From the NCBI GenBank assembly GCA_019358835.1, contig JAHHIH010000013.1, positions 62,001 through 126,000 of the forward strand: a stretch of DNA of 64,000 nt. The letters run 5' to 3'. Positions 1-64,000 of the stretch are shown piece by piece (position 1 is the stretch's first letter; every line of letters starts with the position of its first letter). Below the pieces are notes generated by a model that made no database searches, was not told the origin of the DNA, and saw only the letters and a list, made by a program, of their open reading frames with translations. Origin of the DNA: Tildeniella torsiva UHER 1998/13D (GTDB lineage Bacteria; Cyanobacteriota; Cyanobacteriia; Phormidesmidales; Phormidesmidaceae). The translations under genes and the position numbers were made by a program.

Positions 1-1831
1 GATCAAACGCTGCTAGCGGCCCCACGGTGGCGCTGACTCTGCGCTTCAAACCATCCAGCAGGCCCACCTCCACCGCCGTCCCCGCCTCGGCATACTCAGG
101 GACGACCTGGGCCATGGCGATGCTGGCGTTGAGAACGGGCGAAAACGTGGCGCTGGTGATCTGCCCCACTCGCCACCGTTCCCCTGCGGCGAAAACGGGC
201 TGGCCATGGGTCGCCACCTCTGGCCCGGCTAGCACTAGCCCCACCGCCACCCTGGGGGGATGGTGACGGATGGCTTCTAGCGCCGCTTTGCCGACAAAAT
301 CGGGCTTTTTCATCGCCACGGCCCAGCCCAGACCCGCCTGGTAGGGCGAGGTCAAATCATCAAACTCGTAGCCCAGGGCCAGCAATCCGGCTTCGATGCG
401 GGCGCGATCGAGGGCTTTCATGCCCAGGGGCAGCAGTCTCGCTGATTTGCCAGCCGTCATGAGAGCTTCCCACAGCGCTGCGCCGTTTTGGGGTTGCACA
501 AACAGCTCGTAGCCCAGTTCTCCGGTGTAGCCTGTGCGCGAAATCAGCACTGGAATTCCCTGCACCTGGGATTCTAAAAACTGGAAATAGCTCAGAGTTG
601 AAACGTCTGGCACTAGGGCTGTGAGAATTTCTCGGGAGCACGGCCCTTGGAGGGCAAGGTTGTGGAGATCCACGGCCTCTACCGCCACCGACCACCCTTT
701 TTGCTGGGCAATTTGCCTGAGCCAATTGCGATCGGTGTCGCAGTTGCCCACGTAGCGGTAGCGGGTAGGGCTAAAGCAAAACACAATGCCGTCATCGACA
801 ATGCCGCCGTGGGGATTGAGCAAGCAGCCGTAGGCTCCCTGCCCAGGGACTACTTTTTCCAGGTTGCGAGAAAAGGCGTACTGCACCAGGGCAAAGGCAT
901 CGGTGCCGCGAATCTCAAACTTGCGCAGGACCGAGAGATCCATCAGGGCGGCCCGCTGGCGCAGCGCCCAGTACTCAGCCTGGTTGCCCTGGTGGGCAAA
1001 GGTTTGGGGCACCCAAAAGCCGTTGTACTCTGCCAAATCATCCGTGAGCTGGCGAATGCTGGGGGTGAAAGCGCTGTCTTGGGTCAGGCGCAGGGGCAAA
1101 TCTGCCGCCACTCGTCGCCCCATCCCCCGCGCAAAGGTCTGCCCTGCCGCGTAGATGCGCACGTGAATTGGCGTGGGTTGCCAGCCATTCGCCGGGTCAA
1201 TGTCGTCGGGGCAGGAGGAGCTGGCGCAGAGCAAATCTTGGTGGGCCAGCAGCAGCACGTAGTCGCCGGGGCGAGAGAGGGGTTCTGCGAAGGCGATCGC
1301 CCCCTGCCCATTCACACTGGTGTTGTAGAAAAAGTTGAGGGCGGGCCAGCCGGGGCGCGGTGCAATGCCGTAGGGAGCCAGCACCCGGTTGAAGTTGTCG
1401 CTACAGCTGGGGTGGCCGGGGTAGCCTGCATCTTCGTAGTAGCGGGCGGTGCAGGCGAGCAAAAAGCTGTCGTGGCGACCGCAGGTATCTTGCACCACCT
1501 CCGTCAGCGGCTGCATAGATTGCGAAAAGAGTTTGCTGGGCAGCCCCGCCTGGGGGACGGCTAACCCGGTGAGGGTGCGAGTGACCGTGGCATCGAGCGG
1601 GTCGCTGTAGTGCTCGCCGCCAAAGGCCAGAAAGTCGGAGCACTGGGAGCCAGCGACATCAATAATTTGGATGAATTGGCCAGCGGTGACGGAGTAGGCG
1701 ATGGCCCCCCAGGGCCGGTCTTTGACCATCGCATCTCCGGGCGCAATGCGATACTCGGCTACCACATCCCCCAGCGGTGGTGGAATATCGGTAAACCGGT
1801 CGGTTGTCGAAATTCGCAGTGCAGTTGTCAT
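1..1831 (-). CDS. DUF1989 (urea carboxylase/carboxyguanidine deiminase-associated family) fused to a GcvT-like aminomethyltransferase; 3' end runs off the window
   Basis: Absent from the ORF track because there is no stop inside the window. Manual reverse translation from ATG at 1831 gives MTTALRISTTDRFTDIPPPLGDVVAEYRIAPGDAMVKDRPWGAIAYSV..., with DUF1989-like motifs GRHDSFLLACTARYYED, HPSCSDNFNRVL, LNFFYNTSVNGQGAI, PGDYVLLLAHQDLLCASSSCPDDIDPANGWQPTPIHVRI, then GcvT motifs NPHGGIVDDGIV and MKALDRARIEAGLLALGYEFDDLTSPYQAGLGWAV. Confidence 0.85.
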   Translation of the reverse strand, partial: MTTALRISTTDRFTDIPPPLGDVVAEYRIAPGDAMVKDRPWGAIAYSVTAGQFIQIIDVAGSQCSDFLAFGGEHYSDPLDATVTRTLTGLAVPQAGLPSKLFSQSMQPLTEVVQDTCGRHDSFLLACTARYYEDAGYPGHPSCSDNFNRVLAPYGIAPRPGWPALNFFYNTSVNGQGAIAFAEPLSRPGDYVLLLAHQDLLCASSSCPDDIDPANGWQPTPIHVRIYAAGQTFARGMGRRVAADLPLRLTQDSAFTPSIRQLTDDLAEYNGFWVPQTFAHQGNQAEYWALRQRAALMDLSVLRKFEIRGTDAFALVQYAFSRNLEKVVPGQGAYGCLLNPHGGIVDDGIVFCFSPTRYRYVGNCDTDRNWLRQIAQQKGWSVAVEAVDLHNLALQGPCSREILTALVPDVSTLSYFQFLESQVQGIPVLISRTGYTGELGYELFVQPQNGAALWEALMTAGKSARLLPLGMKALDRARIEAGLLALGYEFDDLTSPYQAGLGWAVAMKKPDFVGKAALEAIRHHPPRVAVGLVLAGPEVATHGQPVFAAGERWRVGQITSATFSPVLNASIAMAQVVPEYAEAGTAVEVGLLDGLKRRVSATVGPLAAFD

Positions 1832-2049
1832 GACAAGATTGCAGCAAATGTTACCTGCTGCCGCAGTGGTGCAGACTACAAAAGAGCAATCTCGAGCCGT
1901 TCAAGAATTGTTAGCTTTTTTAGGGATTGATCACGGTTCGGGAATGTTGAGGGTAACGTCTGCCAGGATAGAAGCGGTAGAGGCCCAAAATTGCCGGAGA
2001 ATCGGGTAAATCTACGCCAATCTTGGGGTTTGGCTAGGAGAATACAGTC

Positions 2050-4857
2050 GTGGCCCAAGACCCAGTCACCCAAACGCGATCGCGCCCCGTTCAGAGCATT
2101 CCCCTGCGGCTGTTGCTGATTGTCCCCTTTGCCGCCCAGATTTTTGCGGCGGTGGGGCTGACCGGCTGGCTCTCCTTGCGCAACGGACAGCAGGCCGTCA
2201 ACGAGGTGGCCAGCCAGCTACGCAGCGAGATTACCAGCCGCATTGACCAACAGCTCACGGTCTATTTCGAGATTCCCCACACCGTCAATGCCATCACTAT
2301 CGACGCCCTTGGCCGCTTTGATCTGTGGAACCCCCAGGATATGAGCGCCCTGCGCAGCTATCTGCTGGGGCAGCTGAAGCAGTTTCCGGAGGTCAGCTAC
2401 ATCAGCTTTGGCGGGGAGCAGACCGAGTATGCCGGGGCGGGCCGCAAGGCCGATGGCACCCTGGTGATAGAAATTACCGACAGCTCCACTAATTTTGTCA
2501 ACACCATTACCGCCGTAGATGAGCGGGGCAACCCCACCGGGGCGATCGAAACCTACCCTGACTATGACCCGCGTCTGCGCCCCTGGTATGTGAATGCCAA
2601 AACCGCCGGAGAGCCTGTGTGGAACGACATCTACCAGTACTTTATTGAGGCAAACTTAGGCATTTCTACCAGCCGGCCCTATCGAGATGAAGCAGGGGTT
2701 TTTCGCGGGGTGGTCAGCACCGACATGTACCTGATTGGCATCAGCGACTTTTTGAACCGCCTAAAAATTGGGGAAACGGGGGAGACCTTTATTGTCGATC
2801 GCGCTGGACTGATCGTCGCTTCTTCCACCGATGAGTCGCCGTTTATCAGACGCGACGATAGCGACGCGACCGAACGCCTGCGGGCAACCGATAGCCAGGT
2901 GGCGCTGATTCGCGAGACCAGCCGCTTTTTGGCGGCAAAATTTGGCGATCTGTCCCAAATACGCACGGTGCAGCAGCTGGAGTTTACCGTCAATGGGCGG
3001 CGGGAGTTTGTGCAGGTCGCCCCGTTTAACGACGGCCAGGGGCTGGACTGGCTGATTGTGGTCGTGGTGCCCGAGGCCGACTTTATGGCCCAAATCCAGG
3101 CGAATACCCGCATCACCGTTTTGCTCTGTCTGCTGGCGCTGGCGATCGCCACCGGCCTGGGCCTACTCACCTCCCAATGGATTACCCGACCCATTTTGCG
3201 GTTGAACCGGGCCAGCCAGGCGATCGCCGACGGCGATCTGAACCAAACCACGACCATCACTGGCGTCCAGGAATTAGAAAGCCTGTCTAACGCCTTCAAC
3301 CAGATGGCCTATCAGCTCAAAACCGCCTTTACCGAACTCGAGGTGCGGGTTGATGAACGAACCGCCGCCCTGCGCGAGGCCAAGGCCGCCGCCGAAGTCG
3401 CCAACCAGGCCAAAAGCGACTTCTTAGCCAATATGAGCCACGAACTGCGCACCCCGCTCAATGCCATTCTGGGGTTTACCCAAATGCTCAAGCGCCAGAT
3501 TAACGGTAGCTACGAGCAGCGCAGCTATCTCAATATCATCGGCACCAGCGGCGAGCACCTGCTCAACTTGATCAACGACGTGCTGGACATGGCCAAAATT
3601 GAGGCCGGTCGCACCACCCTGACCCTAGAAAGCTTTGATCTCCACGGGCTGCTCACCACCCTCAACGATATGTTTCAGCTACGGGCCGACACCAAGGGTT
3701 TGCAGCTAGTGGTCAGCCGCTCCGCTGGGGTGCCCCAATACATTCGCACCGACGAGCGCAAACTGCGCCAGGTGCTGATTAATCTGCTGAGCAATGCGAT
3801 TAAATTTACCACCGCAGGTCAGGTCATCCTGGCGGTAGACCGGGCGGCAGCAGACCCCAACCCCAATCAGGCCTTGGTCACCTCGCCGCTGCGGCTCCGG
3901 TTTGTGGTCACCGATACGGGGGCAGGCATTGCCCGCGAAGAGCTTGACCACGTCTTTGAGCCCTTTGTGCAAACCCGCCTGGGCCAGCAGGCCAACCAGG
4001 GCACTGGTCTGGGCCTGACGATTAGCAACCAGTTTGTGCAGCTCTTGGGTGGGCAGCTGGCGGTCGAGAGCACCCTGGGCCAGGGGTCTCGATTTTATTT
4101 TGAGCTGCCGGTGGAGGTGGCCAGCGCCAGCGACCTGCCGCTGCCGCCTACCGTGCGCCGGGTCGTGGGTCTAGAGCCGGGACAGCCCATCTATCGCATT
4201 TTGGTCGTGGACGATCGCTGGGAAAATCGCCAGCTGGTGGTGCGCATTATGGAACTGTTGGGCTACGAAACCCAGGAAGCTGAGGATGGTGAGCGGGCGA
4301 TCGCCCTCTGGCAAACCTGGCAACCCGATTTGATCTGGATGGACATGCGAATGCCCGGCCTAGACGGCTATGAGGCCACTCGCCAGATTCGCGCCATGGA
4401 AACCGCCCAGGCTCTTGACAGTCAAAGATCGGGCCTTGACCCACGTCCCTGCACCAAAATTGTGGCCCTGACCGCCAGCGCCTACGAAGAAGAGCGGGCC
4501 CTGGTGCTGGCCGTGGGCTGCGACGACTTCGTGCGCAAGCCTTTCCGCGAAGACGAACTGTTTAGCAAACTCGCCCAGCATTTAGGGGTGGTCTTTGTCT
4601 ACGCCATTCCCGAGTCGGCGGCAGACCCGGCGGCGGCAGCCGCACCGCTGACGGCGGCAGACCTGGCCGGGCTGCCCAACGCCTGGAAAACCCAGCTACA
4701 CCAAGCGGCCCAAACGCTGAGTGCCCAGCGGGCGATCGCGGTGATTGAAACCCTGCCCGCCGACCACAGTGCCCTAGCCCCGCCGCTGATGCAGCTTGTG
4801 TATAACTTTCGCTACGACATTCTGCTCGATCTCACCCAGGCTGCGGAAGAACCATGA
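2050..4857 (+). CDS. Hybrid sensor histidine kinase/response regulator (Cache-like sensor, HAMP, HisKA, HATPase, REC)
   Basis: GTG start; two TM segments flank a Cache-like region; [20 protein letters not shown]-box; [10 protein letters not shown]-box; C-terminal receiver [14 protein letters not shown]...[11 protein letters not shown]. Confidence 0.9.
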
Positions 4858-7106
4858 ACGCCTCCCCCCCTCACCCTAACGTGCTGATTGTCGATGATAT
4901 TCCTGAAAATCTGCGGCTGCTGTCGGCCACGCTAAGCCAGCAGGGGTACGAGGTGCAGTGCGCCATTTCTGGCGTGTTGGCCCTCACCGGGGCTCAGGCA
5001 AATCGGCCCGACATCATTCTGCTCGACATTAAAATGCCTCAGATGGATGGGTTTGAGGTTTGCCGACGACTCAAGGCCGACCCCACCACCCAAAACATTC
5101 CCGTCATTTTTCTCAGTGCTCTAGACGACGCCTTTGATAAGGTGCGGGCCTTTCAGGCGGGCGGGGTTGACTACATTACCAAACCGTTTCAGGTCGAAGA
5201 GGTGGTGGCGCGGGTTGAGCACCATCTGGCCTTGCAGCGGGCCAGGGCCGAAATTCTCAGCCTGAATGCAGAACTAGAGCAGCGGGTAGAGGCCCGTACC
5301 CAAGCCCTCACCCAGCTCAATGCCGACTTGCAGGCCAGCGAGGCCCGCTTTCGTATCGTTGCCAATGCCGCCCCCGTGCTGATTTGGATGTCTGACATCG
5401 AAGGTCTATGCCAGTTTGTCAACCAGAGCTGGCTAGCGTTCACCGGGCGTACCTTAGAACAGGCTCTGGGCCATGGATGGGCGCAGGCGATCCATCCAGC
5501 CGATCGGGTGCTGTGTCAGCAGACCTACCGGCGAGCCTTTGAGCAGCGCCAGCCGTTCACCCTAGAATATCGGCTTCAAACCGCCAGCCAAGATTACCGC
5601 TGGCTGCTGGGTACCGGGATGCCGCTGTTTGACCTAGAGGGTGAGTTCACGGGGTTTATTGGGGCTGGGGCCGATATTCACGATCGCAAGCAGACCGAAG
5701 AACAGCTGCTCCACAATGCGCTCCACGATAGCCTCACCGATTTGCCCAATCGAGCGCTCCTGATGGAGCGGTTAGACCTGGCCTTAAATCGAGTTTGTCG
5801 GTATGCCAACCGACATTTTGCCGTGCTGTTTCTCGATTTAGATCGCTTCAAGCTGATTAACGACAGCCTGGGCCACGGCGTGGGCGACCAGCTGCTGATT
5901 GAAATTGCGACCCGCCTGGAGACCATGACTCGCCCGGTCGATCTGCTGGCGCGGCTGGGGGGCGATGAGTTTGTGCTTCTGCTAGAAGACATTGAGGGCG
6001 TTCAGGAAGCCGTGCATATTGCAACGCGCATTTTAGACCGGATGCGCCTGCCCTTTGCGATCGCCGGGCGTGACGTGGTCATCACCACCAGCATTGGCAT
6101 TGTGCCCAGCTCTCCCGCCTATCGCGAGGGGGCCGAGCTGCTGCGTGATGCCGACACCGCTATGTACCAGGCCAAAAACCAGGGCAAAGCCCGCTACGAA
6201 ATTTTCAACCCCGGCATGCACCAGGCCGCCCTCAAACAGCTTCAGCTTGAAAGCAGCCTGCGCCAGGCCCTAAAGCAGCAGTTGTTTGTGCTCTACTATC
6301 AGCCCATTGTCGATCTCAAGACCCAAACCATCACGGGCTTAGAGGCCCTGGTGCGCTGGCCCCACCCCACCCAGGGGCTGATTTCCCCCGATGAGTTTAT
6401 TCCGCTGGCCGAAGAAACTGGGCTAATTGTCACCCTCGGCCTCTGGATTTTGCAGGAAGCCTGCCGTCAAACTCGCCAGTGGCAGCAGCAGTTTAACGCC
6501 CCCGATTTAACCATCAGCGTCAACCTATCGGCTAAACAGATCAAAGAACCCAACTTTCTCGACCAGGTCGATCAGGTGCTGGCGAGCACGGCCTTAGCGG
6601 GCCACAGCCTCACCTTTGAAATCACCGAGAGTATGCTGATTGAGGATGCCGATAGTGCGATCGCCCCTGGCAGAGCCTCGCCAAAGGAGCTAGACCAACC
6701 CCTTGGGGCGGTGATGGTCGAAGCCCGGCCATTAGATGCGATCGCGCTGATGGATCAGCTCAGGGCGCGCCACATCGATCTCGATATTGACGACTTTGGC
6801 ACCGGCTATTCTTCCCTCAGCTATCTGCGCCGGTTCCCGATCCACGCTCTCAAAATCGATCGCTCCTTTACCCAAGACCTAGCGACCAACGCCGACATTG
6901 TGCAGGCCATTATTACCCTGGGTCATGCGCTCAAAACCACCGTCATTGCCGAAGGCATCGAAACTCAGGCCCAAATGACCCAGCTTAACCAGCTGGGCTG
7001 CGACTACGGACAGGGCTATTACCTGGGGCGGCCCCTGCCCGCCGAGGCGACAGAGCGTTTGCTGGCCTCTTTGCACTGCCAGCAGTGGCAGCTCTTATCA
7101 GAATGA
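4854..7106 (+). CDS. Response regulator with REC-PAS-GGDEF-EAL domains (diguanylate cyclase/phosphodiesterase)
   Basis: ATGA overlap with the upstream kinase; [17 protein letters not shown]...[16 protein letters not shown] motif [14 protein letters not shown] motif [21 protein letters not shown]. Confidence 0.92.
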
Positions 7107-7107
7107 C

Positions 7108-7132
7108 CTGTGCTTTCTTGAGTCAAGCACAG
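7108..7132 (+). terminator. Hairpin after the GGDEF/EAL gene (possible terminator; no adjacent T-run)
   Basis: CTGTGCTT-tcttgagtc-AAGCACAG, perfect 8-bp stem 2 nt after the stop codon. Confidence 0.35.
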
Positions 7133-7223
7133 CTGCGGCTGACGCAAACGCAGGACTGACGGGGCTTTTTTGTCGCCGCGATCGACAGCAGCAAGCGCTT
7201 TCTCACGCAGGTCATCGAAGAGG

Positions 7224-7799
7224 CTACGGTTCCGGCATCTGCCAGTTGGGGTTGACCAAGCTAGTCATCACATGGTCTTGCCATTGGCCGTTGATGAACA
7301 GGTAGTCGCGGGCAATGCCTTCGATCTGAAAGCCCAGGCGCTTGAGCACGCTGGCGCTGCGGTGGTTGTGGGGCATGTAGTTGGCCCCCACCCGGTGCAG
7401 ATTCAGATCGTCAAAGGCATAGGCAACGATCGCTCTGCCTGCCTCAGTCATGTAGCCCTGGCCCTGGTGCTCGGCAGAGAGGCCATAGCCCAGAGTGGCC
7501 CCCTGAAACGCCCCGCGAATAATGGTGTTGAGGTTGATGGTGCCCATCACCTCGCCGGGCTCAGCTCGCGAAAAGAGAAACAGCTTCACCGCCTGACCCG
7601 CGTAGAAATCGTTGCGGCGGGCATTCAGCACGTTTTTCCAAAAGTCTGGAGTGTAAAAGTCGGCGGGGCGCTGGGGTTCAAAGGGTTGCAGATAGTCGCT
7701 GTTGTCGTGGTAGTAGCGCAAAATTGCGGCAATGTCGCTGGGTTTGCCGAGGCGCAGCCGCAGTCGTGGGGTGTTGAGCATGGGCTCTTGCGTGATCAT
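7224..7799 (-). CDS. GNAT family N-acetyltransferase (RimJ/RimL-like)
   Basis: LNTPRLRLRLGKPSDIAAILRYY...LGYGLSAEHQGQGYMTEAGRAIVAYAFDDLNLHRVGANYMPHNHRSASVLKRLGF. Confidence 0.85.
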   Translation of the reverse strand: MITQEPMLNTPRLRLRLGKPSDIAAILRYYHDNSDYLQPFEPQRPADFYTPDFWKNVLNARRNDFYAGQAVKLFLFSRAEPGEVMGTINLNTIIRGAFQGATLGYGLSAEHQGQGYMTEAGRAIVAYAFDDLNLHRVGANYMPHNHRSASVLKRLGFQIEGIARDYLFINGQWQDHVMTSLVNPNWQMPEP

Positions 7800-8065
7800 C
7801 GTCGCCCAGAGTAGTGGCCCACCGAGGTTTGAGCTAAGCAAAGGAGCGCCATCCTGCGGTGAGGGGAGCATTGCTATGGTGCCATAGGTGGGGGTGGGGG
7901 AGGTGGGGAAGATAGAGGAGGTGGGGTAGGTGGGGAGATGAGGGGGTGAGGAAGGTGGGGTGGGTGTGTAAGTGGGTGGATGAGGGGGAAGGCTGGGGTT
8001 CTGGGGGCGGGGCGGGTGGGCTTTTTCGGTATAGTAGGGGTCTGCAAAATCGAGGATGGAGAGCT

Positions 8066-9613
8066 ATGGCGCGCCTGGCACTGTTGAGCGTATCGGATAA
8101 AACCGGGCTGGTGGAGTTGGCTAAAACTTTAGTAGAAGAGTTTGGCTTTGACCTAATCAGCAGCGGCGGTACGGCGAAGGCGATCGCAGCAGCAGGCCTC
8201 CCCGTCACCAAAGTCTCTGACTACACGGGATCGCCAGAAATTCTCGGCGGGCGGGTAAAGACGCTGCACCCCAAGATTCACGGCGGCATTTTGGCGCGGC
8301 AAGACCTGGCGGAAGATCAGAAGGATTTGGCCGACAACGGCATTCGCCCGCTCGATCTGGTGGTGGTGAACCTCTATCCCTTTGAGCAGACGATCGCAAA
8401 AGCAGACGTGACTATGGCCGATGCGATCGAGAATATCGACATCGGGGGGCCAGCGATGCTGCGGGCGGCAGCCAAGAATCACGCCCATCTGACAGTGCTG
8501 TGCAGCGCTGAGCAGTATGGGCCTTACCTGGAATCTTTGCGGGCTAGCCAGGGCCAAGTGCCGCTAGAGTTTCGCCAGGCCTGCGCGCGGGCGGCGTTTT
8601 GGCACACAGCCAGCTACGATCAGGCGATCGCCACCTACCTGACCGCATCCACTAGCGAGGAGGATGCCCTGCCCCAGCAGTGGGCGATGACGGGGCGTCA
8701 GCAGGCGACATTGCGCTACGGCGAGAACCCTCACCAGACGGCGGCCTGGTACCGGACTGGCTCTATCCCCACCGGCTGGGCTGGGGCTGAACAGCTCCAG
8801 GGCAAAGAACTCAGCTACAACAACCTGGTCGATCTGGAGGCGGCGCGGCGGATTATTGCCGAATTTCCCAGCGATCGCCCCGCCGCCGCCGTGCTCAAGC
8901 ACACCAACCCCTGCGGGGTGGGGATGGACGATACCTTAGCTAGCGCCTACCGCCGCGCCTACGATGCCGACGATGTTTCGGCCTTTGGCGGCATTGTGGT
9001 GCTCAATCGCCCCATCGATGCCGACACCGCCACGCAGCTCACGGGCACATTTTTGGAGTGCATTGTGGCCCCGGGGTGCGATCGCGCCGCCCAAGACATT
9101 CTCGCCAAAAAGCAAAACCTGCGGGTGCTGGTGCTGGAAGATCTGCTGACCGGGCCAACCCAGGTGGTGAATGCGATCGCAGGTGGCTTCTTACTCCAGG
9201 CTCCCGACACCTACCGCGACGATCCAGCGACCTGGCAGATCGTTACGGAGGCTCAGCCCAGTGAAGCTGAGCTGACCGAAATGCTGTTTGCCTGGCGGGT
9301 GGTCAAGCATGTGAAATCGAATGCGATCGTGGTCACTCACCAGCAGCAAACCCTCGGCATTGGGGCCGGGCAGATGAACCGCGTCGGCTCCGTCAGCATT
9401 GCCCTGGCCCAGGCCGGTGCAAAAGCCCAGGGGGCAGTGCTGGCCAGCGACGGCTTCTTTCCCTTCGATGATTCTGTCCGTACCGCAGCGGCCGCAGGCA
9501 TTCGCGCCGTGGTGCAGCCCGGTGGCAGCCGCCGCGATGACGACTCCATCAAAGCCGCTAACGAGCTGGGCCTGATTATGGCGATGACCGGCGTGCGGCA
9601 TTTCCTGCATTAG
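8066..9613 (+). CDS. purH: Bifunctional phosphoribosylaminoimidazolecarboxamide formyltransferase/IMP cyclohydrolase
   Basis: MARLALLSVSDKTGLVELAK...LISSGGTAKAI...GGRVKTLHPKIHGGIL...LRYGENPHQTAAWY. Start placed at ATG 8066, downstream of a TATAGT box, not at the track's 7946. Confidence 0.96.
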   Translation: MARLALLSVSDKTGLVELAKTLVEEFGFDLISSGGTAKAIAAAGLPVTKVSDYTGSPEILGGRVKTLHPKIHGGILARQDLAEDQKDLADNGIRPLDLVVVNLYPFEQTIAKADVTMADAIENIDIGGPAMLRAAAKNHAHLTVLCSAEQYGPYLESLRASQGQVPLEFRQACARAAFWHTASYDQAIATYLTASTSEEDALPQQWAMTGRQQATLRYGENPHQTAAWYRTGSIPTGWAGAEQLQGKELSYNNLVDLEAARRIIAEFPSDRPAAAVLKHTNPCGVGMDDTLASAYRRAYDADDVSAFGGIVVLNRPIDADTATQLTGTFLECIVAPGCDRAAQDILAKKQNLRVLVLEDLLTGPTQVVNAIAGGFLLQAPDTYRDDPATWQIVTEAQPSEAELTEMLFAWRVVKHVKSNAIVVTHQQQTLGIGAGQMNRVGSVSIALAQAGAKAQGAVLASDGFFPFDDSVRTAAAAGIRAVVQPGGSRRDDDSIKAANELGLIMAMTGVRHFLH

Positions 9614-9626
9614 AAAATTATCCAGT

Positions 9627-9650
9627 GGTGCATCGCTGCGCGGATGCACC
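9627..9650. repeat. Palindromic REP-like element GGTGCATC-gctgcgcg-GATGCACC followed by CTAC
   Basis: Perfect 8-bp arms around an 8-nt loop; near-identical copy at 33502-33525. Confidence 0.7.
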
Positions 9651-9714
9651 CTACTCAGAAGAATGGAGCTACCCTAGACCTTGTTCCTGCCCAGCCATTC
9701 GTGGCGTAGTACCG

Positions 9715-10383
9715 ATGCAGCTTCTATCTATCAACAGCGGTCAACCCGAAACCATAACCATTGGGCAACGGGTCGCGACCACAGGCATTTTTAAGACCCC
9801 GATCGCAGGGCAGGTTCACGTCAGCACCCAAGGGCTGGTGGGCGATACGATCGCCGATACTGTTCACCACGGGGGCGCAGACCAGGCCGTTTATCTCTAC
9901 AGCGCCGAAGACTACGCCTGGTGGGAGGCTGAGCTACAGCACTCTATACCCTTTGGTACCTTTGGTGAAAACCTCACGCTCTCAAGCTTTGGGCCTCAAC
10001 CACTCCGGGCTGGCGATCGCATCCTAATCAGCACCGTTTTGCTTGAAGTCACCTTCCCGCGCATCCCCTGCGCCACCCTCGCAGCCCGAATGAATGACGC
10101 CACGTTCGTTCAGCAGTTTACCCAGGCCCGGCGACCGGGAGCCTATGCCCGAGTGTTATCCCCCGGCGATCTACAGGTGAACGAACCAGTCACCGTAGAG
10201 TATGCTTCCCCTAGCTTCCCCACCCTGACAGAACTAGCTGACCTATGGCACGCCAAAGAACGCCATCCCGATCTGCTCGACGAAGCGCTCAAAGCCCCGA
10301 TTGCAGAACGGTTCAAAGCCATCTTTCAGCAGCGGCTAGAGCGGAGCTTGACGTCTTCTGATTCTGCAACACAGGAAGACTAA
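9715..10383 (+). CDS. MOSC domain-containing protein (YiiM-like)
   Basis: QLLSINSGQPETI...HHGGADQAVYLYSAEDYAWWEAEL...GTFGENLTL...GDRILI...PRIPCATLAARM. Confidence 0.85.
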   Translation: MQLLSINSGQPETITIGQRVATTGIFKTPIAGQVHVSTQGLVGDTIADTVHHGGADQAVYLYSAEDYAWWEAELQHSIPFGTFGENLTLSSFGPQPLRAGDRILISTVLLEVTFPRIPCATLAARMNDATFVQQFTQARRPGAYARVLSPGDLQVNEPVTVEYASPSFPTLTELADLWHAKERHPDLLDEALKAPIAERFKAIFQQRLERSLTSSDSATQED

Positions 10384-10410
10384 AACTCCAGTCGCGTTAA
10401 ACCTACTCGC

Positions 10411-10656
10411 CTACTTCTGAGCGGTATCCGATTCAGCCGCTGACCCTTCAGGCACCGGGTCGTAGCCGCCGGGGTGAAATGGGTGACAGCGGGTAATGCG
10501 TCGCGCCGCTAGCCAGCTACCCTTCGCCGGGCCAAACCGCTCGATCGCCGTCAGCGCGTACTGCGAACAGGTCGGGTTAAACCGACAGGTGGGCGGAAAC
10601 AGCGGCGAAATCAGCCGCCGATAGCCGTGAATGAGGAGCAGCAAGACTTGCTTCAT
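10411..10656 (-). CDS. yidD: Membrane protein insertion efficiency factor YidD
   Basis: [69 protein letters not shown]. Confidence 0.93.
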
Positions 10657-10719
10657 ACTCTTATTCTATCGGCTGGCTTTCGCAAAGGATACTGGGCTGC
10701 GACTTCGCTCAGCCACCCG

Positions 10720-11079
10720 CTAATAATCCAGCGTCAGCGTGTTGTAGTCTTCGGGAGCCTGGCGGCTGTTGCGTTCGGGCAGGTAGACGTTGGCGCTAGG
10801 GGCGAAGTTCAGGCCTTTGGGCTTTGGTGCAGCGGCGGACTGGATGGGCTGACGCAGGGTGGTGGCTTTGGCATCTAGCCCTGCGGTTTCATGCTCAATT
10901 TCGGCGAGGCGATCGCACAGTTGCTGACGGCGACCGTCAATGTACTCTAGCTCCTGCTCAAGGCGTGTCTTCTCGACAGTGAGCTTGTACATATCTAGAT
11001 ATTGCGCAGCCTCGGTAGCCGGGCGCGGCATCGTGCTGATCTTAGGAAAACTTCTGCGGGGTGCGCGTTTGATGCTCAT
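10720..11079 (-). CDS. Conserved hypothetical coiled-coil protein
   Basis: ATEAAQYLDMYKLTVEKTRLEQELEYIDGRRQQLCDRLAEIE: heptad-like charged helix. Confidence 0.6.
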   Translation of the reverse strand: MSIKRAPRRSFPKISTMPRPATEAAQYLDMYKLTVEKTRLEQELEYIDGRRQQLCDRLAEIEHETAGLDAKATTLRQPIQSAAAPKPKGLNFAPSANVYLPERNSRQAPEDYNTLTLDY

Positions 11080-11167
11080 AGACGGTTCCGGGGGCTGACC
11101 TAGAGTTCACCTCGCTAGCTTGCCCGCCTGGGTTAAAGAATTCCCAGCGGCGCACAATTTGTAGTAA

Positions 11168-12216
11168 TCAGGCTTCGGCCAGCACGCGGGCCACGGCGTA
11201 GGCCACCTCTAACCCCACATTGTCGCCGTCTCGGTTGGTAGCAGCGGCGATCGTGGTGGGGCGACCCGCCAGCGCTGAAAAGTGAAAGGCTGCGATCGAA
11301 TAGCCTGGCCCACCACCGTTGTGCCCCGCGACCCTACCGTAGGGCGAGTCGGTATCCATAAACAGCCCTAGCCCGCAGCCCACATTCGTTAGCGGTGGGT
11401 GCGGCCCCAGACTGTGCACCGGCTGAGCCATCTGCTCCACCAGCAACCCGTCGAGAATTTGCCCGGTCATTAGGGCATCCATCATCATGGCCAGCTCTGC
11501 TGCCGTCGATACCACTACCCCGTGGGAGACCCAGCCGGGATGGTAGCGCTGCGACATATCCTGAAGCCCCTCGCCAAACATAGCGGTGTAGCCCGGCATC
11601 AGCCCCGTGACATCCGAGAGGGATGTTGCAACGAAGGTGTGCTTTAGCCCTAGGGGCGTAAAGCATAGTTCGTCTAAAACGTCCTGCATCGCTTGCCCGG
11701 TGATATTCTCCACCAGGGTTTTGAGCGCTAGATAGCCAATGTTGGAGTACGACCAGCCTTGGCCAGGGTCAAACAACAATCCCCGATTGCGGGCCACTTC
11801 GAGAAATGTCTGCGGCGACCAGGGCGCGCCGGGCGTCGCTTTGACGGCGTCACTGTAGGCTGGTAGCCCGCCGTAGTCGGGCAATCCACTGGTGTGGCTG
11901 AGCATCTGGCGCAGGGTGAGGGGCGTTGCGATCACGAAATCGGGCCAATAGTGCTGAATCGGGGCATCTAACTCAAGCTGGCCTTGCTTGACCAGGTTGA
12001 GCACCGCCGCTGCAATGAGAGGTTTTGTGACGCTGTAGATATAGAAGCGGGCATCCACAGCAAGAGGATGGGCTTGGTCGCGATCGCGGAAGCCTGCTGC
12101 AATTTGGAGAATGGGCTGACCTGCGACGCAGACTGAGAGCGCAGCCCCGGCATTTGGGCTTGAGCGAGCGTCTGTTTGACCGCTAGGTTGACGCGGTCGT
12201 GAAGGCTGGCATCCAT
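11168..12216 (-). pseudogene. Serine hydrolase (class C beta-lactamase-like), frameshifted near its N-terminus
   Basis: SVTK (SxxK), WSYSN (YxN) and AGHNGGGPGY motifs in the long frame; the natural N-terminus MDASLHDRVNLAVKQTLAQAQMPG lies in another frame and joins AALSVCVAGQPILQ across a G4 run (CCCC at 12145-12148 on +). Confidence 0.75.
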
Positions 12217-13134
12217 TTAAAGCTCGATGTTTTGACAAATAGTGTGAATGATTTGCCGCAGCCAAAGATTGGCGGCGTCGCGATCGCAGAGTTTGCTCCA
12301 GGCCATCGATATAGTCCAAGATGACAGGTCGAGGGGAATCTCGAAGGTTTGCACGGGGTAATGGCTGACAAAATGCTGTTGCAAACAGGATGGAATGGCG
12401 GTGAGTAAATCGGAATTTGCGATCGCCGTTGGCATTGTAAACCAGTAGGGAATGGTGAGGGCAATGCGCCGCTGTAGCCCCCGCTGAGCCAAGGCTTGGT
12501 CAACAATGCCCGTCGCATCTCGGCGGAGCGTAAACAGCGCGTGGGGAAAGGCCACAAATTTCTCTAGACTGATCTTGGTATTTTCTATAGCGGGGTGCCC
12601 CGTGCGACAGATGCCGACGAAGTTTTCTTTTAGCAAAGTCACTTGATTAATATGGCTGGGCAACGTGTCAAATGTGCCCAGCGCTAAGTCAACAATGCCA
12701 TCGTCTATCAACTCGACAAAAGACTGCTTTTCTACAGTGATTAATCGCAGGTCAATCTGCGGGGCTTGGTCGCTAAAAAGCGCCAGCATTTTTGGCAAAA
12801 TTAGGCTGGCAAAATAGTCGGATGTCGCCAGGGTAAACACCCGTTGAGATTGAGCTGGGTCAAAGGTTTGCCGGTCTGTTAGGGTATTTCTCACGGTATT
12901 GAGCGCGGCCATAATTTGGGGGGCGATCGCATCGGCCTTAGCCGTAGGCCGCATGTCTCGACCGACGCGCACAAATAGATCGTCGGCAAACAGCGATCGC
13001 AGTCGGCCTAGGGCCGCACTCATGGCGGGCTGCCCCACATGGAGGCGCTGGGCAGCCGCCGTCACGCTGCGCTCGGCATACAGAGCCTCAAAGGCCACCA
13101 GCAGATTGAGGTCTATGGCGCTCAAATCTATCAT
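12217..13134 (-). CDS. LysR family transcriptional regulator
   Basis: LSAIDLNLLVAFEALYAERSVTAAAQRLHVGQPAMSAALGRLRSLFADDLFVRVGRDMRPT. Its stop is directly adjacent to the ATG of the hydrolase (TAA/ATG). Confidence 0.93.
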   Translation of the reverse strand: MIDLSAIDLNLLVAFEALYAERSVTAAAQRLHVGQPAMSAALGRLRSLFADDLFVRVGRDMRPTAKADAIAPQIMAALNTVRNTLTDRQTFDPAQSQRVFTLATSDYFASLILPKMLALFSDQAPQIDLRLITVEKQSFVELIDDGIVDLALGTFDTLPSHINQVTLLKENFVGICRTGHPAIENTKISLEKFVAFPHALFTLRRDATGIVDQALAQRGLQRRIALTIPYWFTMPTAIANSDLLTAIPSCLQQHFVSHYPVQTFEIPLDLSSWTISMAWSKLCDRDAANLWLRQIIHTICQNIEL

Positions 13135-13222
13135 TTTGATTGATGAGCAATATCTTAATTATCGATTTGATTTATTCTATCTCGACCTTTATGGTAGTGA
13201 TTAAGCCGTAAAGAAACGAATT

Positions 13223-13669
13223 ATGACTGACCTAGAGACTCAAAATTTAGCGATCGCCCACAGGTTTGTCGAGCAATTTTTGGGTAAAGGCAATATTAGC
13301 CTGGCGGAAGAACTGTTAGATGAAAATGTCCAGGTTATCACTGGGTTAAAGCCCAGCGGCCCCATTGAGGGTATAGAGGAATACAAACAGGTGTTTTCCG
13401 GCTTCTATGATGCCTTTCCTGACGTAGAGCCGCTGGTTATTCAGGATGGTTTTGCCGCAGGAAATCGCGCTGTTGTGCGCTTTAAGTCATTTCAGCGCCA
13501 CGAAAAAGATTATTTTGGTATTCCGAAGAGCGATCGCGTTATTACCTTCCACGAAACCCACGTCATGCGCTTTGCCAATGGCAAAATTGTAGAAAATATG
13601 GTCAGCGCCACAAACTTAGAATTTGAGATGCTGATGGCTCCAGTGCTGGCTCCCTTAATTCTTGCATAA
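13223..13669 (+). CDS. SnoaL-like/NTF2-fold ester cyclase family protein
   Basis: [63 protein letters not shown]...[15 protein letters not shown]. Confidence 0.8.
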
Positions 13670-13673
13670 CGCA

Positions 13674-14558
13674 ATGGCCTTACCCAATCTCTATGGTGAC
13701 ACGCCAGTTGCGATCGCCCCGGCGCGATCGCTGGCCACATTCCCGGTGAATACATTTTTAGAGAACCTTGCGATCGCCCCCAACGGCGACATCTTTGTCA
13801 CCAGCCACGAAGCTGGCGAAATTTATAGGCTAGATGCACAGCAAACCCTTAGTCTCTACGCCAGCATTGACGGCAAAGTCAGCGGCATTGCCATCACTGG
13901 AGAAGACCGGTTTTTAATTAACGGCTGGACGGCAGAGGGCGTTCCCTTTGTGGCCACCCTATCTCAGGGGAAGGTTGATTCATTACAGCTCATCCCCGAC
14001 GGTGCATTTCTCAACGGCATCACGCCCATTGCCCCACACCGTTACCTCATGGCCGACTCCTACCGAGGGGCGATCTGGCTCTTTGATCTAGATACTCAGA
14101 CCGCCGACATTTGGCTAGAACATCCGCTACTCGCCCGCAGCGATGCCACCGATCCCTTCCCTGCCGTCAATGGGTTGAAGCGGTTTGGGGATGTTCTCTA
14201 CGCATCTAACACGCAACAAAAGCTTCTGCTGCGCATTCCCTTAGGCGAAGGGCTCATCGCTCAGGAACCCGAGGTGTTTGTCTTAGGCACCAATATCGAC
14301 GACTTTGCCTTCGATACTGAGGGCAATCTTTATGGAGCCACCCACGTTTATAACAGCGTGGTGCGCATCGATCCTCATGGGCACACAACGATCATCGCCC
14401 AGGCTGAGCAAGGGGTGACGGGCTGCACCGCCGTGGCGTTTTACGGCACCGATCTCTACGTCGTCAACAACGGCGGCATGTTTTTGCCGCCGCCAGGAGG
14501 GGTAGAGCCCGCCCAAGTTGTGCGGCTGGCGGTGGGCGCAACAGGCGCACCCCTGTAG
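13674..14558 (+). CDS. SMP-30/gluconolactonase-like beta-propeller protein
   Basis: [29 protein letters not shown]...[25 protein letters not shown]...[28 protein letters not shown]. Confidence 0.78.
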
Positions 14559-14569
14559 GAGGTCAAACC

Positions 14570-15121
14570 ATGGCCAATGATCCTCCCGTGACGGTGGATG
14601 TGATGCAGCGCGTCAGACCCGGTAAAGAACGCGAGTTTGAAATCCTGCTAGAGCAAATCATCGGTACCGCCAGCACCTTTACTGGATATTTGGGTTCCTC
14701 GGTCTTTCGGCCCAGTGAAGAAGCATCCTCTGAGTACCGGGTCATTTTTAAGTTTGACCGTCTGGAGAATTTGAAGCATTGGGAAATTTCCACCGAGCGC
14801 CAAAAGTACCTCACCCAAGCTAAAGAGCTCACCATTAATGAGGGCACATTTTCTATCATCACCGGGCTAGAAACCTGGTTTACACTGCCCAGCAAACCTG
14901 GAGTAAAACCCCCAGCCCGCTACAAAATGGTGCTGGTGTCTGGATTGGCAATTTTTGCGATCAATCAGGTTTTGGCGCTGCTGCCAGCGGATTGGCTAGG
15001 GCCACTGCCCCCGCTGGTGCAGCTAGCGATTTTGATCTTGATCACGACTGCACTGATGACCTATGTAGTGATGCCGAGGCTGACAAAGCTTTTAGCCTGG
15101 TGGTTGTATCCAAACCATTAG
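14570..15121 (+). CDS. Antibiotic biosynthesis monooxygenase (ABM) domain with C-terminal transmembrane segments
   Basis: PVTVDVMQRVRPGKEREFEILLEQIIGTASTFTGYLGSSVFRPSEEASSEYRVIFKFDRLENLKHWEISTERQKYLTQA; two hydrophobic C-terminal stretches. Confidence 0.8.
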   Translation: MANDPPVTVDVMQRVRPGKEREFEILLEQIIGTASTFTGYLGSSVFRPSEEASSEYRVIFKFDRLENLKHWEISTERQKYLTQAKELTINEGTFSIITGLETWFTLPSKPGVKPPARYKMVLVSGLAIFAINQVLALLPADWLGPLPPLVQLAILILITTALMTYVVMPRLTKLLAWWLYPNH

Positions 15122-15214
15122 GTGATTGATCTAAAACGAACTGATTCAATAATGAGCGGTGCCCATCCTATAGGCCTTCTGATTCTCAACTTCATCTAAA
15201 AAAGGACGATTTGT

Positions 15215-15865
15215 ATGGCAGATGTTTGTGTGATTGTGGGCATGGGTGAAGGAAACGGTATGGCGATCGCCCGCAGATTTGCCAGTGAAGGCTTCACCAT
15301 TGCCATGGTGGCCCGCAACGAAGACAAACTCAAGGGCTACCAATCGACCTTGCAGATAGAGGGAATCATCTCCCACTATTACTTGGCCGACGCTGGGGAT
15401 GATGCCGCGCTAATGACAGCGTTCGAGGCTATTCAAACCCAGTTGGGCACGCCCGGCGTGCTGGTCTACAACGCCGCCGTACCGCGCATGGAGAGCGTGT
15501 TGCAGACCAGCTACGACACGCTGGTGAATGACTTCAAGGCGAATGTTGCAGGGGCGATCGCCTGCGTTCAGGCCATCCTCCCCGCTATGCAGGCTCAGCA
15601 AAAAGGGACTCTTCTCTTTACGGGTGGTGGGTTTGCCCTCTACCCTGACCCCAATTTCGTCTCCCTTTCCCTGGGCAAAGCGGGGATTCGGGTTCTGGCC
15701 AGTACGCTCCACGCCGCCCTCAAAGATTCGCCGATTAAAGTCGGAACTGTCACCATCTGCGGCACGGTCAATGGCGATGACCCCAAGTACAGCAGCGATC
15801 GCATCGCCGAAGAATACTGGAAGCTGCACATCGCTGAAAACGGAGAGTATGAAACGATCTATTGA
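15215..15865 (+). CDS. SDR family NAD(P)-dependent oxidoreductase (atypical)
   Basis: VCVIVGMGEGNGMAIARRFASEGFTIAMVARNEDKL...VLVYNAAVP...SLSLGKAGIRVLASTLHAAL. Confidence 0.82.
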   Translation: MADVCVIVGMGEGNGMAIARRFASEGFTIAMVARNEDKLKGYQSTLQIEGIISHYYLADAGDDAALMTAFEAIQTQLGTPGVLVYNAAVPRMESVLQTSYDTLVNDFKANVAGAIACVQAILPAMQAQQKGTLLFTGGGFALYPDPNFVSLSLGKAGIRVLASTLHAALKDSPIKVGTVTICGTVNGDDPKYSSDRIAEEYWKLHIAENGEYETIY

Positions 15866-15990
15866 GGCGTTGAGTTTTTAAGATTTGGGCTTGTATCAGC
15901 GATCGCACAGTAATTTCTAAAATTTGGCTTTGCAGGGCTAACTATCATTGGTTGAGTCAGGACTGTTATCAAACACCACCGCACAAACTC

Positions 15991-16440
15991 TCACATGATG
16001 ACTGCAAGGTGAAACTTGTCAGTGCCTAGAGGGGCTGCTCGAAGCTTTGTAATACAATCATCGAGTTCTTCTAAGAGTTCAGTCCTGGTTTGGGCATCGA
16101 GATCGACTTTCCAGTCCGTTTCAACATGGCTTCGCAGCGCTTCTAGGCAACTCTTGCCAGATGTGATATCGAACCATTGCATCTCATCAATTCCATAGCC
16201 ATAGCCTGTCTCAGGATCAACAGCAGCATCGCCGTCGTCATCCATATCGTCATCCATATCGTCATCGGCCATGTTGAACTCAAGATCTGTAAAGTCAGCG
16301 AACGAGGAGATTTTGGGGATTTTGAGATAATCACAGGCCGCGTCTAGCTCATCCGAAAATCTGTGCATGAGCGAGTGATCTTCATCATCTTTCGTCATCT
16401 CGCGACCATTCAGCGTATGTAGCCAGTAGGTCATGCCCAT
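15991..16440 (-). CDS. Hypothetical acidic protein
   Basis: 150-codon ORF (MTYWLHTLNGREMTKDDEDHSLMHRFSDELDAACDYLKIPKISSF) containing DDDMDDDMDDDG. Confidence 0.6.
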   Translation of the reverse strand: MGMTYWLHTLNGREMTKDDEDHSLMHRFSDELDAACDYLKIPKISSFADFTDLEFNMADDDMDDDMDDDGDAAVDPETGYGYGIDEMQWFDITSGKSCLEALRSHVETDWKVDLDAQTRTELLEELDDCITKLRAAPLGTDKFHLAVIM

Positions 16441-16506
16441 GGGCTGATTTCTCCACGCTATTGCAAGCCGGTTTTTGACGTAGTTCGCTTATTCAAACTC
16501 AACTTC

Positions 16507-17979
16507 CTAGAGCTGGCCAAAGCCCTTCTTTTTCTTCTGGCTTTTCTGTTTTTTGTTGCTGGGGGGTCGAAACCCTGGCTGAGGCCCGCCGCCCATGCCC
16601 GGTAGCCCTGGCATACCGCCGCCCATACCGGGCATGCCGCCACCCATGCCTGGCATACCACCCATGCCGGGGAAGCCGCCGCCGCGACCCATCTGCTGCA
16701 TCATGGTGCGCATTTTGGTGAAGTCGCTGACCAGCTTGCCCACGTCTTTTTCTTGATGGCCTGAGCCTTTGGCAATACGGCGGCGGCGGCTGGGAGAGCT
16801 AGAGAGCAGGTTGGGCTGCTTGCGCTCCTGGGTGGTCATGGAGTTGATCATGGCTTCGCAGCGCTTGAGCTGGGCTTCGCCCTGTTCCAGCATGTCGCCT
16901 GTGATCTGCTTGCCCATGCCGGGGATCAGCTTCATGATGCCGCCTAGGGAGCCCATGCTCTTCATAAAGCGCATCTGCTTGAGAAAGTCGTCGAAGTCAA
17001 ACTCGGCTTCGAGAATTTTCTGCGTCAGCTTTTCGGCATCGGCAATATCGACGGCTTCCTGGGCTTTTTCGACCAGGGTAAGCACATCGCCCATGCCGAG
17101 AATGCGCGAGGCCATGCGATCGGGGTAGAAGGGCTGTAGCGCCTCTACCTTTTCGCCCACACCGATGAACTTGATCGGCTGGCCCGAGATCTGCCGCACC
17201 GACAGGGCTGCTCCACCCCGCGCATCGCCGTCCATTTTGGTGAGAATGGCCCCGGTAATGCCAATCTGGTCGTGGAAGGTGCGGGTAAGGTTGGCGGCCT
17301 CCTGGCCGGTCATGGCATCGACCACCAGCAGCACTTCGTCGGGGTCAATGGCGGTTTTGATGTCGGCCAGTTCGGCCATCATTTTGGGATCGATTTGCAG
17401 ACGGCCCGCCGTGTCAACAATCACGGTGTCAACGCCGTCGGCCTTAGCTTTCTCGATGCCCTGACGGGCGATCTCCACCGGGTTGGCGTCGGTACCCAGC
17501 TCAAACACGGGCACATCGATCTGCTTACCCAGGGTGACCAGCTGATCGATCGCTGCCGGGCGATAGATATCGGTGGCCACCAGCAGGGTGCTGCGGTTTT
17601 CTTTGCGCAGGTGTAGGGCCAGCTTGGCGGTGGCGGTGGTTTTACCCGTACCTTGCAGACCCGCCATCAACACCACGGTGGGTTTGGTGGGCGAGTCGGC
17701 CAGGGGAGCGTTGGTATCGCCCATGAGGCGAATCAGCTCGTCGTTCACCACTTTGATGAACTGCTGGTCGGGGCTGACCCCTTTGACCACCTCAATGCCT
17801 AGGGCGTTTTCTTTCACCTGGGCGATAAAGTCTTTGATTACCTGGAGGTTGACATCGGCCTCTAGCAGAGCGCGGCGCACCTCGCGCAGGGCGCTGTCGA
17901 TATTCGACTCGCTGATTTTGTCCTGGCCACGCAGGCTTTTCCAGGCAGACTCAAGGCGATCGGACAGGGCTTCAAACAT
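16507..17979 (-). CDS. ffh: Signal recognition particle protein
   Basis: MFEALSDRLESAWKSLRG...VLMAGLQGTGKTTATAKLALHL...DTAGRLQID...MPGMG-rich, Lys-rich C-terminus. Confidence 0.96.
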   Translation of the reverse strand: MFEALSDRLESAWKSLRGQDKISESNIDSALREVRRALLEADVNLQVIKDFIAQVKENALGIEVVKGVSPDQQFIKVVNDELIRLMGDTNAPLADSPTKPTVVLMAGLQGTGKTTATAKLALHLRKENRSTLLVATDIYRPAAIDQLVTLGKQIDVPVFELGTDANPVEIARQGIEKAKADGVDTVIVDTAGRLQIDPKMMAELADIKTAIDPDEVLLVVDAMTGQEAANLTRTFHDQIGITGAILTKMDGDARGGAALSVRQISGQPIKFIGVGEKVEALQPFYPDRMASRILGMGDVLTLVEKAQEAVDIADAEKLTQKILEAEFDFDDFLKQMRFMKSMGSLGGIMKLIPGMGKQITGDMLEQGEAQLKRCEAMINSMTTQERKQPNLLSSSPSRRRRIAKGSGHQEKDVGKLVSDFTKMRTMMQQMGRGGGFPGMGGMPGMGGGMPGMGGGMPGLPGMGGGPQPGFRPPSNKKQKSQKKKKGFGQL

Positions 17980-18233
17980 GGTTTAACGGAGAGAATAATC
18001 CTGGAGCGGAAATTCTATTCTAAAGGGTGGAGGCCCTAACCAGAAGCGCCGCCAGCAGGTCTGGGGATGACGCGCCGCGATTGGGTACCATAGACATAAA
18101 CAAAAGAGTCAGCCCGCGTGGAGCTGACGTAGCTACTAAATGGGTGTTGCGCCGCAGAGATAGGATTTACCCCATCTCTAAAAACTCCTACGATTCCGCA
18201 AAGATATGAGGACTACTGCGGAATTTCACTGGG

Positions 18234-20564
18234 TTGTTTTGTAAGACTTTAGTGAAGGGCACATCTAGAGCAACTATGGCAAACGAATCGTCTCGCTGCA
18301 TCGATACCGATCGAATAGCTGCCCCTGAGGGGGGGCTACTGATAGATCTCTCCTACAATCTGGGCGATCGCGCTGGCAATGGCCAGGAGGGTGAGACCCC
18401 TGATCGAGCGATCGCTCGACCGACCCTGCCCTGGCTAGATCTAATTCAGCACTACAGCCATCTGGTGATGGCGGTGGTGGATGTGGCTACCGAGATTAGC
18501 ACCCCGACCCAAGCCCATCCGGTGCTGTTTGCCAACCAATATTTTTGTCGTCTGACGGGCATACAATCCGAGGGAGGGCACCTCGATCTCAGCTTTTTTG
18601 ACCGCCTCTCGGCGGCTGACCAAAAGGCCCTGCGGGAGCGGTTTCGACGACATTTCTTGAGTGCTGTGCTGCGCCACGCCTATGGGGCGGCCGATTTGGT
18701 GTCACAGCGGCTGCTCCACGAGCCGCTGGTGGTGTCGCTGGCCGACTCAGAAACGGGGCAGGGGCGGAAAATTGAGCTGCGCCTGCGTACCGCTGAGGGG
18801 GGCTTGCAGGTGACGGCGATCGCCCCATCTCTCCAGGCTGCCCTGGCCGCCTGCTGGGCCACGGCCCCTAGCCGCGAGCAAGTAGCCACCCAACTGCTGA
18901 GCAAAGACCCCGCCTTTAGACATCTGCTGGCGGCCCTCAAGCCGGGCCAATACACCGCCAGCGGTCAGATTTTGATCGAGGGCATCGACGTGACCGAGCG
19001 CGAGACCTCGAAAGCGCTGATTGAGCTGCTGGTGGGCCATGAGTCGGTGTTGGGCACCCGCCGCTTTGAGCAGGCCAACGGGCTGATGAAAGAGCTGTTT
19101 AGCGCTGACGAGAGCTTTTTGCTGAGCGCCGAGAACAACCGGGCCCAGCTGTTTAGCAGCCTTGACCAGGCCGACTGGCACACGGAGACCTACGCCGTAG
19201 AAGATCTGCAGGGGTCGGCCTTTTTGCGGGCCACTGAGCGGCAAGAGGTGGTCAACGTGCCCGACCTCAGCCTCGACTGCGCCACCCAGTGCGAGCGCGA
19301 TATGCTCGACCAGGGGATGCGATCGCTCCTGCTGATTCCGCTGGTGATGCGAACGGTGTTGGGCGACAGCAAGGCCCAGATGGTGGGCCTGGTGGGGTTG
19401 GCTAGCGCTCAGCCCTACGCCTTTGACCAGGCCGATCGCAGTCGGGCGACAACGCTGATTCCGGCGCTGACAACGGCCATGCGCCACAGCGTGCAAGATC
19501 GCTTTACCAACATTCACCCCGCCGTGCGGTGGCGATTTGAGCAGGAGGCTGAACGCCTTAGTCTGGGTCTGCCGCCCGCGCCCATTGTGTTTGAGAATGT
19601 CTACCCGCTCTACGGTATTTCCGATATTCGCGGCTCGTCAGATGAGCGCAACCGGGCCATTCAAAAAGATTTGCTGACCCAGTTTCGGCTAGCGCTAGCG
19701 GTGGTCGAGGCGGCGAATCAGTCGGTGAACAATGCTCTGGTACAGCAGCTAGGGTGGGATTTAGCCGATCACATTACCACCCTAGAGGGCGGGGTCACGG
19801 TGGATTCTGAGGTGACGCTGTTGCGGTACTTACAGAGCGAAGTAGAAGGACACTTTGCTTACTTTGCCCAGCGCAGTCAAGAGGCCGAGGCGGCGATCGC
19901 CCAATACCGGGCCGCCATTGACCCTGAGCACAGCTGCGTCTACGCCGCCCGCGCTGTCTACGACGAAACCATCGGCCACATCAACGGGCTGCTGCGCGAC
20001 ACCTGGAACCAATGGCAGCAGTCAATGCAGGCCATTACCCCCCATTACTGTGACCTGGAGGCGACCGACGGCATCGACCATATGATCTACACCGGTCAAG
20101 CCATCGATCCTAAGTTCACTAACTTTCAGCTCAAGGCGCTGCGCTACGAGCAGCTCAGGGCAGTGTGCGACTGCGCCCGCAAAGCGTTTTCGCTCAAGGC
20201 CGCCTACGATACCGATATGACCATTACCCACCTGGTGCTGGTGCAGGCTTTTACGGTAGATATCTGCCACGACGAAACTACCGAGCGCCTGTTTGATGTG
20301 CGGGGCACCCGCGACACCCGCTACGAAATCGTCAAAAAGCGCATCGACAAGGCCTGTGATGCCGAAAAGGGCGATCGCATTACCCAGCCCGGCATGCTGA
20401 CGGTGGTCTACTCCACCAGCGAAGAGTGGCAAGAGTACGAGCGCTACCTGCGCTACCTGCACCGCGAGGGCATCGTGGCGAGCGATATTGAGCAGGGCGT
20501 GGTCGAACCTCTCCAGGGCGTCAACGGTCTCAAGTTTGCTCGGGTGCGAGTGAACCCTGAGTAG
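18234..20564 (+). CDS. PAS-like/GAF domain protein with large uncharacterised C-terminal region
   Basis: 776 aa; central GAF-like region (EDLQGSAFLRATERQEVVNVPDLSLDCATQCERDMLDQGMRSLLLIPLV); C-terminal FENVYPLYGISDIRGSSDERN; no kinase, GGDEF or HTH motif seen. Confidence 0.75.
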   Translation: MFCKTLVKGTSRATMANESSRCIDTDRIAAPEGGLLIDLSYNLGDRAGNGQEGETPDRAIARPTLPWLDLIQHYSHLVMAVVDVATEISTPTQAHPVLFANQYFCRLTGIQSEGGHLDLSFFDRLSAADQKALRERFRRHFLSAVLRHAYGAADLVSQRLLHEPLVVSLADSETGQGRKIELRLRTAEGGLQVTAIAPSLQAALAACWATAPSREQVATQLLSKDPAFRHLLAALKPGQYTASGQILIEGIDVTERETSKALIELLVGHESVLGTRRFEQANGLMKELFSADESFLLSAENNRAQLFSSLDQADWHTETYAVEDLQGSAFLRATERQEVVNVPDLSLDCATQCERDMLDQGMRSLLLIPLVMRTVLGDSKAQMVGLVGLASAQPYAFDQADRSRATTLIPALTTAMRHSVQDRFTNIHPAVRWRFEQEAERLSLGLPPAPIVFENVYPLYGISDIRGSSDERNRAIQKDLLTQFRLALAVVEAANQSVNNALVQQLGWDLADHITTLEGGVTVDSEVTLLRYLQSEVEGHFAYFAQRSQEAEAAIAQYRAAIDPEHSCVYAARAVYDETIGHINGLLRDTWNQWQQSMQAITPHYCDLEATDGIDHMIYTGQAIDPKFTNFQLKALRYEQLRAVCDCARKAFSLKAAYDTDMTITHLVLVQAFTVDICHDETTERLFDVRGTRDTRYEIVKKRIDKACDAEKGDRITQPGMLTVVYSTSEEWQEYERYLRYLHREGIVASDIEQGVVEPLQGVNGLKFARVRVNPE

Positions 20565-20577
20565 GGGTTTTCGCAAA

Positions 20578-20641
20578 AGAGACCGGGTGCCTGGTGATCT
20601 GTCCGCAGCGTAGTGGACATTCACCCAGGCACCCGGTCTCT
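20578..20641. repeat. 64-bp inverted repeat (bidirectional terminator or SDR/MITE-like)
   Basis: Arms AGAGACCGGGTGCCTGG (20578-20594) and CCAGGCACCCGGTCTCT (20625-20641), perfect 17 bp, with an extended imperfect inner stem GTCC/GGAC. Confidence 0.85.
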
Positions 20642-20656
20642 GGTGATGCGGCTGCG

Positions 20657-21055
20657 CTATTGTCTGCTGCGAAGACCAGGTGGTAGGCCGCGATCGCTGT
20701 CAGCCTGGCGCTGTAGGCCAGGAGGCAAGCCGCGATCGCTATCGACCTGGCGTTGCAGACCGGGAGGTAGATTCTCATACTCTGCCGTGGATTCGCTGAC
20801 TACAGAAGGCTCCGTTTCAGGAAGCTCGACAGCAACAGAGTCAGTGGTTTCAAGTGTGACCTCAGGGCTCTCCACTGTGGCGGTGGGGGATTCGACCTGG
20901 GGCACTGCCTCTTGCACCACGGCGGTGCTCGGCTGGGGGCGATGTCCCCCGCCCTGGCCAGGGCGGGCTTCGGCGGCGGTGGCGGCCAGGGCAGCGGTGG
21001 CCAAAATGCTGAGGGTGGCTAGGGCAAGTTGCGATCGCAGGCTCATAACGGTCAT
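20657..21055 (-). CDS. Small secreted protein with C-terminal tandem repeats
   Basis: Signal-peptide-like MTVMSLRSQLALATLSILATAALAATAAEA; C-terminal LPPGLQRQVDSDRG-LPPGLQRQADSDRG-LPPGLRSRQ. Confidence 0.65.
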   Translation of the reverse strand: MTVMSLRSQLALATLSILATAALAATAAEARPGQGGGHRPQPSTAVVQEAVPQVESPTATVESPEVTLETTDSVAVELPETEPSVVSESTAEYENLPPGLQRQVDSDRGLPPGLQRQADSDRGLPPGLRSRQ

Positions 21056-21145
21056 CCTTGGGTCAACAACGACGGAGCAGCCTGCCCAATTCTGCGTGAG
21101 CCGCTGCCTTGATGTCTCCAAGGTACCTATAGGGGGTCACACCCC

Positions 21146-21556
21146 TCATCTGTGGATACACCCATCTCCATCGCAGAGGGGGTAGGCCGAGTCGTAGCGC
21201 GCCGGTCGCTGGCCAAACAGCTCGTAGCGGCGATCGCGCACAAAGGCGTAGATCGAATCACCCACCGCCTTCGCCCCCGGCAACGCTCGATAGGCTTGGA
21301 CAAAAGGGTTACCCAAGGGCAGCAGGCGGCCAATTTCTTCGGCGGCGTCACTGCCCTGCCAGCGGCGCTCCGGGGCCTGCATGTCAACCACGATCATGCC
21401 AGCTGCGCAGTCTTGGGAGGTGATGCCGTAGCGAGCCAGGGTAGCGTCGTCCTGCATGGGCACGTACTGAAACTGGGTGCCGCGATCGAGAGACTCCAGC
21501 AGCTGCACTAGGCTGACGCAGAGGTTACAGTTACCGTCGTAAATTACACAGTACAT
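21146..21556 (-). CDS. DCC family (DUF393) thiol-disulfide oxidoreductase-like protein
   Basis: MYCVIYDGNCNLCVSLVQLLESLDRGTQFQYVPMQDD (DxxCxxC). Confidence 0.85.
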   Translation of the reverse strand: MYCVIYDGNCNLCVSLVQLLESLDRGTQFQYVPMQDDATLARYGITSQDCAAGMIVVDMQAPERRWQGSDAAEEIGRLLPLGNPFVQAYRALPGAKAVGDSIYAFVRDRRYELFGQRPARYDSAYPLCDGDGCIHR

Positions 21557-21830
21557 AGTAGTATTGCTGCTGATGGGTTGTCTTCGTTATCTTAGCCACC
21601 TGCTGCCTCAGTTTCAGCCTTGGGACACCTGTGCCCAGCCTGCTTTCTTCCTGAAATCGACACTACGCTTAACCCTATTTTTGGTGGCTATTGTTGACCT
21701 CAGCCCGAGGTTGACGGCCTCCGGTTTTTAGGCCCAGAAAACCCCAGATGACGGCAGCATGCTAACGACTATTGACGGCTGAGGGTTGCGGGTAACACCG
21801 CCGCCCGGTGCATTTACCTCTGCAAAACCA

Positions 21831-23783
21831 ATGGTTGTGAAACGACTGATCGATGGACGGTTTCAGTTCATTCGAGTTGTCAGTACTAAGGCCTACACCA
21901 AGACCTACCTGATGACCGATCACGGCAGTGCGGCCAAGGCCAAGTGCATCGTTAAGCATTTGCAGCTGCCTGCCCACAACACGATTACGCTCAAATTTCT
22001 CAATGATTTGCTGGCTAAGCGGGTTAACCTGCTCAAGCGCATGGGCGACCACGAGGCGATCGCCAAAAATCTTTCTACCGTTCAAGAGGGGCAGGATTTT
22101 TACTGGGTGCGCGACTATGTGGTCGGCCATTCCCTAATGACCGAACTGGCCGAAGGCAAGCCGCGATTAGAAACCGAAGTGCAGCGCTTTTTAGTTGAGA
22201 GCCTGGGCATTTTAGACATCATTCAGCGCCACGGTATTGCCCACCAAAACCTGCACCCCAACAATCTAATTCGACACCGCGATCGCGGCCATCTGGTGCT
22301 GGTAGATTTTGGCCTAATTCAGGATACCGGCACCCCAGAGCCTGGTTCAGCAACCAACGGTAGTTCGGCAATTCCCAACGCTGAGTCAGCCTATTTACCG
22401 CAGGTCAAGCACCGCCAGTACCAGCGCTTTGCCGCCGACCACTTTGCCCTCGGCATGATTGCGGTGCAGATGGCCACGGGGCTGTCTAACGAGGCCATTC
22501 CTCGCCTCGGCCAGGATGACTTTTTGGCCCAGGTCAAACTCCAGCTCGACGAATGTTCGACCCTGGCCAGTCCTCTCAAAGACATTTTGATCAAAATGGT
22601 GTCGCCCCAGCCCGAGGCGCAGTATCACCAGGCCAAAGATATTCTGCTGGCCCTGGCCGAGCGGGTTGGCCCCACTGACCCTGCCTCCCCCGTCGAGCTT
22701 GCCAGCCCCCCACCCCCGGAGAACGGTGCTATGGATTCAGAACGGTTATCGGCAATGCCGCCTCCGCCCCCGCGCCCCGCTCGCGCCTTCAACCGGCGTC
22801 GGGTTTGGCTCGGTGCCGGGGCCGCTCTGGCCCTGCTGGCGGTGGCGGGGGTGTTTTTGCTGCGCATTCCCCAACGCCTGACGGTTAACGGCCTGATGGA
22901 ACAGGCCGAAGCCGCTAAGCAGGTGGGGCAAAAGAATGATGCGCTCAACTACCTCAACCAGGCTTTGGAATTAAAGCCCGACTACGGTGCCGCCCTGGCC
23001 CAGCGCTCGGCCCTGCGGTGGGAGAACGGTCAGTCGGAGGAGGCGCTGCAAGACTTGACCAACGCTATTCAAAATGACCCCACCACGGGCACCTGGTACT
23101 TTCAGCGGGGCAATTTGCGCTTTCGCCTGGGCGATTTGCAGGGGGCGATCGCCGACTACAGCGATGCCCTTGAGCGCGAAGCCGCCTACGTCGATGCCCA
23201 CATCAATCGGGGCAACGCCCGCGCCGAACTCGGCGATGAAGCCGGTGCCCTGCAAGACTACACCGCCGCCATCAACCTGGCCAAAGACCCTGAAAGCAAG
23301 GCCGATGCCTACCTGAATCGCTGCCTATCGCTCTCAAACTCAAAGGATCATGCGGCGGCCCTAAACGACTGCACCGAGGCTGTCAACCTGCGCCCCAACA
23401 ACAGCCTGGCCTACGAAAATCGGGGGCTGGTCAAGCGGCGGCTTAACGATTTTCAGGGGGCGATTCAAGATTTTACGATCGCCATCCAAATCAATGCGGG
23501 CAGCCCGGAGCCCTACTACAATCGCGGTTTGACCCGCCAAGATCTGGGCGATTTTGCCGGGGCCATGGCCGACTTCAATCAGACGATTCAGCTCAATCCC
23601 AACCATCCCTTCGCGCACTACGATCGGGGGTTGCTCCATGCGGAGCTGGGGGATCTGGAGAGCGCGATCGCCGATTTAGAAACCGTCGCCAGCGCCTGCC
23701 TCGACGTCAGCCGCCTGGGCTGCTTTGACGACGCCAAATACCAGCTAGAAAAGCTCCGAGCTGCTCAAGCCGAGGAACTCTAG
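21831..23783 (+). CDS. Serine/threonine kinase-like domain (probable pseudokinase) with TM segment and TPR repeats
   Basis: CIVKHL (VAIK-like), HQNLHPNNLI in place of HRDLKPxN, VDFGL; TM segment VWLGAGAALALLAVAGVFLLRI; then about 8 TPRs. Confidence 0.85.
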   Translation: MVVKRLIDGRFQFIRVVSTKAYTKTYLMTDHGSAAKAKCIVKHLQLPAHNTITLKFLNDLLAKRVNLLKRMGDHEAIAKNLSTVQEGQDFYWVRDYVVGHSLMTELAEGKPRLETEVQRFLVESLGILDIIQRHGIAHQNLHPNNLIRHRDRGHLVLVDFGLIQDTGTPEPGSATNGSSAIPNAESAYLPQVKHRQYQRFAADHFALGMIAVQMATGLSNEAIPRLGQDDFLAQVKLQLDECSTLASPLKDILIKMVSPQPEAQYHQAKDILLALAERVGPTDPASPVELASPPPPENGAMDSERLSAMPPPPPRPARAFNRRRVWLGAGAALALLAVAGVFLLRIPQRLTVNGLMEQAEAAKQVGQKNDALNYLNQALELKPDYGAALAQRSALRWENGQSEEALQDLTNAIQNDPTTGTWYFQRGNLRFRLGDLQGAIADYSDALEREAAYVDAHINRGNARAELGDEAGALQDYTAAINLAKDPESKADAYLNRCLSLSNSKDHAAALNDCTEAVNLRPNNSLAYENRGLVKRRLNDFQGAIQDFTIAIQINAGSPEPYYNRGLTRQDLGDFAGAMADFNQTIQLNPNHPFAHYDRGLLHAELGDLESAIADLETVASACLDVSRLGCFDDAKYQLEKLRAAQAEEL

Positions 23784-23986
23784 CCGCGCATGCCGCGCCG
23801 CCCGCTGCCCGAGCGCCGTTGACTTTGAACGTATTTGCCAGCCACCGCATCGGCCCCCAGCTCAGGGGATTCAACGCCGGAGGAGGACGGTGCCGAAGCC
23901 GCCTGAGGCGATAGGGCAACATCGCCCCAACCCCCTACGCTACCGGCCACAACAATAGCGAGCACTACAGAGAAACGATGCCACAT
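23780..23986 (-). CDS. Small secreted hypothetical protein with Arg/Gly-rich C-terminus
   Basis: MWHRFSVVLAIVVAGSVGGWGDVALS signal-like N-terminus; QRRSGSGRRGMRG C-terminus. Confidence 0.5.
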   Translation of the reverse strand: MWHRFSVVLAIVVAGSVGGWGDVALSPQAASAPSSSGVESPELGADAVAGKYVQSQRRSGSGRRGMRG

Positions 23987-24283
23987 GATGGTATTCCAAG
24001 TCTGAACAATTCCCTTTTCTCTGTGGCCAAGAAAAATCCAGCTATTTCTAATTGTCAGAAGTAACAAATTGGTGAATAATCCGATATGTCTTTAAAGATT
24101 GAGTATAAATACTGCTCAGCAGGCCTTTGCCGTTGACGTTTCTGACCGCAGCGGCTAACCTAACCGCCCTGATTGTGCACTGTATACAGCTTGTTCTTTA
24201 TAGTGAAAGTGTTGATGATGAAACCTAGGCTCTGCGCCAGCAGGCGCAGGCAGCATACCCCCCACAGCAGTTAGGAGCGACCC

Positions 24284-25447
24284 ATGTACAACCTGAAGGT
24301 GGCAATTATTGGAGCCGGTATTGGCGGCCTAACCACAGGTATTGCCATGCGGCGGGCCGGTTACCAGGTCGAAGTCTACGATCGCGCCCAGGAGCTGCGC
24401 CCCGCCGGGGCCGGGATCTCGCTCTGGTCGAACGGGGTTAAGGTGCTGAACTACCTGGGGCTGGGGGAAAAGCTGGCGGCCATTGGCGGCGAAATGAACG
24501 CTATGGAGTACCGCAGCCACACCGATGAACCCCTCAGCTACGTCGATCTGCGTCCCCTGTTTGAGCGCGTCGGCCAGCGCCCTTACCCCGTAGCCCGCAC
24601 CGATCTACAAAATCTGCTGCTCGAAGCCTTTGGCCCCGAATCGGTGCACCTGGGTATGCCCTGTGTTGGCGTTGAGCAAGATGAGCACAGCGCCACCGCC
24701 ATTTTTGAGAATGGGGAGCGCATCAGCGGCGACCTGGTGGTGGGGGCCGATGGCATTCACTCGGCGGTACGGGCCGATGTGGTGGGGCACAGTGTCGATC
24801 GCCGCTACGCCCGCTACGTCAACTGGAATGGTCTGGTCAAGGCCGATCCTGAGCTGTGCGATCCCAACCTGTGGGTGCTTTACGTGGGCGACAGCAAGCG
24901 GGCCTCTATGATGCCGGTAGGGGGCGATCGCTTCTACTTTTTCTTTGGTGCGCCAATGGTTGAGGGCACTCACGTCGATCCGCTCCACCGCCAGGATGAG
25001 CTGGCCAAAATCTTTCAGGGCTGGCCCGAGCCGGTGCAAAAGCTCATTCAAGCTCTCGACCCAGAGCAGACCAATCGCCTAGAAATCGGCGACCTTGACC
25101 CCCTAGAACGCTTGGTGAAGGGGCGCGTGGCTCTGCTGGGTGACTCAGCCCACGCCACCACCCCAACCCTGGGCCAGGGCGGCTGCCAGGCCATTGAAGA
25201 TGCCGAAGTGCTCACCCGCTACCTAACCACAACCAACATTGGCGTGGCTGATGCCCTCAATCGCTATGAGGCGGCCCGCAAAGACCGCACCGCCGATCTA
25301 GTGATGAAGGCCCGCAAGCGCACCAGCACCATCTATGGCTACGTGCCCGAGGCCACCCAGCAGTGGTACAGCGACCTCAAGCAAGAGCCGCCCGAGGCCG
25401 TGATTAACGCCCTGGCCAAGGTGATTTTGGCTGGGCCAATGGGGTAA
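24284..25447 (+). CDS. FAD-dependent monooxygenase (urate hydroxylase HpxO-like)
   Basis: KVAIIGAGIGGLTTGIAMRRAGYQVEVYDRA...GAGISLWSNGVKVLNYLGL...GRVALLGDSAHATTPTLGQGGCQAIEDAEVL. Confidence 0.88.
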   Translation: MYNLKVAIIGAGIGGLTTGIAMRRAGYQVEVYDRAQELRPAGAGISLWSNGVKVLNYLGLGEKLAAIGGEMNAMEYRSHTDEPLSYVDLRPLFERVGQRPYPVARTDLQNLLLEAFGPESVHLGMPCVGVEQDEHSATAIFENGERISGDLVVGADGIHSAVRADVVGHSVDRRYARYVNWNGLVKADPELCDPNLWVLYVGDSKRASMMPVGGDRFYFFFGAPMVEGTHVDPLHRQDELAKIFQGWPEPVQKLIQALDPEQTNRLEIGDLDPLERLVKGRVALLGDSAHATTPTLGQGGCQAIEDAEVLTRYLTTTNIGVADALNRYEAARKDRTADLVMKARKRTSTIYGYVPEATQQWYSDLKQEPPEAVINALAKVILAGPMG

Positions 25448-25593
25448 GCTACCAGCGATCGCCGCTCTCGCAAATCTCGCTGCTGCCCAAGGCAGCGGGC
25501 TAGTTTTGGTCGCCCTGGGCGATGTTGCCAGCGATAGAGTTTGACGGCTGGCTCAGACTATAGAATTGAGTTAATTCTGCGGCTGAGGTTCTG

Positions 25594-26229
25594 ATGGCTG
25601 CGACGACACTCACACCGCCTACCGAAATCATTCATCTGACGGGGATTAGCTGGCAGACCTACGAGCGACTGCTAGATGAGTTGCGCGATCGCCGTCTGCG
25701 TCTCACCTACAACCGGGGGAGTCTAGAGATCATGGCCCCATCTCCAGAACATGAGCGCTACAAAAAGCTGGCGGGTCGATTTGTCGAAACCCTGGCAGAG
25801 GAGCTAGATATTCGCATTGAGCCGTTGGGTTCTACTACATTCAAGCATCCTGAACTCAGTGGGGCCGAACCAGATGAGTGCTTCTATATCTACAACATCG
25901 ACGCCGTGCGTGGTAAAAAACGTCTGTCGCCAGTGACTGATCCGCCCCCTGACCTGGTGGTGGAAATTGATATTACCAGTGAGTCTCGCGGTCGGTTAGC
26001 GACCTATGCTGATTTGGGGGTTCTAGAAGTGTGGGTGTACAACGGCACTACACTATCGATTCAACAGCTCCAAAATCAAGAGTATGTAACGGCTTCCTCT
26101 AGCCAGTTTTTCCCTAATTTGCCCATCGCTGAAATCGCTGGCTTTCTGCAACAGGCTGAAACCGTAGATTATTTAGAACTGGTAAAAATCTTTCGTGCTT
26201 GGGTCAAAGCACAAATTGACGTTAATTAA
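25594..26229 (+). CDS. Uma2 family (DUF820) putative endonuclease
   Basis: YERLLDELRDRRLRLTYNRGSLEIMAPSPEHERYK...PDLVVEIDITSESRGRLATYADLGVLEVWVYNG. Confidence 0.93.
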   Translation: MAATTLTPPTEIIHLTGISWQTYERLLDELRDRRLRLTYNRGSLEIMAPSPEHERYKKLAGRFVETLAEELDIRIEPLGSTTFKHPELSGAEPDECFYIYNIDAVRGKKRLSPVTDPPPDLVVEIDITSESRGRLATYADLGVLEVWVYNGTTLSIQQLQNQEYVTASSSQFFPNLPIAEIAGFLQQAETVDYLELVKIFRAWVKAQIDVN

Positions 26230-26326
26230 AACAAGGGCATCGAATTCAGTTGGTGGACGCTGGTTGATGAGAAAAGCTTCCACTCCACGCAAAACGGTAA
26301 TGCCCCGCCCCAAACTTTCAACAAGG

Positions 26327-27454
26327 TTAATCCTTCTCAGGAAGAACAGACCTCAAATCTGTTGTATCTCTATTACTCTTTCCAAGATTACATTTTGCGC
26401 AAAGGGTTTGAAGATTACTAATTTGATCCATCCCGCCTTGTGAACGTGGCAGAATATGATCGACGTGCAAAGTAATGCCGTCAACCCTAGTAGATCTACC
26501 ACAACTACGGCAGGTCCATTTATCACGGGCTAAAACATCCCACCATAGCCCAGCTCTAGTAAATGCATAATTATCTAGTTCTAAATCATAACTAGCATAA
26601 TCTTCAGCCTCAGAGCTTACATCATCTAAATATGTATTTCCATAAAATGCATTATGGTAACCGCCACTATGCACCCAAGATTCATATCTAGATAGCATGT
26701 TCATCATTATTTCATTAACCTCATCCAATACCTGTCCTTGCTGTAGGCAACGAATAACTTCAAAAACAGGATAAATAGCAACAAAAGCCAAATTTAAGCG
26801 CTTCAATCCTCTGTCAAACTCAAGCGGAAAATAGCAGAGATCAGAGTAGAATCCTATGTTTAAGTTTTCATCCTCAGATACAAGCTCTTCGACCTTCTGA
26901 TCGATCCATTTTTGAAAGCTAACAAATTGCAAACTACTAGAGAAGGAGACATGGTTAAGCATCATCAAGGCTTGTAAGGCTTGATGATTTTCATCGAAAA
27001 CATGCTTGACATCCTCAAGGAATTTAATGTTATGACGAGCATTAAAGTCACATCCAAAAAGCTCTGTGTACATACAGCCGTCAGAGTTTATACGAAATGC
27101 CAAACGAAATGCCAAATTTCCATAATAGTAAGAATAAGGCTTTCCGTGCTTGTTTTTTATTGTTGTGTTTATGCCAGGCTTTCTTTTCCCTGAAATTCCC
27201 AGATAAACGTCACCCCATCTATCAATATTGACTTTAGCTGACTGCCGATGCCTGGGTCGATATGAAGAAGATGTGTTTTCATAAGGGTTTATTTCATAGA
27301 CCTCTTGAACAAGGCTTAACGCGCTATCCATCAAGATTTCAAGCCGAGGGAAGAAATATTTTTGCAATATATTGAGTCGCGTTTTTGGATCTGGGATTTT
27401 AAATACTTCTATGTCTTTAAGATCAAAGGCTAGATCTTTCATGAGGTTTTTCAA
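26327..27454 (-). CDS. HNH endonuclease with unrecognised ~290 aa N-terminal region
   Basis: C-terminal CRSCGRSTRVDGITLHVDHILPRSQGGMDQISNLQTLCAKCNLGKSNR (HNH). Region is conspicuously AT-rich. Confidence 0.85.
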   Translation of the reverse strand: MKNLMKDLAFDLKDIEVFKIPDPKTRLNILQKYFFPRLEILMDSALSLVQEVYEINPYENTSSSYRPRHRQSAKVNIDRWGDVYLGISGKRKPGINTTIKNKHGKPYSYYYGNLAFRLAFRINSDGCMYTELFGCDFNARHNIKFLEDVKHVFDENHQALQALMMLNHVSFSSSLQFVSFQKWIDQKVEELVSEDENLNIGFYSDLCYFPLEFDRGLKRLNLAFVAIYPVFEVIRCLQQGQVLDEVNEIMMNMLSRYESWVHSGGYHNAFYGNTYLDDVSSEAEDYASYDLELDNYAFTRAGLWWDVLARDKWTCRSCGRSTRVDGITLHVDHILPRSQGGMDQISNLQTLCAKCNLGKSNRDTTDLRSVLPEKD

Positions 27455-27572
27455 AATTTCTTAAGGCCACCTAGGTCTTTTCAGAATAGCTTTGCTAATA
27501 AAGTTCTCTCAGAGAGATTAAGTCCATTAGCGAGAAATACAGGACTGTAAAGATTGGCAAATTTCACTCAGA

Positions 27573-30257
27573 TTACGATTTTCCAAACAGGTCAAGCTGT
27601 TCTGAAGGGTCGTAGCTTGCAGCGGATTCCTTCACGCGGCGGCGGGGCTTACTAAGTTTAGGCCCCTCCCCACGCAGGCCCACGGCGATGGTGCTGTTGC
27701 GCTCAATTTCGCGCATTACATCCCTGGCGCGTTGAATGACGGAGGTGGGTAGCCCCGCCAACCGCCCCGCCTCAATACCGTAGGATTTGTCGGCACCACC
27801 GGGCTGTACCTGGTGCAAAAAGATAATTTGGTCGGGCATTTCTTTGACGGTGACCTGGTAGTTGGCCACATTGGGCACCAGCGCCGCCAGCTCATTCAGC
27901 TCGTGGTAGTGGGTGGCGAAGATGGTGCGGGCCTGAATTTCGATCGCCAGGTGCTCGGCCACCGCCCAGGCGATGGAGAGGCCGTCGAAGGTGGCGGTGC
28001 CCCGGCCAATTTCGTCGAGCAGCACCAGAGATCTGGGCGTGGCGTGGTTGAGAATATTTGCCGTCTCGTTCATCTCGACCATGAAGGTCGATTGGCCGCT
28101 GGCCAGGTCGTCAACGGCACCGACGCGAGTGAAGATGCGATCGCACACCCCCAGCTTTGCCGCCTTCGCCGGAACGAAACTCCCCATCTGGGCCATTAGC
28201 TGAATCAGCCCCACCTGGCGCAGGTAGCAGCTCTTGCCGCTGGCGTTGGGGCCGGTGAGAATAATCAGGTCTTGGGGATGGGTGTCGTCGCGATCGCTCG
28301 GGGTCGTGCCCATGTAGTTGGAGTTGGGCACAAAGAAACCAGCAGGGAGCAGCTGTTCTACGACGGGGTGGCGGCCTTCGGTGACGGCGATCGCCCTTGA
28401 CTCATCCATCTCGGGGCAGCAGTAACCTTGGAAAATGGAGACCTCGGCCAATCCACAGAGCACATCGGCGGCGGCAACGGCGGCGGCGACTTTGCGGATC
28501 AGCTCCACCTGTTCGCCCACCTGTTCGCGGAGCTGGTTGAAAATCTCGTATTCCAGCGCGTTAATCTCTGACTCGATGTTGAACACCCGCGTCTCGCGCT
28601 CCTTGAGTTCGGGGGTGATGTAGCGCTCTTCGTTGGTGAGGGTCTGCTTGCGAATGTAGTCGTCGGGGGCCTGGTCGGCGCGGGCGCGGGAGATACTGAT
28701 GTAGTAGCCAAAGGCTTTGTTAAAGCCGACCTTGAGAGTGGAAATGCCGGTGCGCTTGCGTTCGGCGGGTTCCAATTCGGCAATCCACTTTTGGTCGTCC
28801 ACCGCCTGCTGGCGTAGGTCGTCGAGCTGGGCGTTAACGCCATCGCGAATCAGGTGGCCCTCGGTGAGGTAGAGGGGCGGGGTTTCGACCAGGTGCGATC
28901 GCAGCGTCTGCCCCAGTTGCTCCAGCTCCGGCGGCACATACTGCAACGCTTGCAGATAGGGCGATTTCGCCTGTTCTGCCAAGGCTGCCAAATCGGGCAG
29001 TCGCAAAAAGGAATCCGCCAGAGCGACGAGATCCCTAGCGTTGGCGGTACCGGAACCCGCCCGACCCGCCAGCCGCTCTAGGTCGTAGATCTGCTTCAGT
29101 TTGTGCTGGAGCATCTGCCGCAGATTGCCGTCCTGCAACAGTTCTATAATTGTGGACTGTCGCTGCTGAATACCTTTGACATCCAGCAGCGGTTGCAGCA
29201 GCCAGCGCCGCAGGGTGCGTCCGCCCATGGCCGTAACGGTGCGATCGAGCGCCCACAGCAGGGAGCCGTTGTAGGTGCCATCCCGCGCCGTCTGGGTGAT
29301 TTCTAGATTGCGGCGGGTCTGGTGGTCGATCACCAGATAGGCAGACAGGGTATAGGTGCAGAGCGGCTGAAGCGGAGCCTGCACAGTCTTCTGGGTTTCT
29401 TCCACGTAGTGCAGCAGGCCGCCCGCTGCCCGCACCGCCAGGGGCAGATGGTCGCAGCCGAGGCCTTCTAGCGACCTGAGCCGAAACCGCTGGAGCAAGC
29501 GCTGGCGGGCCTCGCTCTGGCTGTAGGGGCCTTGGGGCCGCAGGGTGTAGCAAAACTGACGCGGCAGGCAGCTTGGCAGTTGGTCAGATTGATCCCCTGG
29601 CCTGAGCATCGCCCCTAGATTTGGTGCATCTACCGGAAACAGCACCTCGGCGGGCTGGAGCCTGAGCAATTCTTGCGCAAGCTGGTCGAGATCTTCGCCT
29701 TGGGTGGTGAGAAACTCCCCGGTGGAGACATCGGCATAGGAGAGCCCCCAGTGGTGCCCGGCCACCACCACCGAGGCCAAAAAGTTGTTCTGGCTGGCGC
29801 TCAGCATACCCTCTTCGATCACCGTGCCGGGGGTGATGACGCGGGTGACTTCGCGTTTGACTAAGCCCTGGGCCACGGCGGGGTCTTCTACCTGGTCGCA
29901 GATGGCGATCGCAAAGCCCTTTTCTACCAGCAGCGTGCAGTAGCGATCCAGCGCGTGGTGGGGAATGCCCGCCAGGGGCACCCGGCCAATGGCCTTACCC
30001 GCGTCTTTGCTGGTGAGGACGAGTTCTAGCTCGCGGGCGATCGCGATCGCATCCTGAAAAAACGTTTCAAAAAAGTCGCCCACCCGGTACAGCACCAGGG
30101 CGTGGGGATACTGCTCCTTCATCTCCACGTAGTGGCGCATCATCGGCGTCAGGTCATCCCAATTCACCGATTGGTGGTCGGCGTAGCGCACCGTGTGCTT
30201 GGCCAACCGCTCGGGAATGGGGGGCTGACCGTCGGCGGAGGGAGAGGAACCAGACAT
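27573..30257 (-). CDS. mutS: DNA mismatch repair protein MutS
   Basis: [34 protein letters not shown]...[31 protein letters not shown]...[25 protein letters not shown]. Confidence 0.98.
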
Positions 30258-30359
30258 GGATGGCGTTAGAGGCTAGCGTTCAGCATTGTTGCACAGCCCG
30301 TAGGAGGTGCTGCGTCGATCTGCCTTGGCAGAATTAGGAAGACTGTCTCAGGGTGTCCA

Positions 30360-30839
30360 TCAGTCGGGTAAAAACCCTGTATCGAGCGCTGCTTCAGGGG
30401 TAAAGGGTGCTTTATTAGGAAATGTCTCTAGGGGCAGCCCGGTCTCCACCGCAGCCTTTTGGCGAGCGGTGGCGTAGCAGTCGGCATAGATGCTGGCGAA
30501 GTAGGGGCGCAGGCTGGGGCTGTCGCGAAAGGCCTTGGCGATGCGATCGCGGTGCTCCAGAATCGTGAACCGCCAGCTGTTTGAGCGGCGATCGCGCTGA
30601 TACTGGTACTTCAGCAAATGCCGCAGCAGCACCTCCAGGTTGCTCTCCACGGCTCGTTTTTCACTGCGCCCCATGTCGTCGAGTTCTTCCGCCAGGTTGA
30701 GGACATCGATTTGGTCAAACCGCCCACTGCGGAGCAGCCCAGCGGTTTCAGCTAGCCAGCGGAGATAGTCGCTATCGTATAGAGTTTCTGACTCTGGTGG
30801 TGAATAAATGGGCTGCGGTGCAGTCATGGCATGGGCCAT
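30360..30839 (-). CDS. DUF29 family protein
   Basis: LYDSDYLRWLAETAGLLRSGRFDQIDVLNLAEELDDMGRSEKRAVESNLEVLLRHLLKYQYQ. Confidence 0.9.
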   Translation of the reverse strand: MAHAMTAPQPIYSPPESETLYDSDYLRWLAETAGLLRSGRFDQIDVLNLAEELDDMGRSEKRAVESNLEVLLRHLLKYQYQRDRRSNSWRFTILEHRDRIAKAFRDSPSLRPYFASIYADCYATARQKAAVETGLPLETFPNKAPFTPEAALDTGFLPD

Positions 30840-31078
30840 TTGAAGGTCGTAGAGACTAAGGCTTGGCGGAAAGGCTATGGGGGCGATCGTAACAGACGGG
30901 AGCGGTTGCTGTGAGACAACTAGAGCATATGAATGCCTTTGGTCTTCTGTCTAAAATTGTGTCAGATGTTACGCACCGTTAAGCTTCGTATCATGGCCCG
31001 TAAGGGGTAACAGGGCCTGTGTTAGTTTCGATATCGTTGCAGATTCTATCGATGTTTAATAGAAGAGAGGTTGTTCCC

Positions 31079-31282
31079 GTGGCCCTGTCAGAAAAGTTTG
31101 CTCCAGCCCTGACCGAAACCCGCGAAGACTTTTCCGAATACGTCGCCCAGCTCCAGCTTCACATGGCGCTCCAGGCCCGCAACCTGGTGCCCTCCCTCAA
31201 CAACACTGGCGACAGCCGTCATCACCTGCTGCACCAAACCCAGGCCGATATCGAGAAGCTCATTTCTCGCCAGGGCTTCTAG
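31079..31282 (+). CDS. Hypothetical protein
   Basis: Short ORF with possible GTG start at 31079 (ALSEKFAPALTETREDFSEYVAQLQLHMALQARNLV). Confidence 0.45.
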   Translation: MALSEKFAPALTETREDFSEYVAQLQLHMALQARNLVPSLNNTGDSRHHLLHQTQADIEKLISRQGF

Positions 31283-31409
31283 AGAAGACTTTTAGAGCAA
31301 TCCTCAAACCGAAATTCTGGGCCGCAGCCGCGTATCTTGGCTGGTTCAGGGTTTCGGTTTTTCTTTGGGCAGCGTTTACTGGGTTTGAGCCGCCTACCAA
31401 CCTTCAGCC

Positions 31410-32186
31410 ATGAATTGCTATCTCGCCCGCATCGACCGTTTCCCCATCAAATCGCTGGATGGAATCTTGGTGCCCCAGGCCCTGGTATTGGCCAGTGGAG
31501 CTTTGCAGGGCGATCGCACCTACGCTCTCTTCGATGCCCAAGGGCGCTTTGTCAACGGCAAGCGCACCGCCGCCATCCACCACCTGCGATCGACCTTCTC
31601 CGAGGATGGCCAGTTCATTACCATAGCCACTGACGGCCATTCCACCGCCGCGACTTTTCACCTTCATCAGCAGCGTTCAGACCTCGAAGCCTGGCTCAGC
31701 GACTACTTCCATCAACCCATTACGCTTCAAGCGAATCTCAACAGCGGATTCCCCGACGACACCAACGCTGCTGGGCCAACGGTGATCAGCACTGCCACCC
31801 TCCAAACCGTTGCCGATTGGTATGGCCTCTCGCTAGAGGAAACCCGCCGCCGCTTCCGCACCAATCTAGAAATCGACGGTGTGCCCGCCTTCTGGGAAGA
31901 GCAGCTGTTTAGCGCCGACGGTAGCCCGGTGCGCTTTGCGATCGGCGATGTAGTGCTAGAGGGCATCAATCCCTGCCAGCGCTGCATCGTCCCCACCCGA
32001 GACACTGCTACCGGAGTTGTCACCGCCAACTTTCAAAAAATCTTCTCCCAGCAGAGGGCCGCTACCCTGCCCGACTGGGCTCCCCCGTCGCGGTTCAATC
32101 ACTTCTATAAGCTGGCGGTCAACACCAATCTTGTTGGCCAGGGCGGACACACGCTCAAGGTAGGGGATAGTGTTAGCGTGATTTAA
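31410..32186 (+). CDS. MOSC domain-containing protein with MOSC N-terminal beta-barrel (YcbX-like)
   Basis: YLARIDRFPIKSLDGI...FRTNLEIDGVPAFWEEQLF...LEGINPCQRCIVPTRDTATGVV. Confidence 0.88.
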   Translation: MNCYLARIDRFPIKSLDGILVPQALVLASGALQGDRTYALFDAQGRFVNGKRTAAIHHLRSTFSEDGQFITIATDGHSTAATFHLHQQRSDLEAWLSDYFHQPITLQANLNSGFPDDTNAAGPTVISTATLQTVADWYGLSLEETRRRFRTNLEIDGVPAFWEEQLFSADGSPVRFAIGDVVLEGINPCQRCIVPTRDTATGVVTANFQKIFSQQRAATLPDWAPPSRFNHFYKLAVNTNLVGQGGHTLKVGDSVSVI

Positions 32187-32229
32187 GCGGCGTCCCCTGC
32201 CCAACGTTTCCCAGGGATAGCCCTCCTCA

Positions 32230-33438
32230 ATGATTTCCCGTCCGGCCTCTGCCTACGTTCACATTCCTTTTTGCCGCCGTCGCTGCTTCTACTGCGACTT
32301 CCCCATCTCGGTGCTGGGCAATCACCAGCGGGGCGAGACCTCCGGCACAGTCGAGAGCTACGTAGAGCTGCTGTGCGAAGAGATTGCAGCGACGCCAAAA
32401 CTCAACGATCGCCCCTTACAGACCGTATTCTTCGGCGGCGGCACCCCTTCCCTGCTCTCTGTTCCCCAGCTCGAACAAATCCTCGTCCAGCTTGACCAGC
32501 ATTTCGGCATTGCCCCCACAGCCGAGATCTCCATGGAAATGGATCCCGGCACTTTTGATCTGGAGCATCTCCAGGGCTACCTGGCCGCAGGCATCACCCG
32601 CATCAGTCTTGGCGTGCAAGCGTTGGATGACGCAACACTGGAGAGCTGTGGCCGCTATCATCGCGTTGCCGATGTCTATCGCTCTGTGGACTGGCTGCAC
32701 CAGGTTGCCATGCCCAACTGGAGCCTGGATTTGATATCCGGCCTGCCGCACCAGACCCTAACTGACTGGGAAATTGGCTTGTCCAAGGCAATGGCCCTCC
32801 ACCCCCATCACCTCTCGATCTATGACCTCACGGTGGAACCTCAGACCGTGTTTGCCAAGCGCTACCAGCCGGGCGACCAACCTCTGCCCACGGATGAGCA
32901 AACGGCGGCGATGTATCGACTTGCCCAAAGGTTTCTGACCGCCCAGGGCTACGACCATTACGAAGTCTCTAACTACGCCCAGCCGGGGCACCAATGTCAG
33001 CATAATTTGACCTACTGGCGCAATCAGCCCTGCTACGGCTTTGGCCTTGGGGCAACCAGCTATACCCAGTTCCAGCGCGTTAGCCGTCCCCGCACCTTAG
33101 CAACCTATAGCGAGTGGGTAAAAGAATTTCAGGCGGCTGGGGGAATCCACAGCGAACCCCCGACACCAACCCTGGAGCAACTGCTGGATCGCCTGATGGT
33201 GGGCCTGCGATTACAGGAGGGAATCAGTGGGGATGAGGTGCGATCGCTCTGCGACCCCACCACCTGGGCCACCCTTCGCGCCGCCCTCACCCCCCACATC
33301 GCCCAAGGCTGGGTCATTCTAGAGGGCGATACCTGGGCCACCCTCCAGCGATTGCGACTCGGCGATCCCGAAGGTTTTCTGTTCTCTAATGTTGTGCTCT
33401 CTGACTGCTTTCGTGCGATCGAAGACCAAGACGAGTGA
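32230..33438 (+). CDS. hemW: Radical SAM family heme chaperone HemW
   Basis: SAYVHIPFCRRRCFYCDFPI (CxxxCxxC), TVFFGGGTPSLL, ISLGVQALDD, NWSLDLISGLPHQT. Confidence 0.92.
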   Translation: MISRPASAYVHIPFCRRRCFYCDFPISVLGNHQRGETSGTVESYVELLCEEIAATPKLNDRPLQTVFFGGGTPSLLSVPQLEQILVQLDQHFGIAPTAEISMEMDPGTFDLEHLQGYLAAGITRISLGVQALDDATLESCGRYHRVADVYRSVDWLHQVAMPNWSLDLISGLPHQTLTDWEIGLSKAMALHPHHLSIYDLTVEPQTVFAKRYQPGDQPLPTDEQTAAMYRLAQRFLTAQGYDHYEVSNYAQPGHQCQHNLTYWRNQPCYGFGLGATSYTQFQRVSRPRTLATYSEWVKEFQAAGGIHSEPPTPTLEQLLDRLMVGLRLQEGISGDEVRSLCDPTTWATLRAALTPHIAQGWVILEGDTWATLQRLRLGDPEGFLFSNVVLSDCFRAIEDQDE

Positions 33439-33501
33439 AGTGACTTCACCCTCAATCCCCTCGCTACACATAGGAAGCATAGCTACAGAGCTTTTCTCTC
33501 A

Positions 33502-33525
33502 GGTGCATCGCTGCGCGGATGCCCC
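33502..33525. repeat. Second copy of the REP-like palindrome (GGTGCATCGCTGCGCGGATGCCCC)
   Basis: Matches 9627-9650 with one arm mismatch; also followed by CTAC. Confidence 0.65.
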
Positions 33526-33655
33526 CTACATCTTCCCCACCCCCCTCATCTTCCCCACCACCTCCATCTACCCCCGCCAAAAGTACTCCCCCCACTAATG
33601 CCCCGCTCCGCCTTTGCAGTAAAGTAGATCCCTGTGACATTTTTATGGCTGACCC

Positions 33656-35236
33656 ATGCCCAAGGTTCTAGTTTCCGACCCCGTTGACCAGGCGGGCCTC
33701 GATATTCTTTCCCAAGTTGCTCAGGTGGATGTCAACACCAGCCTTTCCCCCGAGGAACTGGTAGCCGCCATTGGCGATTACGACGCGCTGATGATTCGCT
33801 CGGGCACCAAGGTGACCAAGGCCGTCATTGACGCGGGCCAGAACCTAAAAATCATCGGGCGGGCTGGGGTTGGGGTCGATAACGTTGATGTGCCCGAGGC
33901 CACCCGGCGGGGCATTGTGGTAGTCAACTCCCCCGAGGGCAACACCATCGCAGCCGCAGAGCACGCTCTGGCCATGATGATGTCGATGTCGCGCTATATT
34001 CCCAGCGCCGATCGCTCCGTCAAATCGGGCGAATGGAAGCGCAAAGACTTTACCGGGGTCGAAATCTATAAGAAAACCCTGGGAGTCGTGGGCCTGGGCA
34101 AAATTGGCTCCCACGTGGCTACCGTAGCGCGGGCCATGGGCATGAAACTGCTGGCCTACGACCCGTTTATTTCTGCCGAGCGGGCTGAGCAGCTGGGCTG
34201 CCGCCTGGTGGATCTAGACCTGCTGTTCCGCGAAGCCGACTACATCACTCTGCACCTGCCCAAGACCCCCGAGACCACCCACCTGGTCGATGAGAAAGCC
34301 CTGGCTACGATGAAGCCAACGGTGCGCATCATCAACTGCGCTCGGGGCGGCATCATCGACGAAGCCGCCCTGGCCAAAGCCCTGCGCGAAGGCACCATCG
34401 GCGGTGCCGCGCTGGATGTCTACGAATCTGAACCCCTGGGTGATTCGGAACTTCGGGAGCTGGATAAAGCCGTGATTCTCACCCCCCACCTGGGAGCCTC
34501 TACGGAAGAGGCCCAGGTGAATGTGGCGATCGATGTGGCCGAGCAGATTCGCGATGTGCTGCTGGGGTTACCGGCGCGATCGGCGGTGAATATTCCCGGC
34601 CTGCGCCCCGAGGTGATGCAAAAGCTGCGTCCCTACCTGCAACTGGCCGAAACCCTGGGCAACCTGGTGGGGCAACTGGCCGGGGGCCGGGTTCAGGAGC
34701 TGACGGTGCGCCTCCAGGGCGATATTGCCGGGGGCGATACCCAACCGATTATGGTGGCGGCGCTCAAGGGACTGCTCTCCCACGCGCTGCAGGAGCGGGT
34801 CAACTACGTCAACGCCTCCATCGAAGCGAAGGAGCGGGGCATCCACGTGATCGAGACCCGCGATGCCGACATTCGCGACTACACGGGTTCGCTGAACCTG
34901 TCGGCCAAGGGCAGCCTGGGCGAGCACTCCGTTACGGGTGTGCTGCTAGGGGGCAGCGAAATTCGCGTCACCGACATTGACGAGTTTCCTATTAACGTGC
35001 CGCCGACCCAGCACATGCTGTTTACCCTGCACCGCGATATGCCGGGCATTATCGGCAAAATTGGCTCGCTGCTGGGTAGCTTCAACGTCAACATCGCCAG
35101 TATGCAGGTGGGCCGCAAAATTGTGCGCGGCGACGCGGTCATGGCCCTCAGCCTGGATGACCCTCTGCCAGAAGGCATTCTGGATGAGATTCTCAAAGTG
35201 CCGGGCATTCGCGATGCCTATACGGTGAACCTGTAG
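33656..35236 (+). CDS. serA: D-3-phosphoglycerate dehydrogenase
   Basis: MPKVLVSDPVDQAGLDIL...GRAGVGVDNVDVPEATRRGIVVVNSPEGNTIAAAEHALAMM...C-terminal ACT domain. Confidence 0.97.
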   Translation: MPKVLVSDPVDQAGLDILSQVAQVDVNTSLSPEELVAAIGDYDALMIRSGTKVTKAVIDAGQNLKIIGRAGVGVDNVDVPEATRRGIVVVNSPEGNTIAAAEHALAMMMSMSRYIPSADRSVKSGEWKRKDFTGVEIYKKTLGVVGLGKIGSHVATVARAMGMKLLAYDPFISAERAEQLGCRLVDLDLLFREADYITLHLPKTPETTHLVDEKALATMKPTVRIINCARGGIIDEAALAKALREGTIGGAALDVYESEPLGDSELRELDKAVILTPHLGASTEEAQVNVAIDVAEQIRDVLLGLPARSAVNIPGLRPEVMQKLRPYLQLAETLGNLVGQLAGGRVQELTVRLQGDIAGGDTQPIMVAALKGLLSHALQERVNYVNASIEAKERGIHVIETRDADIRDYTGSLNLSAKGSLGEHSVTGVLLGGSEIRVTDIDEFPINVPPTQHMLFTLHRDMPGIIGKIGSLLGSFNVNIASMQVGRKIVRGDAVMALSLDDPLPEGILDEILKVPGIRDAYTVNL

Positions 35237-35297
35237 GCTTGAGGAACCCGGTAGAATGGGCGAGGGCAACGGCCCTTGGCCTTGGCTGAAAGTGGGT

Positions 35298-35318
35298 GGT
35301 GGGCAATGCCCACCCTAC
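35298..35318. repeat. Palindromic repeat GGTGGGC-aat-GCCCACC + CTAC
   Basis: Perfect 7-bp arms with 3-nt loop, followed by CTAC like the other two REP-like elements. Confidence 0.6.
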
Positions 35319-35392
35319 AGGGTCACGGGTAGGAGCACAGGGTCGAGGCAGTGTGTTAGCCCAATGTTGATAGTTGCGAGGCAGCCCCTAGA

Positions 35393-36295
35393 ATGGCCGT
35401 GGTTAACACCTGGTGGGAAGTAAAGGTACTGTGCGATCCATCCCTGGAAGATACGGTTTTCTGGCGGTTTGACAGCTTTGGCAGCCAGGGCACTTCGACC
35501 CAGCAGCGGGGATCGTCCTGCGTGGTGCAGGCCTACTTCCCGCAGCATCGACTTGAATTGCTCGATCTGTCGGCCCTGGCCCTGTTGATTAAGCAGGATG
35601 CGCTCTGCAACGATCTGGTGCTGCCCCGCATCAGTTGGCAGCTAATTGACGAAGAAGACTGGTCGAAAAGCTGGAAAGACCACTGGAAGCCCGAACCGAT
35701 TGGCGATCGCTTCCTAATCACCCCCGCCTGGTTAGAGCCCCCCGCCGACAACCAGCGGCTGGTGCTGCGCCTCGACCCTGGTGTGGCCTTTGGCACCGGC
35801 AATCATCCCACCACCCAGCTCTGCCTAGAGTCGCTCGAAATGCGGCTCACCTACGAAAAAACCGACGTTACCATTGCCGATATTGGCTGCGGGTCTGGAA
35901 TTCTCTCGATTGGGGCGCTGCTGTTGGGAGCCAGGCGAGCCTACGCTGCCGATACCGACGATTTGGCGGTGCACTCAGCTGTGGGCAACCGCACCCTGAA
36001 CGGGCTGACGGAGGAGCAGCTGCCGCTGCTGCATGGCAGTTTAGATGCCATCGCCGCCGCCATTGACGCCCCCGTGGACGGCATTGTTTGCAACATTCTG
36101 GCGGAGGTGATTATGGATCTGATTCCTCAGATGCACACCATTGTCACCCCCGACGGCTGGGGCATTCTCAGCGGTATTTTGCTGGATCAGTCCAAACTGG
36201 TGGCCGACACCCTAGAGCAGCACGGCTGGGTCGTGGCTACCCTCTGGCGGCGACAGGAGTGGTGCTGTCTCAACGTGCGGCGATCGCCCGCCTGA
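35393..36295 (+). CDS. prmA: Ribosomal protein L11 methyltransferase
   Basis: [24 protein letters not shown]...[23 protein letters not shown]...[29 protein letters not shown]. Confidence 0.95.
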
Positions 36296-36299
36296 ACCC

Positions 36300-36509
36300 A
36301 TGAATCGTTCTGATGTCAGCTTTGTGGCTAAAGTGATCGGGCTCTCGGCAGCCCTGAGCGCATTGATTAAGTACGGGTTGCCTATGGCGCTAATCGGGTC
36401 TCAGGTAGCTCAAAACGAGCCTACTTTGGGCCTAGTTGTAGCGCTGCTGTTGGCCCCCTCAGCGCTGATGGGCGGCCTTTTTTGGCTGCGGCGCAGCTCC
36501 AACTCCTAG
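36300..36509 (+). CDS. Small hypothetical membrane protein
   Basis: Two hydrophobic segments; starts 5 nt after the prmA stop. Confidence 0.6.
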   Translation: MNRSDVSFVAKVIGLSAALSALIKYGLPMALIGSQVAQNEPTLGLVVALLLAPSALMGGLFWLRRSSNS

Positions 36510-36517
36510 GCTTGCCC

Positions 36518-37699
36518 ATGCGCACCATCGACAGCATCAACGCTAAAATCCGCGCCGGGCAGGTGGTGGTGCAAACCGCCGAAGCCTTTAAAGTGCAGGC
36601 CAAGGAGCAGGGCATTGCCGCCGCCGCTAAAGCGGTAGATGTGGTGGTCGCTGGCACCTTTGAGCCGATGGAATCGTCGGGTGCCATGCTCAATCTGGGC
36701 CACACCGACCCACCTATCAAGCTGCTGGAGTGCTACCTGGACGGGGTGCCCGCTTATGCAGGCTTTGGCGCGGTGGATGTCTGCCTGGGGGCGAGCCAGC
36801 CAGCCGTGGCCGGGCGAGGGGCCGACCTGGGCGATACCGAAACCCTGCGGGAGCACGGCGGTGGCCATGTGATTGCTGACCTGATCGCCGGGCGCAGCGT
36901 ACCGCTTCAGGCCACGGGCCACGGCACCGACTGCTACCCCCGCACCGCCCTCGAAACCACCATTACCCGCGACAGCATCAACCAGTTTTACCTGTTTAGC
37001 CCCAGGGGTCTCTACCAAAATTTTATTGTGGGGGTGAATGGGGGCGATCGCACCCTTTCCACCTACCTGGGTCCCCTTCAGCCCCGCCTCGGCAACGCGG
37101 TGTACGCCAACTCAGGGGCGCTATCGCCCTTGCTGAATGATCCTGACCTGGAAGCGATTGGCATTGGTACCCGCATCTTTTTTGGCGGCGGCATTGGCTA
37201 CCTCGCCTGGGAGGGCACCCAGCACTTTCCGCTCCAGCGCCGATTGCCCAACCGCACCCCCATCGGCCCCGCCGCCACCCTAGCCCTGATCGGCGATGCC
37301 AAGCAGATGCAGCCCCACTGGGTGCGAGGCTGCTACTTCAAAGGCTATGGCCCTTCGTTGATGCTGGGCGTAGGCGTACCCATCCCCATTCTCAACGAGC
37401 AGGTGGCGGCCCACTGCGCCGTGCAAGATGCCGACATTGTTGCCCCCGTGATGGATTTTTCCATTCCTCGGCGGGTGCGGCCCACCTTTGGGTTGGTCAG
37501 CTATGCCCAGCTCAAGTCGGGCAGCATTACCATCGAAGGTCAGCCGGTGCGCACGGCACCGCTGGCCAGCATTTACATGGCTCGTCAGGTCGCCGACGAG
37601 CTGAAAAGCTGGATTGAATCTGGGCAGTTTGAACTGACCTCCCCGGTGGCCTCTCTGCCCCAGGATCGCGCCTTTTTGCCCCAGGATGTGGGCAGCTAA
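36518..37699 (+). CDS. Homocysteine biosynthesis protein family (DUF39)
   Basis: AVDVVVAGTFEPMESSGAMLNLGHTDPPIKLLECYLDGVPAYAGFGAVDVCLGA...GGGIGYLAWEGTQHFP. Confidence 0.85.
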   Translation: MRTIDSINAKIRAGQVVVQTAEAFKVQAKEQGIAAAAKAVDVVVAGTFEPMESSGAMLNLGHTDPPIKLLECYLDGVPAYAGFGAVDVCLGASQPAVAGRGADLGDTETLREHGGGHVIADLIAGRSVPLQATGHGTDCYPRTALETTITRDSINQFYLFSPRGLYQNFIVGVNGGDRTLSTYLGPLQPRLGNAVYANSGALSPLLNDPDLEAIGIGTRIFFGGGIGYLAWEGTQHFPLQRRLPNRTPIGPAATLALIGDAKQMQPHWVRGCYFKGYGPSLMLGVGVPIPILNEQVAAHCAVQDADIVAPVMDFSIPRRVRPTFGLVSYAQLKSGSITIEGQPVRTAPLASIYMARQVADELKSWIESGQFELTSPVASLPQDRAFLPQDVGS

Positions 37700-37704
37700 C
37701 AGGT

Positions 37705-38835
37705 CTATTCAGCGCTGCTTTCAGGGGGTTCGTCACGCTTTTTGGGGCGACTCGCAGGGCGTTCGGAAACCGACTCGGAACGAGTATCTGTCCCGGAATC
37801 GCTGCCCTTAACTCCGGTGGGACGGCGACTGGGCATGGGCGGACGGCTGCCCCCTGGCCCACTGCGCATGCCTGGCTTACCTCGGCGGGGGCCAGCACCG
37901 CCGCTGCCCTTGGCCCGCTTCTTAGGCGGCACAATCCCCACGGGTGAGGCTTCACTCAGCACCAGTACCTTGGCTTCGCGCTTGACTTTAAAGTCCCAAA
38001 AATAGCCCACGGTGCGACCCTCAATGGTGCCGTGGAGCAGCAGCTTAAACGGTTTAGACGTGCCTGGGGTACGCTTTGCCCCCTGCAAAATCTTGACGGC
38101 AATACACTTGTCTTCTGGCGTGTACTTGATGACCTCACCGCGAATGGAGAAGAAGTTGTCGTCTACCGGCGGCAGATCAGCTAAATCTGGCTTTTCAGGG
38201 GCAGCTTCACCAGTTTCGTCCTCGTCCTCGTCCTCGTCCTCGCTGGCGGGAGCTTCCCCAGGCAGGCCAAGGGTTTCGGGTTCCCAAACCCCAACGATCT
38301 GTAGGTGCAAGTCTTGGTCGTCGTTATCTAGCTCGCGCCGGGTGCGGGGATAGACGACCCAGAGGTGGGGCATGGTCAAATCGATATGCTTCTTCACCAG
38401 ACTGGTGATGCGCCCCAGCAGCACCGAATCAATCACGTGGCCATCTTCAGTGGTCAGGTTGCCCCGGTTGAGCTGGTCTGCTTCGCTGGGTTCGTAGGTG
38501 CCTCGCACCAGGCCAATGGCCCGATACTGCATGGGTTCGCTGGGGGGGGCAATGGGCTGATAGCGATAGGCGGCGGGGTCAGGCTCAGGAGCAGCAGGTT
38601 CTGGAGCCTTTTCGGTAACCGCCGCTTTAGGAACCATTACAGCGTCGGCCGTCTTAGCCACCGGCTTGACGGCCACCGAAACTTCGGGGGCAGCGGCGGG
38701 GCGCACCGGACGCACCGGGCGCTGGGGAGGCGACATTAGTGATGGCCGATCGGCAGCGGATGCTGTCTCCTTTTCGTGACTATCCTTAGCGTTAATGTCG
38801 CTCTTATTAGAAGCGTCTTGCTCTGCAGAACCCAT
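37705..38835 (-). CDS. Conserved hypothetical protein: disordered Pro/Ala-rich N-terminus, acidic linker, basic Gly/Arg-rich C-terminus
   Basis: Ordered blocks YRAIGLVRGTYEPSEADQLNRGNL...PHLWVVYPRTRR and FFSIRGEVIKYTPEDKCIAVKILQ...FKLLLHGTIEGRTVGYFWDFKVKREAKVLVL. Confidence 0.75.
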   Translation of the reverse strand: MGSAEQDASNKSDINAKDSHEKETASAADRPSLMSPPQRPVRPVRPAAAPEVSVAVKPVAKTADAVMVPKAAVTEKAPEPAAPEPDPAAYRYQPIAPPSEPMQYRAIGLVRGTYEPSEADQLNRGNLTTEDGHVIDSVLLGRITSLVKKHIDLTMPHLWVVYPRTRRELDNDDQDLHLQIVGVWEPETLGLPGEAPASEDEDEDEDETGEAAPEKPDLADLPPVDDNFFSIRGEVIKYTPEDKCIAVKILQGAKRTPGTSKPFKLLLHGTIEGRTVGYFWDFKVKREAKVLVLSEASPVGIVPPKKRAKGSGGAGPRRGKPGMRSGPGGSRPPMPSRRPTGVKGSDSGTDTRSESVSERPASRPKKRDEPPESSAE

Positions 38836-39287
38836 GACACCACCGATCTCCCTCTCAACATCAACCAGTCACCCGGCGCAACGGTAATTCCGCGCCTGAC
38901 TTAGCCTGTAAGCCTAGCGTAACATTCACCCTTTAATGTGCATGGCAGGGCAAATATTTAAGCCGTTAGCACAACCCATCAAAGGCTTCACAAACGGAGC
39001 TGATCATGGCCATCAAGAGCCATTGAATAACTCCCTAAGGATTCACTGCCGCCGCCGCTGTGCTTTGACTGGGCAACTAGCTTAATTTTCCATCGGTGAC
39101 GGTTAGCAATCCGTATCGTTTCTGAGCTTTTTGACAACTTCTTTGCTACTGTAGCCCTGTCTATGGCCTAGGCTAGCCTGGGCTCAGGTTCAGACCTGGG
39201 TTCAAAACGCTAAGATCATTGACTTGCTCAACTTTTTGCGATCGCCCCTAGGCTGCGATCGCGTCGCTCCCCCGAAGAGGTACACCC

Positions 39288-40166
39288 GTGACCGCAAACC
39301 GCAATCGTTGGCTCGTTGGCACCGTTTTAACCCTAGCGTTAGCGGCCTTTTTGTCGCTCTCGCTGCTGCCAATTTTGGGCAGCAATAGCGGCCGTCGAGC
39401 CAGTAGCACGCCCGATGCCAATCCTACCGCCGATCCTGTGGCCATGCAGGCCGAGCTAGAGGCCCAGGCAAAAGGCTACGAACTCGTGCTAGAGCGCGAG
39501 CCTGACAACCAAACCGCGCTTCAGGGTCTGGTAGACGCCCGCATTCAGCTGGGCGATATTAACGGCGTCGTGGCCCCCCTCGAAAAGCTGGTTGAACTCA
39601 ACCCCGACGTACCCGACTACGCGGTGCTGCTAGCCCAAACCAAGCAACAGATGGGCGATTTAGAGGGCGCAGCTCAGATCTATCGTCAGGTGCTCGATCA
39701 GCAGCCCGGCAACATGAATGCCCTGCAAGGGCTAACGGTTCTCCTCGTGCAACAGAAGCGCCCCCAGGCGGCTATCGGCCTGCTGCAAGACACCCTAAAA
39801 ACCGCCGATCAGCTGCAATCAGAAGGGGGGGCAGCCGGTTTCGACGCGACATCGGTGAAACTACTGCTGGCCCAGGTGCATGTCGAGAATAACAGCCCCG
39901 ACCAGGCGATCGCCCTCTATGACGAAACCATTGCAGCGGCTCCCGAAGACTTTCGCCCAGTACTGGCTAAGGCCTTAGTGCTGCGCGACCAGGGAGATAC
40001 CGAAACGGCCCAGGCGCTCTTTGCCCAGGCCACCACCCTGGCTCCAGCACAGTTTAAAGATCAGATTGGTCAGATGGCAACCCAGGGCCAGACGGCACCG
40101 GATGCCAGCGGCAGCGACATCATCGAGCCCGCGCCCGCTGAACCTGCCACCGAGTCAACACCCTAG
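39288..40166 (+). CDS. Tetratricopeptide repeat protein with N-terminal TM anchor
   Basis: N-terminal hydrophobic segment; TPR units YELVLEREPDNQTALQGL, LEKLVELNPDVPDYAVLLA, YRQVLDQQPGNMNALQGL. Confidence 0.82.
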   Translation: MTANRNRWLVGTVLTLALAAFLSLSLLPILGSNSGRRASSTPDANPTADPVAMQAELEAQAKGYELVLEREPDNQTALQGLVDARIQLGDINGVVAPLEKLVELNPDVPDYAVLLAQTKQQMGDLEGAAQIYRQVLDQQPGNMNALQGLTVLLVQQKRPQAAIGLLQDTLKTADQLQSEGGAAGFDATSVKLLLAQVHVENNSPDQAIALYDETIAAAPEDFRPVLAKALVLRDQGDTETAQALFAQATTLAPAQFKDQIGQMATQGQTAPDASGSDIIEPAPAEPATESTP

Positions 40167-40477
40167 CTCAGGGTTCCAGCCGGAGTAGACGAGGCAACCC
40201 CTCGATCGGGGCGACTTGACGCTGCCACACTGGCGTCTACGGGCTCAAACTCAATGTGGTTGAGCAGCGTGGTCACAAAGGCAAACAGCAAAAACGGCAG
40301 CGACAACACCAAAATTAGCCCTACGGTAGCCAGAGCAAAAATGGGCTGACGCGCCCCCATCAGCGCCAGGGAGGCGGCCAGGCTGACGAACAAAATCACC
40401 AGCCAGGCGATAATTTGCCCGTAAATATCTCCAAAGGTAAGCGTGCAAGCGAAGCGATACTTATTCCCGGTATCCAT
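40163..40477 (-). CDS. Hypothetical membrane protein
   Basis: Two long hydrophobic helices; FGDIYGQIIAWLVILFVSLAASLALM. Confidence 0.65.
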   Translation of the reverse strand: MDTGNKYRFACTLTFGDIYGQIIAWLVILFVSLAASLALMGARQPIFALATVGLILVLSLPFLLFAFVTTLLNHIEFEPVDASVAASSRPDRGVASSTPAGTLS

Positions 40478-40610
40478 GGTGTTGTCCTGCCAGAATCGGT
40501 CTTATTAGAGATCAGCATATCGGCCTCGCCCTGACCGCTATGGTTTCTCAACATTTCCACAAGAGTTGCAATGAAATGTTGCAGCCCATTACATAGATAT
40601 AGGCCGGGCC

Positions 40611-41207
40611 ATGGGGTATCAGTACATTTTGTTTTACAAGCCCTACAACGTACTCAGTCAGTTCAGCCCAGGGAGCACCCCACCCGCCGCTGACTTAGCC
40701 CCCCGCCTGACGCTCAAGGACTTCATCTCGATCGCCGATGTTTACCCTGTTGGGCGTCTCGACCGCGACAGCGAAGGGCTGATGCTGCTGACCAATCACG
40801 GTCGAGTCCAGCATCGGCTCAGCGAGCCCCGCTTTGGCCACCGCCGCACCTATTGGGTTCAGGTCGAGCACTTGCCGTCAACCGCCGCGATCGCGCAGCT
40901 GCGGCAAGGGGTAACTATCAAGGGCTACCGCACCCTGCCCTGTCAGGTCGAACTGATGACGACCGCACCACCCCTGCCGGAACGAGACCCGCCGATTCGC
41001 GATCGCCAGAGCATCCCGACGGCCTGGCTCGAAATGACCCTGCAAGAGGGCAAAAACCGTCAGGTGCGCCGCATGACCGCTGCCGTCGGCCACCCCACCC
41101 TGCGGCTGGTGCGCCAGGCGATCGCCCACCTCCACCTGGGCGATCTACAGCCTGGCCAGTGGCGGCCTGCCACCCCCGCCGAGCGGCAGGGGCTGCTGCA
41201 ACTTTAG
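40611..41207 (+). CDS. rRNA pseudouridine synthase (RluE/RsuA family)
   Basis: YILFYKPYNVLSQFSP...DVYPVGRLDRDSEGLMLLTNHG...LQEGKNRQVRRMTAAVGHPTLRLVR. Confidence 0.92.
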   Translation: MGYQYILFYKPYNVLSQFSPGSTPPAADLAPRLTLKDFISIADVYPVGRLDRDSEGLMLLTNHGRVQHRLSEPRFGHRRTYWVQVEHLPSTAAIAQLRQGVTIKGYRTLPCQVELMTTAPPLPERDPPIRDRQSIPTAWLEMTLQEGKNRQVRRMTAAVGHPTLRLVRQAIAHLHLGDLQPGQWRPATPAERQGLLQL

Positions 41208-41502
41208 ATTCTACGGTGCGCCAACTCCTACGCAACTTGGCTGAGGCTGAGTCAACAATCGATGGGTTAGGCCGGTCAGAGAAGGGGCATTAAGTTACTA
41301 TGGGCTTGCAATGGGGCGACCTAGAGGTGACCCGTGCGATACTTAACGTATAACGGTGAGGCCAATTTACGTCTAAGGGGTGCATCGATCGCTTACTCAG
41401 GGTCTGCTCATTTCCCCAGTACCGCGCACAACTTAATTAGGCCTAGCGATGGGGGATACCCTACTCGCTGGCTGGCTAGCCTAACTTTGGATCATCGCTA
41501 GG

Positions 41503-43353
41503 ATGCTAACCTGCCCCTTTTGTGAGTTTGACAATACCAATTCACAGCGATTCTGCAAACGGTGTGGCCAGCCACTCCAGCGGTGGCGAGTGATTGATAT
41601 TCCCAAGGCAGGGGCAGGGGCGATTGCCCCTGGCGACCTCGACCCAGAGGGCTATCTCGACTGCGATCGCCGCTACCGACTCATGTCTCCATCAGACAGT
41701 CAGACCTCCTTTGGCGCTACCCCCCTAGTCGTCATCGACTGCCATCCCGAATCCGATGCGCCCCTCCAGGCCCTACAGTCAGACTGGCTCGAAACACCGG
41801 CGCTCGATCCCGCAGAGCATCCCCTGGCCGCCACGGTGCCCCCTGAAGCCTATCCATACCTGGCCCTCCAGGCCGACTATTTCCCCGCCGTGCCTGAGCT
41901 GCACCATGCTTGGCAGACGCCCCAGCGCACCCTTTTGCTGATTGAAGACCGCAGCGTTTGGCTGCCGCTGGCGGCAGGCTGGGCTGCCATAGATGACCCG
42001 CTTCAGCACCTCCAGTGGTTGTTTGAGACTACGCTGCTGTGGCAGGCACTGGCTCCTTGGCAGGGGCAAGCTACCCTCCTAACCCCCCAGCGGCTCGCCC
42101 TCAACGAACACAACTTGCTCTGCCTTACTCAGATCGATCAGGGGCCTAACCTGTCGCCTTTGCCCCTAGAAGCCCTAGGCCAAATGTGGCAGTCTACCCT
42201 CGGCACTGGGCAAAGCCGTCTACCGCCCAAGGTGCAGACGCTCATCAGCCATCTTGCAGAGGGCCAGCTGAGCGACCTCGACCAAGTGCAAGACACCCTG
42301 GCCGAAGCCGCCCAGGCCTATTCGCCAACCGCCGTCGAAGTCTCCCCCCCATCCTGGCCTGACCCCGATGAAGAGATTACCGCTTCCGATCTAGAGCCCG
42401 ACCTAGAGCTGTCCGCCGCCGATCTTGACCTGGAGGCCGACGCGGTCTTTGATACCCAAGAACTGACCGACGACGACGATGGCAATGGGCTGATGGAAAC
42501 GCCAACCATGGTCTTACCCATGAAGCTGGCTCACCTTGACGATGCCGGCCAGAGCCACGTCGGTCAGCAGCGTCACCACAACGAAGACTGGTTCTTTACC
42601 CAGACGCAGCTCCAAAAGGTTAGCGGCCCCCAGGGCAACGTTTTGCGGTCTAAAGGGCTCTATATCCTTTGCGATGGCATGGGCGGCCACGCCTCGGGAG
42701 AAGTCGCTAGTCAGCTAGCCGTGCGCACGCTGCGTGACTATTTGACGCAGCACTGGAGCAGCGATCGCCTGCCGGATCACGACACCCTGGCTAAAGCCGT
42801 ATTCACCGCTAACCAAACAATCTTCGACATCAACCAAGCCAATGCAACGTCGGGCGTCGGGCGCATGGGCACTACCCTGGTGATGGTGCTGTTGCACAAC
42901 CTCGATATCGCTGTCGTTCACGTGGGCGATAGTCGTCTGTACAGCTATAACAAGCGCATGGGGCTGCGGCAGCTCACCCTCGATCACGAAGTCGGCCAGC
43001 GGGAGATCAATCGGGGCGTAGAGCCCGCGATCGCCTATGCTCGCCCCGATGCCTACCAACTTACCCAAGCGCTCGGGCCACGGGGTGAAGAGGATCTCGT
43101 CCCCAGCATTGCCTACCACGAGCTTACAGAAGACACCCTGCTGATCCTGTGCTCCGACGGCCTCAGCGACAATGATCTACTGGAGAGGCATATCGATACC
43201 CACATTGCCGGGTTGTTGAGTTCAAAAGCAAACTTAGAGACGGGTGTAGCTCAGCTCACCGATCTGGCCAACGAAAAAAATGGCCATGACAACATCACGA
43301 CCATTTTGGTGCGGGTTAAACTTCAACCCGACATGCTGTCAATTACGGGCTAG
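41503..43353 (+). CDS. PP2C-family serine/threonine phosphatase with N-terminal zinc ribbon
   Basis: CPFCEFDNTNSQRFCKRCGQ; QRHHNEDWFFTQ, LYILCDGMGGHASGEVASQLAV, MGTTLVMVLL, VVHVGDSRLY, LLILCSDGLSDN. Confidence 0.92.
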   Translation: MLTCPFCEFDNTNSQRFCKRCGQPLQRWRVIDIPKAGAGAIAPGDLDPEGYLDCDRRYRLMSPSDSQTSFGATPLVVIDCHPESDAPLQALQSDWLETPALDPAEHPLAATVPPEAYPYLALQADYFPAVPELHHAWQTPQRTLLLIEDRSVWLPLAAGWAAIDDPLQHLQWLFETTLLWQALAPWQGQATLLTPQRLALNEHNLLCLTQIDQGPNLSPLPLEALGQMWQSTLGTGQSRLPPKVQTLISHLAEGQLSDLDQVQDTLAEAAQAYSPTAVEVSPPSWPDPDEEITASDLEPDLELSAADLDLEADAVFDTQELTDDDDGNGLMETPTMVLPMKLAHLDDAGQSHVGQQRHHNEDWFFTQTQLQKVSGPQGNVLRSKGLYILCDGMGGHASGEVASQLAVRTLRDYLTQHWSSDRLPDHDTLAKAVFTANQTIFDINQANATSGVGRMGTTLVMVLLHNLDIAVVHVGDSRLYSYNKRMGLRQLTLDHEVGQREINRGVEPAIAYARPDAYQLTQALGPRGEEDLVPSIAYHELTEDTLLILCSDGLSDNDLLERHIDTHIAGLLSSKANLETGVAQLTDLANEKNGHDNITTILVRVKLQPDMLSITG

Positions 43354-43370
43354 CTAGCCCGTAATTGACA
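43337..43370. repeat. 34-bp perfect loopless palindrome spanning the PP2C stop codon
   Basis: TGTCAATTACGGGCTAG|CTAGCCCGTAATTGACA, read directly from the sequence. Confidence 0.95.
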
Positions 43371-43375
43371 AGCTG

Positions 43376-43612
43376 CTAATCCTCTTCCCAAGACTGCACC
43401 GACAGCAAATCTTCAATCGGATCTTGGGTAGAAAAGTCGAATTCTTCTAGTTCTTGCTTCCAGTGGGTCCAGTCATCCCCAAACAAGAAGGCGATTTTCC
43501 AAATCGGATCGCTGGGGCGAACGACTTTGGATTTCTTCACTAAAGACTCAACTTGGCGCTGAAATTTCACCATTGGGTGAGCGACAACTAAGTCGGCAAT
43601 TGCTTCAGTCAT
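43376..43612 (-). CDS. Small hypothetical protein
   Basis: 78 aa ORF convergent with PP2C; FGDDWTHWKQELEEFDFSTQDPIEDLLSVQSWEED. Confidence 0.55.
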   Translation of the reverse strand: MTEAIADLVVAHPMVKFQRQVESLVKKSKVVRPSDPIWKIAFLFGDDWTHWKQELEEFDFSTQDPIEDLLSVQSWEED

Positions 43613-43740
43613 ATTTTCGATTTAAAAAGCTCTTCAGAACGTTGAACCGGGAAAATCTGCACACCCTTGAAACTTGCGCAGGCATTAACCCTAGATTCAG
43701 GAACACAGCATAACACAAGAACGCAACTACGCAATTCTGT

Positions 43741-43909
43741 CTACGGTTATTTGTCAAAGGATTGTGGGTCTTGTCCAGAATCCCAACAGCGGTGCCCTTA
43801 CATGACCTTCATCATAGCCCCCAGCACGGCGATTGAGCGGGGGTGGATATTCTCCCTGGTGAAGGTCAGATAACCGTACCCCGGCGGGCATCGCCTTGGG
43901 TTGACCCAA
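43741..43909 (+). ncRNA. Candidate structured RNA/5' leader upstream of thrS
   Basis: Nested stems: TACGGTTAT (43742-43750)/ATAACCGTA (43870-43878); TGACCTTCA (43803-43811)/TGAAGGTCA (43860-43868); CCCCC (43818-43822)/GGGGG (43839-43843). Side hairpin 43759-43783; downstream hairpins GGCG-CGCC and TTGGGT-tg-ACCCAA. Confidence 0.55.
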
Positions 43910-43958
43910 TAGTCGCTAAACTAGAAACCGTATTCTTTTTTGCCTTCAGCGTTGACCC

Positions 43959-45782
43959 ATGGCTCAAACTGATTTGTCTTCACCCCAGTCTAGTATTCCC
44001 ATGGTTCTGCCTCGCACTGGCGAGTCAGAGGCGCTGAAGCGCATTCGCCACACCTTTTCCCACGTCATGGCCATGGCGGTGCAGACTCTGTTTCCCAAAG
44101 TGCAGGTAACCATTGGCCCCTGGATTGACTACGGCTTTTATTACGACTTTGACAGTCCCGAGCCCTTCACCGACCAAGACCTGAAGGCGATCAAAAAAGA
44201 GATGATCAAAATCATCAACAAGGGGCTGCCGGTTACGCAAGAAACTGTGACCCGTGAGGAAGCTCAGCGCCGCATTGAGGCTTTGGGCGAGCCGTATAAG
44301 CTGGAGATTCTTCAGGATCTGAAAGATCCCATCACTCTTTACCATCTAGGTGACCAGTGGTGGGATCTCTGCGCTGGCCCCCACGTGGCCAGCACCGCCG
44401 ATCTCAATCCGAAGGCCTTTGAGCTTGAGAGCGTGGCCGGGGCCTACTGGCGCGGCGATGAAAACCGCGCCCAGCTCCAGCGCATCTACGGCACGGCCTG
44501 GGAAACACCGGAACAGCTTCAGGAGTATAAGCGCCGCCGCGAAGAGGCTAAGCGCCGCGACCACCGCAAGCTGGGCAAAGAGCTGGGCCTGTTTATTTTT
44601 GCCGACGATGTGGGGCCGGGGCTGCCTCTTTGGACTCCTAAGGGCACGGTGCTGCGCTCTACACTGGAAACATTCCTTAAAGAGGAGCAAACGAAGCGGG
44701 GATACCTGGGCGTGGTTACCCCCCACATTGCCCGCGTGGATCTATTCAAAATTTCGGGGCACTGGCAGAACTACCGGGAAGACATGTTTCCGCTGATGGC
44801 GGACGACGATGCGGCCCGCCTGGCGGAGGAGGGCTTTGTGATGAAGCCGATGAACTGCCCCTTCCATATTCAGATCTATAAGAGTGAGCTGCGCTCGTAC
44901 CGAGAGCTGCCCTTGCGCCTAGCGGAGTTTGGCACGGTATATCGCTACGAGCAGTCGGGAGAACTGGGCGGGCTCACCCGCGTGCGCGGCTTTACGGTGG
45001 ATGATTCGCACCTGTTTGTGCGCCCTGAGCAGCTCGACGACGAGTTTCTCAAGGTGGTCGATCTGATTCTCTCGGTGTTTCGTAGCCTGAAGCTGAAGAA
45101 TTTCAAGGCGCGGCTCAGCTTCCGCGACCCCGAATCTACCAAGTACATTGGCGGCGATGAGGTGTGGGAAGCCTCTCAAAACGCAATTCGCCGCGCCGTG
45201 CAAACCCTCGGGATGGACTATTTTGAGGCTCCGGGGGAGGCGGCTTTTTACGGGCCTAAGCTCGACTTTATCTTTCGGGATGCTCTGGAGCGGGAATGGC
45301 AGTTGGGCACGGTTCAGGTTGACTACAACCTGCCGGAGCGCTTTGACCTGGAATACGTAGCCGAAGATGGCTCCCGCCAGCGCCCGGTGATGATTCACCG
45401 CGCTCCGTTTGGCTCGTTAGAGCGACTGATCGGCATTTTGATTGAGGAGTACGCGGGCGACTTTCCCCTCTGGCTGGCCCCAATCCAGATGCGGCTGCTA
45501 CCTGTGACCGAGGAACAGCTGGGCTTTGCTCAATCCGTAGCCGATCAGCTATTGGCTAGGGGCGTGCGGGTGGAGGTGGATGCCAGCGGCGATCGCCTCG
45601 GCAAGATGGTGCGCAACGCCGAAAAGGCCAAGGTGCCGATCATGGCGGTGGTCGGCGCGAAGGAGCTGGAAGCCAACGCCCTCAACATTCGCACCCGCGC
45701 CCAGGGAGAGTTAGGTGCTCTGCCCGTAGCGGAGGTGGTGGAACGGGTGGCGGCGGCGATCGCAGCCCGAGAAGACTTCTAG
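43959..45782 (+). CDS. thrS: Threonyl-tRNA synthetase
   Basis: ALKRIRHTFSHVMAMAVQTLFP...MKPMNCPFHIQIYKSELRSYRELPLRLAEFGTVYRYEQSGELGGLTRVRGFTVDDSHLF. Confidence 0.97.
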   Translation: MAQTDLSSPQSSIPMVLPRTGESEALKRIRHTFSHVMAMAVQTLFPKVQVTIGPWIDYGFYYDFDSPEPFTDQDLKAIKKEMIKIINKGLPVTQETVTREEAQRRIEALGEPYKLEILQDLKDPITLYHLGDQWWDLCAGPHVASTADLNPKAFELESVAGAYWRGDENRAQLQRIYGTAWETPEQLQEYKRRREEAKRRDHRKLGKELGLFIFADDVGPGLPLWTPKGTVLRSTLETFLKEEQTKRGYLGVVTPHIARVDLFKISGHWQNYREDMFPLMADDDAARLAEEGFVMKPMNCPFHIQIYKSELRSYRELPLRLAEFGTVYRYEQSGELGGLTRVRGFTVDDSHLFVRPEQLDDEFLKVVDLILSVFRSLKLKNFKARLSFRDPESTKYIGGDEVWEASQNAIRRAVQTLGMDYFEAPGEAAFYGPKLDFIFRDALEREWQLGTVQVDYNLPERFDLEYVAEDGSRQRPVMIHRAPFGSLERLIGILIEEYAGDFPLWLAPIQMRLLPVTEEQLGFAQSVADQLLARGVRVEVDASGDRLGKMVRNAEKAKVPIMAVVGAKELEANALNIRTRAQGELGALPVAEVVERVAAAIAAREDF

Positions 45783-45785
45783 CCT

Positions 45786-46202
45786 CTAGGGAGCGTCAGG
45801 CAGGTCAGACTCAATCTCGCGCAGGTCACTGAGCGATTGCTCCATGGATTCGATCAGCCATCGCACCTCTTGATCGTGGGCCTGCTGCTGTCGCTGTGCC
45901 AGGTCGGCCAGCACGCTCAGGCAGGAGTCCATACCCGCAGCGAACTCGTAGCGGGTGACAGCGTCTTCGCCCCGAAAGGTACCGTCGGGGTAGCCGCTGA
46001 CGCAGCCGTAGACCCCAGCCAGATTCAGCAGAGCCTCGTAGGCCCAGTGGTCAGGCGATACATCGGTAAAGGGAAGAACGAGCTGCTGTTCAGCGCCCTG
46101 GGCAACGGGTTCTGCCTGGGCGGGGGCGATCGCTCCCAGGCCTCCAAAACCAAGCCCTAGAGCGATCGCGCTGACTTTGATCACTGAGTTTGTGTGCATC
46201 AC
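45786..46202 (-). CDS. Small secreted protein with a single S-layer homology (SLH) domain
   Basis: Signal-like N-terminus; LPFTDVSPDHWAYEALLNLAGVYGCVSGYPDGTFRGEDAVTRYEFAAGMDSCL. Confidence 0.8.
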   Translation of the reverse strand: MMHTNSVIKVSAIALGLGFGGLGAIAPAQAEPVAQGAEQQLVLPFTDVSPDHWAYEALLNLAGVYGCVSGYPDGTFRGEDAVTRYEFAAGMDSCLSVLADLAQRQQQAHDQEVRWLIESMEQSLSDLREIESDLPDAP

Positions 46203-46327
46203 AAAAATCCTAATTACCTATTCCTTGCGAACCATTCATCCCCGACTTTACACCTCAGTCTGCCAGAGGCTTCTCAAAAAGTGATAGTATCCTTGGCCTA
46301 AATGTTCCACGCCCGCCGGAGGCTTTT

Positions 46328-47278
46328 GTGGTGTCAACGCCCATCTCTGTTACTGTGCCCGCCACAACCGCCAACATTGGCCCCGGCTTTGACTGTTTGG
46401 GGGCAGCGCTGACGCTCTACAATCACTTTCGCTTTACGGCCCTTGATGGGGCGGCGGGAACAGTTGCGATCGCGGTGAGCGGTCTAGAGGCCGACCGTGT
46501 GGTGATGGACAGTTCTAACCTGGTCTACAAAGCCTTTACTTATTTTTATGAGCAGCAGGGGCTAGCGGTGCCAGCGGTCGAGATTGCGATTGATTTAGCC
46601 GTTCCCTTGGCGCGGGGGCTGGGCAGCTCGTCTACCGCGATTGTGGGCGGGCTGCTGGGGGCCAATGCGCTCTGCGAAACGCCCCTCGATCAATCGGCTG
46701 TAGTGGAGATGGCGATCGCCCTAGAGGGCCACCCTGATAATGTTGTACCCGCTTTAATAGGGGGCTGCCAGCTGGCGGTCGGCAATGCTGACGGCCCCGC
46801 TACCCTGTGCCCCATCCCCTGGCATGCCGACATTGTGCCGGTGGTGATTGTGCCCGACTTTGAGCTTTCGACCGCCGCCGCCCGTCAGGTCTTACCCACC
46901 AGCTACAGCCGCGCCGATGCTATTTTCAACACCGCTCACCTGGGGCTGCTGCTGCGGGGACTAGAGAGCGGTCGAGAGGACTGGCTGCGGGTGGCCCTGG
47001 GCGATCGCATTCACCAGCCCTACCGCCAATCCCTGATTCCAGGTTACGACGCTGTAACGGCTGCCGCCCTGGCGGCTGGGGCCTACGGTTTAGTCATTAG
47101 CGGTGCTGGCCCCACGCTGCTAGCCCTCACGCCGACCGTCCACAGTGCTGCCGTAGGCGATGCAATGGCCACGGCATGGGCCAAGACCGGGCAGTCAGCC
47201 ACGACCCATGTCCTGAGCCTAGACACCACTGGAGCCCAAGTAACCCCTGCCTACACGGCTCAGGCGTCAGGTCTCTAG
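46328..47278 (+). CDS. thrB: Homoserine kinase
   Basis: VPATTANIGPGFDCLGAALTLYN...DLAVPLARGLGSSSTAIVGGLLGAN...EGHPDNVVPALIGG. Confidence 0.96.
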   Translation: MVSTPISVTVPATTANIGPGFDCLGAALTLYNHFRFTALDGAAGTVAIAVSGLEADRVVMDSSNLVYKAFTYFYEQQGLAVPAVEIAIDLAVPLARGLGSSSTAIVGGLLGANALCETPLDQSAVVEMAIALEGHPDNVVPALIGGCQLAVGNADGPATLCPIPWHADIVPVVIVPDFELSTAAARQVLPTSYSRADAIFNTAHLGLLLRGLESGREDWLRVALGDRIHQPYRQSLIPGYDAVTAAALAAGAYGLVISGAGPTLLALTPTVHSAAVGDAMATAWAKTGQSATTHVLSLDTTGAQVTPAYTAQASGL

Positions 47279-47405
47279 CGAATTTTCCCATGCTGGGCTA
47301 CGCCACTGCCGGGCAGCTAGATGCCTAGGACGCCTTGGAACTTTCAGGAGCCCTAAGCATTTAGCTACGGCACTGCTTTCACACCCAGGGGAGCAAATGT
47401 AACGT

Positions 47406-47427
47406 TTTAGATATTGACGTATCTAAA
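47406..47427. promoter_or_regulatory. Inverted repeat upstream of ndhD, candidate operator or hairpin
   Basis: TTTAGATA-ttgacg-TATCTAAA, perfect 8-bp arms in an otherwise gene-free 550-bp intergenic region. Confidence 0.35.
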
Positions 47428-47826
47428 TGTGAATGCTCACTGCAATTAATTCAAATGCGCAAAACGCCTGAAATGCACGTGCAGACTTCACAGCAGCTAC
47501 TTAAGCATCAAAATTTTGCGACTTTGAGTGAAAATTGCTTATCAAATGTTTATTAAGTTTCCTATACTAAGGACGGGCGCAAAGATAGGTATATCTCTCT
47601 ATCGATCTTGCAGTCCGGTTTGTTACTTCGCCGTGCCCTTAAGGCAACGGTTCGCTCGCTGAAGTCCTCCGACCTCCTCACTCTAGGGTAGGCCGCCGCG
47701 AACAGCATTAGTAGCTCGTCTTTTCTAGATGTCTACGTCAAGGGTGTGTGTCCGCCTCAAACCAGACACTAAAACCGGAATCTGAATGCGCTGGCTGTTT
47801 CTGTAGTACTACTCACGCGAATTGGC

Positions 47827-49437
47827 ATGCTAACCGAGCAATTTCCGTGGCTGACGACCCTAGTTGTGTTGCCTTTACTGGCGATTTTGCCGATACCGGT
47901 ACTGCCCGATCGCAATGGGCAAACCCTACGCTGGTATGCCTTGGGCATTGGCTTTATCGAGTTTTCGCTGATTCTCTACACGTTTGTTAACTTTTACGAC
48001 CTTAACCAGTCTGGTCTCCAGCTGGTAGAACGCTACGACTGGGTGCCCCAGGTGGGCCTCACCTGGTCTCTCGGGGCCGATGGCCTTGCCATGCCCCTGG
48101 TGGTGCTGAGCGGTCTGGTGACTACCCTGGCCATCTTGGCTTCGTGGAATATCACCCGCCGTCCCCGCCTCTACTTCAGCCTGCTGCTGGTGATGTACAG
48201 CGCCCAGGTCGGGGTCTTTTTGGCCCAGGATCTGGTCATGTTCTTCTTCATGTGGGAACTGGAGCTGGTGCCGGTGTACCTGCTGATTTCCATCTGGGGC
48301 GGCAAAAAACGCCTCTACGCCGCCACTAAATTTATTCTCTATACCGCCATTGGCTCTATTTTTATATTGGTAGCGGCCCTGGCAATGGCCTTTTATGGCG
48401 ATACCGTTACCTTCAACCTGACGGAGCTGGCCCAAAAAGACTACAGCCTGACTTTCCAGCTCCTGGTCTACGCGGCCTTTTTGGTGGCCTTTGCTGTTAA
48501 GCTGCCGATTTTTCCGCTGCACACCTGGCTACCCGACGCCCACAGCGAAGCCCCTGCTGCCGTATCAATGATTTTGGCTGGGGTGCTGCTCAAAATGGCG
48601 GGCTATGGCCTGATTCGCATGAACATTGAGATGCTGCCCGACGCGCACCTCTACTTCGCGCCTTTCTTGGCTATCCTCGGCGTGGTCAACGTTATCTACG
48701 CGTCGATGACGGCCTTTGGTCAAGACAACCTCAAGCGCCGCATGGCCTATTCGTCGGTGGCCCACATGGGCTTTGTGCTGATTGGCTGCTCGGCCTTCAC
48801 CACCCTGGGCATGAGCGGCGCTATGCTGCAAATGATCTCCCACGGGCTGATTGCGGCGGTGATGTTTTTCCTCTCTGGGGTGACCTACGAGCGCACCCAA
48901 ACCCTCGATATGGACGAGATGGGGGGAATCGCCCGCAAGATGCCCACCAGCTTCGCCTTCTTTACCGCCGCTTCTATGGCCTCGCTGGCCCTGCCCGGCA
49001 TGAGCGGGTTTGTCAGCGAGATTGCGGTGTTCCTGGGTATGGCCACCAGCGATGTCTACAGCACGACCTTTAAGACCGTCATTATCGTCGGTGCTGCGGT
49101 TGGTGTGGTGCTGTCGCCCATTTATCTACTCTCTATGCTGCGCCGCATTTTCTACGGTGACGCGGGTGAGGTGGTCGCTAAGGTGCCCAACATTATCGAC
49201 ATTCGCCCCCGTGAAGCCTTTGTGGCGGCCTGTCTGCTGGTGCCGATCATCGGTATTGGCATCTACCCTAAGCTGGCGACTCAGGTCTACGACGCCAAAA
49301 CCGTTGAGGTGGCTAGCCGAGTGCAAAACACTCTGCTGGCGGCAGCACCGGCCTCGCCTCTCTACGCCCACATTATGGTGGCACCCCAGGTGACAGTCGC
49401 TGAACTGCCCACCGCTTTGACCGCCCAAATTGACTAA
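47827..49437 (+). CDS. ndhD: NAD(P)H-quinone oxidoreductase subunit 4 (NdhD1-like)
   Basis: [27 protein letters not shown]...[22 protein letters not shown]-like [20 protein letters not shown]...[45 protein letters not shown]. Confidence 0.95.
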
Positions 49438-49462
49438 ATTTTGAAGTCCAGTCCGTCGGTCG

Positions 49463-49505
49463 ATCGCTGCACTCTAGCCCCAGGGCTGGGGTGCAGCGAT
49501 TTTTA
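49463..49505 (+). terminator. Rho-independent terminator of ndhD
   Basis: ATCGCTGCAC ... GTGCAGCGAT followed by TTTTT; inner GCCCC/GGGC pairing. Confidence 0.85.
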
Positions 49506-49673
49506 AAGGGCCGACAGTTTTGAAGACAATTTACACACTGTCTATGGGCACTCTGACAGGCAAGGGCAAACAACCACAATGATGGTAGGCGAATCGCGCA
49601 TCCCCCAAGCGACGCCAGCGACCCGCCAGTAACCCGATAGATCAACTTTGGTGCAGTTCTTCCTAAACAAGCT

Positions 49674-49850
49674 ATGGCTCAGCAACATCCGTGTCCTCAC
49701 TGCAATAATCAACAGCTGCTGCGGATTGGGGTGCGCGGCATTCGCCAGTGCGCTCGCTGCAAGGCTTATGTAGATGTGCGATTCGCGAAGCGATCCGTCC
49801 CGGAATCGCGCCACTGGCTCAAGCGTCTGATTCGCGATCGGGCTGCCTAG
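49674..49850 (+). CDS. 58-aa zinc-ribbon protein (below the ORF-track length cutoff)
   Basis: MAQQHPCPHCNNQQLLRIGVRGIRQCARCKAYVDVRFAKRSVPESRHWLKRLIRDRAA*; CPxC ... CxxC pairs. Confidence 0.6.
   Translation: MAQQHPCPHCNNQQLLRIGVRGIRQCARCKAYVDVRFAKRSVPESRHWLKRLIRDRAA
49778..49809. repeat. SDR-like inverted repeat inside the zinc-ribbon ORF
   Basis: GCGATTC-gcgaagcgatccgtcccg-GAATCGC. Confidence 0.55.
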
Positions 49851-49907
49851 GTTCTCATATCTGCTAGATCTGGGTAACAATAAAGGTGCCCTAGTTTGCG
49901 AGGCCCT

Positions 49908-50504
49908 ATGGTCGGCAAGTTTTTCCACAAACCAGGCCCAGAGCTGGCCGATCGCGTTCCTCCTGGTCAGCATTTGGCTAAAGGATTTCCGGTGCTTACC
50001 TACGGGGATACGCCCCAGGTGACCCAGGCCGACTGGAGCTTGAGCATTACGGGGCTGGCCCAGGCGAAAACCTTTACCTGGGATGACATGATGGCGCTGT
50101 CCCAGGTGGAGATCACCGCTGATTTTCACTGCGTTACCACCTGGTCAAAGCTAGATGTGACCTGGCGCGGTGTTGCCGTCCCCGATCTGATGGAGCAGCT
50201 GGTTGTGGAGCCTGAGGCTACCCACGTCATGCTGCACTGCTACGGCGGCTACACCACCAACCTGACCCTGGCCGACTTTGCTCGACCCGAAAACTTTTTT
50301 GCCCACACCCTAGAGGGTGAGCCGCTGCCTGCTGAGCACGGCGGCCCCATGCGCCTGGTGGTGCCCCATCTCTATGCCTGGAAAAGCGCCAAATGGATTA
50401 ACGGCGTGGAGTTTCTGGCCGCGCCGGCCCTGGGCTTTTGGGAGCGCAACGGCTACCACGAGCGAGGCGAGCCCTGGGCCGAGGAGCGCTACAGCGATCG
50501 CTAG
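49908..50504 (+). CDS. Sulfite oxidase-like molybdopterin-dependent oxidoreductase
   Basis: WSLSITGLAQAKTFTWDDMMALSQVEITADFHCVTTWSKLDVTWRGVAVPDLM...HGGPMRLVVPHLYAWKSAKWINGVEF. Confidence 0.9.
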   Translation: MVGKFFHKPGPELADRVPPGQHLAKGFPVLTYGDTPQVTQADWSLSITGLAQAKTFTWDDMMALSQVEITADFHCVTTWSKLDVTWRGVAVPDLMEQLVVEPEATHVMLHCYGGYTTNLTLADFARPENFFAHTLEGEPLPAEHGGPMRLVVPHLYAWKSAKWINGVEFLAAPALGFWERNGYHERGEPWAEERYSDR

Positions 50505-50506
50505 GC

Positions 50507-50809
50507 CTACCGATTGCCGTAGCGGCCCCAGCTTAAAAACGCGGTGACGATGTAGAGCACAATGGTCGAACCGATAATCGACGGAACCAGCGGTACGCCT
50601 TGAAAGCTCCAAGTCAACCAGGGCAGGCTAAAACTGTATTGCTGAAGCAGGTAGTCGGCGACCCACTGCCCCACAAACACGCCGATCAGACCAATTAGCA
50701 CTAGGCCCAGCAGCTTGCCGGGCACCTGTCGGGGAACTAAGATATTGGCTGCAAAGGCGCAGGCCATGGCGATGAGAACTTGAACGAGCAGACTAATCAG
50801 GTCATCCAT
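50507..50809 (-). CDS. Small membrane protein, transglycosylase-associated (GlsB/YeaQ)-like
   Basis: AANILVPRQVPGKLLGLVLIGLIGVFVGQWVADYLL...VPSIIGSTIVLYIVTAFL. Confidence 0.6.
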   Translation of the reverse strand: MDDLISLLVQVLIAMACAFAANILVPRQVPGKLLGLVLIGLIGVFVGQWVADYLLQQYSFSLPWLTWSFQGVPLVPSIIGSTIVLYIVTAFLSWGRYGNR

Positions 50810-50911
50810 AAGGTTCGTGCTCCTGAAACCAGTTGTCTGGCCTATATAGATTTACTGTACCCATCTGTGGCCCCTGCAATCTCTGAAACGCAGGCTTAGG
50901 GGTCGTTTGGG

Positions 50912-52519
50912 TTAAATCCACCCCTGTATGGCGGCTTGGTAGACAGCCTGATAGCGATTTTTGGCCTGGAGTTTAGTGAGGCTATTGTTGATGTGGAACT
51001 TTACCGTGCTCTCGCTGATGTAGAGGCGGGTGGCAATGTCGCGATCGCGCAGCCCCTGAGCCAGCAACGCCATAATCTCTTGCTCCCGTTCAGACGGACG
51101 CGGCGGGCCAGAGTCACCGGAGACTGCTTCTACCGGCTGCCCCTGGCTGACCCGCTGCACAACCTGACGCAGCTGGTCAACGTCTACCGTCCAGTCGATC
51201 ACCGCTCGAACCGATGGCGGGGGCGACGCCTTAACCCGCACCCAAATCGTATGGGCAGCCTCTTGGGCAATGGGGCCACTGTCGGTAATGACTACAGCCT
51301 CGGGATCTGAAGGGTCACACACCGTCAGTTGAGCTTTGTAGGCCATACAGGTCAGGGCTACCTGCACCAGGGCCGTGGTGCACTGAATGCTGACTTTAGC
51401 CCCTGGTGGCCCGACAGTATAGGGAGTTTGCAGGGCAATTTGCACCATCTGTTGCTGAGGCCCAGGCTGGGTTTGCAGACTGCCCCCCAGGCAGGTGGCC
51501 ATAAACCGCAGCTGGTGACAGCGCGATCGCCACTGGGCCGCTGTGTCGTAGGCCGCCTGCGCTCCATCGGCGGTCGGTATGGCGACGATCGCCTCTAGCA
51601 CCACATCGGTCGCACCGTAGACCAGCCGAGCGTAGTCACAGTTAAATTCGGCTAGCAGCTCGGCTAACTGCACAAACACATGGCTAATGGAGGCGGACAG
51701 CGCTGTTTCGGTACCCACCAATGCCATCGTCGTGCTCTTCAGAATTGTGGCCAGCTGGTCAGAGAGGGTCGTTTGCTGCGCTAAGGCCCCTGCACCCGGA
51801 GGCTGCTTGGTGTCTACGCTCAGTGCTGCGTCGAGGGCGATGGTGGCCGTCATGCAGAGCACCTGCAACACCTCTAGAAATTCTGCCGCCATCGGGCTGC
51901 GGCTAAAGGTGGCCAGCACCCCAATGACGCGATCGCCCGTCATCAGCGGGTAGCCCGCAAACCCTTGAATGTGGTTGGCGATCGCCCAGTCTCGATCTTT
52001 GACCCAGGCCTCTTCTGCCAAGCGATTGCTCAAAAAGGGCACCCGATTTTGGGCAATTTTGCCGACCTTATAGGCCCCCATGGGCACCCGCGCAAAGGAG
52101 CCGTTGGTGTGGGTGTACAGCCCCGAAGAGGCCACCAGTCGAAGGGCGGTTTGGTCGGGTTCTACGACCCAGATGCGGGCAAACGCGCAGCCAAACTGAC
52201 CCACTAGACCATCGGTGATGATCCGGGCAATGGGCTCAACCTCAAGGCAGCCCGACAACCGCTGAGCAATCTTGTTGACCCGCTGCAAATCGAGCAGCAG
52301 CCGAGTCTGGTTGGGCACGTCAATGTTGGAGCTTTCCACCTCTACAGGAGCAACACTCACGGGTATTCCTGAGATTTTCTGTCTATAGGTTGAATTGAAC
52401 CGGTTCAATACTCTGTATCGGTTGACACGCCTTAGGTCTTTTATGTCAGATTGCCCAACCAAATTGCCAAAACCTTGGGTAGAGGCCAATGGTTTCACCC
52501 CAGGGGCGATCGCCGCCAA
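50912..52519 (-). CDS. GAF domain-containing LuxR family transcriptional regulator
   Basis: GAF-like region; C-terminal PSEREQEIMALLAQGLRDRDIATRLYISESTVKFHINNSLTKLQAKNRYQAVYQA. Exact start uncertain. Confidence 0.88.
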   Translation of the reverse strand: MAAIAPGVKPLASTQGFGNLVGQSDIKDLRRVNRYRVLNRFNSTYRQKISGIPVSVAPVEVESSNIDVPNQTRLLLDLQRVNKIAQRLSGCLEVEPIARIITDGLVGQFGCAFARIWVVEPDQTALRLVASSGLYTHTNGSFARVPMGAYKVGKIAQNRVPFLSNRLAEEAWVKDRDWAIANHIQGFAGYPLMTGDRVIGVLATFSRSPMAAEFLEVLQVLCMTATIALDAALSVDTKQPPGAGALAQQTTLSDQLATILKSTTMALVGTETALSASISHVFVQLAELLAEFNCDYARLVYGATDVVLEAIVAIPTADGAQAAYDTAAQWRSRCHQLRFMATCLGGSLQTQPGPQQQMVQIALQTPYTVGPPGAKVSIQCTTALVQVALTCMAYKAQLTVCDPSDPEAVVITDSGPIAQEAAHTIWVRVKASPPPSVRAVIDWTVDVDQLRQVVQRVSQGQPVEAVSGDSGPPRPSEREQEIMALLAQGLRDRDIATRLYISESTVKFHINNSLTKLQAKNRYQAVYQAAIQGWI

Positions 52520-52701
52520 ATGCTGATGGGTCTGTCAAGACTCGGTAAACTTTCTAACCTGGCCTCAGCCACATCTAGGTGTTTTTTGTTAGAACGTGAG
52601 CGGAGTATGAACTTCGCCCACGCCGCAGGTTCACCCGCGAGTCACCCGGATTATGCATCTGCCTCTTGTAGTTATTGAAAGCCCCCGTTTCGGAGAAGCA
52701 G

Positions 52702-53331
52702 ATGAAGGAGAGACTTACAGGCATTGGCCTGGCGGTTGGTACTGCCCTAACGCTGGGTATGATTTGGGCTGACTCGGCTCAAGCATTCTCGATCGGTAGT
52801 TCTGTTACCGCAACCAACAGCATTAGGGATGTGGATACCCAAGTCGAAACAGTATTTGAGATATCCGCGCCTCAAACGGTGGGGCCAGGGTCAGAGATGA
52901 ACCAGTTTGGCGGCATCTGGAATATTGACTTTACTGGAAACTCCGTTTTATTTAGCATCAACTCTAGGTTTGGCAATGTCATTTCTGGGGATGATATCTA
53001 CCGTCTAACAGCACTTAACTTTGGGAATCCGGGGCAAAACTCAGTAACGGGTTTAAAGTTTGCCTCGGTAGGGGTCGTTCCTTTCCTTAGAGCTCCAACG
53101 GCTAACCTGCTGGCCGGTAATGCCTTTGAGGTCATCTTTCCCCAAGGATTTGCCCAGAACTTGACCACTATTCCTGCCGGAGACTTGGCCTTTCGCATTG
53201 ACCTAACCATAGTAGAACTGCCGCCTACTCCGGTGCCTACCCCAGTACCAACACCAGCGCTGTTGCCTGGGTTAATGGGAATGGGTTTCGCGGCATGGCG
53301 TAAGCGTCATGCCAATGACCAGGATGCCTAG
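52702..53331 (+). CDS. PTPA-CTERM/PEP-CTERM-type exosortase substrate
   Basis: Signal peptide GIGLAVGTALTLGMIWADSAQAF; C-terminal PTPVPTPVPTPALLPGLMGMGFAAWRKRHANDQDA. Confidence 0.88.
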   Translation: MKERLTGIGLAVGTALTLGMIWADSAQAFSIGSSVTATNSIRDVDTQVETVFEISAPQTVGPGSEMNQFGGIWNIDFTGNSVLFSINSRFGNVISGDDIYRLTALNFGNPGQNSVTGLKFASVGVVPFLRAPTANLLAGNAFEVIFPQGFAQNLTTIPAGDLAFRIDLTIVELPPTPVPTPVPTPALLPGLMGMGFAAWRKRHANDQDA

Positions 53332-53337
53332 CTGGGC

Positions 53338-54642
53338 TTAGGGTTCTTCAGCGCTAGGGCGACTGTCTTCGGTTGTACCAGTTTTGAAGCGATCTTTGGC
53401 CGCGGTGAACGCGTCTTTCATGGCGGTCTGGATCTTCTCGGGGTCGGGCTTTTTGCCTCCCATCAGGTCGCCGAAGTAGACGCAGGCTCCTTCGCCTAGG
53501 GCCCAGGTATAGGCGGCGGCCCAAGAGGCGGCAATCACGCTGCCAAAGCCGGGGATGAATTTGATCAGCTCGCGCCCGACGGCTTGGGCAAAGAAGCCGC
53601 CTGCGATCGCGCTAATCAGCCCCCCCGCCTGAGAAGGACTCAGGGTTTGGCCGTAGAGCTTACCCAACAGCACCACCATCGACACCTGGAGCGCCGTCAG
53701 CACCGGCATGGTAGCAAAGGGGAGCGGCACCGCTGCCAGCGTGGCGGCCATGACCGCAAAGGCCGAAATATAGTGCCGTCCGACATCGCGGTAGAGATTG
53801 CCCAGCTGGTTAGTGGCCTCGGCTTGCTCATCTAGTAGCTGGTAGAGGGCCTGGGCCTCGGCTTCGGGCAGCAGATCGGCCAGGGCGTCGCGCAGGGCAT
53901 CAAGACCGTAGAGCACAGGGTCAAAGCCGTCTTCGTCGAGGGTAAAGTCGATCAGCACGGTGCGATCGACTAACCCCTCAAAATTGGCCTGCACCGCTGA
54001 AAAGGGGCGCTGCACGGCCTCTAGTTCAGGCGGGTAGGGCGGGTGATTGTCCTGCTCTGGAGGGTAGACCTCATGGCTGGAGGTGACCGCCAGCAGACAG
54101 GGCACGGTGGGAAACTGCTGGCGCAGGCGGGCGGCGATTTGCCGCAGGGTGTTGGTGGCAAAGTCATTGATTTTGACCGTCAAAATCAGAATGCGCGCCG
54201 TGCGGGTTTCACTGCTGAGGTCGTTGATTAGCTCGGCAATGATGGCTTCGGTGGCCTGGGCCACATCCCCTAGCCCCACGGTGTCGGTAAAGATCAGCAG
54301 GGGCAGATCGTCGGAGGGGTAGGCATAGCGCTGAGTATGTTGGGTGTGGGGTTTGAAGCCCTGGCCAATAATATCGGCTGAGACCCCCGTTAGACCCCGC
54401 ACAATGGAGCTTTTGCCCGACTGGGGTTTGCCAATTAGCAGGGCTTCGGTGGTGGGCAACTGCTGGCGCACCGCCGCCAAAATTTCGACAACTTTGTCAT
54501 CGTCGATGTTGAACCAGCGGCTGAGCTGCTGATCGGGCCGTAGCTGACCGATGCGATCGCGCAGAAACTGCCAGGCCTCCATCATTGGCGAAGCCCAGAA
54601 CCGTCTACCTTCGTTGGAATTAGGTTGTGGAGGATCGCCCAT
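53338..54642 (-). CDS. Era-like GTPase with C-terminal DUF697-like membrane region
   Basis: ALLIGKPQSGKSSIVRGLTG (P-loop), LLIFTDTVGLGDV, LLAVTSSHEV; hydrophobic C-terminal helices AVMAATLAAVPLPFATMPVLTALQVSMVV. Confidence 0.85.
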   Translation of the reverse strand: MGDPPQPNSNEGRRFWASPMMEAWQFLRDRIGQLRPDQQLSRWFNIDDDKVVEILAAVRQQLPTTEALLIGKPQSGKSSIVRGLTGVSADIIGQGFKPHTQHTQRYAYPSDDLPLLIFTDTVGLGDVAQATEAIIAELINDLSSETRTARILILTVKINDFATNTLRQIAARLRQQFPTVPCLLAVTSSHEVYPPEQDNHPPYPPELEAVQRPFSAVQANFEGLVDRTVLIDFTLDEDGFDPVLYGLDALRDALADLLPEAEAQALYQLLDEQAEATNQLGNLYRDVGRHYISAFAVMAATLAAVPLPFATMPVLTALQVSMVVLLGKLYGQTLSPSQAGGLISAIAGGFFAQAVGRELIKFIPGFGSVIAASWAAAYTWALGEGACVYFGDLMGGKKPDPEKIQTAMKDAFTAAKDRFKTGTTEDSRPSAEEP

Positions 54643-54751
54643 GCCCAGGTTCTACTTCGGCTGACAATCAAGCTATGGCCATAATGCCATGCCACGCCGC
54701 GTTCGACAGACTCAGTTGCAAACAGCGATGCCTCTGAGATCTCCCGCAGCC

Positions 54752-56776
54752 CTAGTCGTCGAGCAATACCGAGGGATTGTCAGGCAGCGTAGCAGGCTGC
54801 TTTTTGGTCGTGCCTGGGGAGCGATTGCTGCGGCTGTCGAGCTTCCCCTGGGCAATGGGTACAGTGAAGTGAAACCGGCTGCCTTTATCTTTGCCCTCCG
54901 ACTCGGCCCAGATGGTGCCGCCCAGCCCCTCGACAATTTGACGGCACATGGCCAGACCCAGCCCAGTGCCGCCAGTCGTGCGGCGCAGCGCCCCTTCTTC
55001 TTGGTAAAAGCGGTCAAACACCACCTGCAGACGGCTGGGCTCAATGCCGCGCCCGGTGTCAGCCACAGTAACTTGCAGGTGGGTAGGGCTAGAGCGGGTC
55101 ACCTGAATGGTGATTTTGCCGGTGGTAGGGGTAAATTTTTGGGCATTGTCGAGTAGCTTGGCCAGCACCTCGACCAGCCATTCGCCATCGGCTCGCACCA
55201 GGGGCACCTGCTTAGGAATTTTGACCTTAATGGTAGGAGTGGCAGCGCTGTCTTGGCTGCCGTGGATGCTGCTGAGGGCCAAATCGACGCACTCTTGGAT
55301 GGAGAGCGACTCTAGATTCCACTCGACGCGACCGCTTTCGAGGCGAGACAGGGTAAGAAAGTCTTGTACCAGCTTGCGCATGCGCTCGGCATCTTCGAGA
55401 GCCGATTGCAGCATAATCTGCCGCAGCTCGTTGGGCATGTCGGGTTCGGTGGCCAGGCTTTCGAGGCAGACCTGAATGGTGGAGAGGGGGGTGCGGAGTT
55501 CGTGCCCGGTGATGGCAATTAGGTTGGCGCGGGTGCGATCGAGGGCTTCGAGCTGCTGGTTGAGATCTTGCAGGTTGGCGTAGGCCTCGGCCTGAATAAT
55601 GGCCACGCTGAGCTGGGTGGCGATCGCATCCACCAGGGCTGTGTCGTCTTCGCTCCAGTCGTAGGGCTGGGGCTGGCAGTGGTGCAGCTCAATCATGCCC
55701 ACCAGTCGGCCCTGATAGGTGAGGGGCACAATCAGCCACGACTGAATCTGCCAGCGCTCAATCAGGGGGCGAATGGCCTCTAGCTCGTAGCTAAAGGGCG
55801 ATTCGCGATCCTGGGTGTCGGCAATGGCGACAATTTCTTTGGTGTCTTGAATGTAGTCAAACAGAGGATTGGTGGCCAGGGGCCAGGTCTCGCCCAGCAG
55901 CGACTCAACGTTGCTGTTCAGATGCTGGTGGGCAATCACCACCGTGGCATCGGTGGCGCTACAGGGGTAGATCAGGCAGCGGCAGACGTGCAGCGCTTGG
56001 CCCAGTTCGCGGGCGGCTTTGGCGAAGATTTCGTCGGCGTTGAGGGACTGCCGCACCACCGAGGTAATAGAGTTGACCAGGCGCTCGCGCCGCTCTTGGG
56101 CGGTGATGGCTTTGTAGGCTTTGAGCAGCTTGTACTGCCCCGCCTGGAGATAGGTAACCAGTCGCTGGGTAAAGGGATCCGGCCCACCGCTGCCATCGAG
56201 GCGTTCGGTGGGGGTTAGGGTGGGGTCGATGTAGCGCTGGCGGGCGATCGCCAGTTTGGCAGCGAGATCGGGGCGATACTCGGCAATGCGATCGAGCAGC
56301 AGTGCCGCCGCCGTTTGGCTGACGTAGCGATCCTGGGTCCAAATGCCCTCAAAGCGGCGGGTTTGGTCGAGGGGGGGGCCGTCAATGGCCGGTACGGGCG
56401 ATCGCTCTCGACAGATTAGGCAGGCGCTATAGTCGGCCCCCACCACCACTAAGTGCCACTCCTGGGTCAAGGTATCGTCGGGTTCAAAGGCGATCGTTTC
56501 GTAGTTCTCAGAGCGGCTGACAAAGCTTGTGCCCAGGGCCGACAGTACATAGACCTGGTCGGTCAGCTCGGCAATGCGCAGGTAGCGGTTGGCCTCCTGC
56601 AAATAAAACCGCTCCTGCTGAAAACTGGCAATTACCAAAAATTTCGCCGTCCCCGCCAGCACGTGATCTTCCATCGCGTGGGACAACGCGGTCAGGGAGG
56701 TCTTGAAGTAGAGGCTAGGTCTCAGCTGGGGAATTGCCGTTAGCAATTCTTCCACCACAGATGTGGAATGGCTCAT
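54752..56776 (-). CDS. DICT-GAF-HisKA-HATPase sensor histidine kinase
   Basis: N-terminal DICT-like region; GAF IATQLSVAIIQAEAYANLQ; H-box LIAITGHELRTPLSTIQ; GTGLGLAMCRQIVEGLGG. Confidence 0.9.
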   Translation of the reverse strand: MSHSTSVVEELLTAIPQLRPSLYFKTSLTALSHAMEDHVLAGTAKFLVIASFQQERFYLQEANRYLRIAELTDQVYVLSALGTSFVSRSENYETIAFEPDDTLTQEWHLVVVGADYSACLICRERSPVPAIDGPPLDQTRRFEGIWTQDRYVSQTAAALLLDRIAEYRPDLAAKLAIARQRYIDPTLTPTERLDGSGGPDPFTQRLVTYLQAGQYKLLKAYKAITAQERRERLVNSITSVVRQSLNADEIFAKAARELGQALHVCRCLIYPCSATDATVVIAHQHLNSNVESLLGETWPLATNPLFDYIQDTKEIVAIADTQDRESPFSYELEAIRPLIERWQIQSWLIVPLTYQGRLVGMIELHHCQPQPYDWSEDDTALVDAIATQLSVAIIQAEAYANLQDLNQQLEALDRTRANLIAITGHELRTPLSTIQVCLESLATEPDMPNELRQIMLQSALEDAERMRKLVQDFLTLSRLESGRVEWNLESLSIQECVDLALSSIHGSQDSAATPTIKVKIPKQVPLVRADGEWLVEVLAKLLDNAQKFTPTTGKITIQVTRSSPTHLQVTVADTGRGIEPSRLQVVFDRFYQEEGALRRTTGGTGLGLAMCRQIVEGLGGTIWAESEGKDKGSRFHFTVPIAQGKLDSRSNRSPGTTKKQPATLPDNPSVLLDD

Positions 56777-56978
56777 GGTTCAGTTTAGGGAACCGTCGAT
56801 TCAAAGGTTCTGCCCTGGCGCTCTCTAGAGAACCCCCAGGAGACCCGGTCGCATCGGCAGCAGTTACTTCCACCTAGCCTACCAGCTGCCCCCTTTCCCA
56901 ATAGATATATTGTAACCATTTGCCAAAATCGGCCCTGATCTGTACAGAATGCCTATTTCGTACGCCATAGCGGCGATC

Positions 56979-57010
56979 AAAAAAGCACCCGCGCCAGCCG
57001 ACGCGAGTGC
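56979..57010 (-). terminator. Rho-independent terminator downstream of amt
   Basis: Minus strand: GCACTCGCG-TCGGCTGG-CGCGGGTGC followed by TTTTTT. Confidence 0.9.
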
Positions 57011-57060
57011 CTCAACACTATGGTGCTAACCCAAAGCAAAAACTAACGCTTTGGAGAAAG

Positions 57061-58560
57061 CTACATTACACCCGTCATATCGCTGGTGTCTTTGAGAAAG
57101 CCACTGTAGGCTTCCATGCCGTGCTCGCCAATGTCCAGGCCTTTCATCTCTTCTTCGGCACTGACTCGCAGGCCCAGAACAGACTTAATCACCAGCCAGA
57201 AGATCGAAGAGAGCACCACGGTAAACAGGCCAATGGACAAAACGCCCAGAATTTGAATCCCGAGCTGACCCAAGCCGCCACCGTAGAACAACCCAGCAAT
57301 CCCCTCACCCCCCTGGGTGAAGTTGTTGGGGTTGGCAAACAGGCCTACAGCCAGGGTGCCCCAGATGCCGCAGACCAGGTGCACCGAGGTGGCACCCACG
57401 GGGTCGTCGATCTTAATGCTGTCGAAGAAACCGACCGCAAACACCACAATGATGCCGCCAATCAAACCGGCAAAGAAAGCACCGGCATACCCAAAGACAA
57501 AGCAGCCAGCGGTTACCGATACCAGCCCAGCCAGAATGCCGTTGATGGTCATAGACAGATCCGGCTTGCCGCTCATGGCCCAGGAGACAAGGGTAGCGGC
57601 TACACCACCAGCGGCAGCACCCAGGTTAGTGGTAACGGCAATGTAGGCTACGGCTGAGTCAGCGGCTAGCTGAGAGCCGGGGTTGAACCCGAACCAGCCC
57701 AGCCAGAGAATTAAACAGCCCAGGGTAGCGATGCTCAGGTTGTGACCCGGCAGAGCATTGACCTGACCATCGGCATTGTACTTCCCCATGCGAGGGCCGA
57801 GGAAAGCCGCCCCCATCAGTGCAGCCCAACCACCGACAGAGTGCACAATGGTAGACCCTGCAAAGTCATGGAAGCCCAGCTCAAACAGCCAGCCGCCACC
57901 CCAGAGCCAGTGGCCTGTGATGGGGTAGGCAACAGCGGTCAGCAAAACGCTGAAGATGAGAAAGTCAACGAACTTGATGCGCTCGGCCACAGCCCCCGAC
58001 ACGATGGTGGCAGCGGTACCAGCAAAGGCAACCTGAAACAGGAAGAACGTATCTTTGGTCAGGTTTAGGCCATCGGGACCTAACCCGTATACCTCAGGGG
58101 CACCGCCGAGGAAGAAGCTCCCCCAGCCCACCCAGGCGCTGCCGTTGGCACCAAACATCAGCGAGAAGCCGATGAACCAGAAGGCAAGGGTGGCCAGAGC
58201 AAACACAATCAGGTTTTTGGTCAGTACGTTGACGGCATTCTTTTGCCGACAGAAACCAGTTTCTACCATGGCGAACCCGGCGTTCATGAAGATGACCAAG
58301 AACGCACAGACCAACACCCAAATATTATTGAGGGTGACTTGCACATCGGCAGCAGTCAACTCTTCCTGAGCGTGGGCGGCTACTCCCCAGGTGGCCAGAA
58401 TAACTAACGCCAAAGGGATACAGGCTACCCAAGCCCAGCCACCCACCCGGGCGAACAGACGCTTAAACGCCTCGTCAAAGGGCGGCACACTGGCGTTCCA
58501 AAAGCTGGGTTTAGACCGCCTCCGGAACTTAGAACGATTACGCAACACTAAATTAGACAT
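57061..58560 (-). CDS. amt: Ammonium transporter
   Basis: [60 protein letters not shown]...[28 protein letters not shown]...GWFGFNPGS. Confidence 0.96.
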
Positions 58561-58860
58561 CTCAACAGACGTTCCTTCAACACAATCAGACAGTGAACAC
58601 GGCCTACCGTTTTTCAGGCCTGCACCCTCAACCGCGCAGCGGTGAGACAGACCCGTATGGGAGCTAGAGCCCACAGAATAGATAGATTCTGCGAACCGAT
58701 ATGCAAAATTTGCAAGTTTCTAACGGCAGCTAACGTTAACCGAAAAACGCCTTATTAAAAACCTACGTCAATCTGCCTGAGCATTTTTGCCATTAACAGG
58801 CAGAGGAATTTGCGTGTAGATAGAACAAGTTGATTCCATCAATTCTGAGGCAGGCAATCT

Positions 58861-58874
58861 GTATCGGGCGATAC
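58861..58874 (-). promoter_or_regulatory. Consensus NtcA-binding site upstream of amt
   Basis: GTATCGGGCGATAC = GTA-N8-TAC, extended palindrome TGTA...TACA, about 300 bp upstream of the assigned amt start. Confidence 0.65.
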
Positions 58875-59003
58875 ACAAGGCTCCGCAAGACCGCTGCATT
58901 CCCCGTGTAGCCCTGAAAACATAGGGTTAATTAACCACAAATTAATCATTTGTCAAAGGCGTCTCAAGACAAATTGCGTTTGAGGGAGCGTCGTTGAGAT
59001 GGA

Positions 59004-59537
59004 TTAGCCCTGATTTTGCAGATAGCCCTGGGCACCGAGCTGGTCGAGTTTTTGCTGCTTAGCCATCACCGCTGCCTCCAGTTCGCGACGGTACTGGGCC
59101 ACTCGATCGAGGAGAGCGGGGCGACCTGTGGCCAAGATCTGCACCGCCAGCAGCCCGGCATTGGTCGCGTTGCCAATGGCTACCGTGGCCACCGGAATGC
59201 CCGCTGGCATCTGCACAATGGAGTAGAGGGAATCGAGCCCCTGCATGGTGCGGCTGACGACGGGGACGCCAATCACCGGCAGAGGGGTGAGGGCGGCAAC
59301 CATGCCGGGCAGGTGGGCAGCCCCGCCTGCCCCAGCAATGATCACCTTGAGGCCGCGATCGCGCGCAGTCTGGGCATAGGTAACCATGCGCTCGGGGGTG
59401 CGGTGAGCCGATACAATGGCGACTTCGTGGGCGACCCCGAACTCGGTGCAGACCTCAATGGCAGCGGCCATTATGGGCAGGTCTGAGTCGCTGCCCATAA
59501 TGATGCCAATTTCGGGGCCAAGGTCAGGGCTAGTCAT
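59004..59537 (-). CDS. purE: 5-(carboxyamino)imidazole ribonucleotide mutase
   Basis: [42 protein letters not shown]...[29 protein letters not shown]. Confidence 0.96.
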
Positions 59538-59711
59538 CGCGTTCACCGCTGGAAAATAGAGCCTTCCCATCATGCCACCGGCAGGTTCTAGCCACTGCTC
59601 CCCTGGGCATTTTAGTGGGCATATAGGAAGATTGAGTTTCGTTGCGGCCCGGTTTGGCGCAGCAAAACATCATAGAATTTTACAGAAGTTAGCAAACCCC
59701 AACGCCCGCCC

Positions 59712-60398
59712 ATGCCTGCCACTGATGATAAGACCGTAGTCCGCGAATACTTCAATGCCACCGGCTTTGACCGGTGGCAGCGCATCTACGGCGATGGCGA
59801 AGTCAATAAGGTGCAGCTCGACATTCGCAAGGGGCACCAGCGCACGGTAGACACGCTGATGGGCTGGCTAGAGGCCGACGGCAACCTGGCAGGGCTCACC
59901 TGCTGCGATGCGGGCTGCGGTGTCGGCAGCCTGACGATTCCCCTGGCTCTGGCGGGCGCTCAGGTCTACGCCAGTGATATCTCCGCGAAAATGGTCGAGG
60001 AGGCCCGCCAGCGGGCTGAGGTCGCCCTGGAGGGCAAGAATCTGCCCACCTTTGAGGTCAAAGACCTGGAGGAACTGGCCGGGCGCTATCACACGGTAGT
60101 TTGCTTAGATGTGCTGATTCACTACCCCCAGGACAAAGTACAGGGCATGATCAGCCATCTTGGCTCTCTGGCCGAGTCGCGCCTGATTATGAGCTTTGCC
60201 CCCAAAACGCTGTTCTATAGCGCTCTGAAAAAGGTCGGCGAATTTTTTCCGGGGCCGAGCAAGACCACCCGCGCCTACCTGCATCGGGAGGCCGACATTG
60301 TAAAAGCTCTAGAGGCAGATGGCTGGCGCATTGAGCGCCGCACGCTGACCAAGACCCAGTTTTATTTTTCCCGTATGCTAGAAGCTGTCAAAGACTAG
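59712..60398 (+). CDS. bchM: Magnesium protoporphyrin IX methyltransferase
   Basis: VREYFNATGFDRWQRIYGDGEVNKVQLDIRKGHQRTVDTLMGWL...CDAGCGVGSLTIPLALAGAQVYASDIS...FYFSRMLEAVKD. Confidence 0.95.
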   Translation: MPATDDKTVVREYFNATGFDRWQRIYGDGEVNKVQLDIRKGHQRTVDTLMGWLEADGNLAGLTCCDAGCGVGSLTIPLALAGAQVYASDISAKMVEEARQRAEVALEGKNLPTFEVKDLEELAGRYHTVVCLDVLIHYPQDKVQGMISHLGSLAESRLIMSFAPKTLFYSALKKVGEFFPGPSKTTRAYLHREADIVKALEADGWRIERRTLTKTQFYFSRMLEAVKD

Positions 60399-60431
60399 CA
60401 GCCCGGCGATTTGCAGCAATTTAAGCCAGTC

Positions 60432-60836
60432 ATGACTGTAGAACGTCTCTTTATTGCGATCGCAGCAGTGCTGGGCGGCACCGCCGTCGCCGCCGGAGCT
60501 TTTGCCACCCACGCCCTCAAACCCCAGCTCAGCGAGCGTCTGCTCACGGTGTTTGAAACCGCCGCCCGCTACCAGATGTACCACGCTCTGGCCCTGCTGC
60601 TGGTCGCCCTAGTGCGGCACCAGGGGCTGGGTGTGCCAGGGTTGATCACCGCCTCTGGGTGGGCCTTGATTGTCGGCACGGCCATATTTTCGGGCAGCCT
60701 CTATGCCCTGGCTTTGACGGGGCAGACCATGCTGGGGGCTGTTGCCCCTATAGGCGGCGCGGCTCTGATGGTGGGCTGGGGGTGTTTGGCGGTGGCGGGG
60801 CTGCTGGGGACAGGTGAGGGGATAAGGAGTGGATGA
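60432..60836 (+). CDS. DUF423 family membrane protein
   Basis: FIAIAAVLGGTAVAAGAFATHALKPQLSERLLTVFETAARYQMYHALALLLVAL. Confidence 0.93.
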   Translation: MTVERLFIAIAAVLGGTAVAAGAFATHALKPQLSERLLTVFETAARYQMYHALALLLVALVRHQGLGVPGLITASGWALIVGTAIFSGSLYALALTGQTMLGAVAPIGGAALMVGWGCLAVAGLLGTGEGIRSG

Positions 60837-60968
60837 GTTGCAACTATTCACTCCTTATCCTCCGAAGAGGCTACGCCCTTAAAAAGGCAGAGTACCGCCA
60901 CCCCCTACCCATCCACCCCCTACCCCAGGCCAGCAGGCTACAATGACCCTGTATCACGCCGGGCCGCT

Positions 60969-61196
60969 ATGTTTGAATACCTATCGCCGCGATCGCTGGC
61001 TACGCCCCAGGAGGTTATTGAGTACCTGGAACTCCAGCAGGCCGCCCAAGATTTTCGCCTGGAGGTTGAGCACCGGGTCAAGCTGGAAGCCCACTATCAT
61101 TGGTATGACCAAGTAGCCGCTGAGAATCGGCGCGATCTGGAGCAGATGCGATCGGAGGTCAATGTACTGGCCTGGGTTAGTCGTCGCTCTGCCTAA
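60969..61196 (+). CDS. Small hypothetical protein
   Basis: 75 aa ORF with TACAAT-like box about 30 nt upstream; MFEYLSPRSLATPQEVIEYLELQQAAQDFRLEVEHRVKLEAHYHWYD. Confidence 0.55.
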   Translation: MFEYLSPRSLATPQEVIEYLELQQAAQDFRLEVEHRVKLEAHYHWYDQVAAENRRDLEQMRSEVNVLAWVSRRSA

Positions 61197-61241
61197 ACGT
61201 CAGCCAGGCAGGAGTTTAATCGATTTTGTGAGGGCCTAGAG

Positions 61242-61478
61242 CTAAAGGGCTTCTAGCTCATCTTGCTTGAGGTGGGCGCGCATGGGCCGTTTGGCTCCCT
61301 CGACCTCAAACTCTACCTGTACCGGAAAGTTGGGGCTGATGGGGCGGCCTTTATAGTCGGTGAGAATGCTCAAAACGACTCCCTCTAGACCTTTGGCATC
61401 GAAGGCTTCGTTGCGGTGCAGCGGGTGGTGGTAAAAAATAACTGATTCTTTGATTCGGACGCGATCGCCAATATTCAT
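61242..61478 (-). CDS. ftrV: Ferredoxin-thioredoxin reductase variable chain-like protein
   Basis: MNIGDRVRIKESVIFYHHPLHRNEAFDAKGLEGVVLSILTDYKGRPISPNFPVQVEF...AHLKQDELEAL. Confidence 0.78.
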   Translation of the reverse strand: MNIGDRVRIKESVIFYHHPLHRNEAFDAKGLEGVVLSILTDYKGRPISPNFPVQVEFEVEGAKRPMRAHLKQDELEAL

Positions 61479-61595
61479 AACACACACTCGCTGTTACTCA
61501 ATCCTCCCTAGCGCCTGGTGACCAGGTGGGAACTTGCTTTTTTGTAGCCCTATTATCTTTGCACAGGATGGGCGCTTGCACGTGGTCGCCGCCGA

Positions 61596-62033
61596 TTAGG
61601 TCGGGCCGTCCCCTGGCTGAGGGCCGTAGGGCTGCATAATTTCATCCAGGCGCTGGGCCATGGCGGCCATTTCGGGGTCGCGGCGGGCGACCAGCTGGGT
61701 GCGATCTTGAAAGGCCTGGCCAATCTCGGTGTCGTGCAGCAGGTGGCGGGCCTGGTTGAGCAGCTCGGGGGCGCGCTCTAGGGGCTGGGGCTGTTTTGAC
61801 ATCAGCACCTCGTCGATCTGCACAATCAGCTGAGAGATGGGCCGCAGCCAGCTAAACTGCTCGTGGTTGAGCACCAGGTGCAGGTAGTCGCCTTTGTTGG
61901 CGATCGCCCCGTGGCTAGCCTCATAGCGGTCTTTCTCAGCATCCATCAAAATTTTGTGGGCCTTCAGCAGCAGGGGGCGAAACTGACGCAGGGGTTCAAA
62001 GGCCGGATCGGTCGCAGGATTACCAACAGTCAT
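61596..62033 (-). CDS. Conserved hypothetical protein
   Basis: ALFEPLRQFRPLLLKAHKILMDAEKDRYEASHGAIANKGDYLHLVLNHEQFSWLRPISQLIVQIDEVL-type ORF of 145 aa (begins MTVGNPATDPAFEPL). Confidence 0.65.
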   Translation of the reverse strand: MTVGNPATDPAFEPLRQFRPLLLKAHKILMDAEKDRYEASHGAIANKGDYLHLVLNHEQFSWLRPISQLIVQIDEVLMSKQPQPLERAPELLNQARHLLHDTEIGQAFQDRTQLVARRDPEMAAMAQRLDEIMQPYGPQPGDGPT

Positions 62034-62184
62034 GTAACTCTCGCGCAGGCATGCAGTACTCCCTTCACCATTCCACGAATAGAGAGCGATTTCAAGCCGC
62101 CTGGGGCTGGGTCTGTCTCTGGGGGGAGGTAGCCCTCATGGGATGACTGGGTTTGGTGTCACAATAGCCCTACGTTCCTTTTAC

Positions 62185-62898
62185 ATGGTCATGAACTTTA
62201 CCACCGTTCACCAGGGGCAGCTTGCCATTATTGCTAACGATTTCGACGCCCGGCCCATGAGCTTTGTGCAAGATGGCGATCGCCAGGGCTATGAGCCCGC
62301 CGTGGCGCGGGCGGTGGGCGAGGTGCTGGGGCTAGAGCCGGTTTGGTTTGACTGCCCGCCTGAAGCGTTTTACCCTACCCTCAGTACTGGCGACTACGAC
62401 GTGGTGTGGTTTAGCCAGGCCATCACCCAAGATCGCCGCGCCTGGGCCGACTTCACCCGCCCCTACGGTCGCTTCGACGAGGCTGTGCTGGTGCGCGAAG
62501 ACAGCCCCATCCACACGCTGGCAGACCTAGCGGGCAAGCGGCTCGGTTCCCTGGCGGGCAGCAGTCCCCTAGCTCTGACCGAGGCGCTGCCTGACCTAGA
62601 GTGGGTGCCGTTCAAGGGGGCAGACCACACCCGGCCCGCTTTACTAGCGGCCCTGGGCCAGGGCGCAATCGATGCTCTGGTGGGCGATGCCCTGCTGCTG
62701 CTCACCGCCGAGGCCGATACCACCAGCCTGCGGGTGGCCTTTCAGATGCCTACCCAAATTCCCTTTGGCATTGGGGTGCTGCCGGGTAACCGAGAACTGC
62801 TAGAGGCGCTCAACCAGGCGATCAATCAGCTGATTATGAACGGCACCCTGGCTAAGCTGTGGGCCCAGTGGATTCCCTACAAGCCGTTTCCGTTTTAG
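62185..62898 (+). CDS. Periplasmic substrate-binding-like protein (SBP_bac_3 family)
   Basis: FVQDGDRQGYEPAVARAVGEVLGLEPVWFDC...LSTGDYDVVWFSQAITQDRRAWADFTRPYGRFDEAVLVRED...DLAGKRLGSLAGSS. Confidence 0.82.
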   Translation: MVMNFTTVHQGQLAIIANDFDARPMSFVQDGDRQGYEPAVARAVGEVLGLEPVWFDCPPEAFYPTLSTGDYDVVWFSQAITQDRRAWADFTRPYGRFDEAVLVREDSPIHTLADLAGKRLGSLAGSSPLALTEALPDLEWVPFKGADHTRPALLAALGQGAIDALVGDALLLLTAEADTTSLRVAFQMPTQIPFGIGVLPGNRELLEALNQAINQLIMNGTLAKLWAQWIPYKPFPF

Positions 62899-64000
62899 CG
62901 GGGGCCGGGCTGGGGGGAGGCAATTGGGCAATGAACGCCGTGGCGTCTGCCACCGAGAGGGGCCGAGAGAAGTAGTAGCCCTGCCCCGCCTGACAGTGGT
63001 GGGCCTGAAGATAGACGGCCTGCTCGGCGGTTTCAATGCCCTCGGCCACCACCGTTAAATTGAGGTTGGTGGCCAGACTGATGATGGCTTTGACGATTTC
63101 GTAGTCGCCCGTGCTCGGGCCAGAGCGATGCAGGTTGGTGATAAACGACTTGTCAATTTTGAGCACGTCAATGGGAAACCGGTGCAGGTAGCTGAGGGAC
63201 GAGTAGCCGGTGCCAAAGTCATCCATGCAGATCGCAATGCGGCGCTGACGCAGCTGTTTGAGCAGATCAATGGCCATCTGGGCGTTTTGAATCAGTACGC
63301 TTTCGGTGATTTCGACCTTGAGATGCCGCCCCTCCAGGCCGTTGCAGCTTAGGGCGGTATCGATTTGCTGAATCAGGTCAGGGCGCACAAACTGCTTGCC
63401 CGAGAGATTGACGCTGACGGTGAGGTCTTGACTGTGGGGATGCTCTTGCTGCCAGTAGCTGAGCTGACGACAGGCCTCGTTTAGGGTCCACAGGTCGAGG
63501 GTGGTAATGAGCCCGGTGTTTTCGGCAATGGGGATGAAGTCTAGGGGGGAGACCAGCCCCCGGCGGGGGTTCTGCCACCGCACTAGCGCCTCAAACCCCT
63601 GGATGGTGCCGGTGGCTAAATTGATAATGGGCTGGTAGTAAAGCCGCAGTTCAAACCGCTCTAACGCTCGGCGCAGTTCGTTTTCTAGCTCCATCTGCTG
63701 CATGACTAGGGTGTGCATGGGGGCGTCAAAGATGGCGTATTCGCGGTTGCTGCCCTTGGCTTTGTACATGGCGATATCGGCATCGCGCAGCACTTGGTTG
63801 GGGTCGGTGTAGGTGGTGGCGCTGAGGGCGATGCCGATGCTGGCGTGGATAAACACCTCGTGCCCTTCGAGCAGCACCGGGCTTTCGAGAATGGCGTGAA
63901 TGCGCTGGGCCATACTGACGGCAACGGCGGCATCGCTGAGGTTAGCGAGCAGCACCACAAACTCATCGCCCCCGAGCCGGGCGGCCACATCCACCGGGCG
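62852..64000 (-). CDS. GGDEF-EAL protein, 5' end beyond the window
   Basis: [61 protein letters not shown]. The track start is an internal Met. Confidence 0.9.
   Translation of the reverse strand, partial: RPVDVAARLGGDEFVVLLANLSDAAVAVSMAQRIHAILESPVLLEGHEVFIHASIGIALSATTYTDPNQVLRDADIAMYKAKGSNREYAIFDAPMHTLVMQQMELENELRRALERFELRLYYQPIINLATGTIQGFEALVRWQNPRRGLVSPLDFIPIAENTGLITTLDLWTLNEACRQLSYWQQEHPHSQDLTVSVNLSGKQFVRPDLIQQIDTALSCNGLEGRHLKVEITESVLIQNAQMAIDLLKQLRQRRIAICMDDFGTGYSSLSYLHRFPIDVLKIDKSFITNLHRSGPSTGDYEIVKAIISLATNLNLTVVAEGIETAEQAVYLQAHHCQAGQGYYFSRPLSVADATAFIAQLPPPSPAPAKTETACRESTGPTA

Follow-up and report, generated by a model that had tools for sequence, protein, structure and literature searches.

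The DNA analysed here, referred to as the window, comprises 64,000 nucleotides of Tildeniella torsiva UHER 1998/13D (G000:C44:62001-126000). It carries at its left edge the gene for what is probably a short-form member of the trimethylamine-N-oxide (TMAO) demethylase (Tdm) family. The protein most likely demethylates TMAO, a natural osmolyte of wide occurrence, and thereby serves nitrogen acquisition; the substrate and the role of a partner protein, termed X, we infer. The fusion type and its general chemistry are already known from Tdm, and the new part is the cyanobacterial form. Our literature search found no paper on a TMAO demethylase in cyanobacteria.

The tdm-like gene is a minus-strand open reading frame, which starts with ATG at 1831 and is open over 610 aa up to the window edge (1..1831, minus strand). 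In the neighbouring contig sequence the frame ends with TAG three codons past the edge (stop 10 bp outside the window), giving a total of 613 aa and a gene from window position -10 to 1831 (L002:13990-15831:-). The open frame read by the initial annotation was borne out by this leftward extension to the stop codon, as neither an internal stop nor a frameshift separates the two halves. The frame, said to have been missed by the ORF track, is real; its absence from the track reflects an ORF that runs off the window. Pfam matches well over cut-off upheld the proposed order of DUF1989 and GcvT. DUF1989 scored 155 bits (cut-off 27; aa 43-201, 1229..1705, minus strand), GCV_T 221 bits (aa 262-504, 320..1048, minus strand) and the GCV_T_C barrel 56 bits (aa 527-610, 2..253, minus strand). 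Close homologues of the DUF1989-GcvT fusion were present in 35/291 Cyanobacteriia genomes, the copy of G441 being cut at a contig edge. Thus, the fusion is not a product of chance.

The best PDB sequence match was the TMAO demethylase 9q59 with an E-value of 2.3e-163 and 46% identity over the shared core, where aa 15-605 aligned to chain residues 178-774. The second-best match was a plain GcvT (E 4.5e-52). The NCBIfam Tdm model NF053776 gave 761 bits over model positions 150-755. Its equivalog cut-off of 1100 was not reached, probably largely because about 150 N-terminal positions are missing. Tdm of M. silvestris combines DUF1989 and GcvT and converts TMAO to dimethylamine and formaldehyde (PMC12560246); our literature search found no paper on a Tdm structure. 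Because the architecture is that of TMAO demethylase, the earlier statement that the fusion cannot be assigned to a known pathway was wrong.

A link to guanidine catabolism by CgdAB had been suggested as well. A fused carboxyguanidine deiminase of the CgdAB/UAAP type with a folate-linked role in the breakdown of guanidine or urea would agree with DUF1989 family membership and with the weak matches to the UAAP1/UAAP2 models of 98.3 and 67 bits. Yet these scores are far under the respective cut-offs of 284.7 and 206, and the genome has a single DUF1989 gene; for these reasons the guanidine reading fails. Furthermore, the Tdm match spans both domains, and no urea- or guanidine-type genes were recognised by eye among the listed ORFs neighbouring tdm. 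We consider this explanation hardly credible.

Next to the overall similarity, individual residues were informative. In M. silvestris Tdm, Zn is bound by C263, C279 and C343, while H276 and D346 were proposed for Fe (PMC12560246). The alignment assigned the Zn ligands to C127 (= C263; 1451..1453, minus strand), which is invariant across the aligned Tdm sequences, C143 (= C279) and C207 (= C343). These are the cysteines held by the three conserved motifs of the DUF1989 part that were pointed out initially. The proposed Fe ligands correspond to H140 (= H276; 1403..1414 together with C143, minus strand) and D210 (= D346; 1202..1213 together with C207, minus strand). D66 (1634..1636, minus strand) is the equivalent of D198, which is replaced by Ala in the 9q5a structure of the PDB. 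The Zn/Fe residues were invariant in the alignment of 17 cyanobacterial and 59 other homologues save one D210E. By homology, the DUF1989 domain would be the catalytic domain, binding Zn(II) via C127, C143 and C207 and probably Fe(II) via H140 and D210.

The GcvT domain of Tdm was argued to have lost the key THF-binding residues Arg and Tyr (PMC12560246). L474 and F351 of the window protein are the R223->L and Y101->F type substitutions of Tdm. Since the protein shares them, it is doubtful whether it passes the carbon directly to THF. The coupled C-N cleavage and C1 chemistry envisaged by the initial annotation was right in kind, less so its folate transfer. On the other hand, the GCV_T score of 221 bits and the GcvT/SoxA-like homology might point to a GcvT-type THF aminomethyl- or methyltransferase of the glycine cleavage or DMSP/dimethylglycine type, in which DUF1989 is regulatory. 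However, the NCBIfam GcvT models yielded 251.6 and 216.5 bits and thus stayed under their cut-offs of 300 and 235.85, the THF-contacting residues are lost as in Tdm, and the metal residues of DUF1989 are conserved. Such a transferase is very improbable.

To define the cyanobacterial form, named genomes were scanned; of 552 confirmed relatives the best 80 were used, namely 66 non-cyanobacterial and 14 cyanobacterial loci. The latter, the gene of the window and those of two additional genomes made up the 17 cyanobacterial genes compared. An N-terminal domain of about 150-190 aa was absent from all cyanobacterial loci (0/17) and present in 66/66 non-cyanobacterial loci of the best 80 of 552 relatives. 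Upstream of the start of the window protein at most 34 codons were open in 17/17 cyanobacterial genes, compared to at least 112 in 66/66 others. An HMM built from 59 of the non-cyanobacterial N-terminal domains detected the domain in all 66 non-cyanobacterial loci of this set. We rejected the possibility that the domain is hidden elsewhere in the cyanobacterial loci, where the HMM matched the Tdm frame alone. This match is expected because the N-domain is itself a relative of DUF1989 (probability 96% in a profile comparison). The domain was termed ubiquitous in a survey that dropped sequences with a query cover of 90% or less (PMC12560246). As our comparison covered the best 80 of 552 relatives, Tdm without the N-domain may also exist outside cyanobacteria.

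In the tree the 17 cyanobacterial Tdm formed one clade with a support of 100/100 and a branch length of 0.73; in view of this long branch the substrate could differ. A Tdm from a contig labelled as a Klebsiella pneumoniae MAG (L086) grouped with Rhodocyclaceae Tdm (100/100), which may be due to mis-binning or transfer.

The second distinctive property of the cyanobacterial form is protein X. In the window's genome, X is a protein of about 170 aa whose gene has the orientation of tdm and begins 12 bp past the stop codon of the latter, outside the window. X was directly downstream of tdm in 15/15 cyanobacterial loci with sequence there and beside tdm in 0/66 non-cyanobacterial loci of the best 80 of 552 relatives. 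In L045 the reading frame of X is shortened, perhaps by a frameshift. Among 291 Cyanobacteriia genomes 35 had Tdm, 38 had X and 34 had both (Fisher p 9e-39, a statistic that ignores phylogeny). The exceptions were G441, in which Tdm lies at a contig edge, and four partial matches to X. Those in G392, G315 and G005, which have no Tdm, could be left over from a system since lost. X was adjacent to tdm in 30/34 genomes with both, and present but unlinked in G416 and G373. A GntR-like regulator directly follows X in L050 and L051 and lies near the cluster at L034:2599-3012:-; it is a possible regulator of the system.

Pfam and NCBIfam gave no clear family match for X and no SoxG; weak GCV_T matches reached an E-value of 0.002 at best. 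The A2 and A3 profile searches of the PDB showed no credible match, 5il7 versus A3 being without an independently passing stretch. Yet hhalign aligned X with the GcvT domain of Tdm over 158 columns with a probability of 96%. The idea that X is the split-off N-terminal domain of long Tdm was rejected (hhalign 0.3% against the N-domain). The AlphaFold model of X (pLDDT 82, pTM 0.78) matched GcvT folds in Foldseek as well as 1vrq_C with an E-value of 4.5e-5 and a TM of 0.56 by target length. 1vrq_C is the short chain (195 residues) of heterotetrameric sarcosine oxidase, which we take to be the gamma subunit. X does not have the DD motif of GcvT, and with about 170 aa it is too short for the C-terminal barrel. 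The fold of X is predicted to be GcvT/SoxG-like, and by analogy to SoxG we propose X as an accessory subunit that would bind to Tdm.

We also looked at the supply of TMAO. Tmm was located near tdm in two cyanobacterial genomes, with a score of 770 bits for the G121 copy versus a curated cut-off of 675. It was present in 8/291 Cyanobacteriia genomes, and 8/8 also had Tdm. On the other hand 27/35 Tdm genomes, the window's genome among them, were without Tmm, so that TMAO would need to be imported there. Many other bacteria have Tmm beside the long form of tdm. Use of trimethylamine by cyanobacteria has been suggested from an FMO in Trichodesmium (PMC12206446).

These data bear on a further explanation, namely that the chemistry is the same, a metal-dependent N-demethylation or N-oxide cleavage, but that the short form and X changed the substrate to another methylated amine or N-oxide. 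The deep separate clade, the absence of the N-domain from every cyanobacterial locus examined, the absence of Tmm from most cyanobacterial Tdm genomes and the almost constant presence of X are in line with this proposal. It is countered by the conservation of all proposed catalytic residues and by the fact that Tmm in the sampled Cyanobacteriia is always accompanied by Tdm. We regard a changed substrate as unlikely and favor TMAO.

The later steps of such a route were sought among neighbouring and co-occurring genes. GmaS as the next enzyme was rejected because GmaS-type genes occurred in 3/35 cyanobacterial Tdm genomes, i.e. without association with Tdm. A PhyH-type Fe(II)/2-oxoglutarate oxygenase was found in 33/35 Tdm genomes of the Cyanobacteriia versus 6/256 others; inside the window's genus the PhyH subgroup was present in 5/5 genomes with Tdm and 0/7 others. 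The subgroup was delimited by E <= 1e-120, a threshold set after the score gap was seen, and p-values for gene co-occurrence ignore phylogeny. The oxygenase, a candidate dimethylamine demethylase, is located at L033:9674-10651:-, L034:6135-7046:- and L137:7701-8705:-. Some Proteobacteria and Actinomycetota also carry a PhyH-family gene close to tdm.

A copper amine oxidase was identified as a primary-amine oxidase with 991 bits versus a cut-off of 651. In the window's genus it was present in 5/5 genomes with Tdm versus 0/7, with a broader spread elsewhere. It shares a cluster with PhyH in the window's genome (L137), and in L045 and L046 it directly precedes tdm. Among solved structures, phenylethylamine oxidases are closest to it; thus methylamine as its substrate is a guess. 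Amt, PhyH, copper amine oxidase, an acyl-CoA-dehydrogenase-like gene or Tmm are neighbours of tdm in several cyanobacterial loci, and in Phormidesmis priestleyi Ana (L046) a single stretch holds a 500-aa glutamine-synthetase-like protein, an SBP, PhyH, an acyl-CoA-dehydrogenase-like gene, copper amine oxidase, Tdm, X, Amt and a small Amt neighbour.

Some of these neighbours recurred. The acyl-CoA-dehydrogenase-like gene (L046:6581-7942:+) lies upstream of tdm not only in cyanobacteria but also in some loci of the long form, with similar genes in L048-L053, L059, L061, L062, L065, L066, L083, L095, L106 and L118. The glutamine-synthetase-like protein (L033:15770-17272:+, L034:8048-9550:+, G000:C44:132484-133977) stayed under every GS equivalog cut-off; its cyanobacterial copies are about 63-79% identical to the top matches from a few tdm loci outside cyanobacteria. 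A small protein of 137-149 aa with no hits and a hydrophobic N-terminal stretch adjoins Amt in nine cyanobacterial tdm loci (e.g. L002:11293-11742:- and L034:4210-4623:-). The sensor kinase divergent from tdm in the window (dCache-HAMP-HisKA-HATPase-response-regulator; 2050..4857, plus strand) was rejected as a part of the system; it is absent beside tdm in the relatives fetched and therefore probably does not belong to it. Control by NtcA was rejected as well, as the site GTAN8TAC was not in excess upstream of tdm (1/17 loci).

Taken together, neighbours and co-occurrence suggest a route from TMAO via dimethylamine and methylamine to ammonium, every step of which we infer. The DUF1989 domain would act without O2 on an N-oxide, most likely TMAO, and form dimethylamine and formaldehyde. 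The latter may be taken up or shielded by the GcvT domain, or this domain may have a structural role. Nitrogen acquisition would draw on the products, and candidate enzymes for the last two steps are the PhyH-type oxygenase and the copper amine oxidase. In its most specific version, which we put forward tentatively as one possibility, the system would be a two-component TMAO demethylase in which X stands in for the lost N-domain, serving nitrogen scavenging independent of Dmm and GmaS, where PhyH demethylates dimethylamine and the copper amine oxidase frees ammonium. If the proposed function is true, methylated amines could serve as a nitrogen source for a range of cyanobacteria, most of them filamentous. 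The short Tdm would then show that the supposedly ubiquitous N-terminal domain is dispensable or replaceable, and X would be a direct handle on the role of the puzzling GcvT domain in Tdm.

Compared to M. silvestris Tdm (PDB 9q59/9q5l/9q5a; NF053776) the cyanobacterial form has the same order of DUF1989 and GcvT, the three Zn cysteines, equivalents of H276, D346 and D198, the loss of the THF-contacting Arg and Tyr of GcvT and, in some genomes, Tmm neighbours. It differs by the absence of the N-terminal degenerate DUF1989-like domain, by its separate branch and by the downstream partner X, often without Tmm. UAAP1/UAAP2, i.e. CgdAB, share the DUF1989 domain, yet the family models have about 200-230 aa and no GcvT part. 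SoxA/SoxG and GcvT are similar with respect to the GcvT domain of Tdm and the predicted fold of X; in contrast, the other sarcosine-oxidase domains are absent, and X has neither a SoxG family match nor room for a C-terminal barrel. The methylated-amine pathway of Ruegeria pomeroyi proceeds via Tmm, Tdm, Dmm and GmaS (PMC13390433). Its Tmm and Tdm steps are paralleled in eight sampled cyanobacterial genomes, whereas here GmaS is not associated with Tdm, and the candidates for the subsequent steps are the PhyH oxygenase and the copper amine oxidase.
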